The translations under genes were made by a program, and so were the position numbers. A stretch of 64,000 nt of DNA from NCBI GenBank assembly GCA_026005015.1, contig BPKG01000001.1, positions 1,554,501 to 1,618,500 of the forward strand. The letters run 5' to 3'. The stretch comes from Burkholderiales bacterium. GTDB taxonomy: Bacteria; Pseudomonadota; Gammaproteobacteria; Burkholderiales; UBA6910. Under the pieces are notes generated by a model, which saw only the letters and a list, made by a program, of their open reading frames with translations, was not told the DNA's origin and ran no database searches. Positions 1 to 64,000 of the stretch are shown here, one piece after another (position 1 is the stretch's first letter; each line of letters starts with the position of its first letter).

Positions 1-607
1 TGCCCTGCACTTCCACCAGCTTCAATGCCCCTGTCATGACGACGTTCATATCGGTGTCGCAGGCGGAGTCCTCCAGATAGTCCAAATCCAGGATCGGCAC
101 CCCCTCGTAGATGCCCACCGATACCGCCGCCACGTGGTCCTTGATGGGCCAGGCGTCGATCATCTGCTTGGCCAGCATGTATTCCACCGCGTCCCACAGG
201 GCGACGAAGGCTCCCGTGATGCTGGCCGTGCGGGTGCCGCCGTCGGCCTGGATCACGTCGCAGTCGATCTGGAGGGTGCGCTCCCCGAGCCGGGAAAGAT
301 CCACCACCGCCCGCAGCGCCCGCCCGATGAGCCGCTGGATCTCCTGGGTCCGCCCTGACTGGCGGCCCCGGGCCGCCTCCCGGTCAGTGCGGGTGCCGGT
401 GGAACGGGGCAGCATCCCGTACTCGGCGGTGAGCCACCCCTGGCCCTGCCCCTTGAGGAAGGCGGGCACTTTTTCGTCGATGCTGGCGGTGCACACCACC
501 TTGGTGTCGCCGCATTCGATCAGCACCGACCCTTCGGCGTGCTTGGTGAAGCGGCGGGTGATGCGCACCGGGCGCAGCTCATCGGGTCGGCGCTGGCTGG
601 GTCGCAT
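1..607 (-). CDS. rph: Ribonuclease PH, 3' part cut off by window edge
   Basis: Phosphorolytic 3'-5' exoribonuclease that trims tRNA 3' ends in the cytoplasm. The start ATG at 607 gives the family-typical opening [18 protein letters not shown], followed by conserved blocks such as [31 protein letters not shown] and [15 protein letters not shown]. About 202 of the usual ~238 residues are present, and the C-terminus lies beyond position 1. It is divergent from yicC with a PP2C phosphatase gene in between, an arrangement common in Betaproteobacteria. The identification is secure. Confidence 0.96.
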
Positions 608-710
608 GGAGGAAATGTCCGAGAGCTGTCCGAGAGCGCTAGGGCAAAGCGCCGGGATTGGACGGCGCGGAGCCGGCAAAATTCGCATTATAGCTTCCGT
701 GCCGAGCCCC

Positions 711-1448
711 CTATCCCAGCCAGCGGGCGGCGAGGAGGGTCACGTTGTCCGAAGCGGCGCCCCCTTCCATCTCGGCGGCCCGGGCCACCGCCGCCACCGC
801 CTCCTCCAGGGGGTAGTCGCACAGGGCCACGGCGAACTCCTCCTCCGGGAGCTGGCCCCACAGCCCGTCGCTGCAGAGAAGCACCACGTCCCCCGACCGG
901 AGGGCGACGGGAGCGCCGATTTCCACGTATGGGGCCTCCCAACCGCCGAGACAGTTGGTGAGGACCCCCCGCTCGGCAAGGAACACGGGGTCGGCGGCGG
1001 GAAGGACTCCCTGGTCGAGCAGCTCCTGGACCAAGGAGTGGTCCCGGGTGCGCGCCACCACCGAGCCCTCCCGCAGCAGGTAACCGCGGGAATCCCCCGC
1101 GTGGGCCCAGTAGGTCGTGCCCTCCTGCACCAGGCACGCTACGCAGGTGGTTCCCGGAGGGTTCCACAGGAGATGCTCTCTGGCATAGGCCTGGATGTCC
1201 TCGTGGGCTGCGGTCATGGCCTGGCGGAAGAACTCGGCCGGGTCGGCCAGCCGGGGAGCGGCAGCGGCCCGGTAAGCGCCGAGGAGGCGGTCCACCGCCA
1301 GCTGGGCTGCCACTTCGCCCCGGGGCGTTCCTCCCATCCCGTCGGCCAGGACCAGCAGGAGGGAGCCGTCGCTACGGGTATAGGCGGCCCGATCCTGGTT
1401 GATCCGGCGCCCGCCGAGGAGGCTTGCTTGGGCGACTTCCACGTTCAT
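711..1448 (-). CDS. PP2C-family serine/threonine protein phosphatase
   Basis: A 245-residue cytoplasmic metal-dependent protein phosphatase. PP2C motifs appear in order: NQDR near residue 20, the metal-binding LADGMGG near 40, [11 protein letters not shown] near 118, [16 protein letters not shown] near 192, and SDNVTLL near the C-terminus. The aspartates that bind the two metal ions are therefore retained. The start MNVEVAQ was chosen because an upstream extension in this frame runs into antisense yicC sequence. It lies between rph and the divergent yicC. Its substrate is unknown and no partner kinase is visible in the window. Confidence 0.9.
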
Positions 1449-1598
1449 CGGGGCGTTCTCATCTTGGGATCGGACCGCAAGGTGGAGGGGGGCAAAGGCG
1501 GACGTCGGTGGGAGGCCGAAGTTATGGTATCGTTGCGCTCTGAAAATTCTGAATTTTTCCGTCTTTCGAGTAAAGCGCGAAGCGCCAGCGGCAAAAGC
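1449..1598. promoter_or_regulatory. Divergent intergenic region between PP2C gene and yicC
   Basis: This 150-base gap separates two divergently transcribed genes, so it must carry promoters for both. It holds a short AT-rich near-palindrome (AAAATTC-T-GAATTTT, about 1543-1557) that stands out from the GC-rich surroundings. No clear -35/-10 pair could be assigned. Confidence 0.35.
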
Positions 1599-2465
1599 AT
1601 GATCGCCAGCATGACGGGGTTCGCCGTCGCCTCCCGGGAGCTGCCCGAAGCGACCCTCAACGTGGAAGTGCGCTCGGTCAATCACCGCTTCCTCGACATC
1701 CAGACCCGGCTTCCGGACGAGCTGCGCAGCCTGGAGTCGGAGGTCCGGGAGCTGCTGGCCGGCCGGCTCGCCCGGGGCAAGGTGGACTGCCGGATCGGCC
1801 TGGTTCCCAAGCCTGCGCTCCAGCACGGCGCGGCCCTCAACGCCGAGGCGCTGGAGCGGTTGAAAAGCCTGGAGCTTTCGGTGCGGGCCGCCTTTCCCCA
1901 GGCTCCCGGGCTCACCGTGAGCGACGTGCTACGCTGGCCCGGCGTCTTCGACCAGGCGACCCTCTCCGCGGACGCGGTGCGGGAGCCGTGCCTGGCGTTG
2001 CTCGAGCAGGCGCTCAACGACCTGGTGGCGGCCCGGCGCCGAGAGGGGGAGAGGCTCGAAGAGCTCCTGCGCGAGCGGGTCGCCCGGATGGAGGCGCTGG
2101 TGGAGGAGGTGACGCCCCGCATCCCGGCCCTCATCGCCGCCTACCAGGAGCGGCTGTCCAACCGGCTTCGGGAAGCGATGCTGAACCTGGAGGACGAGCG
2201 CATCCGCCAGGAGTTCATGCTGTTCGCCAGCAAGATCGACGTGGACGAAGAGCTCAGCCGGCTCACCGCCCATCTCCAGGAAGTGAAGCGGGTGCTGGCG
2301 AGCGGCGGCCCGGCGGGCAAGCGCCTAGACTTCCTCATGCAGGAGCTGAACCGGGAGGCCAACACCCTGGGGGCGAAGTCGGTGGACGCCGAAGTCTCCC
2401 GCATCGCCATGGAGCTCAAGGTGCTGATCGAGCAGATGCGCGAGCAGATCCAGAACATCGAGTGA
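1599..2465 (+). CDS. yicC: YicC family endoribonuclease
   Basis: A 288-residue protein of the YicC/YloC family, whose E. coli member is an endoribonuclease linked to small RNA decay. It starts MIASMTGFA, the usual opening, and carries the conserved blocks EVRSVNHRFLDI near residue 25 and EELSRLTAHLQEV, KRLDFLMQELNREANTLG and AKSVD near the C-terminus. Length matches the family. A much longer open frame exists upstream, but only this start gives family sequence. It heads the yicC-gmk-rpoZ-spoT run. Confidence 0.93.
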   Translation: MIASMTGFAVASRELPEATLNVEVRSVNHRFLDIQTRLPDELRSLESEVRELLAGRLARGKVDCRIGLVPKPALQHGAALNAEALERLKSLELSVRAAFPQAPGLTVSDVLRWPGVFDQATLSADAVREPCLALLEQALNDLVAARRREGERLEELLRERVARMEALVEEVTPRIPALIAAYQERLSNRLREAMLNLEDERIRQEFMLFASKIDVDEELSRLTAHLQEVKRVLASGGPAGKRLDFLMQELNREANTLGAKSVDAEVSRIAMELKVLIEQMREQIQNIE

Positions 2466-2556
2466 GCTTAAAGCCGTAAGCCGTGAAGCCCATGCCGTCG
2501 ACCCCCTTTAACCCCGGCGCCTTCGACCTCCGCCGGCGCCCCCTGCCCCGCGCCCG

Positions 2557-3168
2557 ATGAGCGGCATCCTCTTCATCGTCGCCGCCCCCTCCGGAGCCGG
2601 TAAGACCAGCCTCGTCGCCGCGTTGCTGGAGCGGGACCGAAACCTGCGCCTCTCGGTGTCTTACACCACGCGCCCGCCCCGGGAAGGGGAGGTGGACGGC
2701 CGCCATTACCACTTCGTCGACCCGTCCACGTTCCAGGAGATGCTGGAGCGGGGGGAGTTCCTGGAAAGCGCCGAGGTCTACGGCAACCGCTACGGCACTT
2801 CCCAGGCCTGGGTGCGCCGCCAGCTCGAAGCCGGGACGGACGTGCTGCTGGAGATCGACTGCCAGGGGGCAGCCCAGGTGCGGCGACTGATGCCGGAGGC
2901 GGTAGGTGTCTTCATCCTCCCGCCCTCGATGGAGGTACTCAAGCGCCGGCTGGAAAAGCGGGGCACGGAACCCCCCGAGGCGATCGCCCGGCGGCTGGCA
3001 GCCGCCCGGGCGGAAATGGGCCGTGTCGGAGAATTTGACTATGTTATTATCAATAACCGGTTTGACGAGGCGCTCGATGACCTGGCCTCGGTGGTACGGG
3101 CCGAGCGGCTGAAGGTGGCACGGCAGCTCGAGCGCCACCGCCCGCTGATCGAGTCGCTCACGAAATAA
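2557..3168 (+). CDS. gmk: Guanylate kinase
   Basis: Converts GMP and ATP to GDP and ADP in purine nucleotide synthesis. The 203-residue protein has the P-loop APSGAGKTSL near residue 9, the GMP-binding SYTTRPPREGEVDGRHYHFV block near 35-55 and EIDCQGAAQVR near 100. Length is standard. It lies just upstream of rpoZ and spoT, a widespread proteobacterial order that places GTP and (p)ppGpp metabolism together. Confidence 0.97.
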   Translation: MSGILFIVAAPSGAGKTSLVAALLERDRNLRLSVSYTTRPPREGEVDGRHYHFVDPSTFQEMLERGEFLESAEVYGNRYGTSQAWVRRQLEAGTDVLLEIDCQGAAQVRRLMPEAVGVFILPPSMEVLKRRLEKRGTEPPEAIARRLAAARAEMGRVGEFDYVIINNRFDEALDDLASVVRAERLKVARQLERHRPLIESLTK

Positions 3169-3189
3169 GGCTTTGAGGATAAAAGGGAA

Positions 3190-3396
3190 ATGGCTCGTAT
3201 CACGGTCGACGACTGCTTGAAGCACATTCCGAACCGTTTCGAATTGACGCTGGCCGCCACCTATCGGGCGCGCCAGATCGCCCATGGCGCCGCCCCTCTG
3301 ATCGAGGGGCTCAAGGACAAGCCGACGGTCATCGCCCTGCGGGAGATCGCCGCCGGCAAGGTGGGGCTGGAGGTCCTCAACAAGGGGCAGTTGTAG
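3190..3396 (+). CDS. rpoZ: RNA polymerase omega subunit
   Basis: The small omega subunit helps assemble RNA polymerase and forms part of one ppGpp binding site. The 68-residue protein begins [10 protein letters not shown] and contains [16 protein letters not shown], the helix that clamps the beta-prime C-terminus, then [15 protein letters not shown]. It starts 21 bases after gmk and is probably co-transcribed with it. A 198-base GC-rich spacer without a gene follows before spoT. Confidence 0.96.
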
Positions 3397-3594
3397 CGCC
3401 AGCGCAGCGGTTCGACGCTCCCCGCTCCCCCTCTCCCTCGCGCTCAAGGATCGACCGACTCCCGGCTGGGTTCCATGGAAGGTTCGTTGCAGCTCCCACG
3501 TTCCGGCGGCTGCCGCGGACTGCCGGGCCGCATCGGCGGCACTGCGGAACTGCCCGGCCGGGCGAGCGATTGAAAACGACGGGCGAGCGTTGAC

Positions 3595-5706
3595 ATGGCG
3601 GAAGCGGAACTCCTGTTCAAGGAACTCTCCGGATATCTCAAGCCGGAGGACGTGGTTCAGCTCGAATCCGCCTACCACTTCAGCAAGGCCGCCCATCACG
3701 GCCAGTTCAGAAAGAGCGGCGACCCGTACATCTCCCATCCCCTCGCGGTGACCCAGATCCTGGCGCAGATGCGCTTGGACGCCCAGGCGCTCACCGCGGC
3801 GCTGCTGCACGACGTGATGGAGGACACCAAGGTCACCAAGGCCGAGATCGCTTCCATCTTCGGCAACCCGGTGGCCGAGCTGGTAGACGGGGTCTCCAAG
3901 CTCGACCGCATCGAGTTCCAGAGCGCGGAGGACGCCCAGGCGGAGAACTTCCGCAAGATGCTACTCGCCGTCTCCCGGGACGTGCGCGTCATCCTCATCA
4001 AGCTGGCCGACCGGCTGCACAACATGCGCACCCTGAAGTCGGTGGAGCCCGAAAAGCGCCGCCGCATCGCCCGGGAAACCCTGGAGATCTACGCCCCCAT
4101 CGCCAACCGCCTGGGGCTCAACGCCATCTACCAGGAGCTGCAGGATCTCGCCTTCCGCCACCTCTATCCCAATCGCTACAAAGTGCTCGCCAAGGCGGTG
4201 AAGGCGGCCCGGGGCAACCGGCGCGAAGTGGTGCACAAGATCCAGGCCACCCTCCAGCACAAGCTCAAGGAGGCCGGCATCGATGCCGAGGTGCACGGGC
4301 GGGAAAAGCACGTCTACAGCATCTACAAGAAGATGCGGGAGAAGTCCCTCTCCTTCGGCCAGGTGCTGGACATCCTCGGCCTTCGGATCATCGTCAAGGA
4401 CATCCCCTCCTGCTACCTCGCCCTGGGCGTGCTGCACGGGCTCTACAAGCCCATTCCCGGAAAATTCAAGGACTATATCGCCATCCCCAAGGCGAACGGT
4501 TACCAGTCGCTGCACACCACGGTCTTCAGCCCCCTGGGCACCCCCATCGAGGTGCAGATCCGCACCCGCACCATGCACCGCATCGCCGAGAGCGGCGTGG
4601 CCTCCCACTGGCTGTACAAGACCTCGGACGCCGAGTTCAAGGAGCTGCACCAGAAGACCCACCAGTGGCTGCAAAGCCTGCTGGAATCCCTCTCCGAGTC
4701 CCGGGACTCGGTGGAATTCCTCGAGCACCTGAAGGTGGACCTCTTCCCGGACGAGGTGTACGTGTTCACCCCCAAGGGCAAGATCCTGGCGCTGCCGCGG
4801 GGGGCCACGGCGGTGGATTTCGCCTACGCCGTACACACCGACATCGGCAACCGCTGCGTCGCGGCCAAGATCAACTACGAGCTGATGCCCCTCAGGACCG
4901 AGCTCAAGAACGGGGACCAGGTGGAGATCATCACCGCGAGCCACGCCAAGCCCAATCCCTCCTGGCTCAACTACGTAGTGACCAGCAAAGCCCGTTTCGA
5001 GATCCGCCACTTCCTGCGCACCATGCAGTACGAGGAGTCGGCCGAGCTGGGCGAGCGGCTGCTGGCCCAGGCCGTGACTGCCCTGGGCGGCAAGCTGGAG
5101 GACATTAGCGACCAGCAGTGGGACAAGCTGGTACGGGAGACCAGCGCCAAGTCCAGGCAGGAGATCCTGGCCGACATCGGCCTCGGCAAGCGGCTGGCGG
5201 TGGTGGTAGCGCGCATGCTGGTCGCTCCCGGCGGCGAGGCCCAGCGGGGGGAGACGCCTTCCGCTGGCGCCATCACGCTCCTCGGCACCGAGGGCATGGC
5301 GGTGCAATACGCCCGCTGCTGCCGGCCCATTCCCGGCGACCCGATCATCGGCCTGATCAAGAAGGGCCAGGGCCTGGTCATCCACACCCACGACTGCCCG
5401 CTGATCGGCAAGACCAAGGGCGACCCGGAGAAGTGGCTGGACGTGCAATGGGACCCGGGCATCACCCGCTCCTTCGGCGTCACCATCCGGCTGGTGGTGG
5501 CCAATCAGCGCGGGGTGCTGGCCAAGGTGGCGGCGGAGATCGCCGAAGCGGGCAGCAACATCGAGAACGTGAGCATGGACGGGGAAGGAGCCTACACCAC
5601 CATGAACTTCACCCTGCAGGTGAAAAACCGCATCCACCTGGCCAGGGTGATGCGCAGCCTGCGCCGCATCCCCGAAGTGGCCCGCATCACCCGGGTCAAA
5701 GGCTAA
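3595..5706 (+). CDS. spoT: Bifunctional (p)ppGpp synthetase/hydrolase SpoT/RelA
   Basis: A 703-residue Rel-family enzyme that makes and breaks the stringent-response alarmone (p)ppGpp. Domains run in the usual order: N-terminal HD hydrolase with the intact catalytic motif LLHDVMEDT near residue 70; synthetase with KFKDYIAIPKANGYQSLHT near 290; TGS with PRGATAVDFAYAVHTDIG near 400; a zinc-finger/helical region with CCRPIPGD near 575; and a C-terminal ACT domain. The intact HD motif argues for the bifunctional type rather than RelA. It follows rpoZ as in many Betaproteobacteria. Confidence 0.96.
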   Translation: MAEAELLFKELSGYLKPEDVVQLESAYHFSKAAHHGQFRKSGDPYISHPLAVTQILAQMRLDAQALTAALLHDVMEDTKVTKAEIASIFGNPVAELVDGVSKLDRIEFQSAEDAQAENFRKMLLAVSRDVRVILIKLADRLHNMRTLKSVEPEKRRRIARETLEIYAPIANRLGLNAIYQELQDLAFRHLYPNRYKVLAKAVKAARGNRREVVHKIQATLQHKLKEAGIDAEVHGREKHVYSIYKKMREKSLSFGQVLDILGLRIIVKDIPSCYLALGVLHGLYKPIPGKFKDYIAIPKANGYQSLHTTVFSPLGTPIEVQIRTRTMHRIAESGVASHWLYKTSDAEFKELHQKTHQWLQSLLESLSESRDSVEFLEHLKVDLFPDEVYVFTPKGKILALPRGATAVDFAYAVHTDIGNRCVAAKINYELMPLRTELKNGDQVEIITASHAKPNPSWLNYVVTSKARFEIRHFLRTMQYEESAELGERLLAQAVTALGGKLEDISDQQWDKLVRETSAKSRQEILADIGLGKRLAVVVARMLVAPGGEAQRGETPSAGAITLLGTEGMAVQYARCCRPIPGDPIIGLIKKGQGLVIHTHDCPLIGKTKGDPEKWLDVQWDPGITRSFGVTIRLVVANQRGVLAKVAAEIAEAGSNIENVSMDGEGAYTTMNFTLQVKNRIHLARVMRSLRRIPEVARITRVKG

Positions 5707-5829
5707 TCCCCTCCTCTGCCACTTCCCACCTGACTTAGGTCAATGACGGCCGCCCAACGTGCGGGTATTGTCGCCGGCGCTCGCGGGGTGGCTTGCGCCC
5801 CGGGGCAATCCCCATTCGAGGAGGAGACC

Positions 5830-6111
5830 ATGCAAAAACCGTTGATTGCGATGATGTTCGCGGGCGCCCTGAGCCTTGCCGGATGCGCTGGCTTCGTGCC
5901 CCAGGATAAACCCGCGCTTTCCGTGGAGGCCCAGACGGCCCTGCTCCAGGCGGAGCAGGACATCAAGTTCGCCGAAAGCCGCAAGGGGGACACGACCGCC
6001 GCCCGCAAGTCCTACCAGCAGGCCCAGGAAGCCGCGGCCAAGGGAGACGAGGCGGCGGCCATCAAGCACGCCTGGGAGGCCAGCCAGGCGGCCGTCAAGT
6101 CGGTCAAATAG
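5830..6111 (+). CDS. Small predicted outer-membrane lipoprotein
   Basis: A 94-residue protein with a lipoprotein signal peptide (MQKPLIAMMFAGALSLAGC, lipobox LAGC with Cys 19). The remainder is a charged, alanine-rich helical segment. A strong Shine-Dalgarno GAGGAGG sits just before the ATG. No family is recognised with confidence; short lipoproteins with heptad-like alanine, glutamine and lysine patterns often associate with the cell wall. It converges on another lipoprotein gene 15 bases downstream. Confidence 0.8.
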   Translation: MQKPLIAMMFAGALSLAGCAGFVPQDKPALSVEAQTALLQAEQDIKFAESRKGDTTAARKSYQQAQEAAAKGDEAAAIKHAWEASQAAVKSVK

Positions 6112-6126
6112 GCCGTCGGCCCCGCT

Positions 6127-6408
6127 TCAGCGCGCCTCCCGCTCGATCCGCTCGCGCATGCCGCGCTCGCGCTCTTCCAGGGCGGGCGCGGCTTCTTTCG
6201 CCCGCTCCAGCGCCCGGCGCTCTTCGCGGAAAATCTTCCGCTGGACGTCCTCGGACTCCATCCGGGGGACCGGGGGACCGCTGGGGGGCCGGGGCTTGTC
6301 CTCGCACCCGGCAAGCGCCGCGGCGAGCACGAGCATCGCCCCCAGCGCCCGGCGCGTGAGGGCGCTCCTCGGGCCGGCTTCGGTGCGGTGCGTTTCCATG
6401 ATTTTCAT
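6127..6408 (-). CDS. Small predicted lipoprotein, highly charged
   Basis: A 93-residue protein with a long basic n-region, a hydrophobic stretch and the lipobox LAGC, after which mature Cys-Glu-Asp would begin. The mature part is proline-rich and then almost entirely charged (Glu/Arg/Lys), suggesting a helix or coiled coil. A second possible start is METH, three codons in. It is convergent with the preceding lipoprotein. Function unknown. Confidence 0.7.
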   Translation of the reverse strand: MKIMETHRTEAGPRSALTRRALGAMLVLAAALAGCEDKPRPPSGPPVPRMESEDVQRKIFREERRALERAKEAAPALEERERGMRERIEREAR

Positions 6409-6609
6409 TATAGAGGCCCGGACCCGGCGTCCCGACCCGCGCCGCGCCGGCTATAATACGCGATCACGAACCGGCCCGCGGGGCTCAGGTGCGAGCCGCG
6501 CGGCCTTTTCCCCGATGGTACCCCAACCCGACGGCTCCGGCGGTCCCGGGGCGGCCCCTGCGACCCGAACCTCGCCCCGTTCGCAGCCCGATCAAGCGAG
6601 AGAGGAACC

Positions 6610-7665
6610 ATGCCCAAATACAAGATCGCCACGATCCCCGGCGACGGCATCGGCAAGGAAGTGGTGCCGGAAGGCATCCGCGTGCTGGAGGCCGCCGGGC
6701 GCAAGTTCGGCATCGAGTTCCAGTGGGATCACTTCCCCTGGAGCTGTGAGTACTACACCCGTCACGGGCGCATGATGCCCGAGGACGGACTGGAGACGAT
6801 CCGCCGCCACGACGCCATCTATCTCGGCGCGGTAGGCTTTCCCGGCGTTCCCGACCACGTGTCCCTGTGGGGCCTGCTGATCCCGATCCGCCGGGGCTTC
6901 CAGCAGTACGTGAACCTGCGCCCGGTGCGGCTCTTGCCCGGCGTGCCCTGCCCCTTGAAGGACAAGAAGCCCGGCGACATCGATTTCTGGGTGGTGCGAG
7001 AAAACAACGAAGGCGAATATTCCTCGATCGGGGGCCGCATCTACGAGGGCACCGAGCACGAGGTCGTGGTGCAACAGAGCACTTTCACCCGCCGGGGAGT
7101 GGACCGCATCCTGCGCTATGCCTTCGAGCTCGCCCGCCGCCGGCCAGCGAAGCACGTGACTTCCGCCACCAAGTCCAACGGCATCTCCATCACCATGCCC
7201 TACTGGGACGAGCGCTTCAAGGCCATGGCGGCCCAGTACCCGGACGTGCGCGCCGACCAGTATCACATCGACATCCTGAGCGCCCACTTCGTGCTGCACC
7301 CGGAGTGGTTCGACGTGGTGGTGGGCTCCAACCTCTTCGGCGACATCCTGTCCGACCTGGGGCCCGCGGTGACCGGCACCATCGGCATCGCGCCGTCGGC
7401 GAACCTCAACCCCGAGCGGGAATTCCCTTCCTGCTTCGAGCCGGTGCACGGCTCCGCCCCGGACATCTACGGCAAGAACATCGCCAACCCCATCGGCCAG
7501 ATCTGGTCCGGTGCCATGATGCTGGAACACCTGGGCCACGCGGAAGCGGCACAAGCGATCGAGCGCGCCATCGAAACGGTGGTCGCGGAAGGACCGCGCA
7601 CCCGCGACATGGGAGGCACCGCCTCCACCGCCGAGGTGGGCCAGGCCATCGCTTCCGCGCTTTGA
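6610..7665 (+). CDS. dmlA: D-malate / tartrate dehydrogenase (decarboxylating)
   Basis: A 351-residue NAD-dependent beta-hydroxyacid oxidative decarboxylase. It opens with IPGDGIGKEVVPEG and carries YVNLRPVRL, VVRENNEGEYSS near 120, SATKSNGI near 180, SNLFGDILSDLGP near 245 and GSAPDIYGKNIANP near 285. The CEYYTRHGRMMP and YVNLRPVRLLPGVPCPL segments match the DmlA/TtuC branch rather than LeuB isopropylmalate dehydrogenase. D-malate and tartrate are the likely substrates, but related acids cannot be excluded. It stands alone between the lipoproteins and a two-component operon, and a hairpin terminator follows. Confidence 0.88.
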   Translation: MPKYKIATIPGDGIGKEVVPEGIRVLEAAGRKFGIEFQWDHFPWSCEYYTRHGRMMPEDGLETIRRHDAIYLGAVGFPGVPDHVSLWGLLIPIRRGFQQYVNLRPVRLLPGVPCPLKDKKPGDIDFWVVRENNEGEYSSIGGRIYEGTEHEVVVQQSTFTRRGVDRILRYAFELARRRPAKHVTSATKSNGISITMPYWDERFKAMAAQYPDVRADQYHIDILSAHFVLHPEWFDVVVGSNLFGDILSDLGPAVTGTIGIAPSANLNPEREFPSCFEPVHGSAPDIYGKNIANPIGQIWSGAMMLEHLGHAEAAQAIERAIETVVAEGPRTRDMGGTASTAEVGQAIASAL

Positions 7666-7715
7666 AAAGCCGCGCCCTCCCGTTGGCGCTGAACGGCGGC
7701 GCTGCTACCATTTGA

Positions 7716-7748
7716 GCGCCCTTCCGCTTCCGAGCGGGAGGGCGTTCT
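7716..7748 (+). terminator. Rho-independent terminator after dmlA
   Basis: An 11-bp stem with one G-T wobble (CGCCCTTCCGC / GCGGGAGGGCG), a 6-base loop and a short T-rich tail. It lies in the gap between dmlA and the histidine kinase start at 7768, so it probably insulates the two units. Confidence 0.7.
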
Positions 7749-7767
7749 TGCCCCTATATCCTTGCCC

Positions 7768-9240
7768 ATGCGGGTCCGCTACCCCAAGTCGTTCCTCGCC
7801 CTGCTGTTCGTCGGGCTCACCCTGGTCGCGCTGCCCCTCATCTTCGCCCTGGTCAACAACGCGGTGGCGATCGACCGCCTCACCAACCAGGGACAGAAGG
7901 CGGTCTACGAGGCGACGCGCCTCATCCAAGAGAGCCGGGCGCTCTCCGAGTCGGTGACCGGCATGGAGCGGGTCGCGCGCCAGTACCTGGTGCTGCGCGA
8001 CCGGTCGCTGCTCGACGGCTATGGGAACTTGCGGGAAGGATTCCTGAGAAGCGCTCGCCTGCTCCAGCATTCCCGGCTGGCCGAGGGGCAGCGGGCGTTG
8101 CTCGCCGAGATGGTCGAGCGGGAGGAAGCCATTCACCGCCAGCTCGCGGCGCTGTCGCCGGCCAACCCGGAAGCAGCGGCCAAGGACCAGGAAGCGCAGC
8201 AGCTCCAATGGATCGCCGTGGCGTTCGAATCCCTGTCCCAGGGGGCGCAGAAGCTGGTGATCCACAGCAACGAGGTGATCGACCGGGAAGTGGAAACGCT
8301 GCGCCAGATGTCGCAGAAGGCCTACGAGATCATGATGCTACAGATGCTGGCGCTGGTGCCGGTGGCGATCTTCCTGGTGGTGGGCTTTCCCCTGCTCATC
8401 GTGCCCCCCATCCGGCAGCTCGCCCAGGGCATACGCACCCTGGGCGAGGGACGGTTCGATCTGGAAATCCGGGTCGACGGCCCTCAAGATCTGCGCTACC
8501 TGGGCCAGCAGCTCGACTGGCTGCGGCTGCGGCTGATGGAGCTGGAGGAACAGAAGAAAAAGTTCCTGAGCCACGTGTCCCACGAGCTGAAGACCCCGCT
8601 CACGGCGCTGCGGGAGGGCTCCGACCTGCTGGCGGATGAAGTGGTGGGCAAGCTCAATCCCGAACAGAAGGAGATCGCCCGCATCCTGCGCCAGAGCAGC
8701 CTCCAACTCGGCCGGCTGATCGAGGACCTGCTCGCCTACAGCGCGTCCCAGTTCCGGAAGGGAAAGCTCAACATCAAACAGGTTAAAATGAGCGACGTGG
8801 TAAAGAGCGTCGTCAACGATCATAAACTGGCGCTGCGCGCCCGCTCGATCCAACTGGAACTCGACTGCGAGGCCGTGTACGTGTCCGGCGACGAGGAGAA
8901 GCTGCGGACCGTGGTGGACAACCTGGTTTCCAACGCCATCAAGTTCACGCCCGAGGGCGGCCGCGTGCGCGTCGAACTGCGCCGCGACGACGACGCGGCG
9001 GTACTGGACGTGATCGACGACGGGCCCGGCATCCCGCCCGAGGAGCGGGAGCGGGTGTTCGCGCCGTTTTTCCAGGGCCGCGCCCAGCAATCGGCGGCGG
9101 TCAAGGGATCGGGGCTGGGGCTGTCCATCGTCAAGGAGCACGTGCTGGCCCATGGCGGACGGGTGGAAGTGGTGGACCGCGCCGCGCCGGGGGCTCATTT
9201 CCGGGTCACCTTGCCCCTCAACCCATGGGTCGGCGCGTGA
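7768..9240 (+). CDS. glrK: Sensor histidine kinase GlrK (QseE-like)
   Basis: A 490-residue inner-membrane sensor kinase. It has a TM segment near residues 12-32, a periplasmic helical sensor region to about 190, a second TM near 195-217, a HAMP linker, the phosphoacceptor box FLSHVSHELKTPLTAL near 272, an N box NLVSNAIKFTPEG, and ATP-lid motifs DDGPGIPPEERERVF and GSGLGLSIVKEH. The ATG at 7768 is used; an in-frame TTG lies two codons upstream. The next two genes encode a lipoprotein and a sigma-54 activator, which is the glrK-qseG-glrR order and supports the assignment. Confidence 0.9.
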   Translation: MRVRYPKSFLALLFVGLTLVALPLIFALVNNAVAIDRLTNQGQKAVYEATRLIQESRALSESVTGMERVARQYLVLRDRSLLDGYGNLREGFLRSARLLQHSRLAEGQRALLAEMVEREEAIHRQLAALSPANPEAAAKDQEAQQLQWIAVAFESLSQGAQKLVIHSNEVIDREVETLRQMSQKAYEIMMLQMLALVPVAIFLVVGFPLLIVPPIRQLAQGIRTLGEGRFDLEIRVDGPQDLRYLGQQLDWLRLRLMELEEQKKKFLSHVSHELKTPLTALREGSDLLADEVVGKLNPEQKEIARILRQSSLQLGRLIEDLLAYSASQFRKGKLNIKQVKMSDVVKSVVNDHKLALRARSIQLELDCEAVYVSGDEEKLRTVVDNLVSNAIKFTPEGGRVRVELRRDDDAAVLDVIDDGPGIPPEERERVFAPFFQGRAQQSAAVKGSGLGLSIVKEHVLAHGGRVEVVDRAAPGAHFRVTLPLNPWVGA

Positions 9241-9792
9241 AGCCGGGGGTCGCGGCTTTTCCTGTTGGCGGCGGCGCTCGCTCTTGTCGCAGGCTGCGCC
9301 GTGCCTCCGCTCGGCGAGGGCGAGCGGCCGGAGCCGGTCATCCCCGGCCTCACCCGCCCCGTCAGCGACGTGGAGGCGTTGCTCGACTACTACGAGCGCT
9401 TGACGAAACTCCAGGGACAGGAGCTGGCCAAAGAGTACGAGCGGGTCCGGCAAACCTACGCCAGGGCCCGCAGCGACTATAACCGGCTCCAGCTCGCGCT
9501 CCACGGCGCGCTGCCCGGAGCGGGCCCGGAAGATCAGATCCAGAGCCTGAACCTCCTGGAGCCCCTGGTGAAGTCGAACGACCAGAGAAACGGCGACCTG
9601 CGGCGGCTCGCCCTGCTGCTGCACGGCCTGATCCAGGAGCACCGGCGGCTCGCGGAAGGCTTGAACGCGGCCAGCCAGAAGGCCAAGGAAGAACAAAAGC
9701 GCGCCGAGGACCTGCAGCAGAAGCTCGACGCCATCAAGAGCATCGAAAAGAACCTGATCGAGCGCGAACAGCAGATGCGCAAGCAGCGATGA
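9237..9792 (+). CDS. qseG: QseG/YfhG-like outer-membrane lipoprotein, start region frameshifted
   Basis: Lies between glrK and glrR, where enterobacteria encode the lipoprotein QseG that helps GlrK signalling. Read from GTG 9237, overlapping the glrK stop, the frame breaks at a five-G run (9245-9249). With four G's it would begin MKPGSRLFLLAAALALVAGC, a textbook lipoprotein signal with a positive n-region, and give 184 residues. As written, translation must start at TTG 9265 with a shortened, uncharged signal. The mature part is a long helical, coiled-coil-like protein of Glu, Lys, Gln and Leu. A sequencing indel is the simplest explanation. Confidence 0.72.
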
Positions 9793-11153
9793 CCAGCATT
9801 CCCCAGCGCATCCTGGTGGTGGACGACGATCCCGGCATCCTGCGGCTGCTCACCCTGCGGCTGCAGTCGGCAGGCTACGCCGTCACCTCGGTGGAGAGCG
9901 CCGAAAAAGCCCTCTCGGCCATCGAGGCGGCCCGGCCCAATCTGGTGATCACCGACCTGCGCATGGGCGGCATGGACGGCATGGCCCTGTTCGACGCCTT
10001 GCACCGGGCGCACCCGACCCTGCCGGTGATCATTCTCACCGCCCACGGCACCATTCCCGACGCGGTGGCGGCCACCAAGCGCGGTGTGTTCGGCTACCTC
10101 ACCAAGCCGTTCGAGGCCCAAGAGCTGCTGGAACAGGTGGCGAAAGCGCTCAGCGTCTCCGGCGGTGTTTCCGCCGGTACCTCCGCCCTGGGCGATCGGG
10201 AGTGGCGCAGCGAAATCATCACCTGCAGCCCTCTGATGGAGGACCTGCTGGCCCAGGCCCGACTGGTGGCGGCGGGAGACGCCAGCGTGTTCATCCAGGG
10301 CGAGTCCGGCAGCGGCAAGGAACTGCTCGCCCGGGCCATCCACAAGGCCAGCGCCCGGGCCCAGGCGCCCTTCGTCGCGGTCAACTGCGGCGCGATTCCC
10401 GAACAGCTCCTGGAATCCGAGCTGTTCGGCCATGTGAAGGGCGCCTTCACCGGCGCCACCCGCGACCACAGCGGACTGTTCCAGGCGGCCCACCAGGGCA
10501 CCCTGTTCCTGGACGAGATCGGCGACATGCCCCTCACCCTGCAGGTGAAGCTGCTGCGGGTGCTGGAAGACAAGCAGGTGCGCCCGGTGGGGTCCACCCG
10601 CAGCATCCCGGTGGACGTGCGCATCATTTCCGCCACCCATCGGGATCTGGAGGCCCTCAAGAACACGGGCAACTTCCGCCAGGACCTGTACTACCGGCTG
10701 AACGTGGTCTCCCTCACGGTCCCTTCGCTCGCGCAACGGCGCGAAGACATCCCGCTCCTTGCCACCTACTTCCTGCACCGCCTGGCGAACAAGTACCGCA
10801 AGGCGGTGGCCGCTTTCGCCCCCGAGGCGATGGAGCTCCTGGCCCAGGCCTCCTGGCCCGGCAACGTGCGGCAATTGCAGAACGTGGTGGAGCAGACGGT
10901 GGCCCTCGCCACCAGCCCCATCATCCCCGCCACCCTGGTGCAGAACGCCATTCAGCACGAGCAGGACGAAATCACCTCTTTCGAGGTGGCGCGCACCCGT
11001 TTCGAGCGGGAATACCTGGCGCGGCTGCTCAAGATCACCGGCGGCAACGTGAGCCAGGCGGCCAAGCTGGCGAAGCGCAACCGCACGGAGTTCTACAAGC
11101 TGTTGCAACGCCTGCAGCTCGACCCGGCCCTGTTCAAGCGGCCCAGGGACTGA
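9789..11153 (+). CDS. glrR: Sigma-54-dependent response regulator GlrR
   Basis: A 454-residue NtrC-family activator. The receiver domain (1-120) has acidic DDD near 12, phosphoacceptor Asp in VITDLRMGG near 56 and Lys in TKPFE. The AAA+ domain has GESGSGKELLARAI near 174, the sigma-54 contact loop GAFTGAT near 222, LFLDEIGDM and RQDLYYRLN. The C-terminal helix-turn-helix includes GGNVSQAAKLAKRNRTEFYKL. It overlaps the preceding gene by ATGA. A site matching the known GlrR operator pattern and a sigma-54 promoter lie just downstream. Confidence 0.93.
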   Translation: MTSIPQRILVVDDDPGILRLLTLRLQSAGYAVTSVESAEKALSAIEAARPNLVITDLRMGGMDGMALFDALHRAHPTLPVIILTAHGTIPDAVAATKRGVFGYLTKPFEAQELLEQVAKALSVSGGVSAGTSALGDREWRSEIITCSPLMEDLLAQARLVAAGDASVFIQGESGSGKELLARAIHKASARAQAPFVAVNCGAIPEQLLESELFGHVKGAFTGATRDHSGLFQAAHQGTLFLDEIGDMPLTLQVKLLRVLEDKQVRPVGSTRSIPVDVRIISATHRDLEALKNTGNFRQDLYYRLNVVSLTVPSLAQRREDIPLLATYFLHRLANKYRKAVAAFAPEAMELLAQASWPGNVRQLQNVVEQTVALATSPIIPATLVQNAIQHEQDEITSFEVARTRFEREYLARLLKITGGNVSQAAKLAKRNRTEFYKLLQRLQLDPALFKRPRD

Positions 11154-11269
11154 GCCGTCCACCCCGTCCGGCAATTCCGGGAAGGACTCTTTGCGTCCGG
11201 CCCGTCGTTGGCCGGCGACTTTAAAAACATGCTCTAAGTCAGCGTGTTACAAGAGATTTGCGGTTGCGC

Positions 11270-11287
11270 TGTCGCTGATCGACGACA
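11270..11287 (+). promoter_or_regulatory. Predicted GlrR binding site (TGTC-N10-GACA)
   Basis: The sequence TGTC, ten bases, then GACA fits the inverted repeat described for GlrR at the enterobacterial glmY/glmZ promoters. It lies about 110 bases before the transcription start expected from the sigma-54 promoter at 11365-11380, a normal enhancer distance, and directly after glrR itself. Only one perfect copy was found here. Confidence 0.65.
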
Positions 11288-11364
11288 GTTCTCCGCTTTG
11301 GTCCCGCCAGAAAATTCCGCCCTTTTAAGACTAACTTAATGATTGTTAAAAAAATGCTCCCCCT

Positions 11365-11380
11365 TGGCACGCCCCTTGCC
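11365..11380 (+). promoter_or_regulatory. Sigma-54 (-24/-12) promoter
   Basis: TGGCACG-CCCC-TTGCC closely matches the RpoN consensus TGGCACG-N4-TTGCW, with GG and GC exactly ten bases apart. It would drive the CsbD-like gene at 11441 and probably the glycine-zipper gene behind it. An AT-rich tract resembling an IHF site (about 11331-11355) lies between it and the GlrR-type site, as is common at such promoters. Confidence 0.82.
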
Positions 11381-11440
11381 ATAGCTTGGTGGCTGGAAGC
11401 CTGCGAGGCGCCAGCAATTGGGATCAGGGAGCACCAAAAA

Positions 11441-11662
11441 ATGGCCATCGACGTCCTAAATAGCAATTGGAAAGAAATCCGCGCCCATGCCAAGCAGTGG
11501 TGGGGCGAGCTGACCGAAGACGACCTGGATGAGGTGGAAGGCCGGCGCGATCGGCTGATCGATCTGCTGCAGCAGCGTTACGGCCATACCCGCGAGGAAG
11601 CGGAGGTGGACGTGGAACGCTTCCTGGTGCGGGCCAGCAGCTTCATTCGACCCAATCACTGA
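11441..11662 (+). CDS. CsbD-like stress protein
   Basis: A 73-residue acidic protein with the CsbD fold signature: NWKEIRAHAKQWWGELT near the start, then DDLDEVEGRRDRLIDLLQQR and YGHTREEAEVDVE. The family is induced by general stress in many bacteria and its biochemical role is unknown. The internal ATG at 11441 was chosen over an upstream in-frame start because it gives the standard CsbD N-terminus and follows a GGGAGC ribosome site. It is the first gene after the sigma-54 promoter, so GlrR probably controls it. Confidence 0.85.
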   Translation: MAIDVLNSNWKEIRAHAKQWWGELTEDDLDEVEGRRDRLIDLLQQRYGHTREEAEVDVERFLVRASSFIRPNH

Positions 11663-11714
11663 AAAGTCGCGGCAAGGCACGGCTTCCGGAGGCAAGAGGG
11701 GCAATGGGGGCGAC

Positions 11715-12290
11715 ATGGTGAACAACAACAGCAGCCTGCTTTACCCATTGATGATCATCGCGGCGATGGCGGTGATCCTGTTCAGCGTCGTGGGCATCGC
11801 CACCATGACGGGTCACCTGCCCGCGGCCTTCTCGGAAGTCCAGGAAGGGCAGGCGACGAGCAGGACGAACGCGGCGGCGAGGCCGGACGCGCCGAAGCCG
11901 GCCGCTGCCGCCAGGACGGCGGCGGCGCCTGCGCCCGTCGCGAGGGCGGCCCCCTGCCCGGACTGCGGCGTGGTCGAGTCCGTCACGGCTTCCGAGGTCA
12001 AGGGACAGCCGTCCGGGGTGGGCATGGTGGCCGGCGGTGTCACCGGCGGGGTGATCGGTAACCAGATCGGCGGCGGCAGCGGCCGTACCATCGCCACTAT
12101 CGTGGGCGCGGCGGGAGGCGCTTACGTGGGCAACGAAATCGAGAAAAACGCGAAGAAAACCACAGTTTACCGGATCACGGTGCGCATGGACGACGGTACC
12201 ACCCGCACCTTGACTCAAGAGACGCCGCCTGGATTCGGTATCGGCGAAAAGGTGCGCATCGTGGATGGGCGCCTGGTGGCAAGAGGTTGA
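11715..12290 (+). CDS. Glycine-zipper 2TM membrane protein (SlyB/17-kDa antigen-like)
   Basis: A 191-residue protein with an N-terminal membrane anchor (residues 10-31), an Ala/Pro-rich linker, and a glycine-zipper stretch (GMVAGGVTGGVIGNQIGGG, then VGAAGGAYVGNEIEK) near 97-140. A small C-terminal beta domain contains YRITVRMDDGT. Such proteins sit in the envelope and often respond to envelope stress. It lies 52 bases after the CsbD-like gene in the same direction, so both may be read from the sigma-54 promoter. A clear terminator follows. Confidence 0.83.
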   Translation: MVNNNSSLLYPLMIIAAMAVILFSVVGIATMTGHLPAAFSEVQEGQATSRTNAAARPDAPKPAAAARTAAAPAPVARAAPCPDCGVVESVTASEVKGQPSGVGMVAGGVTGGVIGNQIGGGSGRTIATIVGAAGGAYVGNEIEKNAKKTTVYRITVRMDDGTTRTLTQETPPGFGIGEKVRIVDGRLVARG

Positions 12291-12392
12291 GGCTACTTAG
12301 GTAAAAGGCACCTGCAGGGAACTCAAGGCAAGCGAAAGGAATCCCAGCACGCAGAAGCGATTCTTCGGCGAAGACAAGGAACCCCCAAGTTG

Positions 12393-12426
12393 GCCCGCTA
12401 TTTTCTCCTCCGGCGGGCTTTTTTTT
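12393..12426 (+). terminator. Rho-independent terminator
   Basis: Stem GCCCGC / GCGGGC with a 14-base loop, followed directly by eight T's. It closes the CsbD-like/glycine-zipper unit. Confidence 0.8.
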
Positions 12427-12478
12427 GGAGCGTCAATGGACGCCCGCGCGGTGCGCGGCTGCTAACCCGGAGTCACCC

Positions 12479-12727
12479 ATGAAAGCCTTGCGCTTTTTCA
12501 TTCTCGTGAACGTCGCCCTGCTCGCCGCCGGGTGCGCCGCGACCCAGCCGAGTCGTCCCAATGTGAACTTGTCCGGCTATCCGCCGGCCTTCCAGGAAGG
12601 TTATGCCGACGGCTGCCACAGCGCCCGAACCCTGATCGGCGTGCGCAAGGACGAGGCCCGTTTCAAGAACGACAGCCTCTACGCCCAGGGCTGGCGGGAC
12701 GGCTACGACATCTGCAGTAAGCGCTGA
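12479..12727 (+). CDS. Small predicted lipoprotein
   Basis: An 82-residue protein with a signal peptide MKALRFFILVNVALLAAGC and lipobox AAGC. The mature part has a motif-like YPPAFQEGYADGCHSAR and ends AQGWRDGYDICSKR, with two cysteines (in GCHS and DICS) that could form a disulfide. Paired EGYADGC and WRDGYDIC segments suggest an internal repeat. Function unknown. It begins after a strong terminator and so has its own promoter. Confidence 0.75.
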   Translation: MKALRFFILVNVALLAAGCAATQPSRPNVNLSGYPPAFQEGYADGCHSARTLIGVRKDEARFKNDSLYAQGWRDGYDICSKR

Positions 12728-12798
12728 TTTTCACCCAGGAGTCTTTCCACCACCGGGACCGGCCAGGCCGTACAATCTCGGCCCTGGGGGTAAAAACC

Positions 12799-13410
12799 GT
12801 GAACGAGGGGCTCTACGCCATCGGGCTGTGCGCGGTGGCAGTCAACGCGGCCACCGGCGTGCTGGAAGCCGGAAGGAAGCCCATCGACCTTTTCGGCATG
12901 GTGGTGGTGGCGCTCGCCGCGGCCCTGGGCGGAGGCACGCTCCGGGACCTGCTGCTGGATCGCCCGGTGTTCTGGATCGCCGATGTCTCATACCTGTGGA
13001 CCGCCGTGGCCGCCGGGCTCGCCACGTTCGTCCTGGTGAGGCGCCTGCGGCTGCCCCTCAACCTGTTCCTCATTCCCGACGCGCTGGGGCTCGCCTTGTT
13101 CACCGTGCTCGGCACTCAGATCGCCCTGGCCATGGAGATGGACGGGTTCGTGGCCAGCTTGATGGGGGTCATCACCGGTGTCTTCGGCGGGGTGCTGCGG
13201 GACGTCCTGTGCAACGAGGTGCCGTTGGTGTTCGGCGGCGAGCTTTACGCGACGGCGGCCTGGGCCGGCGCTCTGCTGCTGGTGGCCTTGAACCACTTCG
13301 GCATAGACGCCAACGCTTCCGCGGCCCTGGCCACCGCAGCCGTTCTGGCCCTGCGCCTGGCGGCGATCCGCTGGCGCATCCGGCTGCCCATCTTCGTCGC
13401 CAGGCGCTAG
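12799..13410 (+). CDS. Trimeric intracellular cation channel family protein (UPF0126, YicG/YadS-like)
   Basis: A 203-residue integral membrane protein with about seven hydrophobic segments forming two homologous halves. The family hallmark GGGTLRDLLL near residue 50 recurs as GGVLRDVLCNEVPL near 135, each containing the conserved Gly-Gly/Arg-Asp. Bacterial relatives form trimeric channels; glycine transport has been suggested for some. The GTG start at 12799 is used. Standalone gene; convergent with the DUF456 gene. Confidence 0.85.
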   Translation: MNEGLYAIGLCAVAVNAATGVLEAGRKPIDLFGMVVVALAAALGGGTLRDLLLDRPVFWIADVSYLWTAVAAGLATFVLVRRLRLPLNLFLIPDALGLALFTVLGTQIALAMEMDGFVASLMGVITGVFGGVLRDVLCNEVPLVFGGELYATAAWAGALLLVALNHFGIDANASAALATAAVLALRLAAIRWRIRLPIFVARR

Positions 13411-13451
13411 CTGTGACGGTTCGAGGGCCGCTCCACCCTGTGCCGGATCTT

Positions 13452-13931
13452 CTATATCAAGTAAGCGGTCACGAACACGCCCACCATGGTGAACGCCAGG
13501 GCGAGCTTCGCCAGGGTGCCGAGCAGGAGCCCTACCCAGGTTCCGATTCCGGCGCGGGCGGCCCGGCTCCAGTCGCTGCGGGTGAGATATTCGCCGATCA
13601 CCGCGCCGACGAAGGGTCCCAGCAACAGACCGGGCAGGCCGAAGAACACGCCCACCACGGTGCCGACGGCGGCGCCCGCCACCGCCCGGGCGCTCGCGCC
13701 GACCCGCTCCGCCCCCAAGGCGCTCGCCACCAGGTCCACGAGGACCGCCGCCAGGGTGAGTGCCGCCAGGACGGCCACGGTGACGACGCTGACATGCTGA
13801 AAATCGTCCATCCAGGCGGCGAGCAGCAGGGCGGCAAAGACCAGGGGAACGCCCGGCAGCCCGGGGAGCACGGTGCCGAGAAGGCCTGCCACCACCAGGG
13901 CGATCACCAGAAGCCAGAGCCAGACGTTCAC
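13452..13931 (-). CDS. DUF456 family membrane protein
   Basis: A 159-residue very hydrophobic protein with four or five membrane segments. The N-terminal GLLGTVLPGLPGVPLVF is the DUF456 signature, and the glycine-rich GLPGLLLGPFVGAVIGEY near 100 is the second conserved block. Function unknown. It lies downstream of the Sel1-repeat gene on the same strand. Confidence 0.85.
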   Translation of the reverse strand: MNVWLWLLVIALVVAGLLGTVLPGLPGVPLVFAALLLAAWMDDFQHVSVVTVAVLAALTLAAVLVDLVASALGAERVGASARAVAGAAVGTVVGVFFGLPGLLLGPFVGAVIGEYLTRSDWSRAARAGIGTWVGLLLGTLAKLALAFTMVGVFVTAYLI

Positions 13932-13980
13932 CGCAGGACGCCCCGACTCACGACGCTGCGCTCAATCCATGCAGCGGGAA

Positions 13981-14751
13981 TCACCACCCGTACGGATAGC
14001 CCCAGGGATAGGGGCCGAAACCGATCCCGTAGGACCACCCCCGATGCCATGGCCGGTCGTGACGGTCCAACCAGACGTGGGTGCCCCAATAATCCTGCCA
14101 TGCGCGCCGGTACGCCTCGGCCTGGGCTTCCGCTTCACGCCGCGCTTGTTCCGCCGCCTGGAAGCGGCGCTCCTCCTGGAGGACGCCCTCGGCGCGCCGG
14201 CGCCACTCGGCGGCGCGCTCCGGATCCCGGGGGACACCGAAGCCTTCTTCGTAGATCCTCGCGAGCCGCTGCTGCGCTTCGAGCAGTCCTGCCTCGGCGG
14301 CGCGCCGGTACCAGCCCAGGGCTTGCTCCATGTGCCCCTCCCGCTCCCTGAGGCGGGCGAGGGCGAGGGCCGCGTTGGGGTGCCCCTGCTCTGCGGCGCG
14401 CTCGAACCAGCGGGCCGCCCGATCCGGGTCGAGGGGGGCGCCGCGGCCCTGGGCGTACATCTCGCCCACGGCGAACTGGGCAGCCACGTCGCCCAATTCC
14501 GCAGCCCGCTCTTTCCACTCCAGCGCCCGCGCCGGGTCCGGCGCCACGCCACGTCCCCGGGCGTACAGGTCTCCCAGCAGCCAGGCCGCGCGGGCATCGC
14601 CTCTCTCCGCCGCCGCCGCAAACCCGCGTTCCGCCGCAGCGTAGTCTCCGCCCACGTAAGCACGCCAGGCGTCTTCGAAGGCCGCTGCCGCCGGCGCCGT
14701 AATGGCAAATCCGACTACCAAGAGAAATGCTTTCGCGTACCTCGTGCTCAT
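13981..14751 (-). CDS. Secreted Sel1-repeat (TPR-like) protein
   Basis: A 256-residue protein with a cleavable signal peptide (MSTRYAKAFLLVVGF..APAAAA). At least four Sel1-like repeats follow; AAWLLGDLYARGRGVAPD, AAQFAVGEMYAQGRGAPLD and AQQRLARIYEEGFGVPRD show the pattern most clearly. After an Ala/Glu/Arg helix the C-terminus is rich in Trp, Tyr, Gly and Pro and ends GYPYGW. A longer in-frame start exists at 14796, but this ATG gives a proper signal peptide. Sel1 proteins act as scaffolds; the partner is unknown. Confidence 0.82.
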   Translation of the reverse strand: MSTRYAKAFLLVVGFAITAPAAAAFEDAWRAYVGGDYAAAERGFAAAAERGDARAAWLLGDLYARGRGVAPDPARALEWKERAAELGDVAAQFAVGEMYAQGRGAPLDPDRAARWFERAAEQGHPNAALALARLREREGHMEQALGWYRRAAEAGLLEAQQRLARIYEEGFGVPRDPERAAEWRRRAEGVLQEERRFQAAEQARREAEAQAEAYRRAWQDYWGTHVWLDRHDRPWHRGWSYGIGFGPYPWGYPYGW

Positions 14752-14925
14752 TGCTGCACCCGCCTTGCGCCGGTTCTGGACCCTGCCGCAGTCCATGTTC
14801 CGGCGTTTTCAGTCTAGCACAGGCGCGCTCGCCCCTTGCCCGATCCGCCGCCCGCTCTGCTCTTCGCCGAATGGCAACCGCCCATGACCTTTCGCGGTGC
14901 CGCGGCTCGCGCGTATCGGATGCTT

Positions 14926-15702
14926 CTAGCCTTCCGAAGAAAGGATCGAATCCAGGAACTGCCGGGTGCGCGGCTCCTGGGGATCGCGGAAGATCCGCTC
15001 TGGCGAGCCGTCTTCCAGGATGCGGCCCTGATCGAAGAACAGCACCCGGTCGGACGAGCGCTCGGCGAATTTCATGTGATGGGTGACGATCAGCATGGTC
15101 ATGCGCCTTCCCCGGGCGAGCTCGTCCAGGAGCCGCAGAATCCCGCCCACCAGCTCGGGATCGAGGGCCGAGGTGATCTCGTCGAACAGCATGATCTCGG
15201 GCTCCATCGCCAGCGCCCGGGCGATCGCGACCCGCTGCTTCTGGCCGCCGGAAAGCTCTGCCGGATAGGCGTTGCGCTTGTCGGCGAGGCCCACCCGTTC
15301 GAGCTGCGCGACTCCCAGGGCTTCGGCCTCGGCGCGACTCAAACGCCGCACGCGCATCGGCGCCTCGATCACGTTGGCGAGCGCCGTCATGTGGGGAAAC
15401 AGATTGAAGTGCTGGAACACCATGCCCACCTTGCCCCGCAGGCGGCGCACGTGGCGCTCGTCGGCCTGCACCTCGCGGCTGTTGCACACCGTGGTCCATA
15501 ACGGCTCGCCCATGATCTCGATGCGCCCAGCGTCGGGCCGGTCCAGGGCCATCAGCAGCCGCAGCAACGTGGACTTGCCCGAACCGCTGGGGCCGATGAC
15601 GGCCACCGTCTGGCCGGTCGGCATCTCCAAGTCCACGCCCCGGAGCACCTCCAACTCGCCGTAGCGCTTCTTCACGCCCTCGAGGCGAACCGCCACCCTC
15701 AT
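14926..15702 (-). CDS. ehuA: Ectoine/hydroxyectoine ABC transporter, ATPase EhuA
   Basis: A 258-residue cytoplasmic ATPase of the polar amino acid uptake family. It has Walker A GPSGSGKST near 38, the signature LSGGQKQRVAIARAL near 155, Walker B IMLFDEITSALDP and switch His in VTHHM. The ATG overlaps the ehuD stop by four bases, so it is the last gene of the ectR-ectABCD-ehuBCDA transcript. The ectoine assignment rests on EhuB and on the operon; the ATPase alone would be called GlnQ-type. Confidence 0.88.
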   Translation of the reverse strand: MRVAVRLEGVKKRYGELEVLRGVDLEMPTGQTVAVIGPSGSGKSTLLRLLMALDRPDAGRIEIMGEPLWTTVCNSREVQADERHVRRLRGKVGMVFQHFNLFPHMTALANVIEAPMRVRRLSRAEAEALGVAQLERVGLADKRNAYPAELSGGQKQRVAIARALAMEPEIMLFDEITSALDPELVGGILRLLDELARGRRMTMLIVTHHMKFAERSSDRVLFFDQGRILEDGSPERIFRDPQEPRTRQFLDSILSSEG

Positions 15703-16367
15703 CCCGTTCTCCCCAGGGCAGCGGCAAGCTGTCGTTCCAGGGCGCGAACGCCCGCCGCCGCGACAAGGCTGACCGCCAGAAACAGCACGCCCACCAGGGT
15801 GAGCGGCTCCGTATAGCGGAACGTCTCGGCGCCGATCACCTTAGCGGTTTGCAGCAGCTCTAGCACAGTGATGGCGGAGAGCAGGGGCGTATCCTTGAAC
15901 ATGGCGATGAGGTAGTTGCCCAAGGCCGGTACCACCGGCGGAATCGCCTGGGGGATCACGACCCGGATGTACGTCTGCATTCGGCTCATGTTCAGCGCCG
16001 CCGCCGCTTCCCACTGGCCCCGGGGCACCCCGTCGAGCCCGGCCCGGTAGACTTCGGAACAGTAAGCGCCGTAATGCAAGCCGAGGGCCAGTACCCCGGT
16101 GGCGAAGGCCGAGAGCTGCACGCCAAAGCCGGGCAGCACGTAGAAGAGGAAATAGATCTGAACCAGCAGGGGCGTGCTGCGCACGAACTCCACGAAACCG
16201 ACAACAGGAAGCCGCACCACCGGCAGCCGCGCGCGGCGGGCGATCGCCAGAAGGAGCCCGAGGGTAAGGGCGATCAGCATGCCCCCGAGGGTCGCCTGGA
16301 CCGTGACCACCAGCGCCCGGGCGAGCCGGGGCACGATTTCCAGGGCGAAGGCCCAGTCGAAGATCAC
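15699..16367 (-). CDS. ehuD: Ectoine/hydroxyectoine ABC transporter, permease EhuD
   Basis: A 222-residue inner-membrane permease of the HisM/GlnP type with about five TM segments. It carries the EAA loop (GQWEAAAALNMSRMQTYIRVVIPQAIPP, near 130-158) that contacts the ATPase, and the N-terminal FVEFVRSTPLLVQIYFLFYVLP block. It overlaps ehuC and ehuA by four bases on each side, so it is translationally coupled. It pairs with EhuC as a heterodimeric channel. Confidence 0.86.
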   Translation of the reverse strand: MIFDWAFALEIVPRLARALVVTVQATLGGMLIALTLGLLLAIARRARLPVVRLPVVGFVEFVRSTPLLVQIYFLFYVLPGFGVQLSAFATGVLALGLHYGAYCSEVYRAGLDGVPRGQWEAAAALNMSRMQTYIRVVIPQAIPPVVPALGNYLIAMFKDTPLLSAITVLELLQTAKVIGAETFRYTEPLTLVGVLFLAVSLVAAAGVRALERQLAAALGRTG

Positions 16368-17026
16368 CGCACGCCCCCCCGCTCCAGACCCCGTGAGGCG
16401 AGAAACTCGAGCCCGCGCAGAAGCGCGGTGATCACCAGCGCGGCGCCGAAGTACATCGCCAGCACCAGGCTGAAGATCATTTCGGTCTGCAGCGTCTCGG
16501 AGCGCAGCGTCTGGGCCCGGAACGTGAGATCGGTGATGGTGATCAAGGACACCAGCGCCGTGTTCTTGAGGAGCTCGATCAGGAGGTTGCCGGCCGGGGG
16601 CAGCATGGCCGGGATTGCCTGGGGCAGGACCACGCGCGCGAGCGTCTGCCAGGGGGTGAAGCTCAACGCCGCCGCAGCCTCCCGCTGGCCTCGCGGCACC
16701 GCGAGAATGGCGCCCCGAACGACCTCGGCGCCGTACGCGCCGGTGTTCAGGGCGAGGACCAAAATTCCGACCGCCATGGCGGGCAGATTCAAGCCGAAGA
16801 GGGGCAGCACGAAATAGAACCAGAAGAGCTGCACCAGAGCGGAGGTGCCGCGGAACACTTCCACGTACGCCGTGGCCGGCCAGCGCACGGCTCGCCAGGG
16901 CGAGAGGCGCGCCAGCCCGGCGGCGAGCGCGATGGGCACAGACAACAGCGCTGCGCCCGCGGTGAGGCGCAGTGTCACCGCGAGCCCGTCCAGCAGAGGC
17001 GGGACCAGGTCCAGCACGGACGCCAT
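16364..17026 (-). CDS. ehuC: Ectoine/hydroxyectoine ABC transporter, permease EhuC
   Basis: A 220-residue HisM-type permease. It has YVEVFRGTSALVQLFWFYFVLP near 55 and the EAA loop GQREAAAALSFTPWQTLARVVLPQAIP near 120-146. The start MASVLDLVPP at 17026 was chosen because the longer in-frame extension upstream is arginine-rich and out of character for the family. It lies 28 bases after ehuB. Together with EhuD it forms the membrane channel. Confidence 0.85.
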   Translation of the reverse strand: MASVLDLVPPLLDGLAVTLRLTAGAALLSVPIALAAGLARLSPWRAVRWPATAYVEVFRGTSALVQLFWFYFVLPLFGLNLPAMAVGILVLALNTGAYGAEVVRGAILAVPRGQREAAAALSFTPWQTLARVVLPQAIPAMLPPAGNLLIELLKNTALVSLITITDLTFRAQTLRSETLQTEMIFSLVLAMYFGAALVITALLRGLEFLASRGLERGGVR

Positions 17027-17054
17027 CGTTACTCGCCAGCGCGCAGGTCCTGAC

Positions 17055-17933
17055 CTAGCCTTGGCACAGCTCTGCCGCCGTGACCTCGCCCGGCAGGTCC
17101 GCTTGCGTGAAGCCGAAACGCGCAACTAATTGCAGGTGCTCCTGGGTTCCGATGAACGTTTCGAGCTCGCGATTGAACGCCTCGACCAGGTCCCGATCGC
17201 TTTTGCGAAATCCGAACCCGCCGTAGCCGATCGCCGGCTTGCCGTCGATCACCGGCTGTCGGAACGGATCGGCCCGCTCGACCCAGGTATTTCCGACCTC
17301 GGCCTTTCCCAGCAGGTCGCGCACGGTGAGGGCCGTCGCCGCGTACGCGTCCACGCGCCCGGCCTCGACGCCCGCCAGCGCGTTGGCCGCGCTGGGGAAC
17401 ACGACGACGCGCTCGTCGGGAATGCCCAATGCCCGGGCGTACCCTCGCTCCACCGCGCCCGCAACGACGCCGAGCTTCGCCTCCGGGTGGCGCGCCATGT
17501 CCTCGTAGCTGTGCAGTCCGAGGGGATTTCCCTGCTTGACGATGAACGCCTGGCCAATGGCGTAGGTCGGGTTCGAGAAGGCGATGCGTTCGCACCGCTG
17601 CGGCAGGATGTACATCCCGGCGGCGATGATGTCGAACCGCCCGGCCTGCAACCCCGGGATCAGGGATCCGAACTGGGTGAGCACGCCCTCCACCTTCTCT
17701 ATCCCTAAGCGGCGCAGGATGACCCGCGCCACCTCCGGCGCCTCGCCGGTCGCGCGATTGCGCTGGGTGTCGAGATAGGCAAAGGGCGCCTCGTCCGCGA
17801 AACCGATGCGGATGCTTTCTTCCCGCCGAGCCCGTTCGAGGGTCGATCCGTCTCCCAAAGCGGACGGATCCGAGCAGCCGGCCAGCAGCAGGACCGCCGC
17901 AACCGCGGCGGCCAGAAGCGACCGGAGCGTCAC
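17055..17933 (-). CDS. ehuB: Ectoine/hydroxyectoine-binding lipoprotein EhuB
   Basis: The solute-binding component, a periplasmic protein anchored by a lipid. GTG at 17933 follows a GGAGG site by five bases and gives the signal MTLRSLLAAAVAAVLLLAGC; an alternative ATG at 17975 overlaps the ectD stop. The mature protein has the SBP type 3 fold. IGFADEAPFAYLD near 40 and AAGMYILPQRCERIAFSNPTY near 100 closely resemble EhuB proteins, where acidic and aromatic residues cage ectoine. Its place directly after ectD supports this specificity. Confidence 0.86.
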   Translation of the reverse strand: MTLRSLLAAAVAAVLLLAGCSDPSALGDGSTLERARREESIRIGFADEAPFAYLDTQRNRATGEAPEVARVILRRLGIEKVEGVLTQFGSLIPGLQAGRFDIIAAGMYILPQRCERIAFSNPTYAIGQAFIVKQGNPLGLHSYEDMARHPEAKLGVVAGAVERGYARALGIPDERVVVFPSAANALAGVEAGRVDAYAATALTVRDLLGKAEVGNTWVERADPFRQPVIDGKPAIGYGGFGFRKSDRDLVEAFNRELETFIGTQEHLQLVARFGFTQADLPGEVTAAELCQG

Positions 17934-17971
17934 CCATTCCTCCCGATGAGGCGCCCGTCCAGCGAATGCGG

Positions 17972-18904
17972 TCATACGCCTCTCTTTACCGCCTGCGGAA
18001 CCACCGGCTCAATGGGCGAGAAGTCGCTGCGGGTAGCGATGAACTCGGGCCGGGGAGTCAGACCGTGCAGCGGAGCGCCCAGCGCGTTCTCCACGCTGTT
18101 ATAGACGAAGAACAGGTTGCTGCGGGGATCGGGGGTGATGTTGCTATTGGACCCGTGCATGGCATTGCAGTCGAAAAACACCACCGATCCGGCCGGCCCC
18201 TTCATCGACTCGATCCCGCCCCGGTCCACCAGGAAGCGCAGGCTGGCCTCGTCCGGCACGCCGTACTCCTGCTTCCTGAGGGACTGCTTGTAGTGCTCAT
18301 CGGGCGTCTCGCCCACGCACTGGATATAGTGCATGTGGGAGCCAGGGATGATCATCAGCGGGCCGTTGTGCTCGTCGTTGTCGGTGAGCAGGATCGAGCA
18401 GGAAACCGCCCGCATGCGCGGCATGCCGTCTTCCACGTGCCAGGTCTCGAAGTCGCTGTGCCAGTAGAACTCTTTGCCCTTGAAGCCGGGCTTGCGGTTG
18501 GCGCGTGACTGGTGGATGTAGACCTGGCTGCCTAGGATCTGGCGGGCGATGTTCACCAGCCGGATATCGCGCGCGAGCTGGTCGAGCACGGGGCTCAGGC
18601 GATGTACCATGAAGACCGAGCGCACCTCGCCGCTGCCCGGCTCGGCGATTACCTCGTCGCGGCCCTCGAGCTTCGGATCGTGGGCCAATCTCTCCACCTC
18701 GCTCAGGAATCGCGCAACCTCCTCCGGGCTGAAAAGCTGCTTCAGGAGAATGAAGCCCTTTTTGGCGTAGCGGGCGAGCTGGTGTTGCGACAGGTCCGTC
18801 GGGCCCTGTTCCTTCCAGCCATCATAGACCACGGGATCCTGGCGCAGGATGATCGCGGCCTCGCTGTCGGATCGCGATTTATAGACGTCGGTCACGGTAA
18901 TCAT
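17972..18904 (-). CDS. ectD: Ectoine 5-hydroxylase
   Basis: A 310-residue Fe(II)/2-oxoglutarate dioxygenase that converts ectoine to 5-hydroxyectoine. It contains the EctD signature FYWHSDFETWHVEDGMPRMR near 148-167, including the iron ligands His and Asp. The distal ligand lies in FFDCNAMHGSNSN near 250, and the 2-oxoglutarate-binding Arg follows shortly after. The start MITVTDVYKSR was chosen over an upstream in-frame GTG/ATG because it matches family length. It sits 88 bases after ectC. Confident assignment. Confidence 0.95.
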   Translation of the reverse strand: MITVTDVYKSRSDSEAAIILRQDPVVYDGWKEQGPTDLSQHQLARYAKKGFILLKQLFSPEEVARFLSEVERLAHDPKLEGRDEVIAEPGSGEVRSVFMVHRLSPVLDQLARDIRLVNIARQILGSQVYIHQSRANRKPGFKGKEFYWHSDFETWHVEDGMPRMRAVSCSILLTDNDEHNGPLMIIPGSHMHYIQCVGETPDEHYKQSLRKQEYGVPDEASLRFLVDRGGIESMKGPAGSVVFFDCNAMHGSNSNITPDPRSNLFFVYNSVENALGAPLHGLTPRPEFIATRSDFSPIEPVVPQAVKRGV

Positions 18905-18992
18905 GTTTCCGGTGCCTCCAATACTCGGTTGCGGAAGCGGCCAGCTGGGCGCCGGTGCCACGGCCTCACGCACGCCTCAGCGCGCTCGCCAC

Positions 18993-21316
<2,324 letters not shown>

Positions 21317-21330
21317 TCAGCGCAGTTCCC

Positions 21331-21939
21331 TCAGGGTCGGCTGAGGGGCCCGGTTTCGAGAATCGGCGCGGAATCGATGTGCTGGGCCTCCATGAGCTGC
21401 ACGATGCGCTCCAGCGCCAGGGCGATGGCGGCCTGCTCCAGTTCCGGCAGGCGGTTGAGACCTTGAGCTAGCCGCTCCTGCAGCGGCGAAGGCGCCTGGG
21501 CGGCTAGGGCCGCCCCTCGTTCGGTCGCGCTGACCCGAACGATGCGCCGGTCCTCCACCCCGCGGCTGCGGGTCACCAGGCCCTTCTCCTCCAGCCGGTC
21601 CAGGATGCCCACCACGGTGCTCGGGGAAAGGTGCACTTCCTTGGCCAACGCGGTGGCGGTCATCGGCCCGCCGTTCACCACCGCCAGCAGGCACACGAGC
21701 TGCGGCGCGGTGATGTGGCTCTGGGACTCCAACTGCTTGGAGTACATGTCCACGCAGCGGATGATGCGCCGGATGGCGCGCAAGACTCGCAAATCGTATC
21801 GGACACTCGCCCGGCCATCCTCCACCTCCGGGATCGCCTCGAGCCGGGGAGGAGGCTGGGCGCCGGGAGCCATCTCCTCGACCAGGGGGAGCGGCTCGCT
21901 CCTAGGGTCGACGCTGGTTACCATGAGCGGCCTCGCCAT
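21331..21939 (-). CDS. ectR: MarR-family ectoine operon regulator EctR
   Basis: A 202-residue winged-helix regulator with a long N-terminal extension (about 45 residues). The MarR core contains TAPQLVCLLAVV, the recognition helix LSPSTVVGILDRLEEKGLVTRSR and the wing EDRRIVRVSAT. It directly precedes ectA on the same strand, unlike in methylotrophs where ectR is often separately transcribed. EctR homologues repress ect transcription, so it probably controls its own operon through the operator-like repeat near 21985-21998. Confidence 0.88.
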   Translation of the reverse strand: MARPLMVTSVDPRSEPLPLVEEMAPGAQPPPRLEAIPEVEDGRASVRYDLRVLRAIRRIIRCVDMYSKQLESQSHITAPQLVCLLAVVNGGPMTATALAKEVHLSPSTVVGILDRLEEKGLVTRSRGVEDRRIVRVSATERGAALAAQAPSPLQERLAQGLNRLPELEQAAIALALERIVQLMEAQHIDSAPILETGPLSRP

Positions 21940-21984
21940 GAAATTACGACAGAAATCATCGTGAATATTATTATTTCTCCTGAA

Positions 21985-21998
21985 ATGATGTTAATCAT
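21985..21998. promoter_or_regulatory. Inverted repeat overlapping ectR -10, candidate EctR operator
   Basis: ATGAT-GTTA-ATCAT is a perfect 5-bp inverted repeat. It overlaps the predicted -10 element of the ect promoter, the position where EctR binds in Methylomicrobium. A looser GAAAT...ATTTC repeat lies closer to the gene (21952-21977). Confidence 0.5.
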
Positions 21999-22021
21999 AA
22001 TCAATTTCCATGGCCTGTCAA
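21994..22021 (-). promoter_or_regulatory. Strong sigma-70 promoter of the ectR-ectABCD-ehuBCDA operon
   Basis: On the minus strand TTGACA (22016-22021) is followed after 16 bases by TATGAT (21994-21999), close to consensus. The region is strikingly AT-rich for this window. Transcription would start about 50 bases before the ectR ATG. Confidence 0.75.
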
Positions 22022-22203
22022 CCCTGGGGGGCTTCCGAATGGTGAAACAGGCCAGGCAGCGGCGAGTCTCCCGGGGGTTTCCGCGCTTCGGCAGCGTGGT
22101 CTTCCTGGCCGAAGCCTCGCCGTAGCGAGGCGTGAAAGAGCTCGGTGGGTGGCGGTAGAGCCCCGAGAATCGCCGCAGAGGCGGCCCGCGCCCCTGGGGA
22201 GTC

Positions 22204-22716
22204 TCAGGGCGCTTTGGGAGGCGGCCCGCCCGCGAGTTGCTTGAGGAGGTGGGACTCCCGCTTGTAGAAACCCTCCGTGTGAAAGGTTTCCGGCAGCCGG
22301 TAGAGCTCGTAGTCCAGGTGATGGCACAGCTCGTGTAGCACCGTGCGCAGGAAGGTGCGAAACTTCACCACCTGCCCCCGCTGGGCAGTGCGCATCCAGA
22401 CCGAGATCTTGGGCGGCGTTGCGTCCCCGGTGGGCTCGTACAGCCCATGGAGCTCGCCGCCCGCCACCTGGGGCCGGGTCTTGTACACCTTGATGCGCAC
22501 CGGCGGCACGCCCAGCCGTCGGGCAAGCTCGTCCAGCAACCGCTGGCAGGCCAGCTCCGTGGCGCCGGGATGCTCGGCGGCCAGGGCCTGGGCGATGAGG
22601 TCCACCAGGGGATGCAGGTCCTCCACGCCGGGCACGGGCACCGCCTCGATCCTGTCGCTCGCGTCGTAGACGCGCTTGCGGCGGGGGCTCAAACGGTCGT
22701 AGAAGGCAAAAGGCAT
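22204..22716 (-). CDS. Zincin-like putative metalloprotease
   Basis: A 170-residue cytoplasmic protein with HELCHHLDYELYRL near 130, an HExxH zinc motif with a further histidine, as in SprT-like and related minimal metallopeptidases. A possible third ligand lies in HTEGFYKRES 20 residues on. The N-terminal half opens MPFAFYDRLSPRRKRVYDASDR and is helical. The start at 22716 was chosen over an upstream start that adds 50 arginine-rich residues. Related proteins are annotated only as hypothetical; substrate unknown. Confidence 0.72.
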   Translation of the reverse strand: MPFAFYDRLSPRRKRVYDASDRIEAVPVPGVEDLHPLVDLIAQALAAEHPGATELACQRLLDELARRLGVPPVRIKVYKTRPQVAGGELHGLYEPTGDATPPKISVWMRTAQRGQVVKFRTFLRTVLHELCHHLDYELYRLPETFHTEGFYKRESHLLKQLAGGPPPKAP

Positions 22717-23174
22717 GGCGTCGAGGAAGCGCGGGGCGATTCTAACCGCCCGCTTCCCTAGGTGGAAAGGGCGAAGGGAAAAGGGGCTGACGCCCGACCT
22801 TCTCTCTCCGTGTCGCGCCGCGGGCTTTGCAAAGGCTCGAGACAAGCGCTTGACGATTTCTAACAAATCGGCGCGCCGAACTTAAGCCCGATCTCTTCGA
22901 ACCTCCGTCCTGCCAAGTGAGGGCTAGCTTGCGCGGAAAGGAAGGCCGGAGCTTGTCCGATGTCCTGATGGCAGCCGCACCCCAAGCGCCCAGTTTCATC
23001 CCGCGTGAGCTGGAGCGCGGGGCCCAGGTGTTTCAGGAACGAGTCCGCCTTAAGGCATGCCGAAGGGTTCGCCAGGGCGCTGGGGAAACCCGCTTGCCGG
23101 CGGCCGAAGCCCCGCGTCCCGCGGCCAGGCATTAGAATGCCAAAGCTAAGCCGGGCCTCCCTTTCCTTCAGCCC
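22717..23174. other. 458-base region without a convincing gene
   Basis: No open frame here has family-like sequence. The only structure noticed is a perfect inverted repeat, CGATTT-CTAAC-AAATCG (22854-22870), preceded by TTGACG-like sequence. It could be an operator or a short hairpin. The region should contain the promoters of the zincin gene (leftward) and nadE (rightward). Confidence 0.4.
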
Positions 23175-25256
23175 ATGACCGAACCGAGCGATTTCTTCAA
23201 TCCCTACCGCCACCATTTCGTGCGGGTCGCCGTGGCCGTGCCCGAGGTGCGGGTGGCGGACCCGGACTTCAACGCCGCCCAGACCGTCGCCCTCATGGGC
23301 CGGGCAGCGGAGGAGCGGGTGGCGCTTGTGGTCTTTCCCGAGCTGGGGCTGTCCGCCTATTCCTGCGAAGACCTGTTCCACCAGCAGGCTCTGCTCACGG
23401 GCTGCCGCGAGGCCCTGGCCCGGGTGCTCAAGGAGACGGCGGAGCTTCCCCTGTTGGCCGCGGTAGGGCTGCCCCTGGAGATCGACGGGCGGCTCTATAA
23501 CTGCGCCGCCCTGATCCACCGGGGGCGGGTCCTGGGGGTCGTGCCCAAGACCTACCTGCCCAATTACCGGGAATTCTACGAACGGCGCCAGTTCACCCCG
23601 GGCGATTGTACCGCCCGGGATAGGATCGCCCTCTGCGGCCAGGAGGTCCCTTTCGGGGCCCGGCTGCTGTTCCAGGCTGAGGACCAGCCGCGCTTCGTGG
23701 TACACGCGGAGATCTGCGAGGACCTGTGGGTGCCGGTGCCCCCCTCGTCCTATGGGGCGCTCGCCGGAGCCACGGTGCTCGTGAACCTTTCCGCCTCCAA
23801 CGTGACCCTGGGCAAGGACGACTACCGCCGGCAGCTCGTGGCCAACCAATCGGGCCGCTGCCTGGCGGCCTATCTCTACTCGGCCTGCGGGCCGGGGGAG
23901 TCCACCACCGACCTCGCCTGGGACGCCCACGCCCTCATCTATGAAAACGGCTCCCGGCTCGCCGAGTCCGAGCGCTTCGCCTACCGGTCCCAGCTCGTCG
24001 CCGCTGACATCGACCTGGAGCGGCTCGTCCAGGACCGCCTGCGCCAGGGCACCTTCGCCGACTCGGCCCGGACCCACCGGGACGCGGTGGCCGCTTTCCG
24101 CACCGTGCCCTTCCGGCTCGAACTCCCTGCCCAGGGATTCCTGCCCTTGAAGCGCCCCCTGGAGCGCTTCCCCTACGTGCCCGCCGATCTCTCGCGACGG
24201 GACGAGCGCTGCCGGGAGGTCTACGAGATCCAGGTGCAGGGGCTGGTGACGCGCCTCAAGGCTACCGGTATCGACAAGGTGGTGATCGGCGTCTCCGGCG
24301 GGCTCGACTCCACCCAGGCCCTGCTGGTGTGCGCCCGGGCCATGGACGTGCTGAACCTTCCCCGCACCCACATCCTCGCCTACAGCCTGCCCGGGTTCGC
24401 CACCTCCCCCCGCACCCGCCGCCAGGCCCAGCGGCTGATGGCGGCCCTGGGGACGAGCGCCCGGGAGCTGGACATCCGCCCCGCCGCGGAAGCCCTGCTG
24501 CGGGCGATCGGCCATCCCCACCGCGAGGACAGGCCTGTGTTCGACGTTACCTTCGAGAACGTGCAGGCGGGCGAACGCACGAGCCATCTGTTCCGCCTCG
24601 CCAACCTGCACGGGGCCATGGTGGTGGGCACCAGCGACCTCTCGGAGCTGGCCCTGGGCTGGTGCACCTACGGGGTGGGCGACCACATGGCCCACTACCA
24701 CGTGAACGCGAGCGTGCCCAAGACCCTGATCCAATACCTGATCCGCTGGGTCGCGGCCACCGGCCGCTTCGGTACCGAGGCTAGCCAGGTCCTCTTGGAG
24801 GTGCTGGAGACCGAGATCAGCCCGGAGCTGGTGCCGGGCGCCGACGGCGACCAGCCCGGGCAGCGCACCGAGGAGATCATCGGACCCTACGAGCTAGTGG
24901 ATTTCTTCCTCTACTACGTGCTGCGCTTCGGCTATTGCCCGGAGAAGGTGGCCTACCTGGCCTGGTGCGCCTGGCACACCAAGGCAACCGGCGCCTGGCC
25001 CGACATTCCCGAGGCGAAACGCCACCAGTACACCATCGCCGAGATCAAACGCTGGCTCGGGGTGTTCCTGGACCGCTTTTTCCGCCTGAGCCAGTACAAG
25101 CGCAGCGCCCTGCCCAACGCCCCCAAGGTGGGTTCCGGCGGCTCCCTTTCCCCCCGAGGCGACTGGCGCGCCCCGAGCGACGGGAACGCCCGCGCCTGGC
25201 TCGCCCGCCTCGCCGCCATCCCTGACCGAGAAAGCCCGCCCCGGAACGGGCCTTGA
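23175..25256 (+). CDS. nadE: Glutamine-dependent NAD+ synthetase
   Basis: A 693-residue two-domain enzyme that amidates nicotinic acid adenine dinucleotide using glutamine. The N-terminal nitrilase-type amidase has Glu in [17 protein letters not shown] near 55, Lys in [16 protein letters not shown] near 130 and Cys in [11 protein letters not shown] near 183. The C-terminal synthetase has the P-loop [14 protein letters not shown] near 375 and the [24 protein letters not shown] block near 490. Length is typical of the long, glutamine-using form. Standalone. Confidence 0.96.
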
Positions 25257-25313
25257 CCGGCCTGCCTCCCGATTCAAGAATGGACCGGCAATCTCCCCGC
25301 CCAGGCTGACCGG

Positions 25314-25769
25314 TTGAAGGACTCCTTCGTCGAATTGGACGGTGCCCTGGTGGGCACCCTCACCCAGCGGCCGACCCACGTGGCCGTTTACTTCCCCCGG
25401 GTGCCCCTGCACCTGCGAGGGCGCAGCGCTGGCGAAGTCACCCCCATGGTGGAGGCCGAGCTCCGCCTGTGGGGCGCCACGGTGGAACAGGCGCCGCGCC
25501 GGCTGCCGCGGCGGCTTTCGAAATGGGAAATCCGCTGCCGCAGCATTTTCCTGACCCGTGAGCTGCCTCTGGGATTCGCCGCCTCGGGCCGCGTGCACCT
25601 GGTGATCGAATTCGACCGGGACCAGGCGCTGGCGGTCACCGCCATTCGGGCGAGCCTGCGCATCCTGAAGCGGGTCTCCCAGCTCGCGCCGCCTTCCGCC
25701 AGGGCGCGGACCCGGGAGCGCCGCCGTCCCCGCCCGGCTTCGGCCCGGCGGCGGCTCGCCAACCCCTGA
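25314..25769 (+). CDS. Hypothetical protein
   Basis: A 151-residue open frame from TTG 25314, 57 bases after nadE. The first 110 residues look like a folded protein (THVAVYFPRVPLHLRGR; VHLVIEFDRDQALAVTAIRASL), while the last 30 residues are Arg/Pro/Ala-rich and probably disordered. No family was recognised. Codon use and GC are like the neighbours. An ATG start is lacking, so the true N-terminus is uncertain. Confidence 0.5.
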   Translation: MKDSFVELDGALVGTLTQRPTHVAVYFPRVPLHLRGRSAGEVTPMVEAELRLWGATVEQAPRRLPRRLSKWEIRCRSIFLTRELPLGFAASGRVHLVIEFDRDQALAVTAIRASLRILKRVSQLAPPSARARTRERRRPRPASARRRLANP

Positions 25770-25825
25770 AAAGCCCCTGAGCGTCCTGCCCGGATTTGCC
25801 TTCCGGGGCCACCCCATGGATCCCG

Positions 25826-25938
25826 TTTTAAATAAATTTTAGGAATAAATATCTGGCTTTAAATTTCTTTGAGAATATATGTCCCAGGTATAGGATAAGC
25901 GCCATTAATGGGTGCATAAAAATTTCTGACCTCTTCCC
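25826..25938 (+). promoter_or_regulatory. AT-rich leader/promoter region of the sulfate assimilation operon
   Basis: About 110 bases that are far more AT-rich than the rest of the window precede tauE-cysH-cysD-cysN. They include TTTAAATAAATTTTAGG and a TTGAGA (25870-25875) with TAGGAT-like sequence about 16 bases later. CysB-type activators bind AT-rich sites of this sort, but no defined site can be called. Confidence 0.5.
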
Positions 25939-26715
25939 ATGGACGGTTTCGATCCCTCGACTTCCCTGGCGGGATTCCTGGTGGGCGTGCTGGTGGGCTT
26001 GACCGGCATCGGCGGCGGCGCCCTCATGACGCCGCTGCTCATTCTGGTGCTGGGGGTGGCGCCCGCCGCCGCGGTGGGGACCGACCTACTCTACGCCGCC
26101 CTTACCAAGGTGGGCGCCACTCGGTGGAATCACCGGGAGCGGGTGGTGGACTGGCGCACCGTGGGGTTGCTCGCCCTCGGAAGCCTGCCTGCCAGCCTCC
26201 TGGCGCTGGCCTGGCTGGGGCAAGTCGGCAGCCCCGAGGGACTGGATAGGGCGGTGCGTGCCGTCCTGGCCGGGGCCCTCATCCTCACCGGCCTGGCACT
26301 CCTCTTCGGGCGGCGGGCCCAGGCCTTGGCTGCCCGCGCCCGGCTCGTGGAGCGGCTCGGGGGTGAGGCTCGCGCGACCATCGCTATGGGGGCGGCCATG
26401 GGGGTGCTGGTTACCGTCTCGTCGGTGGGCGCCGGCGCCCTGGGGGTGGCCTTTCTCTCCATGGTGTACCCCGAGTGGGCCGCCCGGCGCATTGTGGCGA
26501 CCGACATCGCCCACGCCGTGCCCCTCACCCTGGTGGCCGGCCTCGGCCATGCGGCCCTGGGCACGGTGCAGTGGGGGCTGCTCGCTGGCCTGCTCCTCGG
26601 GTCGATCCCCGGCGTCTGGGTGGGAACGCGGCTCTGCGGCGCGCTCCCGGAGCCGGTGCTGCGCCGGATCATGGGCACGGCGCTGTTGGCGGTCGCCGGC
26701 AAACTCGCTTGGTAA
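25939..26715 (+). CDS. TauE/SafE family sulfite/organosulfur exporter
   Basis: A 258-residue inner-membrane protein with seven or eight TM segments in two halves. The family motif GLTGIGGGALMTPLLIL near residue 20 recurs as VSSVGAGALGVAFLSMVYPE near 155. Members export sulfite, sulfoacetate or related anions. Its position as first gene before cysH-cysD-cysN suggests sulfite or sulfate handling during assimilation. It could act as importer or exporter; direction is not shown by sequence. Confidence 0.85.
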   Translation: MDGFDPSTSLAGFLVGVLVGLTGIGGGALMTPLLILVLGVAPAAAVGTDLLYAALTKVGATRWNHRERVVDWRTVGLLALGSLPASLLALAWLGQVGSPEGLDRAVRAVLAGALILTGLALLFGRRAQALAARARLVERLGGEARATIAMGAAMGVLVTVSSVGAGALGVAFLSMVYPEWAARRIVATDIAHAVPLTLVAGLGHAALGTVQWGLLAGLLLGSIPGVWVGTRLCGALPEPVLRRIMGTALLAVAGKLAW

Positions 26716-26730
26716 GAAAAGGAAAAACCC

Positions 26731-27486
26731 ATGGGCAAGTCCAGCCTTTCCCACCGTTTCCCAGGCCCCGGGCCCCGGGCGCAGAAGCTCGCCCGGCTGG
26801 AGGACACGGTGCGCCACATCGCCCGGGATTTCAGCCCCGCAGCCCTCGCCTCCAGCCTGGGCGCCGAGGATATGGTGCTGACCGACGCCATCCTGCGCCT
26901 CGGTGCCGGCATCGAGATCTTCACCCTCGACACGGGAAAGCTCCACCCGGAGACGCTGTCGCTAATGGAAGCGGTCGAGAGCCGCTACGGCTATCGCATG
27001 CGCACCTTCGAGCCCGATCCCCGGGCCGTCCTGGCGTTCCACGAGGCCCACGGCGACGACGGCATCTATCGCAGCATCGCGATACGCAAACGCTGCTGCG
27101 AAATCCGCAAGCTCGCACCTTTGAAGCTCGCCCTGGCGGGCAAGCGGGCCTGGATCACGGGGCTGCGCCGGGAGCAGTCCATTACCCGGGCGGATATCGC
27201 AGAACGGGAGTTCGACGTCCAGCACGGGCTCGTCAAATTCAACCCCCTCGCCGACTGGAGCGAGGAGGAGGTGTGGAACTACCTCCGGGCCTTCGACGTC
27301 CCCTACAACCCTCTCCACGACCGGGGCTTCCGCAGCATCGGCTGCGCGCCCTGCACCCGGCCGGTGGCTCCGGGGGAGGATTCTCGGGCGGGCCGCTGGT
27401 GGTGGGAGGAGCCCGCTACCCGGGAATGCGGCCTGCACGTGGGGCCCGACGGAAAGCTTGTTCGATCGAGACAGGTGCAACCATGA
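26731..27486 (+). CDS. cysH: Adenylyl-sulfate (APS) reductase, assimilatory
   Basis: A 251-residue reductase that makes sulfite from adenylyl sulfate. It has ASSLGAEDMVLTDAI near 37 and EIFTLDTGKLHPET near 62. The paired cysteines KRCCEIRK and CAPCTRP that hold a 4Fe-4S cluster mark the APS-using type rather than the PAPS-using enterobacterial type. The redox-active Cys is in ECGLHVG at the C-terminus. No cysC is present, consistent with direct APS use. Overlaps cysD by ATGA. Confidence 0.93.
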   Translation: MGKSSLSHRFPGPGPRAQKLARLEDTVRHIARDFSPAALASSLGAEDMVLTDAILRLGAGIEIFTLDTGKLHPETLSLMEAVESRYGYRMRTFEPDPRAVLAFHEAHGDDGIYRSIAIRKRCCEIRKLAPLKLALAGKRAWITGLRREQSITRADIAEREFDVQHGLVKFNPLADWSEEEVWNYLRAFDVPYNPLHDRGFRSIGCAPCTRPVAPGEDSRAGRWWWEEPATRECGLHVGPDGKLVRSRQVQP

Positions 27487-28424
27487 ACGACGCCTTTCAC
27501 CAGCATGCCTTCGCCGGTGCCCCGACTAAGACGCGGGACCCCCTCGACTGGCTCGAGGCGGAAGCGGTCTTCGTCCTGCGGGAAGTCGCCGCGGAGTGCG
27601 CCAATCCCGCTCTGCTTTTCTCCGGCGGCAAGGATTCGGTGGTGTTGTTCCGGCTGGCCCAGAAGGCCTTCTACCCCGGCAGCCTGCCTTTTCCCCTGCT
27701 GCACATCGACACCGGGCACAACTTTCCCGAAGTGCTGGAATTCCGCGACCGGCTCGTTCGGGAAACGGGAGTGCGGCTCATCGTGCGCTCGGTGGAGGAT
27801 TCCATCCGCCGCGGCACGGTGCGCCTACGGGCCGAGGACGAGTCGCGAAACGCCGCCCAGACGGTCACCCTGCTGGAGGCGGTGCGGGAATTCGGCTTCG
27901 ACGCCTTGATCGGTGGCGCCCGCCGGGACGAAGAGAGAGCCCGGGCCAAGGAACGGGTGTTCTCCTTCCGGGACCGCTTCGGCCAGTGGGACCCGAAAGG
28001 CCAGCGGCCGGAGCTTTGGACTCTCTATAACTCGCGGGTGCTCGAAGGAGAGCACCTGCGGGTGTTCCCCTTGAGCGACTGGACCGAGCTGGACGTGTGG
28101 CAGTACATCGCCCGGGAGGGCCTCGCCCTGCCGTCCCTCTATTTCGCTCACCGGCGCCCGGTCGTCCGCCATCGCGGGCTGCTCGTCCCCGTGACGCCCC
28201 TGCGGCCGCCCCGGGACGGGGAAGCCGTGGAAGAACTCTCGGTGCGCTTCAGGACCGTGGGGGACATGAGCTGCACCTGCCCGGTGGAATCCTTCGCCAC
28301 GACCGTGGAGGAGGTGATCGAGGAAACCCGGCGGGCGGCAGTCACGGAGCGGGGCGCAACGAGGCTCGACGACTACACGGCGGAAGCTTCCATGGAGCGG
28401 CGCAAACGGGAAGGCTATTTCTGA
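27483..28424 (+). CDS. cysD: Sulfate adenylyltransferase small subunit
   Basis: A 313-residue PP-loop ATP sulfurylase subunit that adenylates sulfate together with CysN. It has LLFSGGKDSVVLFRLA near 45, LLHIDTGHNFPEVLEFRD near 75, GGARRDEERARAKERVFSFRD near 143 and LFPLSDWTELDVWQYI-like sequence near 200. The ATG at 27483 overlaps the cysH stop. Length is slightly above the E. coli protein (302). Confidence 0.95.
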   Translation: MNDAFHQHAFAGAPTKTRDPLDWLEAEAVFVLREVAAECANPALLFSGGKDSVVLFRLAQKAFYPGSLPFPLLHIDTGHNFPEVLEFRDRLVRETGVRLIVRSVEDSIRRGTVRLRAEDESRNAAQTVTLLEAVREFGFDALIGGARRDEERARAKERVFSFRDRFGQWDPKGQRPELWTLYNSRVLEGEHLRVFPLSDWTELDVWQYIAREGLALPSLYFAHRRPVVRHRGLLVPVTPLRPPRDGEAVEELSVRFRTVGDMSCTCPVESFATTVEEVIEETRRAAVTERGATRLDDYTAEASMERRKREGYF

Positions 28425-28435
28425 GGAACCATGCC

Positions 28436-29767
28436 ATGACCACACCGGCAGAGATCATCCCGCTCAAGCGGGACATCACCCTCAATCCCGAGCGCGGCGT
28501 GCTGCGCTTCATGACTGCGGGGGACGTGGACGACGGCAAGAGCACTCTGATCGGCCGGCTCCTCCTCGAGACCGGCGCCATCTACAGCGACCAGATGGTG
28601 GCCCTGGAGCGCGCCTCCCGGCGCCGGGGGGAGGCGGCCATCGATCTGTCGCTGCTCACCGACGGGCTCGAGGCCGAGCGGGAGCAGGGCATCACCATCG
28701 ACGTCGCCTACCGCTACTTCAGCCACGGCGAACGCAAGTACATCATCGCCGACGCCCCCGGGCACGAGGAGTACACCCGCAACATGGCCACCGCCGCGAG
28801 CCGGGCGGACGCGGCGGTGATCCTGGTGGACGCGACCAAGGGAGTCACGCGCCAGACCGCCCGGCACTTCGCCTTGGCGCGGCTGCTGGGGGTGCGCCAT
28901 TTCATCGTGGCCGTCAACAAGATGGACCTGGCGGCCTTCAGCCGCCTGGCGTTCGTCGAGCGGGCCCGGGAAGTGGCGGCCCTCGCCGGGAAGCTCGGGT
29001 TGGTTGACACCGTCAGCGTCCCCGTCTCGGCGACCGCCGGCGAGCACGTGGCGGCGCGCCGAGGCGCCATGCCCTGGTACGAGGGCCCCACCGTGCTCGA
29101 TGCGCTGGAGCGCCTGGACCCCGCCCGCGACCTGGGACCGCAGCCTTTTCGCTTTTTCGTGCAACTGGTAGGCCGCCCGCTGCAACCGGGCCAAGGCCGG
29201 CGGCTCATGGGGCGCGTGGAGTCGGGGACGGTAGCGCCCGGCATGGAGGTCTGGATTTACCCCGGCGCGCGCTCGGCCCGGGTGCGCACCGTGCTGGGCC
29301 TCGACGGCCCGGTGGAGCGGGCCCAAGCCGGCGACGCGGTCACCCTGGTTCTGGACCGGGAGCTGGACGTCTCCCGGGGCAGCCTGATCGCCAGTCCCGC
29401 CTCACCCCCCACGGTCAACACCGTCGCCCAGGCCACCCTGTGCTGGTTCGATCGCGAGCCCCTGCGGGAGGGTGCCCCCTACGCGTTGAAGCTGGGCACC
29501 CGCACCGTGAAGGCCCGGGTGCTGGAAGTGGAATCCCGCCTGGACATGGACACCCTGGCCGACGGGCCCGTCGGGGAGGCGCTGCAAGCCAACGACATCG
29601 CCCGGGTGACGCTCCTTTTCCAGGAGCCCCTCGCCTTCGACCCGTACGCGATCCACCGCGGTACCGGGAGCTTCATCCTGATCGACGAATGGAGCGCCCG
29701 CACGGTGGCGGCCGGCATGGTGCTGGACTCCGCGCCGACGCTTGGCGCCCACGACTGGGCGGCGTAG
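28436..29767 (+). CDS. cysN: Sulfate adenylyltransferase GTPase subunit
   Basis: A 443-residue EF-Tu-like GTPase that powers APS formation by CysD. G motifs: GDVDDGKSTLIGRLL near 29, EREQGITIDVAYRYF near 82, DAPGHEEYTRNMATA near 103 and NKMDL near 160. It lacks a CysC kinase domain. The start ATG at 28436 is 11 bases after cysD and gives the usual MTTPAEII opening. It is the last gene of the operon and stands only three bases from the convergent phage/TPR fusion gene. Confidence 0.95.
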   Translation: MTTPAEIIPLKRDITLNPERGVLRFMTAGDVDDGKSTLIGRLLLETGAIYSDQMVALERASRRRGEAAIDLSLLTDGLEAEREQGITIDVAYRYFSHGERKYIIADAPGHEEYTRNMATAASRADAAVILVDATKGVTRQTARHFALARLLGVRHFIVAVNKMDLAAFSRLAFVERAREVAALAGKLGLVDTVSVPVSATAGEHVAARRGAMPWYEGPTVLDALERLDPARDLGPQPFRFFVQLVGRPLQPGQGRRLMGRVESGTVAPGMEVWIYPGARSARVRTVLGLDGPVERAQAGDAVTLVLDRELDVSRGSLIASPASPPTVNTVAQATLCWFDREPLREGAPYALKLGTRTVKARVLEVESRLDMDTLADGPVGEALQANDIARVTLLFQEPLAFDPYAIHRGTGSFILIDEWSARTVAAGMVLDSAPTLGAHDWAA

Positions 29768-29770
29768 AGG

Positions 29771-30557
29771 CTACAAACCCCGCAAGCCGCTGCGTTCCAG
29801 GACCTCGAGCGCCCGCCGGGCGGGCAGGTAATCGGGATCGTACTCGAGCGCCCGCTCGAACGCGTGCCTGGCTTCCTCGATCCGCCCCTGGGCGAGCCAT
29901 ACCCGCCCCAGGTTGAAGTGGGGAAACTGGTAGCAGCAATAGCGCTTGGCCTTGGTGGCCTTTTCCAGCCAGGGGATCGCCTCCTCCAGCCGCCCGAGGT
30001 CGATGAGATAAACCCCGATGTCGTTGTACGGGTTGCCGAAGTCCGGATCGAGCCGGATCGCGATCTCGCACTGGGCGATGGCCTCCTCGAGCTTGCCAAG
30101 ACGGCTCAACGACCAGCCGAGAAAGGTATGGGCCTCGGCCGTAGGATGGATAGAAATGGACTCGCGGTAGCGCTCGATGGCACGCTCGTACTCGCCGTAG
30201 AGGTGGAGGAGATAGCCCAACTGCCAGGCCGCCCGGGCCCGCTCCTCGGGGGATTCGGTCTCCTGGGCGGTGCCGAGCCGGCCGTTGGCGGTAGAAACCG
30301 AATAGTCCGCCCAGTCCTTGAAGCGGAAGCCGTAGGCGCGGCCCTTGACCGCGCGGAAGAAGGCGATCAGGGCCTCCAGATCGGCGCGGCGCACGCGCCG
30401 CTCCCCCAGCTCCCAACGGCCGCGGGAGGCGGCCCAATTGACATTGCGCTTCTCGAAGCCAGATTGCACTTCGATCACGTCCGTGGAGTATTCCGGGCCG
30501 CCCACCGTGTCGTAGACGATGAGGCCGTCGTTCAAGCGGACTCTCGATGAAGCTCAT
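29771..30557 (-). CDS. Chimeric gene: phage DUF2460 tail protein N-terminus fused to TPR protein
   Basis: The first ~95 residues match the start of DUF2460 siphophage tail proteins (VGGPEYSTDVIEVQSG, FEKRNVNW, FFRAVKGRAYGFRFKDWADY). From about residue 95 the protein becomes a TPR array (ERARAAWQLGYLLHLYGEYE, then repeats ending DPDFGNPY and DPDYLPARRAL), like small chromosomal TPR proteins of Betaproteobacteria. The phage start MSFIESP (ATG 30557, overlapping the tape-measure stop) needs one base removed near 30536 to join; otherwise TTG 30535 gives 254 residues. It appears to be a deletion junction. Expression is uncertain. Confidence 0.72.
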
Positions 30558-33459
30558 AGGTTGCGGCGGGCCCGCTCCAGGGCGAGCCGCATCTCGGCGG
30601 CGATCTGGCCTTGGGAGCGCCTGAAAGCTCGAAGCGTCCGGGGTCTGGATCGTCATTTGCACCACCACAGGAGGCTCGCCGGCGCCGACCGACGGCACCA
30701 GACCGCCCGAGGCAAACGCCAGCCGCCCGGAGACGACGGGCGGGGGCACGCGCAGGCCGTTGATGGCGTCCAGAAACGCCACGCCCACCTGCCGCACGGC
30801 GGCGGCCCGCACCACGTACTCGCCGGCGGACAGCCGTGCGGGGATCGAATCCGAGGTGGAGGTGCCCGGGCCGGAGACGTAGCCTCCGGCCGAGAAGAAC
30901 TTGAAGCCCTTAAAGAAGTCGGCGATGAAGCCGCCGATACCGCCGCCTTTTCCTCCGAAGCCTGCGAAGAGCTGCTCGGCGAACTTCTGGGCGATGATGC
31001 GGTTGATGGTGGCGAGGATCGAGCGGCCAAAGTCGAGGAAGGCCTGCTTGGCCGACTTGGCGCCAGAGATCACGGACTCGAACAGGCCTGCGAAGGCGTC
31101 CTGGAACTGACCGTTGATGGTCACTGCCACGTCGTCCACCACGAGTTTCGTGCGGGAGAGCTCTGTTGCGAACGCCCGCACCCGCTCCACCGCCTCAGGG
31201 CCGATCGCCTGAGCTGATTGCTGCATGGCGGGCAGCAGGCGCTCCATTTCCGCGGCGGACTGCTGCTGCAGCTCCACGATCTGCTGCCGGGCCTGGGCTT
31301 CGGTCAAGAGCCCAGCTTGCTGCTGCACTTGGATCGCCTCTTGGGCGTTCCTCATCCGCTCCGTGACGAGCCGCCACTCGGCCTCCAGCGCCTGGAGGTT
31401 GGCCTGCGCGGCCTTGACGTCGATAAGCCGGTCCACGAGCGAGACGCCCTCGGCATCGCCTTCAGCGGCGAGCCTGACGCGCAGATCGCGGAATTGCCGC
31501 TCGATCGCGGCCCGGCGGTCGGCATCGGTGGCCGTGCCCGTGATCTGCGCCAGTTCTTCCCGCGCTTGAGCCAAGGCGTCGGCCAGTTCCCGCTCGGCCT
31601 GGGCCGCCTTGCGGGCGTTCGCCTGCTCGATGTCGGCGCGGCGGTTGTTGAACACGATGAGCTCCGCTTCGAGCTTGGCCACCTCGCCCCTGGCGCGAAT
31701 GCGGTCTGCCTCCGTCTTGCCAGAGGACGCCAGCCGTCTGCTGCTCGGCCAGCATCTGCCGCGTCCTGGCGATCTCGGCGTCGATCTCACTGATTTCGAT
31801 CGCCGTCTTGGCGGCATAGAAGTCCCGGATCGAAATCAGCCGATTCTCGAGCGCAGCCTCATAAGCGGCCTGGGCGCGCGCAAGGCCGCTTTTGAGGAGG
31901 GCGAGCTCGGCCTCGGCGGCGTCCTTGGCAGCAGCCAGCCTCGCCGCGGCCGTATCCTCTGCGAACTTCGCGCGGATTGCCGCCTCGGCGCGCTTGAACT
32001 CCTGACTCATTTCGCTGATGCCCGCGGCCTTGGCCTTCTCGCGCAGCTCCGTCAGCGCATCCTTAAGTTGTTGGGATTTGTCGCGGAACTGCTTGAGGTA
32101 CTCGTCCCATTGTCTACGCATCAGCTCGCGGCCAAAATCGGACGGCGCCCCTGGCGCCGCCGTTTCAGACTCCGGCTTGGCGGTCAGTCGCGCGATCCTT
32201 TGCTCGTCGGCGGCGATCCTGGCCTGGGCCTCCTCCGGCTTGATGAGCCCAGCCGCGGCGGCTTGTTTCGTCTCCTCGATGCGGCGCTTGAGCCGGGCGA
32301 CGGCGGCCTCCACATCCATGACTCGCTTCTCGTCACTGCCTGCGGCCGTGTCTTCCGGCAGGAGTGAGGCGGCGCCCAAGCCCCCCGCCACCGCACCGAT
32401 GCCCGCGCCGATCGCCGCGCCCTTGGGCCCGAGCAGGCGGCCCACGCCAGCGCCCGCCCTCGCGCCCATCAACACGCCGCCCAGCACGACGAGCTTGTCG
32501 CCATGCTCGACCACGAGGCGCGTGAGCTGCCCGATTAAGGCGCCGAACTCGCGCACCGACTGTCGAAAGCCCTGATCCTGGAAGGCGGCGGTCAACTGCC
32601 TGGCGGCATCGACCAGCGCCTCCATAAAGCCGGAGCGGGCGAATTCCAGCTTGAGCTCCAGTAGCGCGTTCTCCAGCCGGGCGAAGGCCGCGCGGGCCGT
32701 GTTGCTGGCATCCGCCACGCCCTGGCCGAATTCCTGCCGCAGTTGCCGCGCGAAGGCCGGCAGGAAACGGTCGGCAGGAATCATGCCGCGCTCGAGCAGG
32801 TCAGAAAACGCCTGCGTGGTGATCCCCAGCGAGCGCGCCGCGATTTGCATCGCGCCATAGAGCCGTTCGCCCAGTTGCTGGCGCAGCTCCTCGCTCGAGA
32901 CCGTGCCTTTGCTGATCATCTGCTGCACAGCGAGCAGCGCGCCCTGCAGCTGATCCTGCGACAGCCCAAGCACGGTGGAGGCTTCGGCCAGCGCCGTGAA
33001 CACCTCGCGCGCCTGCTGCCCTTCGATGGCCGTGCCTCTGGCCGCTGCCGCGAAGGCGAGCCACGAGCGCGCCAGCGTCTCCAGCGGCACGCCCAGCCGC
33101 TCGGATTCGGCTCGCAGTCGATCCATTTCGCTGGAGGCGGCCTCTGCCGAGCCGAAGACGACGCGCATGGCCGCCTCCAGCGACTCGAACTCGGCGGCCG
33201 TGCGGGCGATGCCGCCCACGAGCCCTGCGCCCTGGAAGATCAGGAACGCGCTCTGCGCCAGGCGCTGCATGCTGGCCAACTGTCGGGAGATCGAATCCAT
33301 CCCTTCGCCCAGCCTTTCCCTGACAGTACGGCCGGAATCGGCGAGCTTGTCCACCTCGCGGCGCAGGCCGACGATGGAGGCAGCCGCACGGGCGACCTTG
33401 GCCTGCACGCCGTCATCCTGTAGACTGAGCTTGAGCGAGATCGACAGGTTGTTGGCCAT
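30554..33459 (-). pseudogene. Phage tail tape measure protein, two frameshifts
   Basis: Restored length is 967 residues. The N-terminal part contains the tape-measure TIGR02675-like region (GSAEAASSEMDRLRAESERLG; STVLGLSQDQLQGALLAVQQM; SSEELRQQLGERLYGAMQIAA), then a glycine-rich hydrophobic segment, long Ala/Glu/Arg coiled coil, and a C-terminal FFSAGGYVSGPGTSTSDSIPA block. A +1 insertion near 31735 and another near 30620 break the frame; removing one base at each restores a continuous frame ending RARRNL. Total length minus two is divisible by three. It sets tail length in an intact phage. Confidence 0.82.
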
Positions 33460-33655
33460 GGATCGTAAAAACCTACTTCAGGTGTTCGGCAGCTTGTTCT
33501 GGCTGATGGCCATCTTCGCGTTCGTTGGCGGGCAGACGTGGGCCGTGTGGGCGATGACGGCAGCCGCCATTGGCTGGCTTGCGGTCTGGCTGACGCTGCC
33601 AGGCGCCGCGAGAGGCGCTCTGCTGGGCATCATCGCCGCCATCATTGGTCGCTGA
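33458..33655 (+). CDS. Possible small two-TM membrane protein on the opposite strand
   Basis: A 65-residue open frame starting MDRKNLLQVFGSLFWLM with two hydrophobic segments and a short basic end. It is divergent from the tape-measure gene with overlapping starts. A 22-codon hydrophobic frame (MLGISLVAW...) follows at 33720. There is no good ribosome site, and it lies between duplicated chaperone-like ends, so it may be a phage cargo gene or chance. Confidence 0.3.
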   Translation: MDRKNLLQVFGSLFWLMAIFAFVGGQTWAVWAMTAAAIGWLAVWLTLPGAARGALLGIIAAIIGR

Positions 33656-33698
33656 CCTCGGCCACCCACCGCTTCCAGTCCTTTTCTTCCGCCTGCAC
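33642..33698 (-). pseudogene. Fragment duplicating the end of the downstream tail chaperone gene
   Basis: On the minus strand this reads VQAEEKDWKRWVAEVSDQ and stop, very like the end of the 34140-34295 gene (AQAEEKGWKAWVREL). The DNA is also alike over about 39 bases. There is no upstream start, so this is a leftover copy that flanks the DUF2513 gene on its other side. Confidence 0.5.
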
Positions 33699-33793
33699 CG
33701 CGCGTCTGGGCCGGCACGATGCTAGGGATCAGTCTCGTGGCCTGGCTCGTCTTCGGGCTCCTCGACATCATCGCGCGTCTCGGCTGACCGCCA

Positions 33794-34150
33794 TCACCCG
33801 CCCGCCACGATTCTCCGCGCGCAAGCAAGCACCGCATCGAGCGACAAATCCACAACCCGCTCGGCTAGACGCGCCTTGATCCGGTTCCATGCCGTATCGT
33901 CTCTGACAGCGGCGAGGAACTCCTGTCCCGCCCAGGTGAGCGCCACGCCGTAACAAACGAACCCTGGGCGCGGCGCATCGGCGTTGCACTGGCCGGCAAT
34001 CAACCCGGACTGGATAAGCAGCCACAGGTGGTAATTCACCGCGTCCGCCGGCCACTCTGGAAACCGGTCGGCAAAGTACCGGCCGGAAAGATCCGGTGCG
34101 GCCTCGATGCGCAAGAGGATCATGCGGATCAGTTCCCAGTCACGTTTCAC
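33794..34150 (-). CDS. DUF2513 family phage protein
   Basis: A 118-residue protein beginning with GTG (MKRDWELIRMILLRIEAAP) and containing VNYHLWLLIQSGLIAGQ and LTWAGQEFLAAVRDDTAWNRIK, which match DUF2513, a winged-helix-like family frequent on phages and plasmids. It overlaps the end of the upstream tail chaperone gene by 11 bases. Lying inside a tail cassette, it may be an inserted cargo gene (moron). Role unknown. Confidence 0.7.
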   Translation of the reverse strand: MKRDWELIRMILLRIEAAPDLSGRYFADRFPEWPADAVNYHLWLLIQSGLIAGQCNADAPRPGFVCYGVALTWAGQEFLAAVRDDTAWNRIKARLAERVVDLSLDAVLACARRIVAGG

Positions 34151-34295
34151 GGGTCAACTCCCTCACCCATGCCTTCCAGCCCTTCTCCTCCGCCTGAGCG
34201 GCTCGGGCCGCGATGGCCTGCGCAAGCTGCGCCTCACGGTCGAGCCGGGCCGCGGCATCGAGGAAGTCCCGCGCGAGCGTCCAGGGCATGTCCAT
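34140..34295 (-). CDS. Small phage tail assembly protein (second frame of chaperone pair)
   Basis: A 51-residue frame starting MDMPWTLARDFLDAAARLDRE and ending KAWVRELTRET. Its ATG overlaps the stop of the preceding gene (TGATG). Upstream, the same frame stays open into WWHAWVARLVRAGFGYRDV, so it could be read either by stop-start coupling or as the extension of a G/GT-style ribosomal frameshift. No convincing slippery heptamer was seen. Too short for many gene finders. Confidence 0.5.
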   Translation of the reverse strand: MDMPWTLARDFLDAAARLDREAQLAQAIAARAAQAEEKGWKAWVRELTRET

Positions 34296-34678
34296 CACGT
34301 CCCGGTAGCCGAAGCCGGCCCGGACGAGCCGGGCGACCCAGGCGTGCCACCAGAGCCGATCGCGGCGGCGATGCGGCTGGTGGCCGTCTCGAGGGCGGGC
34401 ATCACCCGCCGCACGAAAAAATCCGCGTTCGCCTCCATTACCGCCGCCGCCAGCTCGACGAGCTCGTCAGCCTCGCGCGCTTCCAACCACGCGCGCTCGA
34501 CGCCTGCGCCAATGGCGGTCGCCTCGATCACGCGGTCGGCCTGGCGCACGAGCGCCCCCATGAGATCGCCACCCGCGAGCTCGCGCGCGATCGGCTCGAC
34601 GGCCGCGAGGAACGCCGGCAGGTCGCGCACCTTGACGGGCTGGAGATCGAGGGTCCTGTCAGCAATAGTGATCCGCAT
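34295..34678 (-). CDS. Phage tail assembly chaperone-like protein
   Basis: A 127-residue acidic, helical protein starting MRITIADRTLDLQPVKVRDLP, with ADELVELAAAVMEANADFF near 75. Position between the tail protein and the tape-measure gene and its small acidic character fit the gpG-type tail chaperone that shields the tape measure during assembly. The last ~20 residues are low-complexity Gly/Ser/Pro, typical of read-past sequence where the real product shifts frame. Confidence 0.6.
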   Translation of the reverse strand: MRITIADRTLDLQPVKVRDLPAFLAAVEPIARELAGGDLMGALVRQADRVIEATAIGAGVERAWLEAREADELVELAAAVMEANADFFVRRVMPALETATSRIAAAIGSGGTPGSPGSSGPASATGT

Positions 34679-34698
34679 GTCCCTGTCCGCCCGCCACG

Positions 34699-35142
34699 TC
34701 AGATCAGCACCACGCGGCCGAACTGGCCGAGGAGCGAATCGCTCACCTTGGTCTCGTCATAGAGGGCGGATCCCTCAAGCTGCATCCGGGCGATCTCCTC
34801 GCCGATGAGCGAGAGTTCGTTGAGGGGATTCGGCGCGCACTTATAGAGCTCCACCAGCACGGGCTTGTTGGCATCCGCGCTATTCAGGCCCTCGAAGCGC
34901 AGCCACACCTGAGGCTGAGCCTGGGTAAACAGGTTGACGTGGGTGACCTGCGCGTAGCTGTAATCCGCCTTGAAGGGCTGCACGTAGGTGCCCACGTTCA
35001 GGATCTTGATCGTGCCGTGGTCGGCGCTCGCGATCTCATAGTCGGTGCCCTGCACCAGAGTCGCCGGCGTGGCGGCGGAATCCTTGATCACCACCGAAGA
35101 GACCTTCTGCTTGGCAAGCCGCACGTAGTCGCCAGGCGCCAC
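34699..35142 (-). pseudogene. Phage major tail protein, N-terminus deleted
   Basis: A 147-residue frame from a GTG. It contains TLVQGTDYEIASADHGTIKIL and VWLRFEGLNSADANKPVLVELYKCAPNPLNELSLIGEE, typical of siphophage tail tube or tail subunit proteins of this gene order. The usual N-terminal region is absent: directly upstream in this frame comes sequence belonging to the cro-like gene in another frame. It is a deletion product. Confidence 0.62.
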
Positions 35143-35225
35143 TGACTTACCAATGGCGCTGGCACTCCGATGGCCTCAGCCAATGCGCGTGCGCTGTTAT
35201 CACGCAGATATTCGTCGAGAGTCAT
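35088..35225 (-). pseudogene. Truncated Cro/YdaS-like repressor
   Basis: The frame begins MTLDEYLRDNSARALAEAIG and continues VPAPLVSQW, a helix-turn-helix start like YdaS/Cro-type phage regulators. After about residue 29 it runs into tail-gene DNA out of frame and stops after 45 codons. It lies divergent from the CI-like gene with a shared promoter/operator region. The gene was cut by the same deletion that removed the front of the tail gene. Confidence 0.6.
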
Positions 35226-35231
35226 GTCGCG

Positions 35232-35260
35232 AAATTAGCGAATCGTTATTGCTGTGTCAA
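35232..35260 (-). promoter_or_regulatory. Cro promoter with embedded repressor operator
   Basis: On the minus strand TTGACA (35255-35260), 17 bases, then TAATTT (35232-35237), reading into the cro-like gene. The near-palindrome TAGCG-AA-TCGTTA (35236-35248) lies between and over the elements, where a repressor would block polymerase. The same operator sequence recurs twice at 39666-39703. Confidence 0.7.
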
Positions 35261-35310
35261 TAGTGTCGCACGAATTCACAACATTAGCATTCTGCTATCT
35301 AATTGATCTA

Positions 35311-35799
35311 GTGAAAGTCATCGAAGAAATCCGACTGGAAAACCTGCGTACCCTGGTCGCGGCAGCCGGCAGCATTACGCGATTCGCTGCCATGGTAGGA
35401 AAGCAGCCTGCCCAAATTAGCCAGCTGCTTAACCAAGCACCGGATTCAAAGACGGGAAAACCGAAAGCGATCGGATCTCGACAAGCTCGCGAATTCGAGG
35501 CTGCAGCCGGGAAAGAGGTCGGCTGGATGGACCACGACCATTCAGTCGCTCTGATCGGCCCTGCCCGTAAATCTCTGCCACCTCTCCCAGCAGACGAGCA
35601 GCAGCTCCTGGCGGCCTACCGGGCCGCCAAGCAGGCAGGAGAGGAGGTCGAGCTCGCGCGGGCGGAAGAAGCGTGGATCGTCCGCGCCTATCGGGCGGCG
35701 CCGGAGGACGCGCGCCGCATGCTCCTCGCGGCGGCCAAGAGTATCAGCATCGCCCCGCACGCTCGTGCATGGGATTTGCGGCGCAAGAAGCGCTCATGA
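35311..35799 (+). CDS. Phage CI-like repressor
   Basis: A 162-residue DNA-binding protein from GTG 35311. It opens KVIEEIRLENLRTLVAAAG, followed by a helix-turn-helix (ITRFAAMVGKQPAQISQLL) and IGSRQAREFEAAAGKEVGWMD, typical of short phage repressors. The C-terminal part is a helical, charged segment and lacks the S24 self-cleavage Ser/Lys domain, so it would not be inactivated by RecA in the usual way. Divergent from the cro-like gene. An upstream in-frame start at 35254 is less likely. Confidence 0.78.
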   Translation: MKVIEEIRLENLRTLVAAAGSITRFAAMVGKQPAQISQLLNQAPDSKTGKPKAIGSRQAREFEAAAGKEVGWMDHDHSVALIGPARKSLPPLPADEQQLLAAYRAAKQAGEEVELARAEEAWIVRAYRAAPEDARRMLLAAAKSISIAPHARAWDLRRKKRS

Positions 35800-35802
35800 C
35801 CC

Positions 35803-35998
35803 GTGGAGCGCCGCGAACTGCCGGTCTTGCTGTACGCGACGCCGCGGGAATGCGAATTCGTCCACCTGTTTCGTCTCCTCACCCCGACGCAACAGCGCAT
35901 GCTCCGCAACATGCTGGTCGAGCTCCTGCGCGGGGCGGAAAGCCAAGAACCTTGGCAATTTGGCCATCCTCGTCGCGCGCTTCGACGCGAGTGTCTGA
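35803..35998 (+). pseudogene. Short phage gene downstream of repressor, one frameshift
   Basis: From GTG 35803 the frame reads ERRELPVLLYATPRECEFVH and LLTPTQQRMLRNMLVELL. A +1 in a GGGG run near 35934 breaks it; with three G's it continues KAKNLGNLAILVARFDASV and stops, giving 64 residues. It starts three bases after the repressor stop, so both were probably co-transcribed. Function unknown. Confidence 0.5.
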
Positions 35999-36089
35999 GT
36001 AAGCGCACCTCGGCAGATCCATGCGATTCCGGAGCTGCGCCAATGTAGCCCCCGGTCCTGGCGCGCCATCCACTGGCATCCAATGCGGC

Positions 36090-37817
36090 CAGCCCCGATG
36101 CAGCTTGTGCTCGTCGGCATCGCCGGCGAGCCGCGCGAATGACTGCCCGATCCAGCAGAGCCTCCTGCCCGGCGAGCTGTCGCCAGTTCGTCGAGACTCG
36201 AACTTCTCGGTGCCTTGGGCGTCCGGTCTGTGCCTGGACATCCCGCGGCCCTCAAGCTGCTGTTCCGACCCAGCGTAACCAGGTGGCGCGCTGAAGTTGG
36301 GGTCGACGTGATCGAACAGCCCGTTGTCGGGCCATAGGTGGCGCATCGTGTGATGCGCGCCCCCTGCCTTGCGTAGACGATATGCACCGAGTCGGAAGCA
36401 GGCATGACGCGCATTCGCGCGCTGACTGCCGTCACGATCGCCTAGGCTTCTGCACCTGCACGTTTCAGGTCGGCTACCGCAGCTTGATTGTCCCGGGTGT
36501 TGTTTTCCAGCACGATGCCGGCGGCCTCATGGGGATAGAGCCGGCGCACGATTTCCCGAAAGCGCTGGCTGTGATGTTCCAATGGCATCCGTTTCCAGGT
36601 AGCGCGCGGCCTCGATGTCGTCGAGGATCGCTTGCTCTGTACGCTTGAGCCGCTCTTCTTCCCAGTCCTTGATCGCCTGGCCAATACCGTTGGAGACGAT
36701 CGAGCTCGGCCTTCATCGCCGACAGGCGATTCGCCACGGCCTGGGAGTCAGCCAGCGCGTGGTGCCCTTTCAGCCAGGCAAGGAGCCGGTCGCGGCGGTT
36801 CGCCGCTATCGCGACGATTTCCTTCGACGCGCTCGCAGCTCGGCGATCAGTTGCAGGCGGTCGCGGGCAAGCCGCCGTTGCCGCTGTTCGGCCACGCCTC
36901 TTCTGGACCGATTCCGCCGCCTCGTTGTGAGCTAGCGCCTCTGGCTTGAAGAAGTGCTCGAGCCCGCGGTAGAGGCCAAGCAAGGCTTCGCGGCTGATGT
37001 CGGGCTTCTGCGCCAGCATGCGCTCGATGCCGGCAAGCTGGAAGTCGATTTGCGCCAGACGTGTTTCCAGTTGCCGAACCATCCGGGTCAGGTCGTCGGC
37101 TTCATGGCGGATGGCTTCGTAATTCTCCGCCACGCGCATCGTTGCGAGCTGGGCCTCGAGCGTCTTGATCCGGTCGGCCAGGTCTTCCGCCTGCACGCGC
37201 GTGTCTGTGCCGGTGGCCAAAAGTTCGCGTAGCCGTGCGTCGGACTGGCGTAGCAGCTTGATCTGGCTTTCGAGCTGGAGCATGCGCTCGCGCCGCGCGA
37301 CCTTGCGCACGGCCAGCGAGATGTCCGCGCCCAGCAGGTACAGGGTGCGGATGAGCCCCTCATGGGGCTTTTCCTGGCGCAAGACAGCGGGATCGCGCTG
37401 ATCCTCTGGACTGCGTCGGGCAAAGTGCCCGTATAAGGCGCGGAAGCTGAATCCCGGCGCGTTCGGCGGCAGCGCAAAGGGACCATGCCGATCCAGCCAT
37501 TCGCGCAGCCCGCGATCACTCAAGGCCCGCCCGTCGAGCGCGATGTCCGATCCGTCGCCGTTGCGCTCGATACGGTGGCGGGCCCCATCGATCTCGAAGG
37601 AGAGCGCAAAACGCCAATCGCCCACCCCGTGCGCCAAGGCATGGTCGCGCCGCGCGCCCAGGCAGTGGTGCACGAGCGCGAGCGCCAGGGTCTTGCCAAC
37701 GCCGTTGGCGCTGCCTTCGCGCTCGGCGGCATCGCCGACGAGGATCGACAGTCCTTCCGGCCGGAAGGCGAGCGTCTTGAATGATGGGCGGTCGCATTCC
37801 AAGGTGATCAGCCTCAT
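36090..37817 (-). pseudogene. ABC-3C system ATPase (YydD/DUF2326-like), multiply frameshifted
   Basis: The first ~320 codons are intact: MRLITLECDRPSFKTLAF, LSILVGDAAEREGSANGVGKTLAL (P-loop), then a long coiled coil (ERMLQLESQIKLL; RIKTLEAQLATMRVAENYEA). Several indels follow near 36900, 36835, 36690, 36590 and 36450. Across frames the C-terminal landmarks can still be read: DWEEERLKRTEQAILDDIEA, FREIVRRLYPHEA, then HHTMRHLWPDNGLFDHVDP, which resembles the Walker B/H-loop region of DUF2326 proteins. The end position is approximate. Overlaps the middle component by four bases. Confidence 0.68.
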
Positions 37818-38080
37818 TTCACCCGCTCCAGCCGATCCGCCTCGCCCAGACGCACTGCCCCGATGGCGAACAGCGTCGCGGCAGCTAACGCAAGTTGCGT
37901 GAAGTCTGGCTTGGCCGGCCAGCCGGCACGTCCGCCCTCGAACTGGGCCATCAGCTCATCGAGGGTGTGTGGCCCGTCGGCGAGCCGCGCGCGCATCCAG
38001 CCAGCGAGCCCGATTAGGCTGTCGGCGAACCGCACCTGCTCATGTGGGGCGACGGCCCATTCCAGGCTGTTCATAGACAT
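37814..38080 (-). CDS. ABC-3C system middle component
   Basis: An 88-residue protein starting MSMNSLEWAVAPHEQVRFADSLIGLAGWMR, with DGPHTLDELMAQFE and DFTQLALAAATLFAIGAVRL, a small winged-helix-like protein. Its size, position between the effector and the coiled-coil ATPase, and overlaps with both (41 and 4 bases) fit the middle component of three-component ABC conflict systems. Sequence alone would not identify it. Confidence 0.65.
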   Translation of the reverse strand: MSMNSLEWAVAPHEQVRFADSLIGLAGWMRARLADGPHTLDELMAQFEGGRAGWPAKPDFTQLALAAATLFAIGAVRLGEADRLERVK

Positions 38081-38984
38081 TGCATGCTTCGAAGTATTTC
38101 GACAGCACCACCCGCGCCGCCTCGCGGTAAGCCTTGAGGCTGTGGGGATGCGCATTCGCATCGGACGGGATCAGCCGCTCGGCCATCCAGACGTAGCGCA
38201 GGGCGGGCGCATCGGGATCCGTCTGCGGGATCGCCTCCACGCTTCGCCGGTAAAGGTCGCGCATATCCTCGGCGACGCTCTGTGCCAGATAACTGCCGCG
38301 CGCTGCCAGAAACTCATCGATCAGGTAGGTCTGGTAGGACAGAGCCCGCAGCCAGTCGGCCGCCTCGCCTTCCAACCCGTTGAAGCGCAGCTTAGCGTCG
38401 AACTCCGCGCTCATAGCGCGGGCCGTTCGCCACGGCGCCGTGCGGTCGGCCAGGTGTTGCAGAATTTCTCCGACGGCGCGCGGATCGACCCAGTCGGGCA
38501 GCCGGGACGGCACTCCCTGCACGATGAGTTTGCGCCGATCCTGCGGCAGCGCCATGAACCAGTCAAGCAGGCGTCCGGCCGCGATAGGCTCGCAGGTCAC
38601 TCCGGTTTCTTGCTGCAGGTCATGCAACACATCAAACACGGCGGCCGGCACACCCTGGAAACGGTCGTTGAGCACGAAGCCGTAGGTGCGCAGATCGGGA
38701 TAACGGCTGCGCAGCTTGGCAAAATCCTGCCGCGCTTTGTTCGCGGCGACCCGAGGCGACAAATGAGTGCTGGCCGACGGCCCATAGACCTGGAAAAACA
38801 TCCCCTCGCCAGGCACATAGCCATCGTTGCCGTGGTCGCCAATAGGGCCGGAGGGACGCACCGGCACGAAGTCAGGGTGCCGCGCCAGCAGCACGTCGGA
38901 CACTAGGCGCTGGAATGCCTCGCCATCGGCTTCGTAAAGCCGCAGCTTGAAATACAGCTGTAGCCACACGTCGTCGGCATTCAT
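38040..38984 (-). CDS. ABC-3C system effector/C-terminal-domain protein with nuclease-like N-terminus
   Basis: A 314-residue protein. The N-terminal part (FQRLVSDVLLARHPDF near 24; GDHGNDGYVPG and FFQVYGP near 48-65) resembles Mrr/PD-(D/E)xK restriction-like folds in which Asp and the Q-x-Y strand line the active site, though the usual Lys is not obvious. The C-terminal 140 residues match the helical ABC-3C C-terminal domain style. It leads the three-gene unit. In this system class it is thought to be the toxic effector gated by the ATPase. Intact here. Confidence 0.66.
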   Translation of the reverse strand: MNADDVWLQLYFKLRLYEADGEAFQRLVSDVLLARHPDFVPVRPSGPIGDHGNDGYVPGEGMFFQVYGPSASTHLSPRVAANKARQDFAKLRSRYPDLRTYGFVLNDRFQGVPAAVFDVLHDLQQETGVTCEPIAAGRLLDWFMALPQDRRKLIVQGVPSRLPDWVDPRAVGEILQHLADRTAPWRTARAMSAEFDAKLRFNGLEGEAADWLRALSYQTYLIDEFLAARGSYLAQSVAEDMRDLYRRSVEAIPQTDPDAPALRYVWMAERLIPSDANAHPHSLKAYREAARVVLSKYFEACNVYEQPGMGRRPT

Positions 38985-39055
38985 CGCGCGATTAGCGTAG
39001 CACAGTCGGCCTCTTCCATACGATTGTTGCGCTTGCGGCCATCCGCCCCATTGCC

Positions 39056-39334
39056 CTATCTCAAGCGCGGATGCGTCTTGAGGTAGTCCCGCAACGCTGC
39101 GTCGATCCTCGTCTGCCAGCCCTCGCCGGTCGCGCGGAAGCGCTCCACCACGTCCCGGGAGAGCCGTATCGTGATGCGCTCCTTGGTGGGCGCCTTCTGC
39201 GGCCCGCGCACCCCGAGCTTCTTTCTCAGCGAGGGCGGCAGCGCTTCTTGAGCCGGTTTGAATTTCTTCAGGTCCTCTAGGGTCAATTCGCGCACTTCGC
39301 CTTCGGCATCAATCAAGGGTTTGCGCCTTGCCAT
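39056..39334 (-). CDS. brnA: BrnA antitoxin
   Basis: A 92-residue ribbon-helix-helix antitoxin that binds BrnT and represses its own operon. The C-terminal RITIRLSRDVVERFRATGEGWQTRID is the DNA-binding and dimer domain, and LKTHPR closes it. It overlaps brnT by 26 bases. The start MARRKPLID was chosen because the upstream frame is antisense to brnT sequence. Confidence 0.88.
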   Translation of the reverse strand: MARRKPLIDAEGEVRELTLEDLKKFKPAQEALPPSLRKKLGVRGPQKAPTKERITIRLSRDVVERFRATGEGWQTRIDAALRDYLKTHPRLR

Positions 39335-39587
39335 ATCGTCTTGCCTCTCTTGCGTTCGCCTTGCGAAAACTGATGACCCGAATCCCAGTCTCGGTCTCGG
39401 TGAAGCAAAGGACGTGCAACCGCTTGTCCAAATAGCATAGCGCGAGGTAGCGCGTCTCACCGTAGTCCCTGCGGGTGTCCGGGTAAATCAGGGCCGTGTT
39501 GAAATCCACCTCCGCCACCCGCTCGAAGGAAAGCCCCCGCTCCCGGATGTTGCGGGCGTTCTTGGCAGGGTCAAAGGTGATTTCCAC
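39309..39587 (-). CDS. brnT: BrnT ribonuclease toxin
   Basis: A 92-residue RelE-like RNase toxin. It starts MEITFDPAKNARNIRERGLSF and carries DTRRDYGETRYLALCYLDKRL and RVISFRKANAREARRYG, all conserved in BrnT, including the arginines used in catalysis. Toxin gene precedes antitoxin gene, as in Brucella. The pair may stabilise the island, which would help explain why it persists after other genes decayed. Confidence 0.9.
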   Translation of the reverse strand: MEITFDPAKNARNIRERGLSFERVAEVDFNTALIYPDTRRDYGETRYLALCYLDKRLHVLCFTETETGIRVISFRKANAREARRYGKAQTLD

Positions 39588-39597
39588 GTAGCAAATT

Positions 39598-39638
39598 GTA
39601 CATACACTTCATTTCCGCGCCAAGCTTTTTGTATGTAC
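39598..39638. promoter_or_regulatory. Inverted repeat upstream of brnTA, probable BrnA operator
   Basis: GTACATAC (39598-39605) and GTATGTAC (39631-39638) form a perfect 8-bp inverted repeat separated by 25 bases, starting 10 bases upstream of the brnT start. Each arm could serve as an RHH dimer half-site for autoregulation by BrnA. Confidence 0.6.
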
Positions 39639-39665
39639 GTAGTGGGCGGATAGGTCGGGCTTAAT

Positions 39666-39707
39666 TAACGATACGCTATTGACATTTAGTTAGCGTTTCG
39701 TTATTGT
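39666..39707 (+). promoter_or_regulatory. Second CI-controlled promoter with two operators
   Basis: TTGACA (39679-39684), 17 bases, TATTGT (39702-39707) forms a rightward promoter. TAACGATACGCTA (39666-39678, reverse orientation) and TAGCGTTTCGTTA (39691-39703) match the operator at 35236-35248. The first start codon downstream is ATG 39748, but the frame is cut after a few codons by the IS at 39770, so the promoter now leads nowhere. Confidence 0.65.
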
Positions 39708-39769
39708 CGGCAAAAGCCTGAGCGCCGGCGGCTTCGGCGCCAGAAAAATGGGAAGCGTGATGAATCTAG

Positions 39770-40603
39770 AACCTATCTCAAAATTGTTATCTGTGCGCGT
39801 ATGAGTTTCTAGAATTGGGTTCATGCTGCGTTTGGGCGACGAACAATGGGAGCGAATTCGGGAGCATTTCCCTGAGGAGAGCATCCCCGAAGGTCGCGCA
39901 GGGCGCAAGCCCGTGCCGGCGCGCGAGGTGCTCGAAGCGGTGCCTTTGGATTCTGAACACCGGCGCGCAGTGGCACATGCTTCCGCAGTGCTACCCGAAC
40001 TACAAGACGGTGCATCGGCGCTTTCAGCGCTGGTGCGAACGCGAGATACTGCGCGAGATCCTGAAGGACTTGGCCAACACGCTTCGCGAGGAAGGCGAGA
40101 TCGACGAGCGCGAGAGCTTTATCGATGCCGCCTTTGCCTCGGCCAAGGGCGGAGGCGAAGAGGTTGGCAAGACCAAGCGCGGCAAGGGCGTGAAGATCCT
40201 GGCGATCGTGGATCGCCATGGACTGCCGCTGTCGGTGAGCACGCATGCGGCCAACCACCACGAGGTGAGGCTGGTGCAGTTGAGCTTCGACTTCTACATG
40301 ATCGAAGCAAAGCCCGAGAATCTTGATTGGTGATCGCGCCTACGACAGCGACACCCTGGACCAGGAGCTGAAGAAGGAGGGCGTGGAGCTCATTGCGCCG
40401 CATCGCTCCAACCGCAAGCTCAAGACCCAGGACGGGCGACGGCTGCGGCGCTACGAGCGGCGTTGGATCGTGGAGAGGTTCTTTGCCTGGTTGCAATGGA
40501 AGCGCCGCCTCTTGGTTCGCTGGGAATACTACGCCGCAAACTTCCTGGGTTTCGTGCAGTTAGCGTGCATCACCATGCTGCTAAGGCAATTTTGAGATAG
40601 GTT
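39770..40603 (+). mobile_element. IS5-family insertion sequence (834 bp)
   Basis: Perfect 17-bp terminal inverted repeats AACCTATCTCAAAATTG (39770-39786 and 40587-40603), flanked on both sides by CTAG (39766-39769, 40604-40607), the 4-bp CTAR-type target duplication used by IS5 relatives. It contains one DDE transposase gene. It is inserted just after the start of a phage gene behind the operator-controlled promoter. Confidence 0.88.
39823..40595 (+). pseudogene. IS5-family transposase, two frameshifts
   Basis: Restored, it is 256 residues starting MLRLGDEQWERIREHFPEE. DDE residues can be placed: Asp in ESFIDAAFASAKGGG, Asp in IGDRAYDSD, Glu in [17 protein letters not shown] +1 in CC near 39943 (should read EAVLWILNTGAQWHMLP) and a +1 in TT near 40324 ([10 protein letters not shown]) break the frame. 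Natural frameshifting occurs in some IS5-group elements, but two separate +1 events are more like indels. The element may be inactive. Confidence 0.82.
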
Positions 40604-40673
40604 CTAGACAGTTTGTCAGATATGTCAGATATTAGACATGATAGGCTGCGGAAGACTCGCAACCCTTTGATTC

Positions 40674-40749
40674 TGGTAGGCGGTCGGGGATTCGAACCCC
40701 GGACCAACGGATTAAAAGTCCGCTGCTCTACCGGCTGAGCTAACCGCCC
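40674..40749 (-). tRNA. tRNA-Lys (anticodon TTT)
   Basis: A 76-base cloverleaf on the minus strand. Acceptor GGGCGGT pairs with ACCGCCT (G1-T72 wobble), the D arm contains TTAGCTCAGCCGGTAGAG, the anticodon loop is CTTTTAA with anticodon TTT, the T arm contains GGGGTTCGAATCCCC, and CCA is encoded. The prophage remnant begins directly at its 3' end. Spurious plus-strand frames with the text GGRGFEPRTN run antisense to it. Confidence 0.97.
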
Positions 40750-40750
40750 G

Positions 40751-40791
40751 AAAAAGCGCGCATTTTACTGGCGGCGCGCTTTTTCCGTCAA
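40751..40791 (-). promoter_or_regulatory. tRNA-Lys promoter overlapping an 11-bp inverted repeat/terminator
   Basis: On the minus strand TTGACG (40786-40791), 18 bases, TAAAAT (40762-40767), then a GC-rich discriminator GCGCGC, as in stringently controlled stable-RNA promoters. The same DNA holds AAAAAGCGCGC (40751-40761) and GCGCGCTTTTT (40774-40784), a hairpin with T-runs on both sides that could terminate the upstream yeeE transcript. One site may do both jobs. Confidence 0.6.
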
Positions 40792-40818
40792 GGAAAGCGC
40801 CGGGAGAAACCGCGCGCC

Positions 40819-41946
40819 TCAGGCCTCCTGCATCATGCGCCAGTACTGGTACTTCATGGTGCCGGCGGCGCCGATCACGATGCAAAAGAAGGTGATGAAG
40901 GAGCCAATGGCCAATGTGGAAATCCCGGTGATCGCCTGGCCCACAGTGCAGCCCATGGAAAGGGCGCCGCCCACGCCCATGAGGGCGCCGCCCACCACGT
41001 GGTTCGCGAAGTCCTTGAACGAAGCGAACCACTCGATGCGGAACCTGCGGCTTGCCACCGCGTAGAGAAACGCTCCGAAGATGACCCCCGTCAGGGTCAT
41101 GAGGCCGAAATTGACCAGGGCGAAATTGGTGGGCTCCAGGAGATAGCGCACCGCGTCGCCCATGGGGCTCACAAAGGTGTAGGACTGGGTCTGCACCCGG
41201 CTCGGGATTTCGATCGCCATCTGGGCGGCTTCTTTCCACTTTTCCCCGATGGGACCGCCGGTGATGAACCATCCGGCGACAATGGCCAGGCCCACCACCG
41301 CCCCGCCCAGCACGTTGTCGAAGCTTCCGCGGAAGTCGGGGGACTTGAAGACGAAGGCGAGCATCCCCGCCACCACGAGGAAGCCGATCATCAGATGGCC
41401 GGCGCCGGCGGATTCGAGCCCCACCATGCCGGCGAGCACCGTGGCCACTTCCTGACTCCCCACCCCGTACTTGGCCAGATCGATGGTGAGGGGCTCCACC
41501 CAGGGGTGGAAGACCTTTTCATAAAAGGAGGTCCACATCATGAGGTAGGCGCCCAGGGAGGCGACCGCCAGCACCACCAGGGACTTCAGGTTACCGCCTC
41601 CCACCCGCACCATGGTCTTGTTGCCGCAGCCGCTGCCGAGCGTCATGCCGATGCCGAAGAGCAGCCCCCCGAGGACGTACCGGGGCCAGGCGAAGTTCGC
41701 GGTCCGGTAAGGAGGGAAGGTGTCCTGCCACAGGTTCACGAGGCCCGACGTCTCCATCAGGAGCACCCCCAGCGTGGCGACGGCCATGGCGAACACCCAG
41801 GCGCGCATGCGCCCCGTGTCCCCCATGTTCACCCAGTCGGAAACCGCTCCCATGGTGCAGAAATTGGTCTTGTAGACCACCGCCCCCATGATCGCGGCGA
41901 TCACGAAAATGCTTAGCAGGACCTGATGGTGAATGGTGAATTCCAT
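40819..41946 (-). CDS. YeeE/YedE family sulfur-compound transporter
   Basis: A 375-residue membrane protein with about ten TM segments in two halves, each with the family cysteine motifs: YKTNFCTMGAVSDW near 25, LGSGCGNKTMVRVGGG near 105 and LSMGCTVGQAITG near 335. Bacterial members (TsuA) import thiosulfate through a cysteine relay; others handle selenium or sulfite-related solutes. No TusA/YeeD partner is adjacent. Together with the cys operon it suggests active sulfur metabolism. Confidence 0.88.
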   Translation of the reverse strand: MEFTIHHQVLLSIFVIAAIMGAVVYKTNFCTMGAVSDWVNMGDTGRMRAWVFAMAVATLGVLLMETSGLVNLWQDTFPPYRTANFAWPRYVLGGLLFGIGMTLGSGCGNKTMVRVGGGNLKSLVVLAVASLGAYLMMWTSFYEKVFHPWVEPLTIDLAKYGVGSQEVATVLAGMVGLESAGAGHLMIGFLVVAGMLAFVFKSPDFRGSFDNVLGGAVVGLAIVAGWFITGGPIGEKWKEAAQMAIEIPSRVQTQSYTFVSPMGDAVRYLLEPTNFALVNFGLMTLTGVIFGAFLYAVASRRFRIEWFASFKDFANHVVGGALMGVGGALSMGCTVGQAITGISTLAIGSFITFFCIVIGAAGTMKYQYWRMMQEA

Positions 41947-42086
41947 GATCGCCCCTCCAATGGGGCCGGCCCGTGACCTGTCGCGCCGGCCAATTAAGTA
42001 GTAATTGGAAAAATTCTAATAAGATGGCCGTTCTGTAGCCATCAGAAAAATTCGCGCGGCCATAACTCCGTTCGATGGACGGCGGT

Positions 42087-42773
42087 TCAGCCCGGCTGGT
42101 AGCGGGTGGGGTCCGGCAACCCCGCCGCCTCGAAGCCCGCCCGCCTCAGGCGGCACGCGTCGCAGCGCCCGCAGGCGAGCCCCTCCGGGGTGGCCTGGTA
42201 GCAGGAGACCGTGAGGGCGTAATCCGCCCCCAGGGCGGCGCCCCGTCGGATAATCTCCGCCTTGGAGAGGTGCACCAGGGGCGCGTGGAGGGTGAGGCGC
42301 CGTCCCTCCACCGCCGCCTTGGTGGCCAGGTTTGCCAGGGCCTCGAACGCCTGCAGATACTCCGGCCGGCAGTCGGGATAGCCCGAATAATCGATGGCGT
42401 TGGCGCCGATGAAGAGGTCCTGGGCCCCGAGCACCTCAGCGTAGGCGAGGGCGAGCGCCAGCAGGATGGTGTTACGGGCCGGAACGTAGGTGACCGGAAT
42501 GCCCTCGCTCGGCGCCTCCGGGACGGGAATGGAGGCGTCGGTCAGGGCCGAGCCGCCGAAGACCGTCAAGTCCAGCTTCACCGTCTTGAGCGCCCGGGCA
42601 CCTAAGGAGCGGGCGACGCGGCGGGCGGCTTCCAGCTCGGCGGCGTGCCGCTGGCCGTAGTCCACGCTCAAAGGGTAGCAGTCGTAGCCTTCGCTTCGGG
42701 CGATGGCGAGGGTCGTGGCGGAGTCGAGCCCGCCCGAGAGAAGCACTACCGCTTTTTTCCCGGCTTGAGCCAC
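42087..42773 (-). CDS. queC: 7-cyano-7-deazaguanine synthase
   Basis: A 228-residue PP-loop ATPase that forms preQ0 from carboxydeazaguanine and ammonia for queuosine tRNA modification. It has [17 protein letters not shown] near 8, [15 protein letters not shown] near 35, [15 protein letters not shown] near 98, and the zinc ligands in [20 protein letters not shown] near 190-210. It follows queE by 15 bases. queD and queF are not in the window. Confidence 0.95.
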
Positions 42774-42788
42774 CGCAGGCGTTCCCCC

Positions 42789-43436
42789 TCAATGGCCCGG
42801 CGCCTCACCCCAGAGCAGTTTGTGCAACTGGATCTGCAGGCGCACCGGGATGCGGTCCCGCAGGATCCATTCGGCGAGCCGGGCGGGATCCAGGCGGCCG
42901 TAGACCGGGGAGAACAGCACCGGGCAGAGGTCGGCCAGCCGGCGCTCGGCCACGACCCGTTTCGCCCATTGGTAGTCGGCCTCGTCGGCGAGCACGATCT
43001 TGAGCTCGTCCCGGGGCGTCAAGTGGGCCAGGTTTTCCCAGCGGTTTTTGGCCTCCTCCCCCGACCCGGGCGCCTTCAGGTCCATCACCTTGGCGACGCG
43101 CGGGTCCACCGCCGACACATCCAGGGCGCCGCTCGTTTCCAGGGACACCTCGTACCCCGCATCGCATAAGGCCGTGAGAAGCGCAAGGCACGCCTTCTGG
43201 GCCAGGGGCTCGCCCCCGGTCACGCACGCGCGCCGGGTCCCGTAGCCGCCCACTGCCTCCAGGATTTCGGGAATGGTCATGAGCGTTCCGCCGTAGAACG
43301 CGTATTCGGTGTCGCACCAGACGCAGCGCAGGGGGCAGCCGGTCAGGCGCACGAAGACGGTGGGAAGGCCCACCCGGCTGGTCTCCCCCTGGAGGGAGTG
43401 GAAGATCTCGGTAACGCGCAGCCGAGGAGGGGTCAC
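42789..43436 (-). CDS. queE: 7-carboxy-7-deazaguanine synthase (radical SAM)
   Basis: A 215-residue radical-SAM enzyme that rearranges carboxytetrahydropterin in queuosine synthesis. It opens VTEIFHSLQGETSRVGLP and carries the cluster motif TGCPLRCVWCDT (Cys-x3-Cys-x2-Cys) near residue 32 and the SAM-binding VTGGEPL near 70. It lies between cpoB and queC, a conserved betaproteobacterial neighbourhood, and is probably co-transcribed with the tol-pal genes. Confidence 0.95.
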   Translation of the reverse strand: MTPPRLRVTEIFHSLQGETSRVGLPTVFVRLTGCPLRCVWCDTEYAFYGGTLMTIPEILEAVGGYGTRRACVTGGEPLAQKACLALLTALCDAGYEVSLETSGALDVSAVDPRVAKVMDLKAPGSGEEAKNRWENLAHLTPRDELKIVLADEADYQWAKRVVAERRLADLCPVLFSPVYGRLDPARLAEWILRDRIPVRLQIQLHKLLWGEAPGH

Positions 43437-43449
43437 TGCAGGGGCGGGA

Positions 43450-44379
43450 TCACCGCAGGCTGGCCAGCCGTCGCTTCGCCTTTTCCGCCGCCTCCGTCAG
43501 AGGATACTTCTGCACCAGTTCCTCCAGGGTTTTTTTCGCCGCCGCCGTGTCCTTGAGTTCCTGCTGGCTGCTGGCGATCACCAGCAGGGCATCGGGCACC
43601 TTCTGGGCGGTGGGATAGGCGGCGATCATGCGCTGCTCGGCCGCGATGGCGTTCTTGAAGTCGCCCATCGCGTAGTAGGCGTTGCCCACCCAGTACAGGG
43701 CGCTCGGCGCCAAGGGGCTTTGGGGGTAGGTCTTGGCGAAATTGTTGAAGGCCGCGATGGCCGCCGGGTAGTTGGCCTGGCGGAAGAGAGTGAACGCGGA
43801 CTCGTAGGCCCGTTGCTCCGCCGCCGGATCCACCGGGGCGGGGGAAGCCACCGCCGGAGCGGGCGCCCCGGCCACCGGCGGCAGCGCCGAAGCGGCAGGG
43901 CTCGTCCCAGGACCTGCCGCCGCCGGCTCTCCCGTGGGTGTGGCGGCGCCGGGCAGCGCCCCGGCCGCCCCGACGGGGGTGGGCTGCTCGAGCCGCCGCA
44001 GCCGGTTGTCCAGGTCCACGTAGAAATCCCGCTGGCGCTTGGCGTTCTGGTCCACGGCGTGAGCGACTTCCTCGATCCGGCCCCGCAGCTTGGCGAGCTC
44101 CGCGTTGAGCCGCTCGAGCTGGGCGTAGAGATCGAGCAGTCCCTGGGGTTTCTGTTGCGCTTGTTCTTCGAGCTTCTGGATGCGCTCCATGAGCGCCCCA
44201 TTGCGCGCCTGGAGCTCCCGGATTTCCTGCTGCTGTTCCAGGATCTTCTTGCGCGCATCGGTGTCCTCGAACAGCCCGGCGCCGGCGCTGGTGGCCCACA
44301 GGGCCAGCGCGACGGCCGTCCACGCCGCCCGGGATCGGCGGGCGGCACGAGCATCACGGCCCATCGGCATCACGGTCAT
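43450..44379 (-). CDS. cpoB: Tol-Pal system protein CpoB (YbgF)
   Basis: A 309-residue periplasmic protein that coordinates cell-wall synthesis with outer-membrane constriction. A signal peptide ends about ATSAGAGLFED. A coiled coil that drives trimerisation follows (RKKILEQQQEIRELQARNG; LERLNAELAKLRGRIEEV), then an Ala/Pro linker and three TPR-like repeats (AYESAFTLFRQANYPAAIAA; SALYWVGNAYYAMGDFKNAI). It overlaps pal by four bases. Confidence 0.93.
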   Translation of the reverse strand: MTVMPMGRDARAARRSRAAWTAVALALWATSAGAGLFEDTDARKKILEQQQEIRELQARNGALMERIQKLEEQAQQKPQGLLDLYAQLERLNAELAKLRGRIEEVAHAVDQNAKRQRDFYVDLDNRLRRLEQPTPVGAAGALPGAATPTGEPAAAGPGTSPAASALPPVAGAPAPAVASPAPVDPAAEQRAYESAFTLFRQANYPAAIAAFNNFAKTYPQSPLAPSALYWVGNAYYAMGDFKNAIAAEQRMIAAYPTAQKVPDALLVIASSQQELKDTAAAKKTLEELVQKYPLTEAAEKAKRRLASLR

Positions 44380-44924
44380 TCACCTCGATAGACGATGTCG
44401 GTGCGACGATTCTGGGCCCAGCAGGCCTCGGTCTGCTCGGTGCAACGGGGCTTCTCCTCGCCGAAGCTCACCGTTTCGATGCGCGAGCCGCTCACGCCCA
44501 GGAGCTCCATCATCTTCTTCACGCTCTCGGCGCGCTTCTGACCCAGGGCCAGATTGTACTCCCGGCTGCCGCGCTCGTCGGCATTGCCCTGGAGAATCAC
44601 CTGGCGATCCCCGTTCTGCCGCAGGTAGTTGGCGTGGGCCTGGACAATGGGCTTGTACTCGTCCTTCACCAGGAAGCTGTCGAAGTCGTAGTAGATGCTG
44701 CGCTTGGACAGGATGTTGCTGGGATCCTTGAGGGGATCCGCGGCCACCGCGGCGCCGCCCAGGGGCCGTGTGTCGGTGGTGCCGGGCTGGGCCGCGGCTC
44801 CGGGGGCTTGGGCGCCCGGCGCCCGCTCCTCCACCGCGGCGGGCTTCTGCTCCTCGAGGGGCGTGCTGGCGCAACCGGCCAGCAATCCAGCGAGCACAAG
44901 GGTGAAAGCGGTCTTCTTCATCAT
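44376..44924 (-). CDS. pal: Peptidoglycan-associated lipoprotein Pal
   Basis: A 182-residue outer-membrane lipoprotein (signal MMKKTAFTLVLAGLLAGC) with an Ala/Pro/Gly-rich spacer and a C-terminal OmpA-like domain. YYDFDSFLVKDEYKPIV near 78 and GNADERGSREYNLALGQKRAESV near 113 bind the peptide of peptidoglycan. It tethers the outer membrane to the wall and binds TolB. Confidence 0.96.
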   Translation of the reverse strand: MMKKTAFTLVLAGLLAGCASTPLEEQKPAAVEERAPGAQAPGAAAQPGTTDTRPLGGAAVAADPLKDPSNILSKRSIYYDFDSFLVKDEYKPIVQAHANYLRQNGDRQVILQGNADERGSREYNLALGQKRAESVKKMMELLGVSGSRIETVSFGEEKPRCTEQTEACWAQNRRTDIVYRGE

Positions 44925-44954
44925 CGCGTCTCTCCTTCTCAGATCAGGTTTAGA

Positions 44955-46247
44955 TTATTGAACAAAGGGACCCCAAGCCGGCTCTCGCACGTCGCCCGCG
45001 GGGACCGTAAGCCTTTGCCGCACACGCCCGTCGCTGGATACCGCGGCGAGGACCCCGCGCCCCCCCGCCTCGGTGGCGTAGAGGATCATCCTGCCGTTGG
45101 GGGCGAAGGTGGGGGACTCGTCCAGGCGCGAATCGGTGAGCACCTGCACCTGGCCGGTCACCATGTCCTGGACCGCCACGTTGAAGCGGCCGGCGCGCCG
45201 GGTGATGAAAACGAAGCTCTTGCCGTCGGGGCTGTAGTGGGGCGACACATTGTAGTCGCCCTCGAAGGTGAAGCGCACCGTGGAGCCGCCGTTCACGGCG
45301 ATGCGGTAGATCTGGGGGCTGCCGCCTCGGTCCGAGGTGAACAGGATCCACTCCCCGTCCGGCGAGAAGCTGGGCTCGGTGTCGATCGCGCCCGAATGGG
45401 TGAGCCGCTTGAGCCCCGTGCCGTCGGTGTTGATGAGATAGATCTGGGAGATGCCGTCCTTGGTCAGCACCACCGCCAGGCGCCTGCCGTCCGGGGACCA
45501 GGCCGGAGCGCTGTTGGAGCCGGGGTAGTTGGCCAACACGCGCCGCTGCCCGGTGAGCAGGTTCTGGACGTAGACGATGGGCTTGCGGTTCTCGAAGGAC
45601 ACATAGGCGAGGCGGGTGCCGTCCGGAGACCAAGCCGGGGAGATGATGGGTTCGTTGGACGCCGCCACCGTCTGGGGATTGAAGCCGTCCGCGTCCGCCA
45701 CCTGCAGCTCGTAGCGCTTGCCCTGGCGCACCACGTAGGCAACGCGGGTAGAAAACACGCCCTTGTCGCCGGTCAGCCGCTCGTAGATCTCGTCGGCGAT
45801 GCGGTGGGCGGTCAAGCGCAGCTGGGCCGGGCTCACGGTATAGGTGAATCCGGCGATCTGCTGCTGCTTAAGCACGTCCAGGAGGCGGAAACGGATCTCG
45901 AACCGGCCGTCCTGGAGCGGCGCGACCGAGCCGATCACCAAGGCCTCCGCCCCCCGGGACTGCCATTCCGGGTAGAGCACCTCGCTCGGCTCCGACGGCC
46001 GGTTGTTGCCGGGCGGCACCAGGCGGAACAGGCCGCTGCGCGCGAGATCCGCCCCTACCACCTCAGTGACGGATTGAGGCAGGATCGGCTCCCGGGCGAA
46101 GGGCACCACGGCGATGGGGATCTGGGTCGCCCCACCGCCGATGATCTCGATGGTGAGGTTCGCCCGCGCCGGAAGGCTGGCCGTCACGAGCAGGGCCAGG
46201 AGCGCGAGCCGTCCAAGCAAAAGGATCGAACGAACGGCTGGCTTCAT
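44955..46247 (-). CDS. tolB: Tol-Pal system beta-propeller protein TolB
   Basis: A 430-residue periplasmic protein. A signal peptide (to about LPARA) is followed by an N-terminal alpha/beta domain and a six-bladed propeller marked by repeated SPDG motifs ([70 protein letters not shown]). TolB links Pal to the inner-membrane TolA complex. Confidence 0.96.
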
Positions 46248-46281
46248 GTAACTCCGAATTGTATCAGACAGTTCGACAAAC

Positions 46282-47181
46282 CTATTCCGCCGGGCGGAAC
46301 TTCAGGGTGAGGGTTCGAAACTGGGGGAACAGGGCCGGGTCCGGCGGCAGGGGCAAGGGCTCCGACTTCTTGATCGCCCGCTCCACCGCCGAGTCGTAGG
46401 CGGGCACCCCGCTCGTCTTCGTGAGCCGCGCGCTCAAGACTTCCCCGCTCGGCAGGAGCACCACTTCGAACACGGCCTCCGCATCGTGGGGCACCGCCGG
46501 AGGCATCACGATATTGTATTTGACCTTTTCCCGGATCCTGTGGATGTACTCGTCCCGCAGGCTGGCGATGGCGGCCAGCCGCTGGGCCTCGGCCCGGGCG
46601 GCGGCCTCCTGCTGGGCCCGCTTTGCTTCCAGGGCCGCCATCTCCCGCTTCACCTGCTCCTCCAGGGCCCTTTGCCGCTCCTCTTCCCGGTGCCGGCGCT
46701 CGGCCTCCTCCCGCCGCTGCCGCTCCAGCTCCTCCTGCCGCTTGCGCTCGGCTTCCGCCTGCTTGCGCTTTTCTTCTTCCAGCCGCCGGCGCTCCTCCTC
46801 CTTCTTCCGGCGCTCCTGTTCCTGCTTCTCCTTGAGGGCGATGTCCGGCTTTTCGGGCGCCCTGACCGGCGCCGGCTTGGGCTCCGGTTTGGGCTCGGGC
46901 TTGGGCTCACGCTTCGGCTCCGGCCTGGGCACGGGGGGCGGCTCCGGCTTCGCCTCCACCTTGGACGCCGGCTGGGGCGGCAGGCCCGCCCAGAGCTCCG
47001 CCTGGACCGGGGCAGGCGGCTCCGCCCGCCAGCTCACGCCGGCCATGAGAAACACCAGGAACAGGAGGTGCACGCCGAAGGCGAGCAGCGCGGCGCGCAC
47101 TTTCCCTGGTTCCCGTTCGGAAGTCTCGGGATCGGGCCTGGAAAGCATGGCAGGTTCAGGGCCTGCGACCGCCTCCGCCAT
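46282..47181 (-). CDS. tolA: Tol-Pal system protein TolA
   Basis: A 299-residue inner-membrane protein spanning the periplasm. It has one TM near 30-48, a Pro/Glu/Lys-rich stretch ([17 protein letters not shown]), a long charged helix full of Glu, Arg, Lys, Gln and Ala (about 110-205), and a C-terminal TonB/TolA fold with [21 protein letters not shown] and [19 protein letters not shown]. It transmits the proton-driven motion of TolQR to Pal. Confidence 0.93.
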
Positions 47182-47218
47182 GGATGGGTTCCCCCGGCTG
47201 TCCCGGACGCTTCCGCGC

Positions 47219-47644
<426 letters not shown>

Positions 47645-47669
47645 GGGGGCTGTCTCCTCGGTGTCCGGA

Positions 47670-48350
47670 CTAAACGTGGGCCTGGCGCTGGAGGATGTTG
47701 GAGAACTCCTCCATGAAGCTCTCGTAGCGGGTGGCCAGCTTGTCGATGTCCCGGGCGTAGCGGTTGTAGGCCACCACCGCCGGGATGGCGGCAAACAGGC
47801 CCATCGCCGTGGCGATCAGCGCTTCGGCGATGCCGGGGGCCACGTGGGCCAAGGTGGCCGAGACCACGTTGGAGAGGCCCCGGAAGGCGTTCATGATGCC
47901 CCACACGGTGCCGAACAGGCCCACGTAGGGGCTCACCGAGCCCACGGTGGCGAGGAAGGCCATGTGGGCCTCCAGCCGGTCCATCTCCCGCTGGTAGGTA
48001 GCGCGCATGGCCCGGCGCGTGCCCTCCATGGCTGCTTCCACGTTCATGCCGGGGCGCGACTTGTGCTTGGTGAACTCGCGGAAGCCAGCTTCGAAGATGC
48101 GGTTCAAGCTCCCGCCCGAGTGCCGGGCGTTGACCGCCGCCTGGTACAGGGTGGTGAGATCCACTCCGCTCCAGAACTCCTTCTCGAACTCGTCGGCCTG
48201 CTCCCGGGCGCGGCGGATGGTGAAGAGCTTGCGGAAGATGTACCACCAGGACATGAGGGAGACGGCCAGCAGCAGGGCCATCACCAGTTGCACGACGAGG
48301 CTGGCGTTGGCGATCAGGCCCACCAGGGAAAGATCAGGCGTCACTTGCAT
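47670..48350 (-). CDS. tolQ: Tol-Pal system protein TolQ
   Basis: A 226-residue MotA/TolQ/ExbB proton channel with three TM helices. The first is near residues 14-38, followed by a large cytoplasmic loop. The hallmarks FLATVGSVSPYVGLFGTVWGIM near 132 and IAEALIATAMGLFAAIPAVVAYN near 170 form the pore with TolR. ATG at 48350 gives the standard start MQVTPDLSLVGLI. It follows ybgC by 10 bases. Confidence 0.95.
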   Translation of the reverse strand: MQVTPDLSLVGLIANASLVVQLVMALLLAVSLMSWWYIFRKLFTIRRAREQADEFEKEFWSGVDLTTLYQAAVNARHSGGSLNRIFEAGFREFTKHKSRPGMNVEAAMEGTRRAMRATYQREMDRLEAHMAFLATVGSVSPYVGLFGTVWGIMNAFRGLSNVVSATLAHVAPGIAEALIATAMGLFAAIPAVVAYNRYARDIDKLATRYESFMEEFSNILQRQAHV

Positions 48351-48360
48351 TCGTTTTCCT

Positions 48361-48789
48361 CTAACGTACGATGGCCCGGCGGAGCTCGGGCGGCAGGCTC
48401 GCGGGCTTGAGGGTGCGAGCATCGACGCAAGCGAGCTCCACCATCGCCTCCGCGAGGATCTCGTGGTCGCGCTTCACCTCCTGCGTCACGGGCACGCGGC
48501 TGCGTCCCACCTGGTCGAGGCGCACGGTCACGTGCAGCAGATCGTCGAGGCGCGCCGGGCGACGGAACTCGATGGAGAGGGAGCGCACGACGAAGACGAT
48601 CTTCAGCCGTTCCGCCAGCTCCCGTAGCCCGAAACCGGCCTCCCGCAACCACTCGTAGCGGGCCCGCTCCAGGAAGTCTAGGTAGCGGCTGTGATAGACG
48701 ACGCCGCCGGCATCCGTGTCCTGGTAATACACGCGCAAAGGGAGGCAGAAAGCCGGCCGGCGCGGCTCCGGCGCCGCCGCAGGTCTCAT
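48361..48789 (-). CDS. ybgC: Tol-Pal associated acyl-CoA thioesterase YbgC
   Basis: A 142-residue hot-dog thioesterase. It has VYYQDTDAGGVVYHSRYLDF near 20, with the catalytic Asp and the Tyr/His of the family, then FVVRSLSIEFRRPARLDDLL. It is usually the first gene of the tol-pal operon, as here. It hydrolyses acyl-CoAs and associates with phospholipid metabolism at the inner membrane. Confidence 0.94.
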   Translation of the reverse strand: MRPAAAPEPRRPAFCLPLRVYYQDTDAGGVVYHSRYLDFLERARYEWLREAGFGLRELAERLKIVFVVRSLSIEFRRPARLDDLLHVTVRLDQVGRSRVPVTQEVKRDHEILAEAMVELACVDARTLKPASLPPELRRAIVR

Positions 48790-48826
48790 GCGCCCGTCCC
48801 GCGGCCGCGCGTCCTTTCGCGCCAGA

Positions 48827-49867
48827 TCATTGCTCGTTCCACAGATCCCCGGTCAAAGCGTTGCGCGGCAGCCCCAGGCCGAAGTGCCGGTAGGCAGCCA
48901 CGGTGGCCATGCGCCCGCGGGGCGTGCGCTTGAGATAGCCCTGCTGGATGAGGAAAGGTTCCAGTACGTCTTCGATGGTGTCGCGCTCTTCCCCGATGGC
49001 CGCGGCCAGGTTGTCCAGCCCCACGGGGCCGCCGCTGAACTTCTCCATGACGGCGAGGAGCAGCTTGCGGTCCATGAGGTCGAGCCCCAGGGGATCCACG
49101 TCCAGCATCTTGAGCGCCGCGTCCGCTACGACCCGGCTGACCCGGCCGTCGGCCTTGACCTCGGCGAAGTCGCGCACCCGGCGCAGCAGCCGGTTGGCGA
49201 CCCGGGGCGTGCCGCGAGAGCGCCGGGCGATCTCGAAGGCCCCCTCCGGGTCGATCGCCACGCCGAGCAGCCCCGCCGAACGCAGCACGATTGTCGCGAG
49301 CTCTTCGGGCGTATAGAACTCTAGCCGGGCCACGATGCCAAAGCGGTCGCGCAGCGGATTGGTCAGCATCCCGGCGCGGGTGGTGGCTCCCACCAGGGTG
49401 AACGGGGGCAGGTCCAGCTTCACCGAGCGCGCCGCCGGTCCCTCCCCGATCATGATGTCGATCTGGAAGTCCTCCAGCGCCGGATACAGGATCTCCTCCA
49501 CCACGGGAGAGAGGCGGTGGATCTCGTCGATGAACAGCACGTCCCGAGGTTCCAGGTTGGTGAGCAGCGCCGCCAGGTCCCCGGGCCGCTCCAGCACGGG
49601 TCCCGAAGTGTGGCGCAGGTTCACCCCCATCTCCTTGGCGATGATGTGGGCCAGGGTGGTCTTGCCCAGCCCCGGAGGTCCGAACAGCAGCACGTGGTCC
49701 AGGGCTTCGGCGCGGCTGCGCGCGGCCTCGATGAAGATGGCGAGCTGCTCGCGCACCTTCGCCTGGCCCACGTACTCCTGGAGTAACTTGGGCCGCAGCG
49801 CCCGCTCGAACGCTTCCTCCTGGGGAGATGCCGGCGCGGCGGAAATCAAGCGATCGGTCTCGATCAT
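48827..49867 (-). CDS. ruvB: Holliday junction branch migration helicase RuvB
   Basis: A 346-residue AAA+ motor that drives branch migration with RuvA. It has [19 protein letters not shown] near 28, Walker [15 protein letters not shown] near 60, Walker [13 protein letters not shown] near 110, sensor [19 protein letters not shown] near 158, and the C-terminal winged helix [17 protein letters not shown]. It is the third gene of yebC-ruvC-ruvA-ruvB. Confidence 0.97.
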
Positions 49868-49971
49868 GCAAAAGCGGGGGAAAGCGAGCGGCGCGGGGCG
49901 GGGAGCGAGAACGGTTCTACCCTTCCTCGGTTGCGCGATTGCTTCTCCTCACCCATCACTCCCCGCTCTTT

Positions 49972-50550
49972 TCACGCCTTCGAAAGCAGCTTGAGCGCCT
50001 GCCGGATGCCGTCAGCCACGGAGAGGCTTGCATCAAGCTGCCCCACGGCCCACTGAGCTTCGCGGTCATTATAGCCCAGGGCCAGGAGCGCATTGAGGAT
50101 GTCGCCGCCCGGCGACAGGCCCGCCGCTTCGCCGGCGGCGCCGGCCTCCGCCTTGAGCCGGTCTCTGAGCTCCAGCAGCAGCCGCTCCGCGGTCTTCTTG
50201 CCGATCCCGGGGATCCTGGTCAAGCGCCCGGCGTCCTGGCTCGCCACCGCCTGGTTCAACTCCTGCACCGAAAGGCCGGAGAGAACCGCCAGGGCCGTGC
50301 GCGCGCCGACGCCGGCGATCTTCAGCAGTTGCCGGAAGGTGCGGCGCTCCTGAACGGTCCAGAAGCCGAAGAGCTGGTGGGCGTCCTCCCGCACCACCAG
50401 ATGGGTGAAGAGCGTCACCTGGGCGCCGGTGGCGGGCAGTTGATAGAAGGTGCTCATGGGCACGTCGATCTCGTAGCCCACGCCGTGGGCGTCCACCAGC
50501 ACCATGGGCGGGTGCTTCTCCACCAGGATGCCGCTGATGCGGCCGATCAT
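49972..50550 (-). CDS. ruvA: Holliday junction protein RuvA
   Basis: A 192-residue junction-binding protein. The OB-fold start [15 protein letters not shown] and [21 protein letters not shown] is followed by two helix-hairpin-helix motifs ([17 protein letters not shown] near 78; [19 protein letters not shown] near 110) and a C-terminal RuvB-contact domain ([20 protein letters not shown]). It overlaps ruvC by four bases. A 104-base gap separates it from ruvB. Confidence 0.97.
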
Positions 50551-51077
50551 CGCAGCCTCCCCCGACTCACCCGGTAGCCGGCGGTGGGCAGCCTTCCGAG
50601 CCCCATGCCGCCGTGAGCGTGGCAGATGGCGCAGGCCAGGGCATCGGCCGCGTCCGCGCTGGGCGGGCCGGGAAGGTGGAGCAGGCGCTTCACCATCTCC
50701 TGCACCTGTTCCTTACGCGCGTGGCCGTTGCCCACCACCGCCTGCTTCACCTGCAGCGCCGTGTACTCGGCCACCGGCAGCCCGTGGGTCACGCAGGCGC
50801 AGATGGCCGCCCCCCGCGCCTGGCCGAGGAGCAGGGTGGAGCGGGGATTGACGTTGACGAACACCTCCTCCACCGCCACCTGCTGGGGCCGGTATTCGCC
50901 GATCACCCGGCTTAGGCTTTCGAGGATGGCCCGGAGCCGCCCCGGAAGCTCCCCGTCCGGGGTGCGGATGCAGCCGCTCGTCACGTAGCCGAGCTTCTGT
51001 CCCGCCTTGTCGAGAATGCCGAATCCCGTGACCTGGAGCCCGGGGTCGATGCCGAGGATGCGGGTGCCGCCCTTCAC
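50547..51077 (-). CDS. ruvC: Holliday junction resolvase RuvC
   Basis: A 176-residue endonuclease. The acidic active site is spread over [14 protein letters not shown] (Asp near 10), [23 protein letters not shown] (Glu near 70) and [16 protein letters not shown] (two Asp near 140). The GTG start at 51077 overlaps the yebC stop. An open frame runs upstream but is antisense to yebC. Confidence 0.95.
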
Positions 51078-51799
51078 TCGGTGAGCACCGCGGTGGTGTA
51101 CACCTCCTGGACGTCGTCCAGGGCCTCCAGCGCGTCCAGCAGCTTGCGCATGCGGGCGGCGTCTTCCCCCCTGAGCTCCACCTCGGTGACGGGACGCATG
51201 GTCACTTCCGCCACTTCCGGCTTGAGCCCCGCCGCCTCGATCTTTTTCCGGACCGCGTCGAAATCCGCCACCGCGGTGATCACTTCCAGGCTCCCGTCGT
51301 CGTTGACGATCACGTCTTCGGCGCCCGCTTCCAGCGCCGCCTCTATGAGGCGGTTCTCGTCGGTGCCGGGGGCGAACACGAGCTGGCCGCAGTGCTTGAA
51401 CAGATAAGCGACGCAGCCGTCGGTACCCAGGTTGCCGCCGTGCTTGGTGAAGGTGTGGCGCACGTCCGCCACGGTGCGCGTCCGGTTGTCGGTCAAGCAA
51501 TCCACCATCACCGCCGCGCCGCCGATCCCGTAGCCCTCGTAACGCACCTCCTCGTACTCCGCCCCTTCGAGCTGGCCGGTGCCGCGCTTGATCGCCCGCT
51601 CGACGTTTTCCTTGGGCATGTTGTGCTCGAAGGCCTTGTCGATAGCGAGCCGCAGCCGGGGGTTGGCGGCCGGGTCGCCCCCGCCCTCCCGAGCGGCCAC
51701 CGTGATCTCCCGGATGAGACGAGTGAAGACCTTACCCTTCTTCGCGTCAGCCCGTTCCTTGCGGAAGCGAATGTTCGCCCATTTGCTGTGACCTGCCAT
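51074..51799 (-). CDS. yebC: YebC/PmpR family transcriptional regulator
   Basis: A 241-residue protein starting [23 protein letters not shown]. The core [26 protein letters not shown] and [20 protein letters not shown] is highly conserved. YebC proteins bind DNA as regulators, and some also help ribosomes pass proline stretches. The ATG seven codons into the longer frame gives the canonical start. It is the first gene before ruvC, as in most Proteobacteria. Confidence 0.95.
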
Positions 51800-51888
51800 G
51801 ACCTGCGGAAGCTCGCGCAATTCGCTGTTTTGAATCGGCTAATGGTACCATTGCGAACGCCCGCCCCGAAAGCCGGAAAGGATCCTCC

Positions 51889-53382
51889 ATGGCCGATCCC
51901 ATCCTGGTTGCCAAGAACGCCCGGCACGAGCTGTCCCTCCTGCCCAAGATGGGGAACCGCCACGGCCTCATCACTGGGGCCACGGGCACGGGCAAGACGG
52001 TGACGCTGCAAAGGCTGGCGGAAGGCTTCAGCCGCATCGGCGTGCCCGTGTTCCTCACCGACGTGAAGGGCGACATCTCCGGCCTGAGCCAGCCCGGGGG
52101 CGGGAACAAGAAGGTGGAGGAGCGCCTCGCGGTCTTGGGGCTCGAGGGCTTCGAGTACCGCGGCTGCCCGGTCGCCTTCTGGGACGTCTTCGGCGGCCAG
52201 GGCCATCCGGTGCGCGCCACCGTCTCCGAGATGGGCCCCCTGCTCCTCGGGCGCATGCTGGGCCTCAACGACACCCAGCAAGGCGTCCTCACCCTGGCCT
52301 TCAAGATCGCCGACGACGCGGGGCTCTTGCTCCTCGACTTGAAGGACCTGCGGGCCCTGCTCACCCACGTGGGCGAGAACGCCCGGCGCTTCGTCACCGA
52401 GTACGGCAACGTCTCCGCCGCCAGCGTCGGGGCGATCCAGCGCGCTCTACTCGCCCTGGAGCAAGAGGGAGCCGAGGCGCTCTTCGGCGAGCCGGCCCTG
52501 GACATCCAGGACCTGATGCGCACCGAGGGGGGCGAGGGAGTGGTCAACATCCTGGGCGCCGAGCGGCTCATGAACGCGCCCCGGGTCTACGGCGCGTTCC
52601 TCCTGTGGCTGCTCTCGGAGCTGTTCGAGAACCTGCCCGAGGTGGGCGATCCGGAAAAGCCCCGGCTGGTGTTCTTCTTCGACGAGGCCCATCTCCTCTT
52701 CGACGACGCCCCCGAGGCGCTGCTGGACAAGATCGAGCAGGTGGTGCGGCTGATCCGCTCCAAGGGCGTAGGCGTGTATTTCGTCACCCAGAATCCCCTG
52801 GATGTGCCCGACCGGGTGCTGGGCCAGCTCGGCAACCGCATCCAGCACGCCCTGCGGGCCTTCACGCCCCGGGACCAGAAGGCGGTCAGGGCCGCCGCCA
52901 CCACCATGCGTGCCAACCCTGCCCTCGATTTGGAACAGGCCATCACCGAGCTGGGCGTGGGCGAAGCGCTGGTGTCCCTGCTGGACGAGAAAGGCCGCCC
53001 CGGCGTCACGGAGCGGGCCTTCATCGTGCCGCCCGCGAGCCACATCGGCCCGATCGCGCCCGAGGTGCGGGAACGATTGATCCGTGCCTCCCCCCTCTAC
53101 GGGCGCTATGAGAAGACTGTCGATCGGGAGTCGGCCTTCGAGGTGCTCAAGGCCCGCGCCGGGCAGGCAACGGCGGGCGCGGGAGAGCCCTCCCAGCCAG
53201 AGGAGCAAGGAAGCCTGGGCGGGCTGCTGGACAAAGCGTTCGGCGGTGGAGCCGGGCGGCGCCAGTCGGCGTTGGAGGCCATGGTGAAGAGCGCGGCCCG
53301 CACCGTTGGCGCGGAGCTGGGCCGGCAGCTCCTGCGGGGAGTGCTGGGCGGGCTCCTGGGGGGCACCCGGCGCCGCCGCTGA
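51889..53382 (+). CDS. HerA/DUF853-family ATPase (YjgR-like)
   Basis: A 497-residue FtsK/HerA-type ATPase. Walker [17 protein letters not shown] near 27; [16 protein letters not shown] near 56; Walker [21 protein letters not shown] near 260; and the arginine-finger/sensor region [32 protein letters not shown] near 300. The C-terminus is Ala/Gly/Arg-rich. The family is widespread, and its role is unproven (possibly DNA or protein translocation). Divergent from yebC. Confidence 0.88.
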
Positions 53383-53392
53383 AGGGGTGCGG

Positions 53393-54322
53393 ATGGCTGC
53401 GCCGCCGCGGAGCGAAGGCTCGGGTGCTACCGGTGCGCTGCTCGCGGCCGTCGGGGCGGTGGGCTTTTCGGGCAAGGCGATCCTGATCAAGCTCGCCTAC
53501 GCCTACCCGGTGGACGCCGTGACCCTCCTCGCCCTGCGGATGCTCATGTCGCTGCCCTTTTTCGTGCTCATGGCGCTCCTGTCCGGGCGCAACCCGGGCT
53601 ACTCCATGGAACGCGGCGACTGGGGAGCGATCCTAGGCCTCGGCTTCCTCGGCTATTATCTCGCCAGCTACCTGGACTTCCTCGGGCTGCAATACATCTC
53701 CGCCGGGCTCGAGCGGTTAATCCTGTTCCTCTATCCGACGATGGTGCTCGCCATTTCCGCCCTGGCCCTGAAGCTCCCGGTGACCCGGATGCACGTGGCG
53801 GCCCTGGCGCTCTCCTACGGAGGCATCGTGCTGGTCTTCGCCGACCATGTGCGGCTCGCCGGCAACGCGGCCGAAACGGCCCTGGGGAGCCTGCTGGTCT
53901 TCGGCAGCGCCCTTTCCTACGCCATCTATCTGGTGTGGGGCGGCCAGGTCATCACCCGGCTGGGCAGCGCCCGCTTCACCGCCTACGCCATGACGGTGGC
54001 GAGCGTGTTGTGCATTCTCCAGTTCGCCCTCACCCACCCCTGGTCCGCCCTGGGGCTGCCCGCCCCGGTGTACGGCTACGGCTTCCTGATGGCGGTGCTC
54101 TCCACCGTGCTGCCGGTGTGGGCCACGAGCGAAGGCATCCGCCGCATCGGGGCGAGCCGCGCCGCGCTGGTGGGCGCCATCGGGCCGGTTTCCACCATCT
54201 TTCTTGCCAACCTGTTTCTCGGCGAGCCCATCACCGCGCCCCAGCTCGCGGGCGCGGGGCTGGTCCTGGCGGGCGTTCTGCTGCTCAGCCTCAAGGCGGG
54301 CGTGCAGCCCGCCCGCTCTTAG
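53393..54322 (+). CDS. DMT superfamily (EamA) permease
   Basis: A 309-residue inner-membrane protein with ten TM segments in two EamA repeats: AAVGAVGFSGKAILIKLAYAY near 17 and GSALSYAIYLVWGGQVIT near 175. The second repeat ends GPVSTIFLANLFLGEPITAPQLAGAGLVLAG. Members export metabolites; substrate unknown. Starts 10 bases after the HerA-like gene and probably shares its transcript. Confidence 0.88.
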   Translation: MAAPPRSEGSGATGALLAAVGAVGFSGKAILIKLAYAYPVDAVTLLALRMLMSLPFFVLMALLSGRNPGYSMERGDWGAILGLGFLGYYLASYLDFLGLQYISAGLERLILFLYPTMVLAISALALKLPVTRMHVAALALSYGGIVLVFADHVRLAGNAAETALGSLLVFGSALSYAIYLVWGGQVITRLGSARFTAYAMTVASVLCILQFALTHPWSALGLPAPVYGYGFLMAVLSTVLPVWATSEGIRRIGASRAALVGAIGPVSTIFLANLFLGEPITAPQLAGAGLVLAGVLLLSLKAGVQPARS

Positions 54323-54344
54323 CCCACGAAGAGGAGGAGACCCC

Positions 54345-54758
54345 ATGCAGGAGTGCATCTTTTGCCGGCTGGTGCGGAGGGAAATCCCGGCCAGCATCGT
54401 GTATGAGGACGACGCGGTGATCGCCTTCATGGACATCGGGCAGGTGAACCCGGGCCACGTGATCGTGGCGAGCCGCGCCCACCATCGCAACCTGCTGGAC
54501 CTGGACGAGGCGCTGGCGGGCGAGTGTTTTCGCGTCGCCGCCCGCATCGCCAAGGCGGTGAAGAAGGCGACCGGGTGCGCAGGGCTCAACCTGTTCCAGG
54601 CCAACGAGGCGGCCGGGTTCCAGACGGTCTACCACTTCCACCTGCACGTGCTGCCGCGCCACGCCAACGACGGGCTCAAGCTCGTCTGGCCGACCCAGAA
54701 CCCGCCCCGGGAGGCGCTGGACCGGATGGCGGGCGAGATCCGCGCCGCGCTGGCCTAG
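54345..54758 (+). CDS. HIT-family hydrolase
   Basis: A 137-residue histidine-triad protein. CIFCRLVRREIPASIVYEDD at the start, the zinc-linked Cys pair, and the triad FHLHVLPRH near 103. Such proteins cleave nucleoside phosphoramidates or dinucleotides. A strong GAGGAGGAG ribosome site precedes the ATG at 54345. Likely co-transcribed with the DMT permease 22 bases upstream. Confidence 0.9.
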   Translation: MQECIFCRLVRREIPASIVYEDDAVIAFMDIGQVNPGHVIVASRAHHRNLLDLDEALAGECFRVAARIAKAVKKATGCAGLNLFQANEAAGFQTVYHFHLHVLPRHANDGLKLVWPTQNPPREALDRMAGEIRAALA

Positions 54759-54791
54759 CCGGACGACTCGCGTCCGCGCCCGAACCGCGCG

Positions 54792-54817
54792 GGAACCGAT
54801 TCGCGCCCTGACGCGTC
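54792..54817 (+). promoter_or_regulatory. Predicted ECF sigma promoter (GGAACC-N16-CGTC)
   Basis: GGAACC (54792-54797), 16 bases, CGTC (54814-54817). This is the classic AAC-/CGTC bipartite element of ECF promoters with ideal spacing. It lies 127 bases before an ECF sigma gene, which suggests autoregulation. Confidence 0.65.
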
Positions 54818-54944
54818 TTTAAACCTTACGGGACGCGGCCGGGAAGTCGGGGGGCAAAATCTCCCGTCGCCTGCGATGCTGACCCGCGGCGACGGCCGCG
54901 GCGGGAGGAGGACGAACGGAAACCCGTTCGGACTGAGGATGGCG

Positions 54945-55598
54945 ATGGCAAACCCAGGCGAAGCCGCCCCGGAGGAATCCTCGTCCCGGGACGCCGGCCG
55001 CCGCCGCTTTTTCGAAAAGGAGATACGGCGCCTGACGGATCGGCTCTACGGTGTCGCCCTGCGCTTGACCCGCAACCCGGCGGACGCCGAGGACCTGGTC
55101 GCGGAGACCGTCGCCAAGGCCTGGTCCCATCTCGATGAGTTGCGCGACCCGCTGGGCTTCGGCAAATGGATCATGCGCATCCTCACCAACACCTTCATCA
55201 GCACCTGGCGGCACCGCCGGTGCCAGCGCGAGGTGGCGTGGGAGGACGAGGCGGCCGGTGACGAAGGGGAGCCCGACGAGGACCGGTTTTCCCTGTTCGA
55301 GAAGCTGCACCAGCCGTTTCTCCTCTGGTGGGGCACGCCCGAGCATGCGTTGCTCAACAAGCTCTTGCGGGAAGATCTCGAGAAAGCCATCGACTCGCTG
55401 CCCGACGAGTTTCGCCTCGTGGTGGTGCTGGTCGACCTGGAAGGGTACGCCTACGCGGAAGCCGCCGAGCTGCTGCACGTGCCGGTGGGCACGGTGCGCT
55501 CGCGCCTGAACCGGGCCCGGGGACAGCTCCAACGGGCCCTCTGGAAGCAGGCCATCGAGGCCGGGCTTCTGCCCCACGCGGCGCCCCACGAGGAATGA
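54945..55598 (+). CDS. ECF RNA polymerase sigma factor
   Basis: A 217-residue extracytoplasmic-function sigma factor. Region 2: LYGVALRLTRNPADAEDLVAETVAKAW near 32-58 and GKWIMRILTNTFISTWRHR near 70-90. A 45-residue acidic linker follows. Region 4: LEKAIDSLPDEFRLVVVLVDLEGYAYAEAAELL near 140-175 and VPVGTVRSRLNRARGQLQ. ATG 54945 is preferred over 54939 because GAGG lies six bases before it. The next gene encodes its likely anti-sigma. Confidence 0.9.
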   Translation: MANPGEAAPEESSSRDAGRRRFFEKEIRRLTDRLYGVALRLTRNPADAEDLVAETVAKAWSHLDELRDPLGFGKWIMRILTNTFISTWRHRRCQREVAWEDEAAGDEGEPDEDRFSLFEKLHQPFLLWWGTPEHALLNKLLREDLEKAIDSLPDEFRLVVVLVDLEGYAYAEAAELLHVPVGTVRSRLNRARGQLQRALWKQAIEAGLLPHAAPHEE

Positions 55599-55839
55599 GC
55601 ATGGCCAGGCGAACCGTGAACTGCGAAGAAGTCCTGCGACACCTCTTCGCCTACATCGACCAGGAGCTGGACGCCGAGGCGAGCGCCGAGATCGAGCGCC
55701 ACCTCGAACTCTGCCGCGGCTGTTTCAGCCGCGTGGAAGTTCGAACGCAGGCTCAAGGCGCTGGCCCGGGAGACGGCCTCGACTGAGGCGCCCGAGCGCC
55801 TGCAGCCGGCGGCTGAAAGCGCTGATCGACAGCTTCTAG
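55595..55839 (+). pseudogene. Zinc-finger anti-sigma factor, two frameshifts
   Basis: Starts ATG 55595 overlapping the sigma stop. It reads NCEEVLRHLFAYIDQELDAE and HLELCRGCFSRV, the HxxxCxxC zinc-binding anti-sigma motif (zf-HC2). As written the frame ends early at 55786. Removing one base near 55738 and one near 55806 gives FERRLKALARETAS...LQRRLKALIDSF and stop at 55839, an 80-residue protein of normal size. If the indels are real, the sigma factor would be uncontrolled. Confidence 0.8.
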
Positions 55840-55873
55840 AAGCGCTCGACGCGCGGGTCAACGAGGGGCATCG

Positions 55874-57118
55874 ATGGTCGCCATCTTTGGATACTCTCGA
55901 GACGCCATCCTCGCCGCCGTCAGGGAGATGTACACGGCGGTGGCGACCGAGCCCTGCGGCCCGTTCCATTTCCCGGTGGGGCGTGCCGCGTGCCGGGCGG
56001 TGGGCTACCCGGAAGAGGTCCTCGAAGCGCTCCCGGAGACCGCGGTCGAGTCCTTCGCCGGCGTGGGTTACCCGTTCCGCGCCGGCACCATCCGTCCCGG
56101 CGACACGGTGCTCGACATCGGCTCCGGCTCGGGCACCGACGCCCTCATCGCCAGCCGCATCGTCGGCCCCCGGGGCAGGGTATGGGCCCTCGACATGACC
56201 CCCGCCATGGCGCAGAAGCTGCGCCGCCTGGTGGCGTCCCTGGGCATCGCCAACCTCCAGGTGATCGAGGGATCGGCGGAAGCCATTCCCCTTCCCGACG
56301 CCAGCGTGGACGTGGTGACGAGCAACGGGGTGCTCAACCTGGTGCCCGACAAGCGCCGGGCCGTCGCCGAGATCTTCCGGGTGCTCCGTCCCGGCGGCCG
56401 GGTGCAGATCGCCGACATCGTCATCGGCCGCCCGGTGGACGCCGAGTGCCACGACGACCCCAAGCTTTGGGCGGAATGCGTCGTCGGCGCGACCGTGGAC
56501 GAAGACTATCTCGACCTGTTCCGCGACGCCGGGTTCGCCGACGTCCGCGTCCTGGGAGAGCACGACTACTTCGCCCACAGCCGCAACGCGGAGACTCGCC
56601 GGATCGCCCGCCGCTTCGGTGCCCGCGCAATCGAGATCGCCATGGAGCGCGGCAGCCGTCCGTCCAGGGCCGCCGCGCTCGCCCGGCGCCTGGACCCGCG
56701 GCGGCTTCTGCGCTCCCTCGAGCGCCGGGGACTCGCCGGCGTCCTCGCCCTGGCCCTGGCGCTCGCCGCGTGCTACGGCACGCTGGCGGCCCTGGCGATG
56801 CTATCCCTGCTCGGCGTCACGCTGGTGATCGACGAAGGAGCGTGGACCGGGACGATCCTGCTGTTCGCCGTCCTCGCGGCGGCGGCGGTGGCCGGCGGGT
56901 ACCGGCGCCACCGTTCCGCGGCGCCGCCGGCCCTGGCCCTCGGAGGCGCCGTGCTGATCGGTTATGCCCTGTACGGGTCTTATAGCCTGGCCATCGAGCT
57001 GGCGGGGTTCGCCCTGCTCGCCGCGGCGGTTTACGCGGATTTCCGCCTGCGGCGGCGGAATGGGATGTTGTCCGCTCCCCATCAGGAGGAGGCCGCCGGA
57101 AAGAGGATGCCCCCCTGA
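55874..57118 (+). CDS. SAM-dependent methyltransferase fused to a four-TM MerC-like domain
   Basis: A 414-residue protein. Residues 1-250 form a class I methyltransferase: VLDIGSGSGTDALIASRIVG near 78, ALDMTPAMAQKLRR near 104, PLPDASVDVVTSNGVLNL near 138, and FRVLRPGGRVQIADIV near 165, much like ArsM-type enzymes. From about 285 four hydrophobic helices follow (GVLALALALAACYGTLAALAM; LLFAVLAAAAVAGGYRRHRS; ALGGAVLIGYALYGSYSLAIELAGFALL), reminiscent of MerC but without its paired cysteines. Substrate unknown; arsenite is one possibility. Confidence 0.75.
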   Translation: MVAIFGYSRDAILAAVREMYTAVATEPCGPFHFPVGRAACRAVGYPEEVLEALPETAVESFAGVGYPFRAGTIRPGDTVLDIGSGSGTDALIASRIVGPRGRVWALDMTPAMAQKLRRLVASLGIANLQVIEGSAEAIPLPDASVDVVTSNGVLNLVPDKRRAVAEIFRVLRPGGRVQIADIVIGRPVDAECHDDPKLWAECVVGATVDEDYLDLFRDAGFADVRVLGEHDYFAHSRNAETRRIARRFGARAIEIAMERGSRPSRAAALARRLDPRRLLRSLERRGLAGVLALALALAACYGTLAALAMLSLLGVTLVIDEGAWTGTILLFAVLAAAAVAGGYRRHRSAAPPALALGGAVLIGYALYGSYSLAIELAGFALLAAAVYADFRLRRRNGMLSAPHQEEAAGKRMPP

Positions 57119-57274
57119 CCCGACCATAGGCGGTCCCGGATCGGTCCCATGGGCGAGGCGGCGGAATCGATCCTGGCGATGGAGGCGGCCAGCCCGCTCT
57201 CCGACGGTCTGCCGGAGGGCCGGGAAACGGCCTCTGAGCGGTTGATCAGTGGTTTTCGCCACGAGGAGGGCGCC

Positions 57275-57763
57275 ATGAAAGGCTTAAAGATGGTGAAGTT
57301 GTCGATAATCGCGCTCGCGTTGGGCACATTCGGCGTGCCCGGGGCGTGGGCGGCGGGCCCGTACCGGGGAGAGGGTCACCTCATCACGGCGGGCGACGCG
57401 TTCACTTGGTCGGATGTGGCGTCGATGGCACCCGGGGCCAAGATCGCGGTCATCGAGGGGCCCTTGAACGAGGCGGTGCCGTTCATTTTCCGGCTCAAGC
57501 TCCCCGCCAACTACAAGATCGCGCCCCACTGGCATCCGGCGTACGAGCGGGTCACGGTGATTTCGGGAACGCTGTACTTCGCCGCCGGCGACCGGTTCGC
57601 ACCGGAAAAAGCCACGGCGTTGACTGCCGGGGCGGTCGCCATCATGCCTCCCAAGATGCCCATGTACGGCTTTACCAAGGAAGAGACAGTCATCCAGGTC
57701 CATGGAACCGGCCCCTGGGGCATCGAGTACGTGAACCCCGCGGACGACCCGAGGAAGAAATGA
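57275..57763 (+). CDS. Secreted cupin-domain protein
   Basis: A 162-residue periplasmic protein: signal MKGLKMVKLSIIALALGTFG ending at AWA, then a cupin fold with ANYKIAPHWHPAYERVTVISGTLYF (metal His/His/Glu) near 88-112 and a second motif GAVAIMPPKMPMYGFT. Preceded by a strong GAGGAGGG. A longer in-frame start exists but lacks a signal. It is the last gene of the sigma/anti-sigma/methyltransferase cluster. Ligand unknown. Confidence 0.82.
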   Translation: MKGLKMVKLSIIALALGTFGVPGAWAAGPYRGEGHLITAGDAFTWSDVASMAPGAKIAVIEGPLNEAVPFIFRLKLPANYKIAPHWHPAYERVTVISGTLYFAAGDRFAPEKATALTAGAVAIMPPKMPMYGFTKEETVIQVHGTGPWGIEYVNPADDPRKK

Positions 57764-57785
57764 CGCTCCGGCTTTAGCCGATCGG

Positions 57786-57814
57786 GACGGCCCGAACCGG
57801 GCCGTCTTTTTTTT
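57786..57814 (+). terminator. Rho-independent terminator after cupin gene
   Basis: Perfect 9-bp stem GACGGCCCG / CGGGCCGTC with a 3-base loop, followed by eight T's. It ends the rightward cluster and lies right at the stop of the convergent dctM. Confidence 0.9.
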
Positions 57815-59138
57815 ATCGGCCCAAGAGAACGCCTGGAAGCCAGAGGGCGATCTGGGGGAAGAAGAACACCAGCATCAGGCCCACGAGCTGCAGGCCCAGG
57901 AACTGGAGCATGCCGATGTAGATGTCCTTCAGCTCCCACTCGGGCATGACGCCCTTGAGGAAGTAGGCGGCCAGCGCGACGGGAGGCGAAAGCCACGCAG
58001 TCTGGAGGCAGACCGCCACCAGGGCGCCGAACCATACCATGTTGACGTTGAGCTGGGCGATCACCGGCAGCATGACCGGAAGAAAGATGAGAACGATCGG
58101 CGCCCAGTCCAGCGGCCACCCCAGGAAGAAAATGAGTGCGAGCAGCAGAAGCAGCAGAACCATGGGGGGCACCCCGAGCCCGAGCAACGCATCGGTGATC
58201 ATGAACGGGGTCTGGAGAATGGAGAACACGGCGCCGAAGTAGTTCGACGCGGCGATGAGAAACAGCACCACGCTCGAAGTCTCCAGCGTCTGCAGCATGG
58301 CGGCCTTGAACTTCCGCCAGTCCATGCGCCGGTAGGCGAGCGTCAGGCAGAAGGAACCGAAGGCGCCTACGCCGGCCGCTTCCGTCGGCGTGGCCAGCCC
58401 GGCCAGGATGCTGCCGAGGGTGGCGGCGATGATCACGACAAGGGGAAGCACGCCCTGAGCGAACTCCTTGACGATGTAGCCGACCGAAGGGGCCCGCTCG
58501 GCGTGAGGAAGCGGCGGCCCCAGGTGGGGCTGGAAGTGTGAGCGCACCAGGCAATAGACCAGGAACAGCCCCGCCAGGAGAAAGCCGGGTAACACGGCGG
58601 CGGCGAACAGTTCCAGGATGGACACGCGCAGAACCGGGCCCATCACGATGAGCATGACGCTCGGTGGAATGAGGATGCCCAGCGTGCCGCCCGCCGCAAT
58701 GGCGCCGGCGGAAAGTCGGGGATCGTACCCGCTCTTTTGCATCACCCGGCCCGCCATCAGCCCGATAACGGTGACCGACGCCCCGACGATGCCGGTGGCC
58801 ATGGCGAAAATGGTGGCCGTGGCGAGAACCGCCAGGTAGAGGGAGCCCCGCAACGGAGCGAACATGAGCCGGAACGCGCCGAAGAGCCGCTCCATGAGCC
58901 CCGCGCGCTCGAGAATGAGCCCCATGAAGACGAACAGCGGCACCGCCGCCAGGGTCGACGCCTCCATGGTGCTTTGGAATTGCACGATCATCAGCCCGAA
59001 GGCGTCGGTGCCCACCCCGAGGTAGCCGGCGACCAGCGCGACGAAAAGAAGAGTGAACGCGATCGGGAAGCCGGCCAGGAGCAGCACGAACAGGGCGACG
59101 AGCAGCCACAGGCCCAGCACTTCGGGGCTCACAGCCAT
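57813..59138 (-). CDS. dctM: TRAP transporter large permease (DctM)
   Basis: A 441-residue inner-membrane protein with about twelve TM segments. It has the DctM landmarks LAAVPLFVFMGLILERAG near 60, ATGIVGASVTVIGLMAG near 105, AAGGTLGILIPPSVMLIVMG near 143, and the glycine/proline helix breaks in the second half. ATG 59138 was chosen over an upstream start; it overlaps dctQ by 10 bases. It moves organic acids with sodium. Confidence 0.93.
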   Translation of the reverse strand: MAVSPEVLGLWLLVALFVLLLAGFPIAFTLLFVALVAGYLGVGTDAFGLMIVQFQSTMEASTLAAVPLFVFMGLILERAGLMERLFGAFRLMFAPLRGSLYLAVLATATIFAMATGIVGASVTVIGLMAGRVMQKSGYDPRLSAGAIAAGGTLGILIPPSVMLIVMGPVLRVSILELFAAAVLPGFLLAGLFLVYCLVRSHFQPHLGPPLPHAERAPSVGYIVKEFAQGVLPLVVIIAATLGSILAGLATPTEAAGVGAFGSFCLTLAYRRMDWRKFKAAMLQTLETSSVVLFLIAASNYFGAVFSILQTPFMITDALLGLGVPPMVLLLLLLALIFFLGWPLDWAPIVLIFLPVMLPVIAQLNVNMVWFGALVAVCLQTAWLSPPVALAAYFLKGVMPEWELKDIYIGMLQFLGLQLVGLMLVFFFPQIALWLPGVLLGR

Positions 59139-59710
59139 CTCCCCTTGATCAGCGCATAGAGGCTCTTGAGGGTCTCCGAGACGCCCTGGATCAAAAGCAG
59201 CGCCCCGGTCACCGGGATGACCGCCTTGAAGGGATAGAGCGGCGGCATCCACGGGCTGGTGATGGCGCGCTCCTTCAAGCGCCAGGACTCATAAAAAAAG
59301 TCCCATCCGTACCACAGGAAGATGGCGAGCCCGGGAAAGAAGAAGAACACGTAGGCGACGGTGTCCACGAAGGCCTGCCAGCGGACCGGAAAGCCGTTGT
59401 AGAGGAAGTCGGTGCGGATGTGGGCCTTCTGCTTGAGCGCGTAGGCCGCCCCCAGCATGAAGAACGCCCCGTAGAGCATGAAACTCGCGTCGTGGGCCCA
59501 GATGGTCGGCGCGTCGAAGAAGTACCTGGCCACCACCTCGTGCACCATCACCATGACCAGCGGCACGATCAGCCAGGAAACGAGCCACCCCGTCCGCTCG
59601 GCGAACGCGTCCAGAGCGTGGATGACGCGCAGCAGCGCCCGGGGCGGCAGCGTCTCCGGCGGGGGATGGCCGCTGCTGTCGGGCGCTCTTTCGTTCAGGG
59701 CTTGCTCCAT
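59129..59710 (-). CDS. dctQ: TRAP transporter small permease (DctQ)
   Basis: A 193-residue membrane protein with four TM helices. The family block VVARYFFDAPTIWAHDASFMLYGAFFMLGAAYALKQKAHIRTDFLY spans about 60-105, and RAITSPWMPPLYPFKAVIPVTGALLLIQG follows. It assembles with DctM. Confidence 0.92.
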   Translation of the reverse strand: MEQALNERAPDSSGHPPPETLPPRALLRVIHALDAFAERTGWLVSWLIVPLVMVMVHEVVARYFFDAPTIWAHDASFMLYGAFFMLGAAYALKQKAHIRTDFLYNGFPVRWQAFVDTVAYVFFFFPGLAIFLWYGWDFFYESWRLKERAITSPWMPPLYPFKAVIPVTGALLLIQGVSETLKSLYALIKGRWL

Positions 59711-59925
59711 GGGGTTGGTCTGGCGGGGGTGGAGGCGGGAGAGTCCGGTGCCCCGGGCGCGGGAAGCGCTCCGATCCCAGGGATAATTGCACCCGCCCCT
59801 TGACGCCGGTCGAACGACTCACCCGCGCCGAGGGGGTACCGGAGCGGGCGCTTTGTTTCGAACCGCGCCGTTGCGCCCGTCCCGTCCGCCCCGTGCCCTC
59901 GACCGATTTGCCTGTCCCGATCCCC

Positions 59926-61072
59926 TTACTTCGGCGCCTGCGGCCGGATGACCGCGTTCTCCGACAGGCTGAAGTAGATGCGCAGCACTTCGCCCCACCA
60001 CGGCGCGACGGTGAGGGCGAAGTTGCGCTGGGACTCCACCACCTTCTTGAAGAAGGCGTCTTCCCGCGAGCGCTTTTCCAGGACCCGGCCGGCGGCCTGC
60101 ATCAGGCCGGCATGAATGTCGGGCGGCGTCGGCGAAACGGTGATGCCGTGCTTCTCTCGCAGCGTCTTGATCGTCTCGGCGTTGCGCACGATGTCGCTGG
60201 CGAAGGTGTCCACGATGGTCGCCATCGCGGCCGTGCGGACGATCTCCTGGAGATCCTTCGGCAGCTTGTTCCAGAAGCCCTTGTTGATGACGATCTCGCC
60301 CACGTCGATGAACTGATGGATGCTGGCGAGGTAGTAGCGCTTGAAGGTCTGGTGGAAGCCGAAGGCGATGTCCTCCACGGGATTGATCCATTCCGCGCCG
60401 TCGATCACCCCCCCGCTCCGCGGCCGGAATGATCTCTTCGCCCGGAAGGAACACCGCGGAGACTCCCGCCTCCTTGAAGATCTCGCCGGCGAGGCCTGGG
60501 GGCGAGCGATACTTGATCCGCTGGAACTGCTTCATGTTCTCCACCGGAACCTTGAACCAGCCGAGGGGCTGCCAGCCCGAGGGGGTCACGAACACGGAGA
60601 CCACATTCACGCCCATGACGTTCTGCAGCAGCTCGTGGTAGAGCTCCAGCCCGCCGCCCTTGTACATCCAGGCGAAATGGGTCAACTGGTCCAATCCGGC
60701 CATGGGCCAGACCGGCGTGTTGCTGAACAGGGATGTGGCGGGATGCTTGCCGCTCCAGTACTGGGGCCAGGCGAAGCCCGCTTCCAGGATGCCCCGATGG
60801 ACCGAGTCGAGGATCTGGGGAGAGGGCACGATGGCGCCCGCGCCGAAGACCTGCACCTTCAGCCGCCCCTCGGACATGACATCGACCCGGCGCGCGAACG
60901 CCTCCAGCATCTCGAAGGACATCGCGCCGGAAGGCACCGCCGCCTGAATGCGCATGCGGAAGGTTTCCTTCGCCAGCGCCGTCGACGGCGTGTGAATCAA
61001 TAGGCTCAGCGCCGCCACCATGGCCAGCGCCGCCGCTTTGCTCGAGCCGATCAGCTTAACGCGCCTATCCAT
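59926..61072 (-). pseudogene. dctP: TRAP transporter substrate-binding protein (DctP), one frameshift
   Basis: Reads as a 381-residue periplasmic DctP if one base is removed from a seven-C run (60408-60414). Before it: signal (LSLLIHTPSTALA), FRMRIQAAVPSGAMSFEMLEAFARRV, and IKYRSPPGLAGEIFKEAGVSAVFLPGEEI. After it: VIDGAEWINPVEDIAFGFHQ, KYYL-like FKRYYLASIHQ and the helical C-terminus. The likely substrate is an alpha-keto or aromatic acid; not determinable. Without it dctQM would not function, so a sequence error is likely. Confidence 0.85.
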
Positions 61073-61217
61073 GCCCTGCCCTCCCCCTGGTGTTATTTAA
61101 AGAAAGCGCTTACATTTTTCAGGTTAGACAAACTTTGCGGATCGCGCAACCCTTTTTACCGGCCCGGCGGAAGGGCCGGGACGCCCGTCGCGCGGGGCGC
61201 GGCACGAGAGCAAGGGG

Positions 61218-62693
61218 ATGGAAATGAGCAAGTCCTGGGAAATCGGAAACATCGGCGATGCGTTCGAGCCGTCGCCGCTTCCCGGCACCGTCGCCGAAGC
61301 GGCATACCGCTTGCGCGCGGGCGCACTGACGGCGGTCAACCTCACCCGCGCCTGCCTGGAGGGCATCGCGCGCCTGGATCACCGGCTCAAGGCCTTCATC
61401 ACGGTCGCCGAAGACGAGGCGCTGGCAACGGCGGAAGCCATGGACGCCGAGCTCAGGCAAGGCAAGGACCGGGGCCCGCTCCATGGCATTCCCATCGTTC
61501 ACAAGGATCTTTATGACACGGCGGGCATGCTGACCACGGTTGGATCGGAGCTGTTCCGCCAGCGCGTTCCTCGGGAGGATGCAACAGTCGTGCGCAAGCT
61601 CAGGGCGGCCGGCACTGTGATGCTGGGCAAAACCAACCTGAGCGAATTTGCCGCAGGCACCTCGGGGACCAACAGGGCCTTCGGCGACACCTGCAATCCC
61701 TGGGACCTCGCCCGCTCGGCCGGAGGTTCCTCCAGCGGCACGGCGGCGGCGCTCGCGGCCGGCTTGTGCCTGGGCGGCACGGGCACGGACACCGGCGGCT
61801 CCATCCGCATCCCCGCGAGCTGGTCCGGGATCGTAGGCATCCGTCCCACCTTCGGGCTGGTGAGCCTGCACGGCTGCCATCCGCGCGCCCACAGCCTGGA
61901 CTGCGGCGGTCCCCTGGCACGCACGGTGGCCGACGCCGCGATCCTGCTCAACGCCATGGCGGGCTACGACCCGCGGTACAGGCACTCGATCCGCGCCCCC
62001 AAGGCGGATTACACCGCGGACCTGGACAAGGGCGTGAAGGCATTGCGCCTGGGGATCATCGAAGATTACACCTTCCGCGACATCGACCCGGAAGTGGCGG
62101 GCGCGGTACAGGCGGCCGTGAACCAGCTTGCGCAATTGGGCGCCGAGATCAAGGTCATCAAGGTTCCCCTGTTGAGCGATTCTCTGGAGCATTCGTCCCT
62201 GCTCGACGTCCTGTGCTACGAATTCAACCAGATCCTGGGCGAGCGGTACCGCACGACCGGGAACAAGGAAGAAATGTTCGGGCCCATCGTGCGGGCGAAC
62301 ATCGCCCGAGGCGAAACGATCTCCCGGGAAGCCTACGAAAAGCTTCTCGCCGAGCGGCCCAAACGCATCGCGGCGATGAAGGAAATCTTCAGGGAGGTGG
62401 ACGCGCTGCTAACGCCCACGGCGCCGACGGCAGCGCCGCCCCTCGACGCTGGCCCCGAGGTGTACGATCGCGCTCGCCGATTCAATCTGCCCATCAGCTT
62501 TCTCGGATTGCCCGCCGTTTCCGTGCCGTGCGGCTTCAGCGCGGCGGGACTGCCGATCGGGCTGCACCTCGTCGGCGACACGCTCCAGGAAGCGTTGCTA
62601 CTGCGGATCGCCGCGGCGTATGAAGAGGCCACCCGGTTCTATCAAAGACGGCCGCCGGTGCACATCGCCCGCGGGCCGCAAGCTTATGTCTGA
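61218..62693 (+). CDS. Amidase-signature family hydrolase
   Basis: A 491-residue amidase. The Ser-Ser-Lys triad can be placed: Lys in IPIVHKDLYDTAGM near 95, cis-Ser and nucleophile Ser in the SAGGSSSGTAAALAAGL and GTDTGGSIRIPAS segments near 175-200. Length is typical of AS enzymes such as aryl amidases and indoleacetamide hydrolases. Unlike GatA it is not near gatB/C. Divergent from the TRAP genes, so it may process the imported solute. Confidence 0.87.
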   Translation: MEMSKSWEIGNIGDAFEPSPLPGTVAEAAYRLRAGALTAVNLTRACLEGIARLDHRLKAFITVAEDEALATAEAMDAELRQGKDRGPLHGIPIVHKDLYDTAGMLTTVGSELFRQRVPREDATVVRKLRAAGTVMLGKTNLSEFAAGTSGTNRAFGDTCNPWDLARSAGGSSSGTAAALAAGLCLGGTGTDTGGSIRIPASWSGIVGIRPTFGLVSLHGCHPRAHSLDCGGPLARTVADAAILLNAMAGYDPRYRHSIRAPKADYTADLDKGVKALRLGIIEDYTFRDIDPEVAGAVQAAVNQLAQLGAEIKVIKVPLLSDSLEHSSLLDVLCYEFNQILGERYRTTGNKEEMFGPIVRANIARGETISREAYEKLLAERPKRIAAMKEIFREVDALLTPTAPTAAPPLDAGPEVYDRARRFNLPISFLGLPAVSVPCGFSAAGLPIGLHLVGDTLQEALLLRIAAAYEEATRFYQRRPPVHIARGPQAYV

Positions 62694-62924
62694 CCGTCCC
62701 CGAGGAGCGTTGAAGTGGGAGGTGCGCCCGCACGTTTCTGGCGATACCACACTGCCCCTCGCCTTCGCGCCGAGGCCCGGTCCCTCTTGGAGCAAGCCGC
62801 CGAGGCAACACGAATCTACTTACGGGCACAGCGTTGATAGCCCAAGCGATCGGTAAGCCAGCAGGCCATGATGCCTTTGAGGCCGCCCTCGCCGCGGGCC
62901 GCGCGACGCCGCGCCGCCTCCATG

Positions 62925-64000
62925 TCAGACGTTGAAGCGGAAGTGGATCACGTCGCCTTCCTGGACCACATAGTCCTTGCCTTCCAGCCGGAGCTTGCCC
63001 GCCTCCTTGGCCCCTTGCTCGCCGCCGCAGGCGATGAAATCGGCGAAGGAGATCACCTCGGCGCGGATGAAGCCGCGCTCGAAGTCGGTGTGGATGACCC
63101 CCGCCGCCCGGGGCGCGGTGTCGTCCCGATGGATGGTCCAGGCGCGTACCTCTTTGGGTCCGGCGGTGAAGAAGGTCTGCAGCCCGAGGAGCGCGTAGGC
63201 GCTGCGGATCAGGCGATTCAAGCCCGGCTCCGCAAGCCCCAGGTCGGCGAGGAACAGCTTTTTGTCCTCCTCGGGCAAATCGGCGATCTGGGCTTCCAGC
63301 GCCGCGCACAGGGGCACCACGGGTGCCTCTTCATTCGCCGCGTAGGCCTTAAGCCGCTGCAGGAGGGGGTTGTCGCCGAATCCTTCCTCGTCCACGTTGG
63401 CCACGTAGAGCACGGGCTTCAGGGTGAGCAAGCACAGGGGCTTGACCCGCTCTTGCTCCTCGAGGGTGAGATCAAGGGTGCGGGCCGGCAAGCCCTGGTT
63501 CAGGTGTGCCTCGAGCCGCTCCAGCACCGCCACCTGGGCGCGCGCCTCCTTGTCCCCCGCGTTGGCCGGCTTCTGGTAGCGGGCGAGGGCCCTGCCCACG
63601 GTGGCTAGGTCCGCCAGGGCGAGCTCCGTGTTGATGGTCTCCACGTCGGCGACGGGATCCACCTTGCCGGTCACATGGGCCACGTTTTCGTTTTCAAAGC
63701 AGCGCACCACGTGGGCGATGGCGTCGGTCTCGCGGATGTGGGCGAGAAACTGGTTGCCCAGCCCCTCGCCCCTGGAGGCCCCCGCCACCAGCCCAGCGAT
63801 GTCGACGAATTCCACGATGGCCGGCACCACCTTCTGGGGTTTGACGATGGCGGCGAGCTGGGCGAGCCGGGGGTCCGGCACCTCCACCACCCCCACGTTG
63901 GGGTCGATGGTGCAGAAGGGGTAGTTCTCCGCCGGGATGGACGCCTGGGTGAGGGCGTTGAACAGGGTGGACTTGCCCACGTTGGGCAGTCCCACGATGC
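62925..64000 (-). CDS. ychF: Ribosome-binding ATPase YchF, 5' end cut by window edge
   Basis: An OBG-family ATPase. Visible G1 motif [13 protein letters not shown]3 [21 protein letters not shown]4-like NVDE instead of NKxD, which explains ATP preference; and a C-terminal TGS domain ([34 protein letters not shown]). Only the first few residues lie beyond position 64000. The 231 bases between this gene and the amidase hold no recognisable gene. Confidence 0.96.

Follow-up and report, generated by a model that had tools for sequence, protein, structure and literature searches.

We propose that the csbD-like and glycine-zipper genes that follow glrR in this Burkholderiales genome are very probably driven by an IHF-assisted sigma-54 promoter activated by GlrR. 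The same wiring appears to recur behind glrR throughout the order, where its usual recognizable products would be envelope proteins of the glycine-zipper, BON, and MdoH/OpgH types. Work on GlrK/GlrR has centered on its roles as the GlmY switch of enterobacteria and as a host-hormone sensor. The GlrR-sigma-54 system as such is known; the conserved protein-coding envelope output would make this a variant of it, and a protein-coding regulon in betaproteobacteria suggests a role for GlrK/GlrR without GlmY or a host hormone. The evidence is comparative throughout. The parts of the system, their conservation and spacing, the gene context, and a recognition helix identical to that of E. coli GlrR are all visible in the DNA.

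The glrR locus and its predicted promoter

The window, the whole stretch of 64,000 nucleotides that was analyzed, is G000:C1:1554501-1618500, where G000 stands for its own genome. Table 1 lists the features of the locus.

Table 1. Features of the glrR locus (positions within the window)
Feature	Position	Strand	Basis or remark
glrK-like sensor histidine kinase gene	7762..9240	+	First start codon of the listed open reading frame is TTG
Lipoprotein-like gene between kinase gene and glrR, in the place of qseG	9265..9792	+	
glrR, sigma-54-activating response regulator	9789..11153	+	NCBIfam, comparison with E. coli GlrR, recognition helix
Second GlrR operator (predicted, imperfect), CGTCGTTGGCCGGCGACT	11203..11220	+	67 bp upstream of the operator at 11270
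GlrR operator (predicted), TGTCGCTGATCGACGACA	11270..11287	+	Perfect TGTC-N10-GACA, conserved in relatives
IHF-like site, TAACTTAATGATT	11332..11344	+	One mismatch to the IHF consensus YAANNNNTTGATW
Sigma-54 promoter (predicted), TGGCACGCCCCTTGCC	11365..11380	+	11/12 match to the sigma-54 consensus TGGCACGNNNNTTGCW
csbD-like gene	11441..11662	+	Pfam PF05532, 44.5 bits (cut-off 40)
Glycine-zipper 2TM protein gene	11715..12290	+	Pfam PF05433, 41.9 bits (cut-off 24.2)
Likely rho-independent terminator	12393..12426	+	GCCCGC/GCGGGC, 14-base loop, 8 T (by eye)

Judged by its sequence, the regulator is a GlrR, as the initial annotation had called it. Its best NCBIfam model is that of GlrR (NF011695, 625 bits; next model, 427). 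The score stays below the curated cut-off of 763 bits, which none of the 200 genomes from the order and 1 of 14 control genomes reach; the model may be tuned to enterobacteria. The Response_reg and Sigma54_activat domains score above the Pfam cut-offs, and a Fis-type helix-turn-helix is readable in the sequence. Over 450 aligned positions the protein shares 57% identity with E. coli GlrR, and the recognition helix RNRTEFYKLL is the same in both, residue for residue. The own genome has 12 sigma-54 activator loci; a Fis helix is readable in 8 of them, and RNRTEFY is found only in GlrR and in a paralog that we call GlrR-B.

The kinase has HisKA and HATPase_c domains above the Pfam cut-offs, with HAMP below, and is 34% identical to E. 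coli GlrK over 445 aligned positions. The intervening protein carries a cysteine after LALVAG close to its N terminus (by eye) and is 44 to 79% identical to homologs in the family to which the genome belongs. As in the QseE/QseG/QseF system of E. coli, orthologous regulator and kinase genes lie in one block. The gene order also agrees and the middle gene reads as that of a lipoprotein, but its product has no detectable similarity to QseG: the pairwise comparison with the E. coli protein was not significant, and profile comparison gave a probability of 3.5%.

The perfect operator directly after glrR and the near-consensus −24/−12 promoter about 80 bases further on had both been pointed out in the initial annotation. 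Both are present, with a gap of 77 bp between them, GG at 11366-11367, GC at 11378-11379, and 10 nucleotides in between; the two downstream genes were likewise identified correctly. What had been overlooked is the second, imperfect operator. It retains only the GTC-N10-GAC core and its final base is off the dyad, so that it was not counted in our relaxed-operator scan of related loci. The relative from the same genus (G001) also has an operator pair 67 bp apart, and there the counterpart of the imperfect site reads TGTCGTTGACCGGCGACT. By sequence, all the parts of a GlrR-type promoter are in place: copies of the upstream activating sequence (UAS) TGT-N12-ACA, an IHF-like site, and a −24/−12 promoter. 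No sigma-70-type promoter was found in a scan of 11100-12800. The terminator scan of the same interval admitted loops of at most 8 bases, so the hairpin listed in Table 1 was not among its results; this hairpin probably ends the csbD-glycine zipper unit.

We hypothesize that an envelope signal would cause GlrK, possibly with the intervening lipoprotein, to phosphorylate GlrR, dimers of which would bind the two TGTC-N10-GACA-type operators. The AT-rich spacer, presumably with the help of IHF, would then bend and bring the operators to sigma-54 RNA polymerase at the promoter, where ATP hydrolysis would drive promoter opening. The resulting csbD-glycine zipper mRNA would extend from a predicted start at about 11391 to the terminator near 12426.

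Conservation and spacing behind glrR

Neither motif is rare within the window alone. The exact operator pattern occurs twice in the 64 kb (0.55 expected; 10 of 100 shuffles reach 2), and when 2 mismatches are allowed the sigma-54 pattern occurs 9 times, which is chance level (10.35 expected). The pair stands out beyond chance because it is conserved in relatives. The second exact TGTC-N10-GACA of the window (TGTCGCCGCCCGGCGACA, 50100-50117) lies inside a long open frame; no sigma-54 site was found 30 to 160 bp from it, and it is probably a chance match.

In all three relatives from the same family that our search for relatives found (G001, G002, and G003), csbD and the glycine-zipper gene are still preceded by operator and promoter. 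In an alignment of the four regions the operator and the promoter core align throughout, while the spacer is unconserved. For the order as a whole we drew 93 GlrR loci in 87 genomes from a set of 200, taking every row of at least 455 bits (the next row has 409); 81 of the 87 genomes have a single GlrR locus and 6 have two. Within 400 bp behind glrR, 39 of the 93 loci have an exact operator (shuffles, 0.27; maximum, 1); 64 have a sigma-54 site matching at least 10 of 12 positions (shuffles, 2.3; maximum, 6). When the operator was relaxed to YGTC-N10-GACR, with two inner dyad matches required in addition, 57 loci had one within 420 bp. Together with a following sigma-54 site of at least 9/12 in the same interval, the pair is found behind glrR in 55 loci (shuffle mean, 0.13; maximum, 2), although, the loci being related, shuffle counts and p-values here overstate independence. 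The 55 paired loci, the window's own included, represent 54 genomes and 27 of the 36 group-coded families that have GlrR, and the conservation in relatives that the initial annotation had suggested looking for is therefore borne out. By comparison, 50 loci of other sigma-54 activators (38 to 45% identical) yielded 1 operator and no pair. The pair is missing within 420 bp behind glrR in 38 of the 93 loci, 9 of which have an envelope-type gene there.

Genome-wide searches agree with these counts. The strict operator-plus-sigma-54 pattern occurs in 45 of the 200 genomes and, read backwards, in 2; it is present in 36 of the 87 genomes with a listed GlrR versus 9 of the 113 others (p = 2e-8, again among related genomes). 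The matches in those nine include sites like TGTCAAAATGACATGACA, which look like the sites of another regulator, and some matches in GlrR genomes fall within apparent coding regions and may be fortuitous. In another collection of 29 named GlrR genes the pair was found behind 7, a lower rate that may reflect more distant groups. The seven include Chitinimonas and Dechloromonas, whose genomes also belong to the 87, and, beyond these two, Rubrivivax, Janthinobacterium, a member of the Nitrospirota, a member of the Desulfuromonadales, and a gammaproteobacterial genome. Cultured relatives that have the pair include Janthinobacterium sp. TND4EL3 and Duganella radicis. In Ewingella, a Candidatus Arsenophonus, and another member of the Enterobacteriaceae, operators with a sigma-54 site are placed on the kinase side, 2.6 to 3.1 kb before glrR, which is also the arrangement of glmY.

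The spacing of the sites is regular. Among the 55 paired loci, 21 of 22 operator-operator spacings measure 63 to 68 bp; with exact operators only, 15 of 18 do, and the rest are 32, 96, and 97 bp. Operator-promoter gaps cluster at 62 to 66 bp (23 loci), 73 to 77 bp (10), 83 to 84 bp (5), and 94 to 95 bp (4), which accounts for 42 of the 55; the remaining 13 range from 50 to 183 bp. A phase test at 10.5 bp gave a p-value of about 4e-12, which takes no account of relatedness. Of 38 operator-promoter spacers, 25 contain an IHF-like site with no more than one mismatch, compared with 5.65 in shuffles (maximum, 11). Helically phased spacing combined with IHF-like sites is, as far as sequence can tell, the anatomy of looping activation.

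Genes downstream of glrR

Genes of a recognized envelope type lie within about 1.1 kb behind glrR in 51 of the 93 loci (identities checked on samples). Glycine-zipper genes account for 33 of them (7 with BON and 3 with CsbD), BON alone for 12, MdoH/OpgH for 5, and DUF1328 for 1; one counted BON protein (L191) falls just under the Pfam cut-off (26.8 versus 27). The most frequent target type is the glycine-zipper family PF05433, members of which lie no more than 2.5 kb behind 34 of the 93 GlrR genes, and the BON genes of several loci carry EF hands too. Of the 51 envelope-type loci, 42 have the operator-promoter pair, compared with 13 of the 42 loci without a recognized envelope type (Fisher p = 6e-7, for related loci). 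Among the latter 42 loci, 20 have a sigma-54 site. In four of them (L137, L156, L162, and L164) the first protein behind operator and promoter belongs to one family of short proteins (by eye), three of which start with MKRFDT; the sole member searched, from L137, had no Pfam match.

These counts suggest that the core of the output is, order-wide, glycine-zipper and BON genes. The initial annotation, which had named CsbD and glycine zipper as the output, is supported for this locus, but CsbD behind glrR is confined, among the loci compared, to the window's family (G000, G002, and G003; in G001, csbD is present although glrR has been lost from the locus). Between the promoter and csbD of G003 lies an EF-hand/BON gene that is broken by an in-frame stop (L113; by eye), and some other genomes hold an intact EF-hand+BON gene in that place. 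Given this interrupted gene, CsbD may have joined the targets, or replaced BON, in the window's family, and it looks like a late addition to the target set.

MdoH/OpgH functions in periplasmic glucan synthesis. Five loci (L180, L185, L193, L195, and L196) have an MdoH/OpgH-type gene behind glrR and a sigma-54 promoter (L195 was checked), an arrangement that suggests sigma-54 control of osmoregulated glucans. In a GlrR tree (a quick one, without bootstrap and with long outgroup branches), 10 of the 12 BON-only loci fall into one group of 24 rows (support, 87), which also contains all 5 MdoH loci. Outside this group are the BON-only loci L121 and L145 and all loci that combine BON with a glycine zipper. 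A few distant pairs precede genes for small glycine-zipper lipoproteins, at L202 (confirmed by Pfam) and at L204, or, at L107, a BON-like gene; the assignments at L204 and L107 were made by eye.

Alternative activators and outputs, and known GlrR systems

The own genome contains TGTC-N10-GACA in exact form at 28 places, each of which was checked for a sigma-54 site 30 to 160 bp away. Matches of at least 10/12 were found at the window site, at two sites near 91 kb of contig C6 that share a promoter, at a site at 72 kb of the same contig, and at one candidate on contig C2 (L305). Three others (L292, L301, and one in L006) have only a 9/12 match, and the remaining 20 places have none. The whole-genome search that had been suggested for further sites of this kind added the C6 pairs and the C2 candidate. 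At C6:91139-91235, two operators and a sigma-54 site precede a FeeM-type acyltransferase gene, and at C6:72269 one operator and a sigma-54 site precede a bactofilin gene. The gene ahead of the bactofilin gene passes the cut-off of the exosortase-associated acyltransferase model TIGR03694; near the FeeM-type pair, a gene matches an exosortase-dependent surface protein model, below the cut-off only.

Could the pair in the window have another meaning? Since each motif alone is near chance level within the window, a GG/GC motif might have come to lie beside a short palindrome by accident in GC-rich DNA; the order-wide conservation, which already speaks against chance, the spacing, and the controls with other activators leave this idea with practically no credence. 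The promoter could also make a small RNA, with csbD merely downstream, as E. coli GlrR uses a promoter of this type to drive the small RNA GlmY (accessible parts of PMC6075780). Yet csbD begins about 50 nt past the predicted start, with AGGGAG 9 bases ahead of its ATG, and the plus strand of 11100-12800 has no terminator-like site under the scan rules (loops up to 8 bases). Rfam gave no match in 5500-13500, and searches for GlmY (RF00128) and GlmZ (RF00083) that recover the E. coli copies found neither in the own genome. From the position of csbD, the lack of an Rfam match in that interval, and the failure to find GlmY or GlmZ in the genome, we rejected a small-RNA output, which we consider quite improbable. 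PrsR, the sigma-54 regulator of PEP-CTERM genes in the same genome, would be a further conceivable binder of the window site: a PrsR-type gene lies at C6:79473-80800, two more operator-sigma-54 pairs are on the same contig, and one of these adjoins the gene that passes the exosortase-associated acyltransferase cut-off. However, the site published for PrsR has 17 nt and ends in TTTACA (available text of PMC1569441), the interval 11160-11460 contains no TTTACA and no TGTAAA, and the PrsR helix SRPTLYDLM differs from that of GlrR. With site and recognition helix both different, PrsR was rejected as a barely credible binder. The PrsR gene itself (L201) is split over two frames, by a frameshift or a sequencing error.

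The paralog GlrR-B deserves more attention than these, acting alone or jointly with GlrR. It is encoded at C1:723553-724887 (L183), its helix RNRTEFYRLL is nearly identical to that of the window GlrR, and it is followed by a 10/12 sigma-54 site and an EF-hand+BON gene, ahead of which lie two GTCG/CGAC dyads 64 bp apart (by eye). In the quick tree GlrR-B groups with most BON-only and all MdoH/OpgH loci. G001, the only genome of the same genus that we found, lacks glrR between the lipoprotein gene and the operators (L200, G001:C39, about 8,930 to 9,185). The locus keeps the kinase gene, the lipoprotein gene, both operators, the promoter, csbD, and the glycine-zipper gene, together with a short remnant that resembles the start of glrR, and represents either a natural loss of glrR or an assembly error. 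If it is no assembly error, the GlrR-B that G001 retains (62% identical to the window GlrR) may serve the promoter there. On the other hand, glrR itself lies immediately upstream of the site in G000, G002, and G003, neither an operator nor a sigma-54 site was found behind the GlrR-B gene of G001, and the wiring needs no paralog, given the single GlrR locus of most GlrR genomes. The activator could thus be GlrR, GlrR-B, or both; a contribution of GlrR-B to the window promoter is a real but unlikely possibility, and activation by the neighboring GlrR is the reading that we prefer.

Activation by GlrR also ties the locus to its closest known counterpart. Upstream of E. coli glmY we found three TGTC-N10-GACA sites (TGTCTGTAAATCACGACA, TGTCGCTTTCTGGCGACA, and TGTCTCTTTTTAGCGACA), which match the published UAS, TGTN12ACA, through which QseF/GlrR together with IHF activates glmY (accessible parts of PMC6075780). 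The locus resembles glmY in its multiple operators, IHF-like site, and sigma-54 promoter adjoining the regulator genes; it differs in that the promoter lies behind glrR rather than ahead of glrK and in that the predicted output consists of protein genes, not a small RNA. The initial annotation had described the enterobacterial output as small RNAs. This holds for glmY, with its operators, but the available text of PMC6075780 also gives rpoE, transcribed from a sigma-54 promoter, as a protein-coding target of QseF/GlrR in E. coli, so that a view of GlrR as a regulator of small RNAs only is too narrow. Control of rpoE parallels our model in that GlrR/QseF drives a protein-coding envelope-stress gene; unlike the sigma factor encoded by rpoE, the targets predicted here are the envelope proteins themselves. 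A second relative in design is the PrsK/PrsR regulon of PEP-CTERM genes, with an NtrC-type regulator, an upstream site, a −24/−12 promoter, surface-related genes, and a spacer averaging 62.8 nt (accessible parts of PMC1569441 and PMC9850573), but with the different site and recognition helix described above.

In the portions available, one survey records GlrK-GlrR from Nitrospira as well as from beta- and deltaproteobacteria (PMC8895600), and QseF-like activators are listed in another, from 2011 (PMC3162934). A paper on a Bordetella sigma-54 activator states that the regulon of that activator is not known and, in its accessible text, does not name GlrR (PMC11722255); one on Acidithiobacillia lists GlrR orthologs, without GlrR targets in the parts covered (PMC12194929). 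Our literature search found no description of GlrR targets in betaproteobacteria within a coverage that mostly excludes subscription journals, so that absence is unproven.

The proposed different, protein-coding output therefore stands, with the qualification that it is no peculiarity of this genome but extends across the order. A single operator predicts target genes in dozens of species and provides a proposed regulator for uncharacterized small BON, glycine-zipper, CsbD, and DUF1328 genes. The regulon also offers envelope or osmotic stress as a testable class of signals for GlrK, whose natural stimulus is unsettled. Evenly poised, in our judgment, is the further idea that direct control of envelope proteins (BON or EF-hand+BON, glycine zipper, and MdoH/OpgH) encoded beside glrR is the older and wider role of GlrR. 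Enterobacterial GlmY control would then be a derived rewiring that kept the operators, the IHF site, and the sigma-54 promoter; the change would be limited to which gene is transcribed and where it lies.
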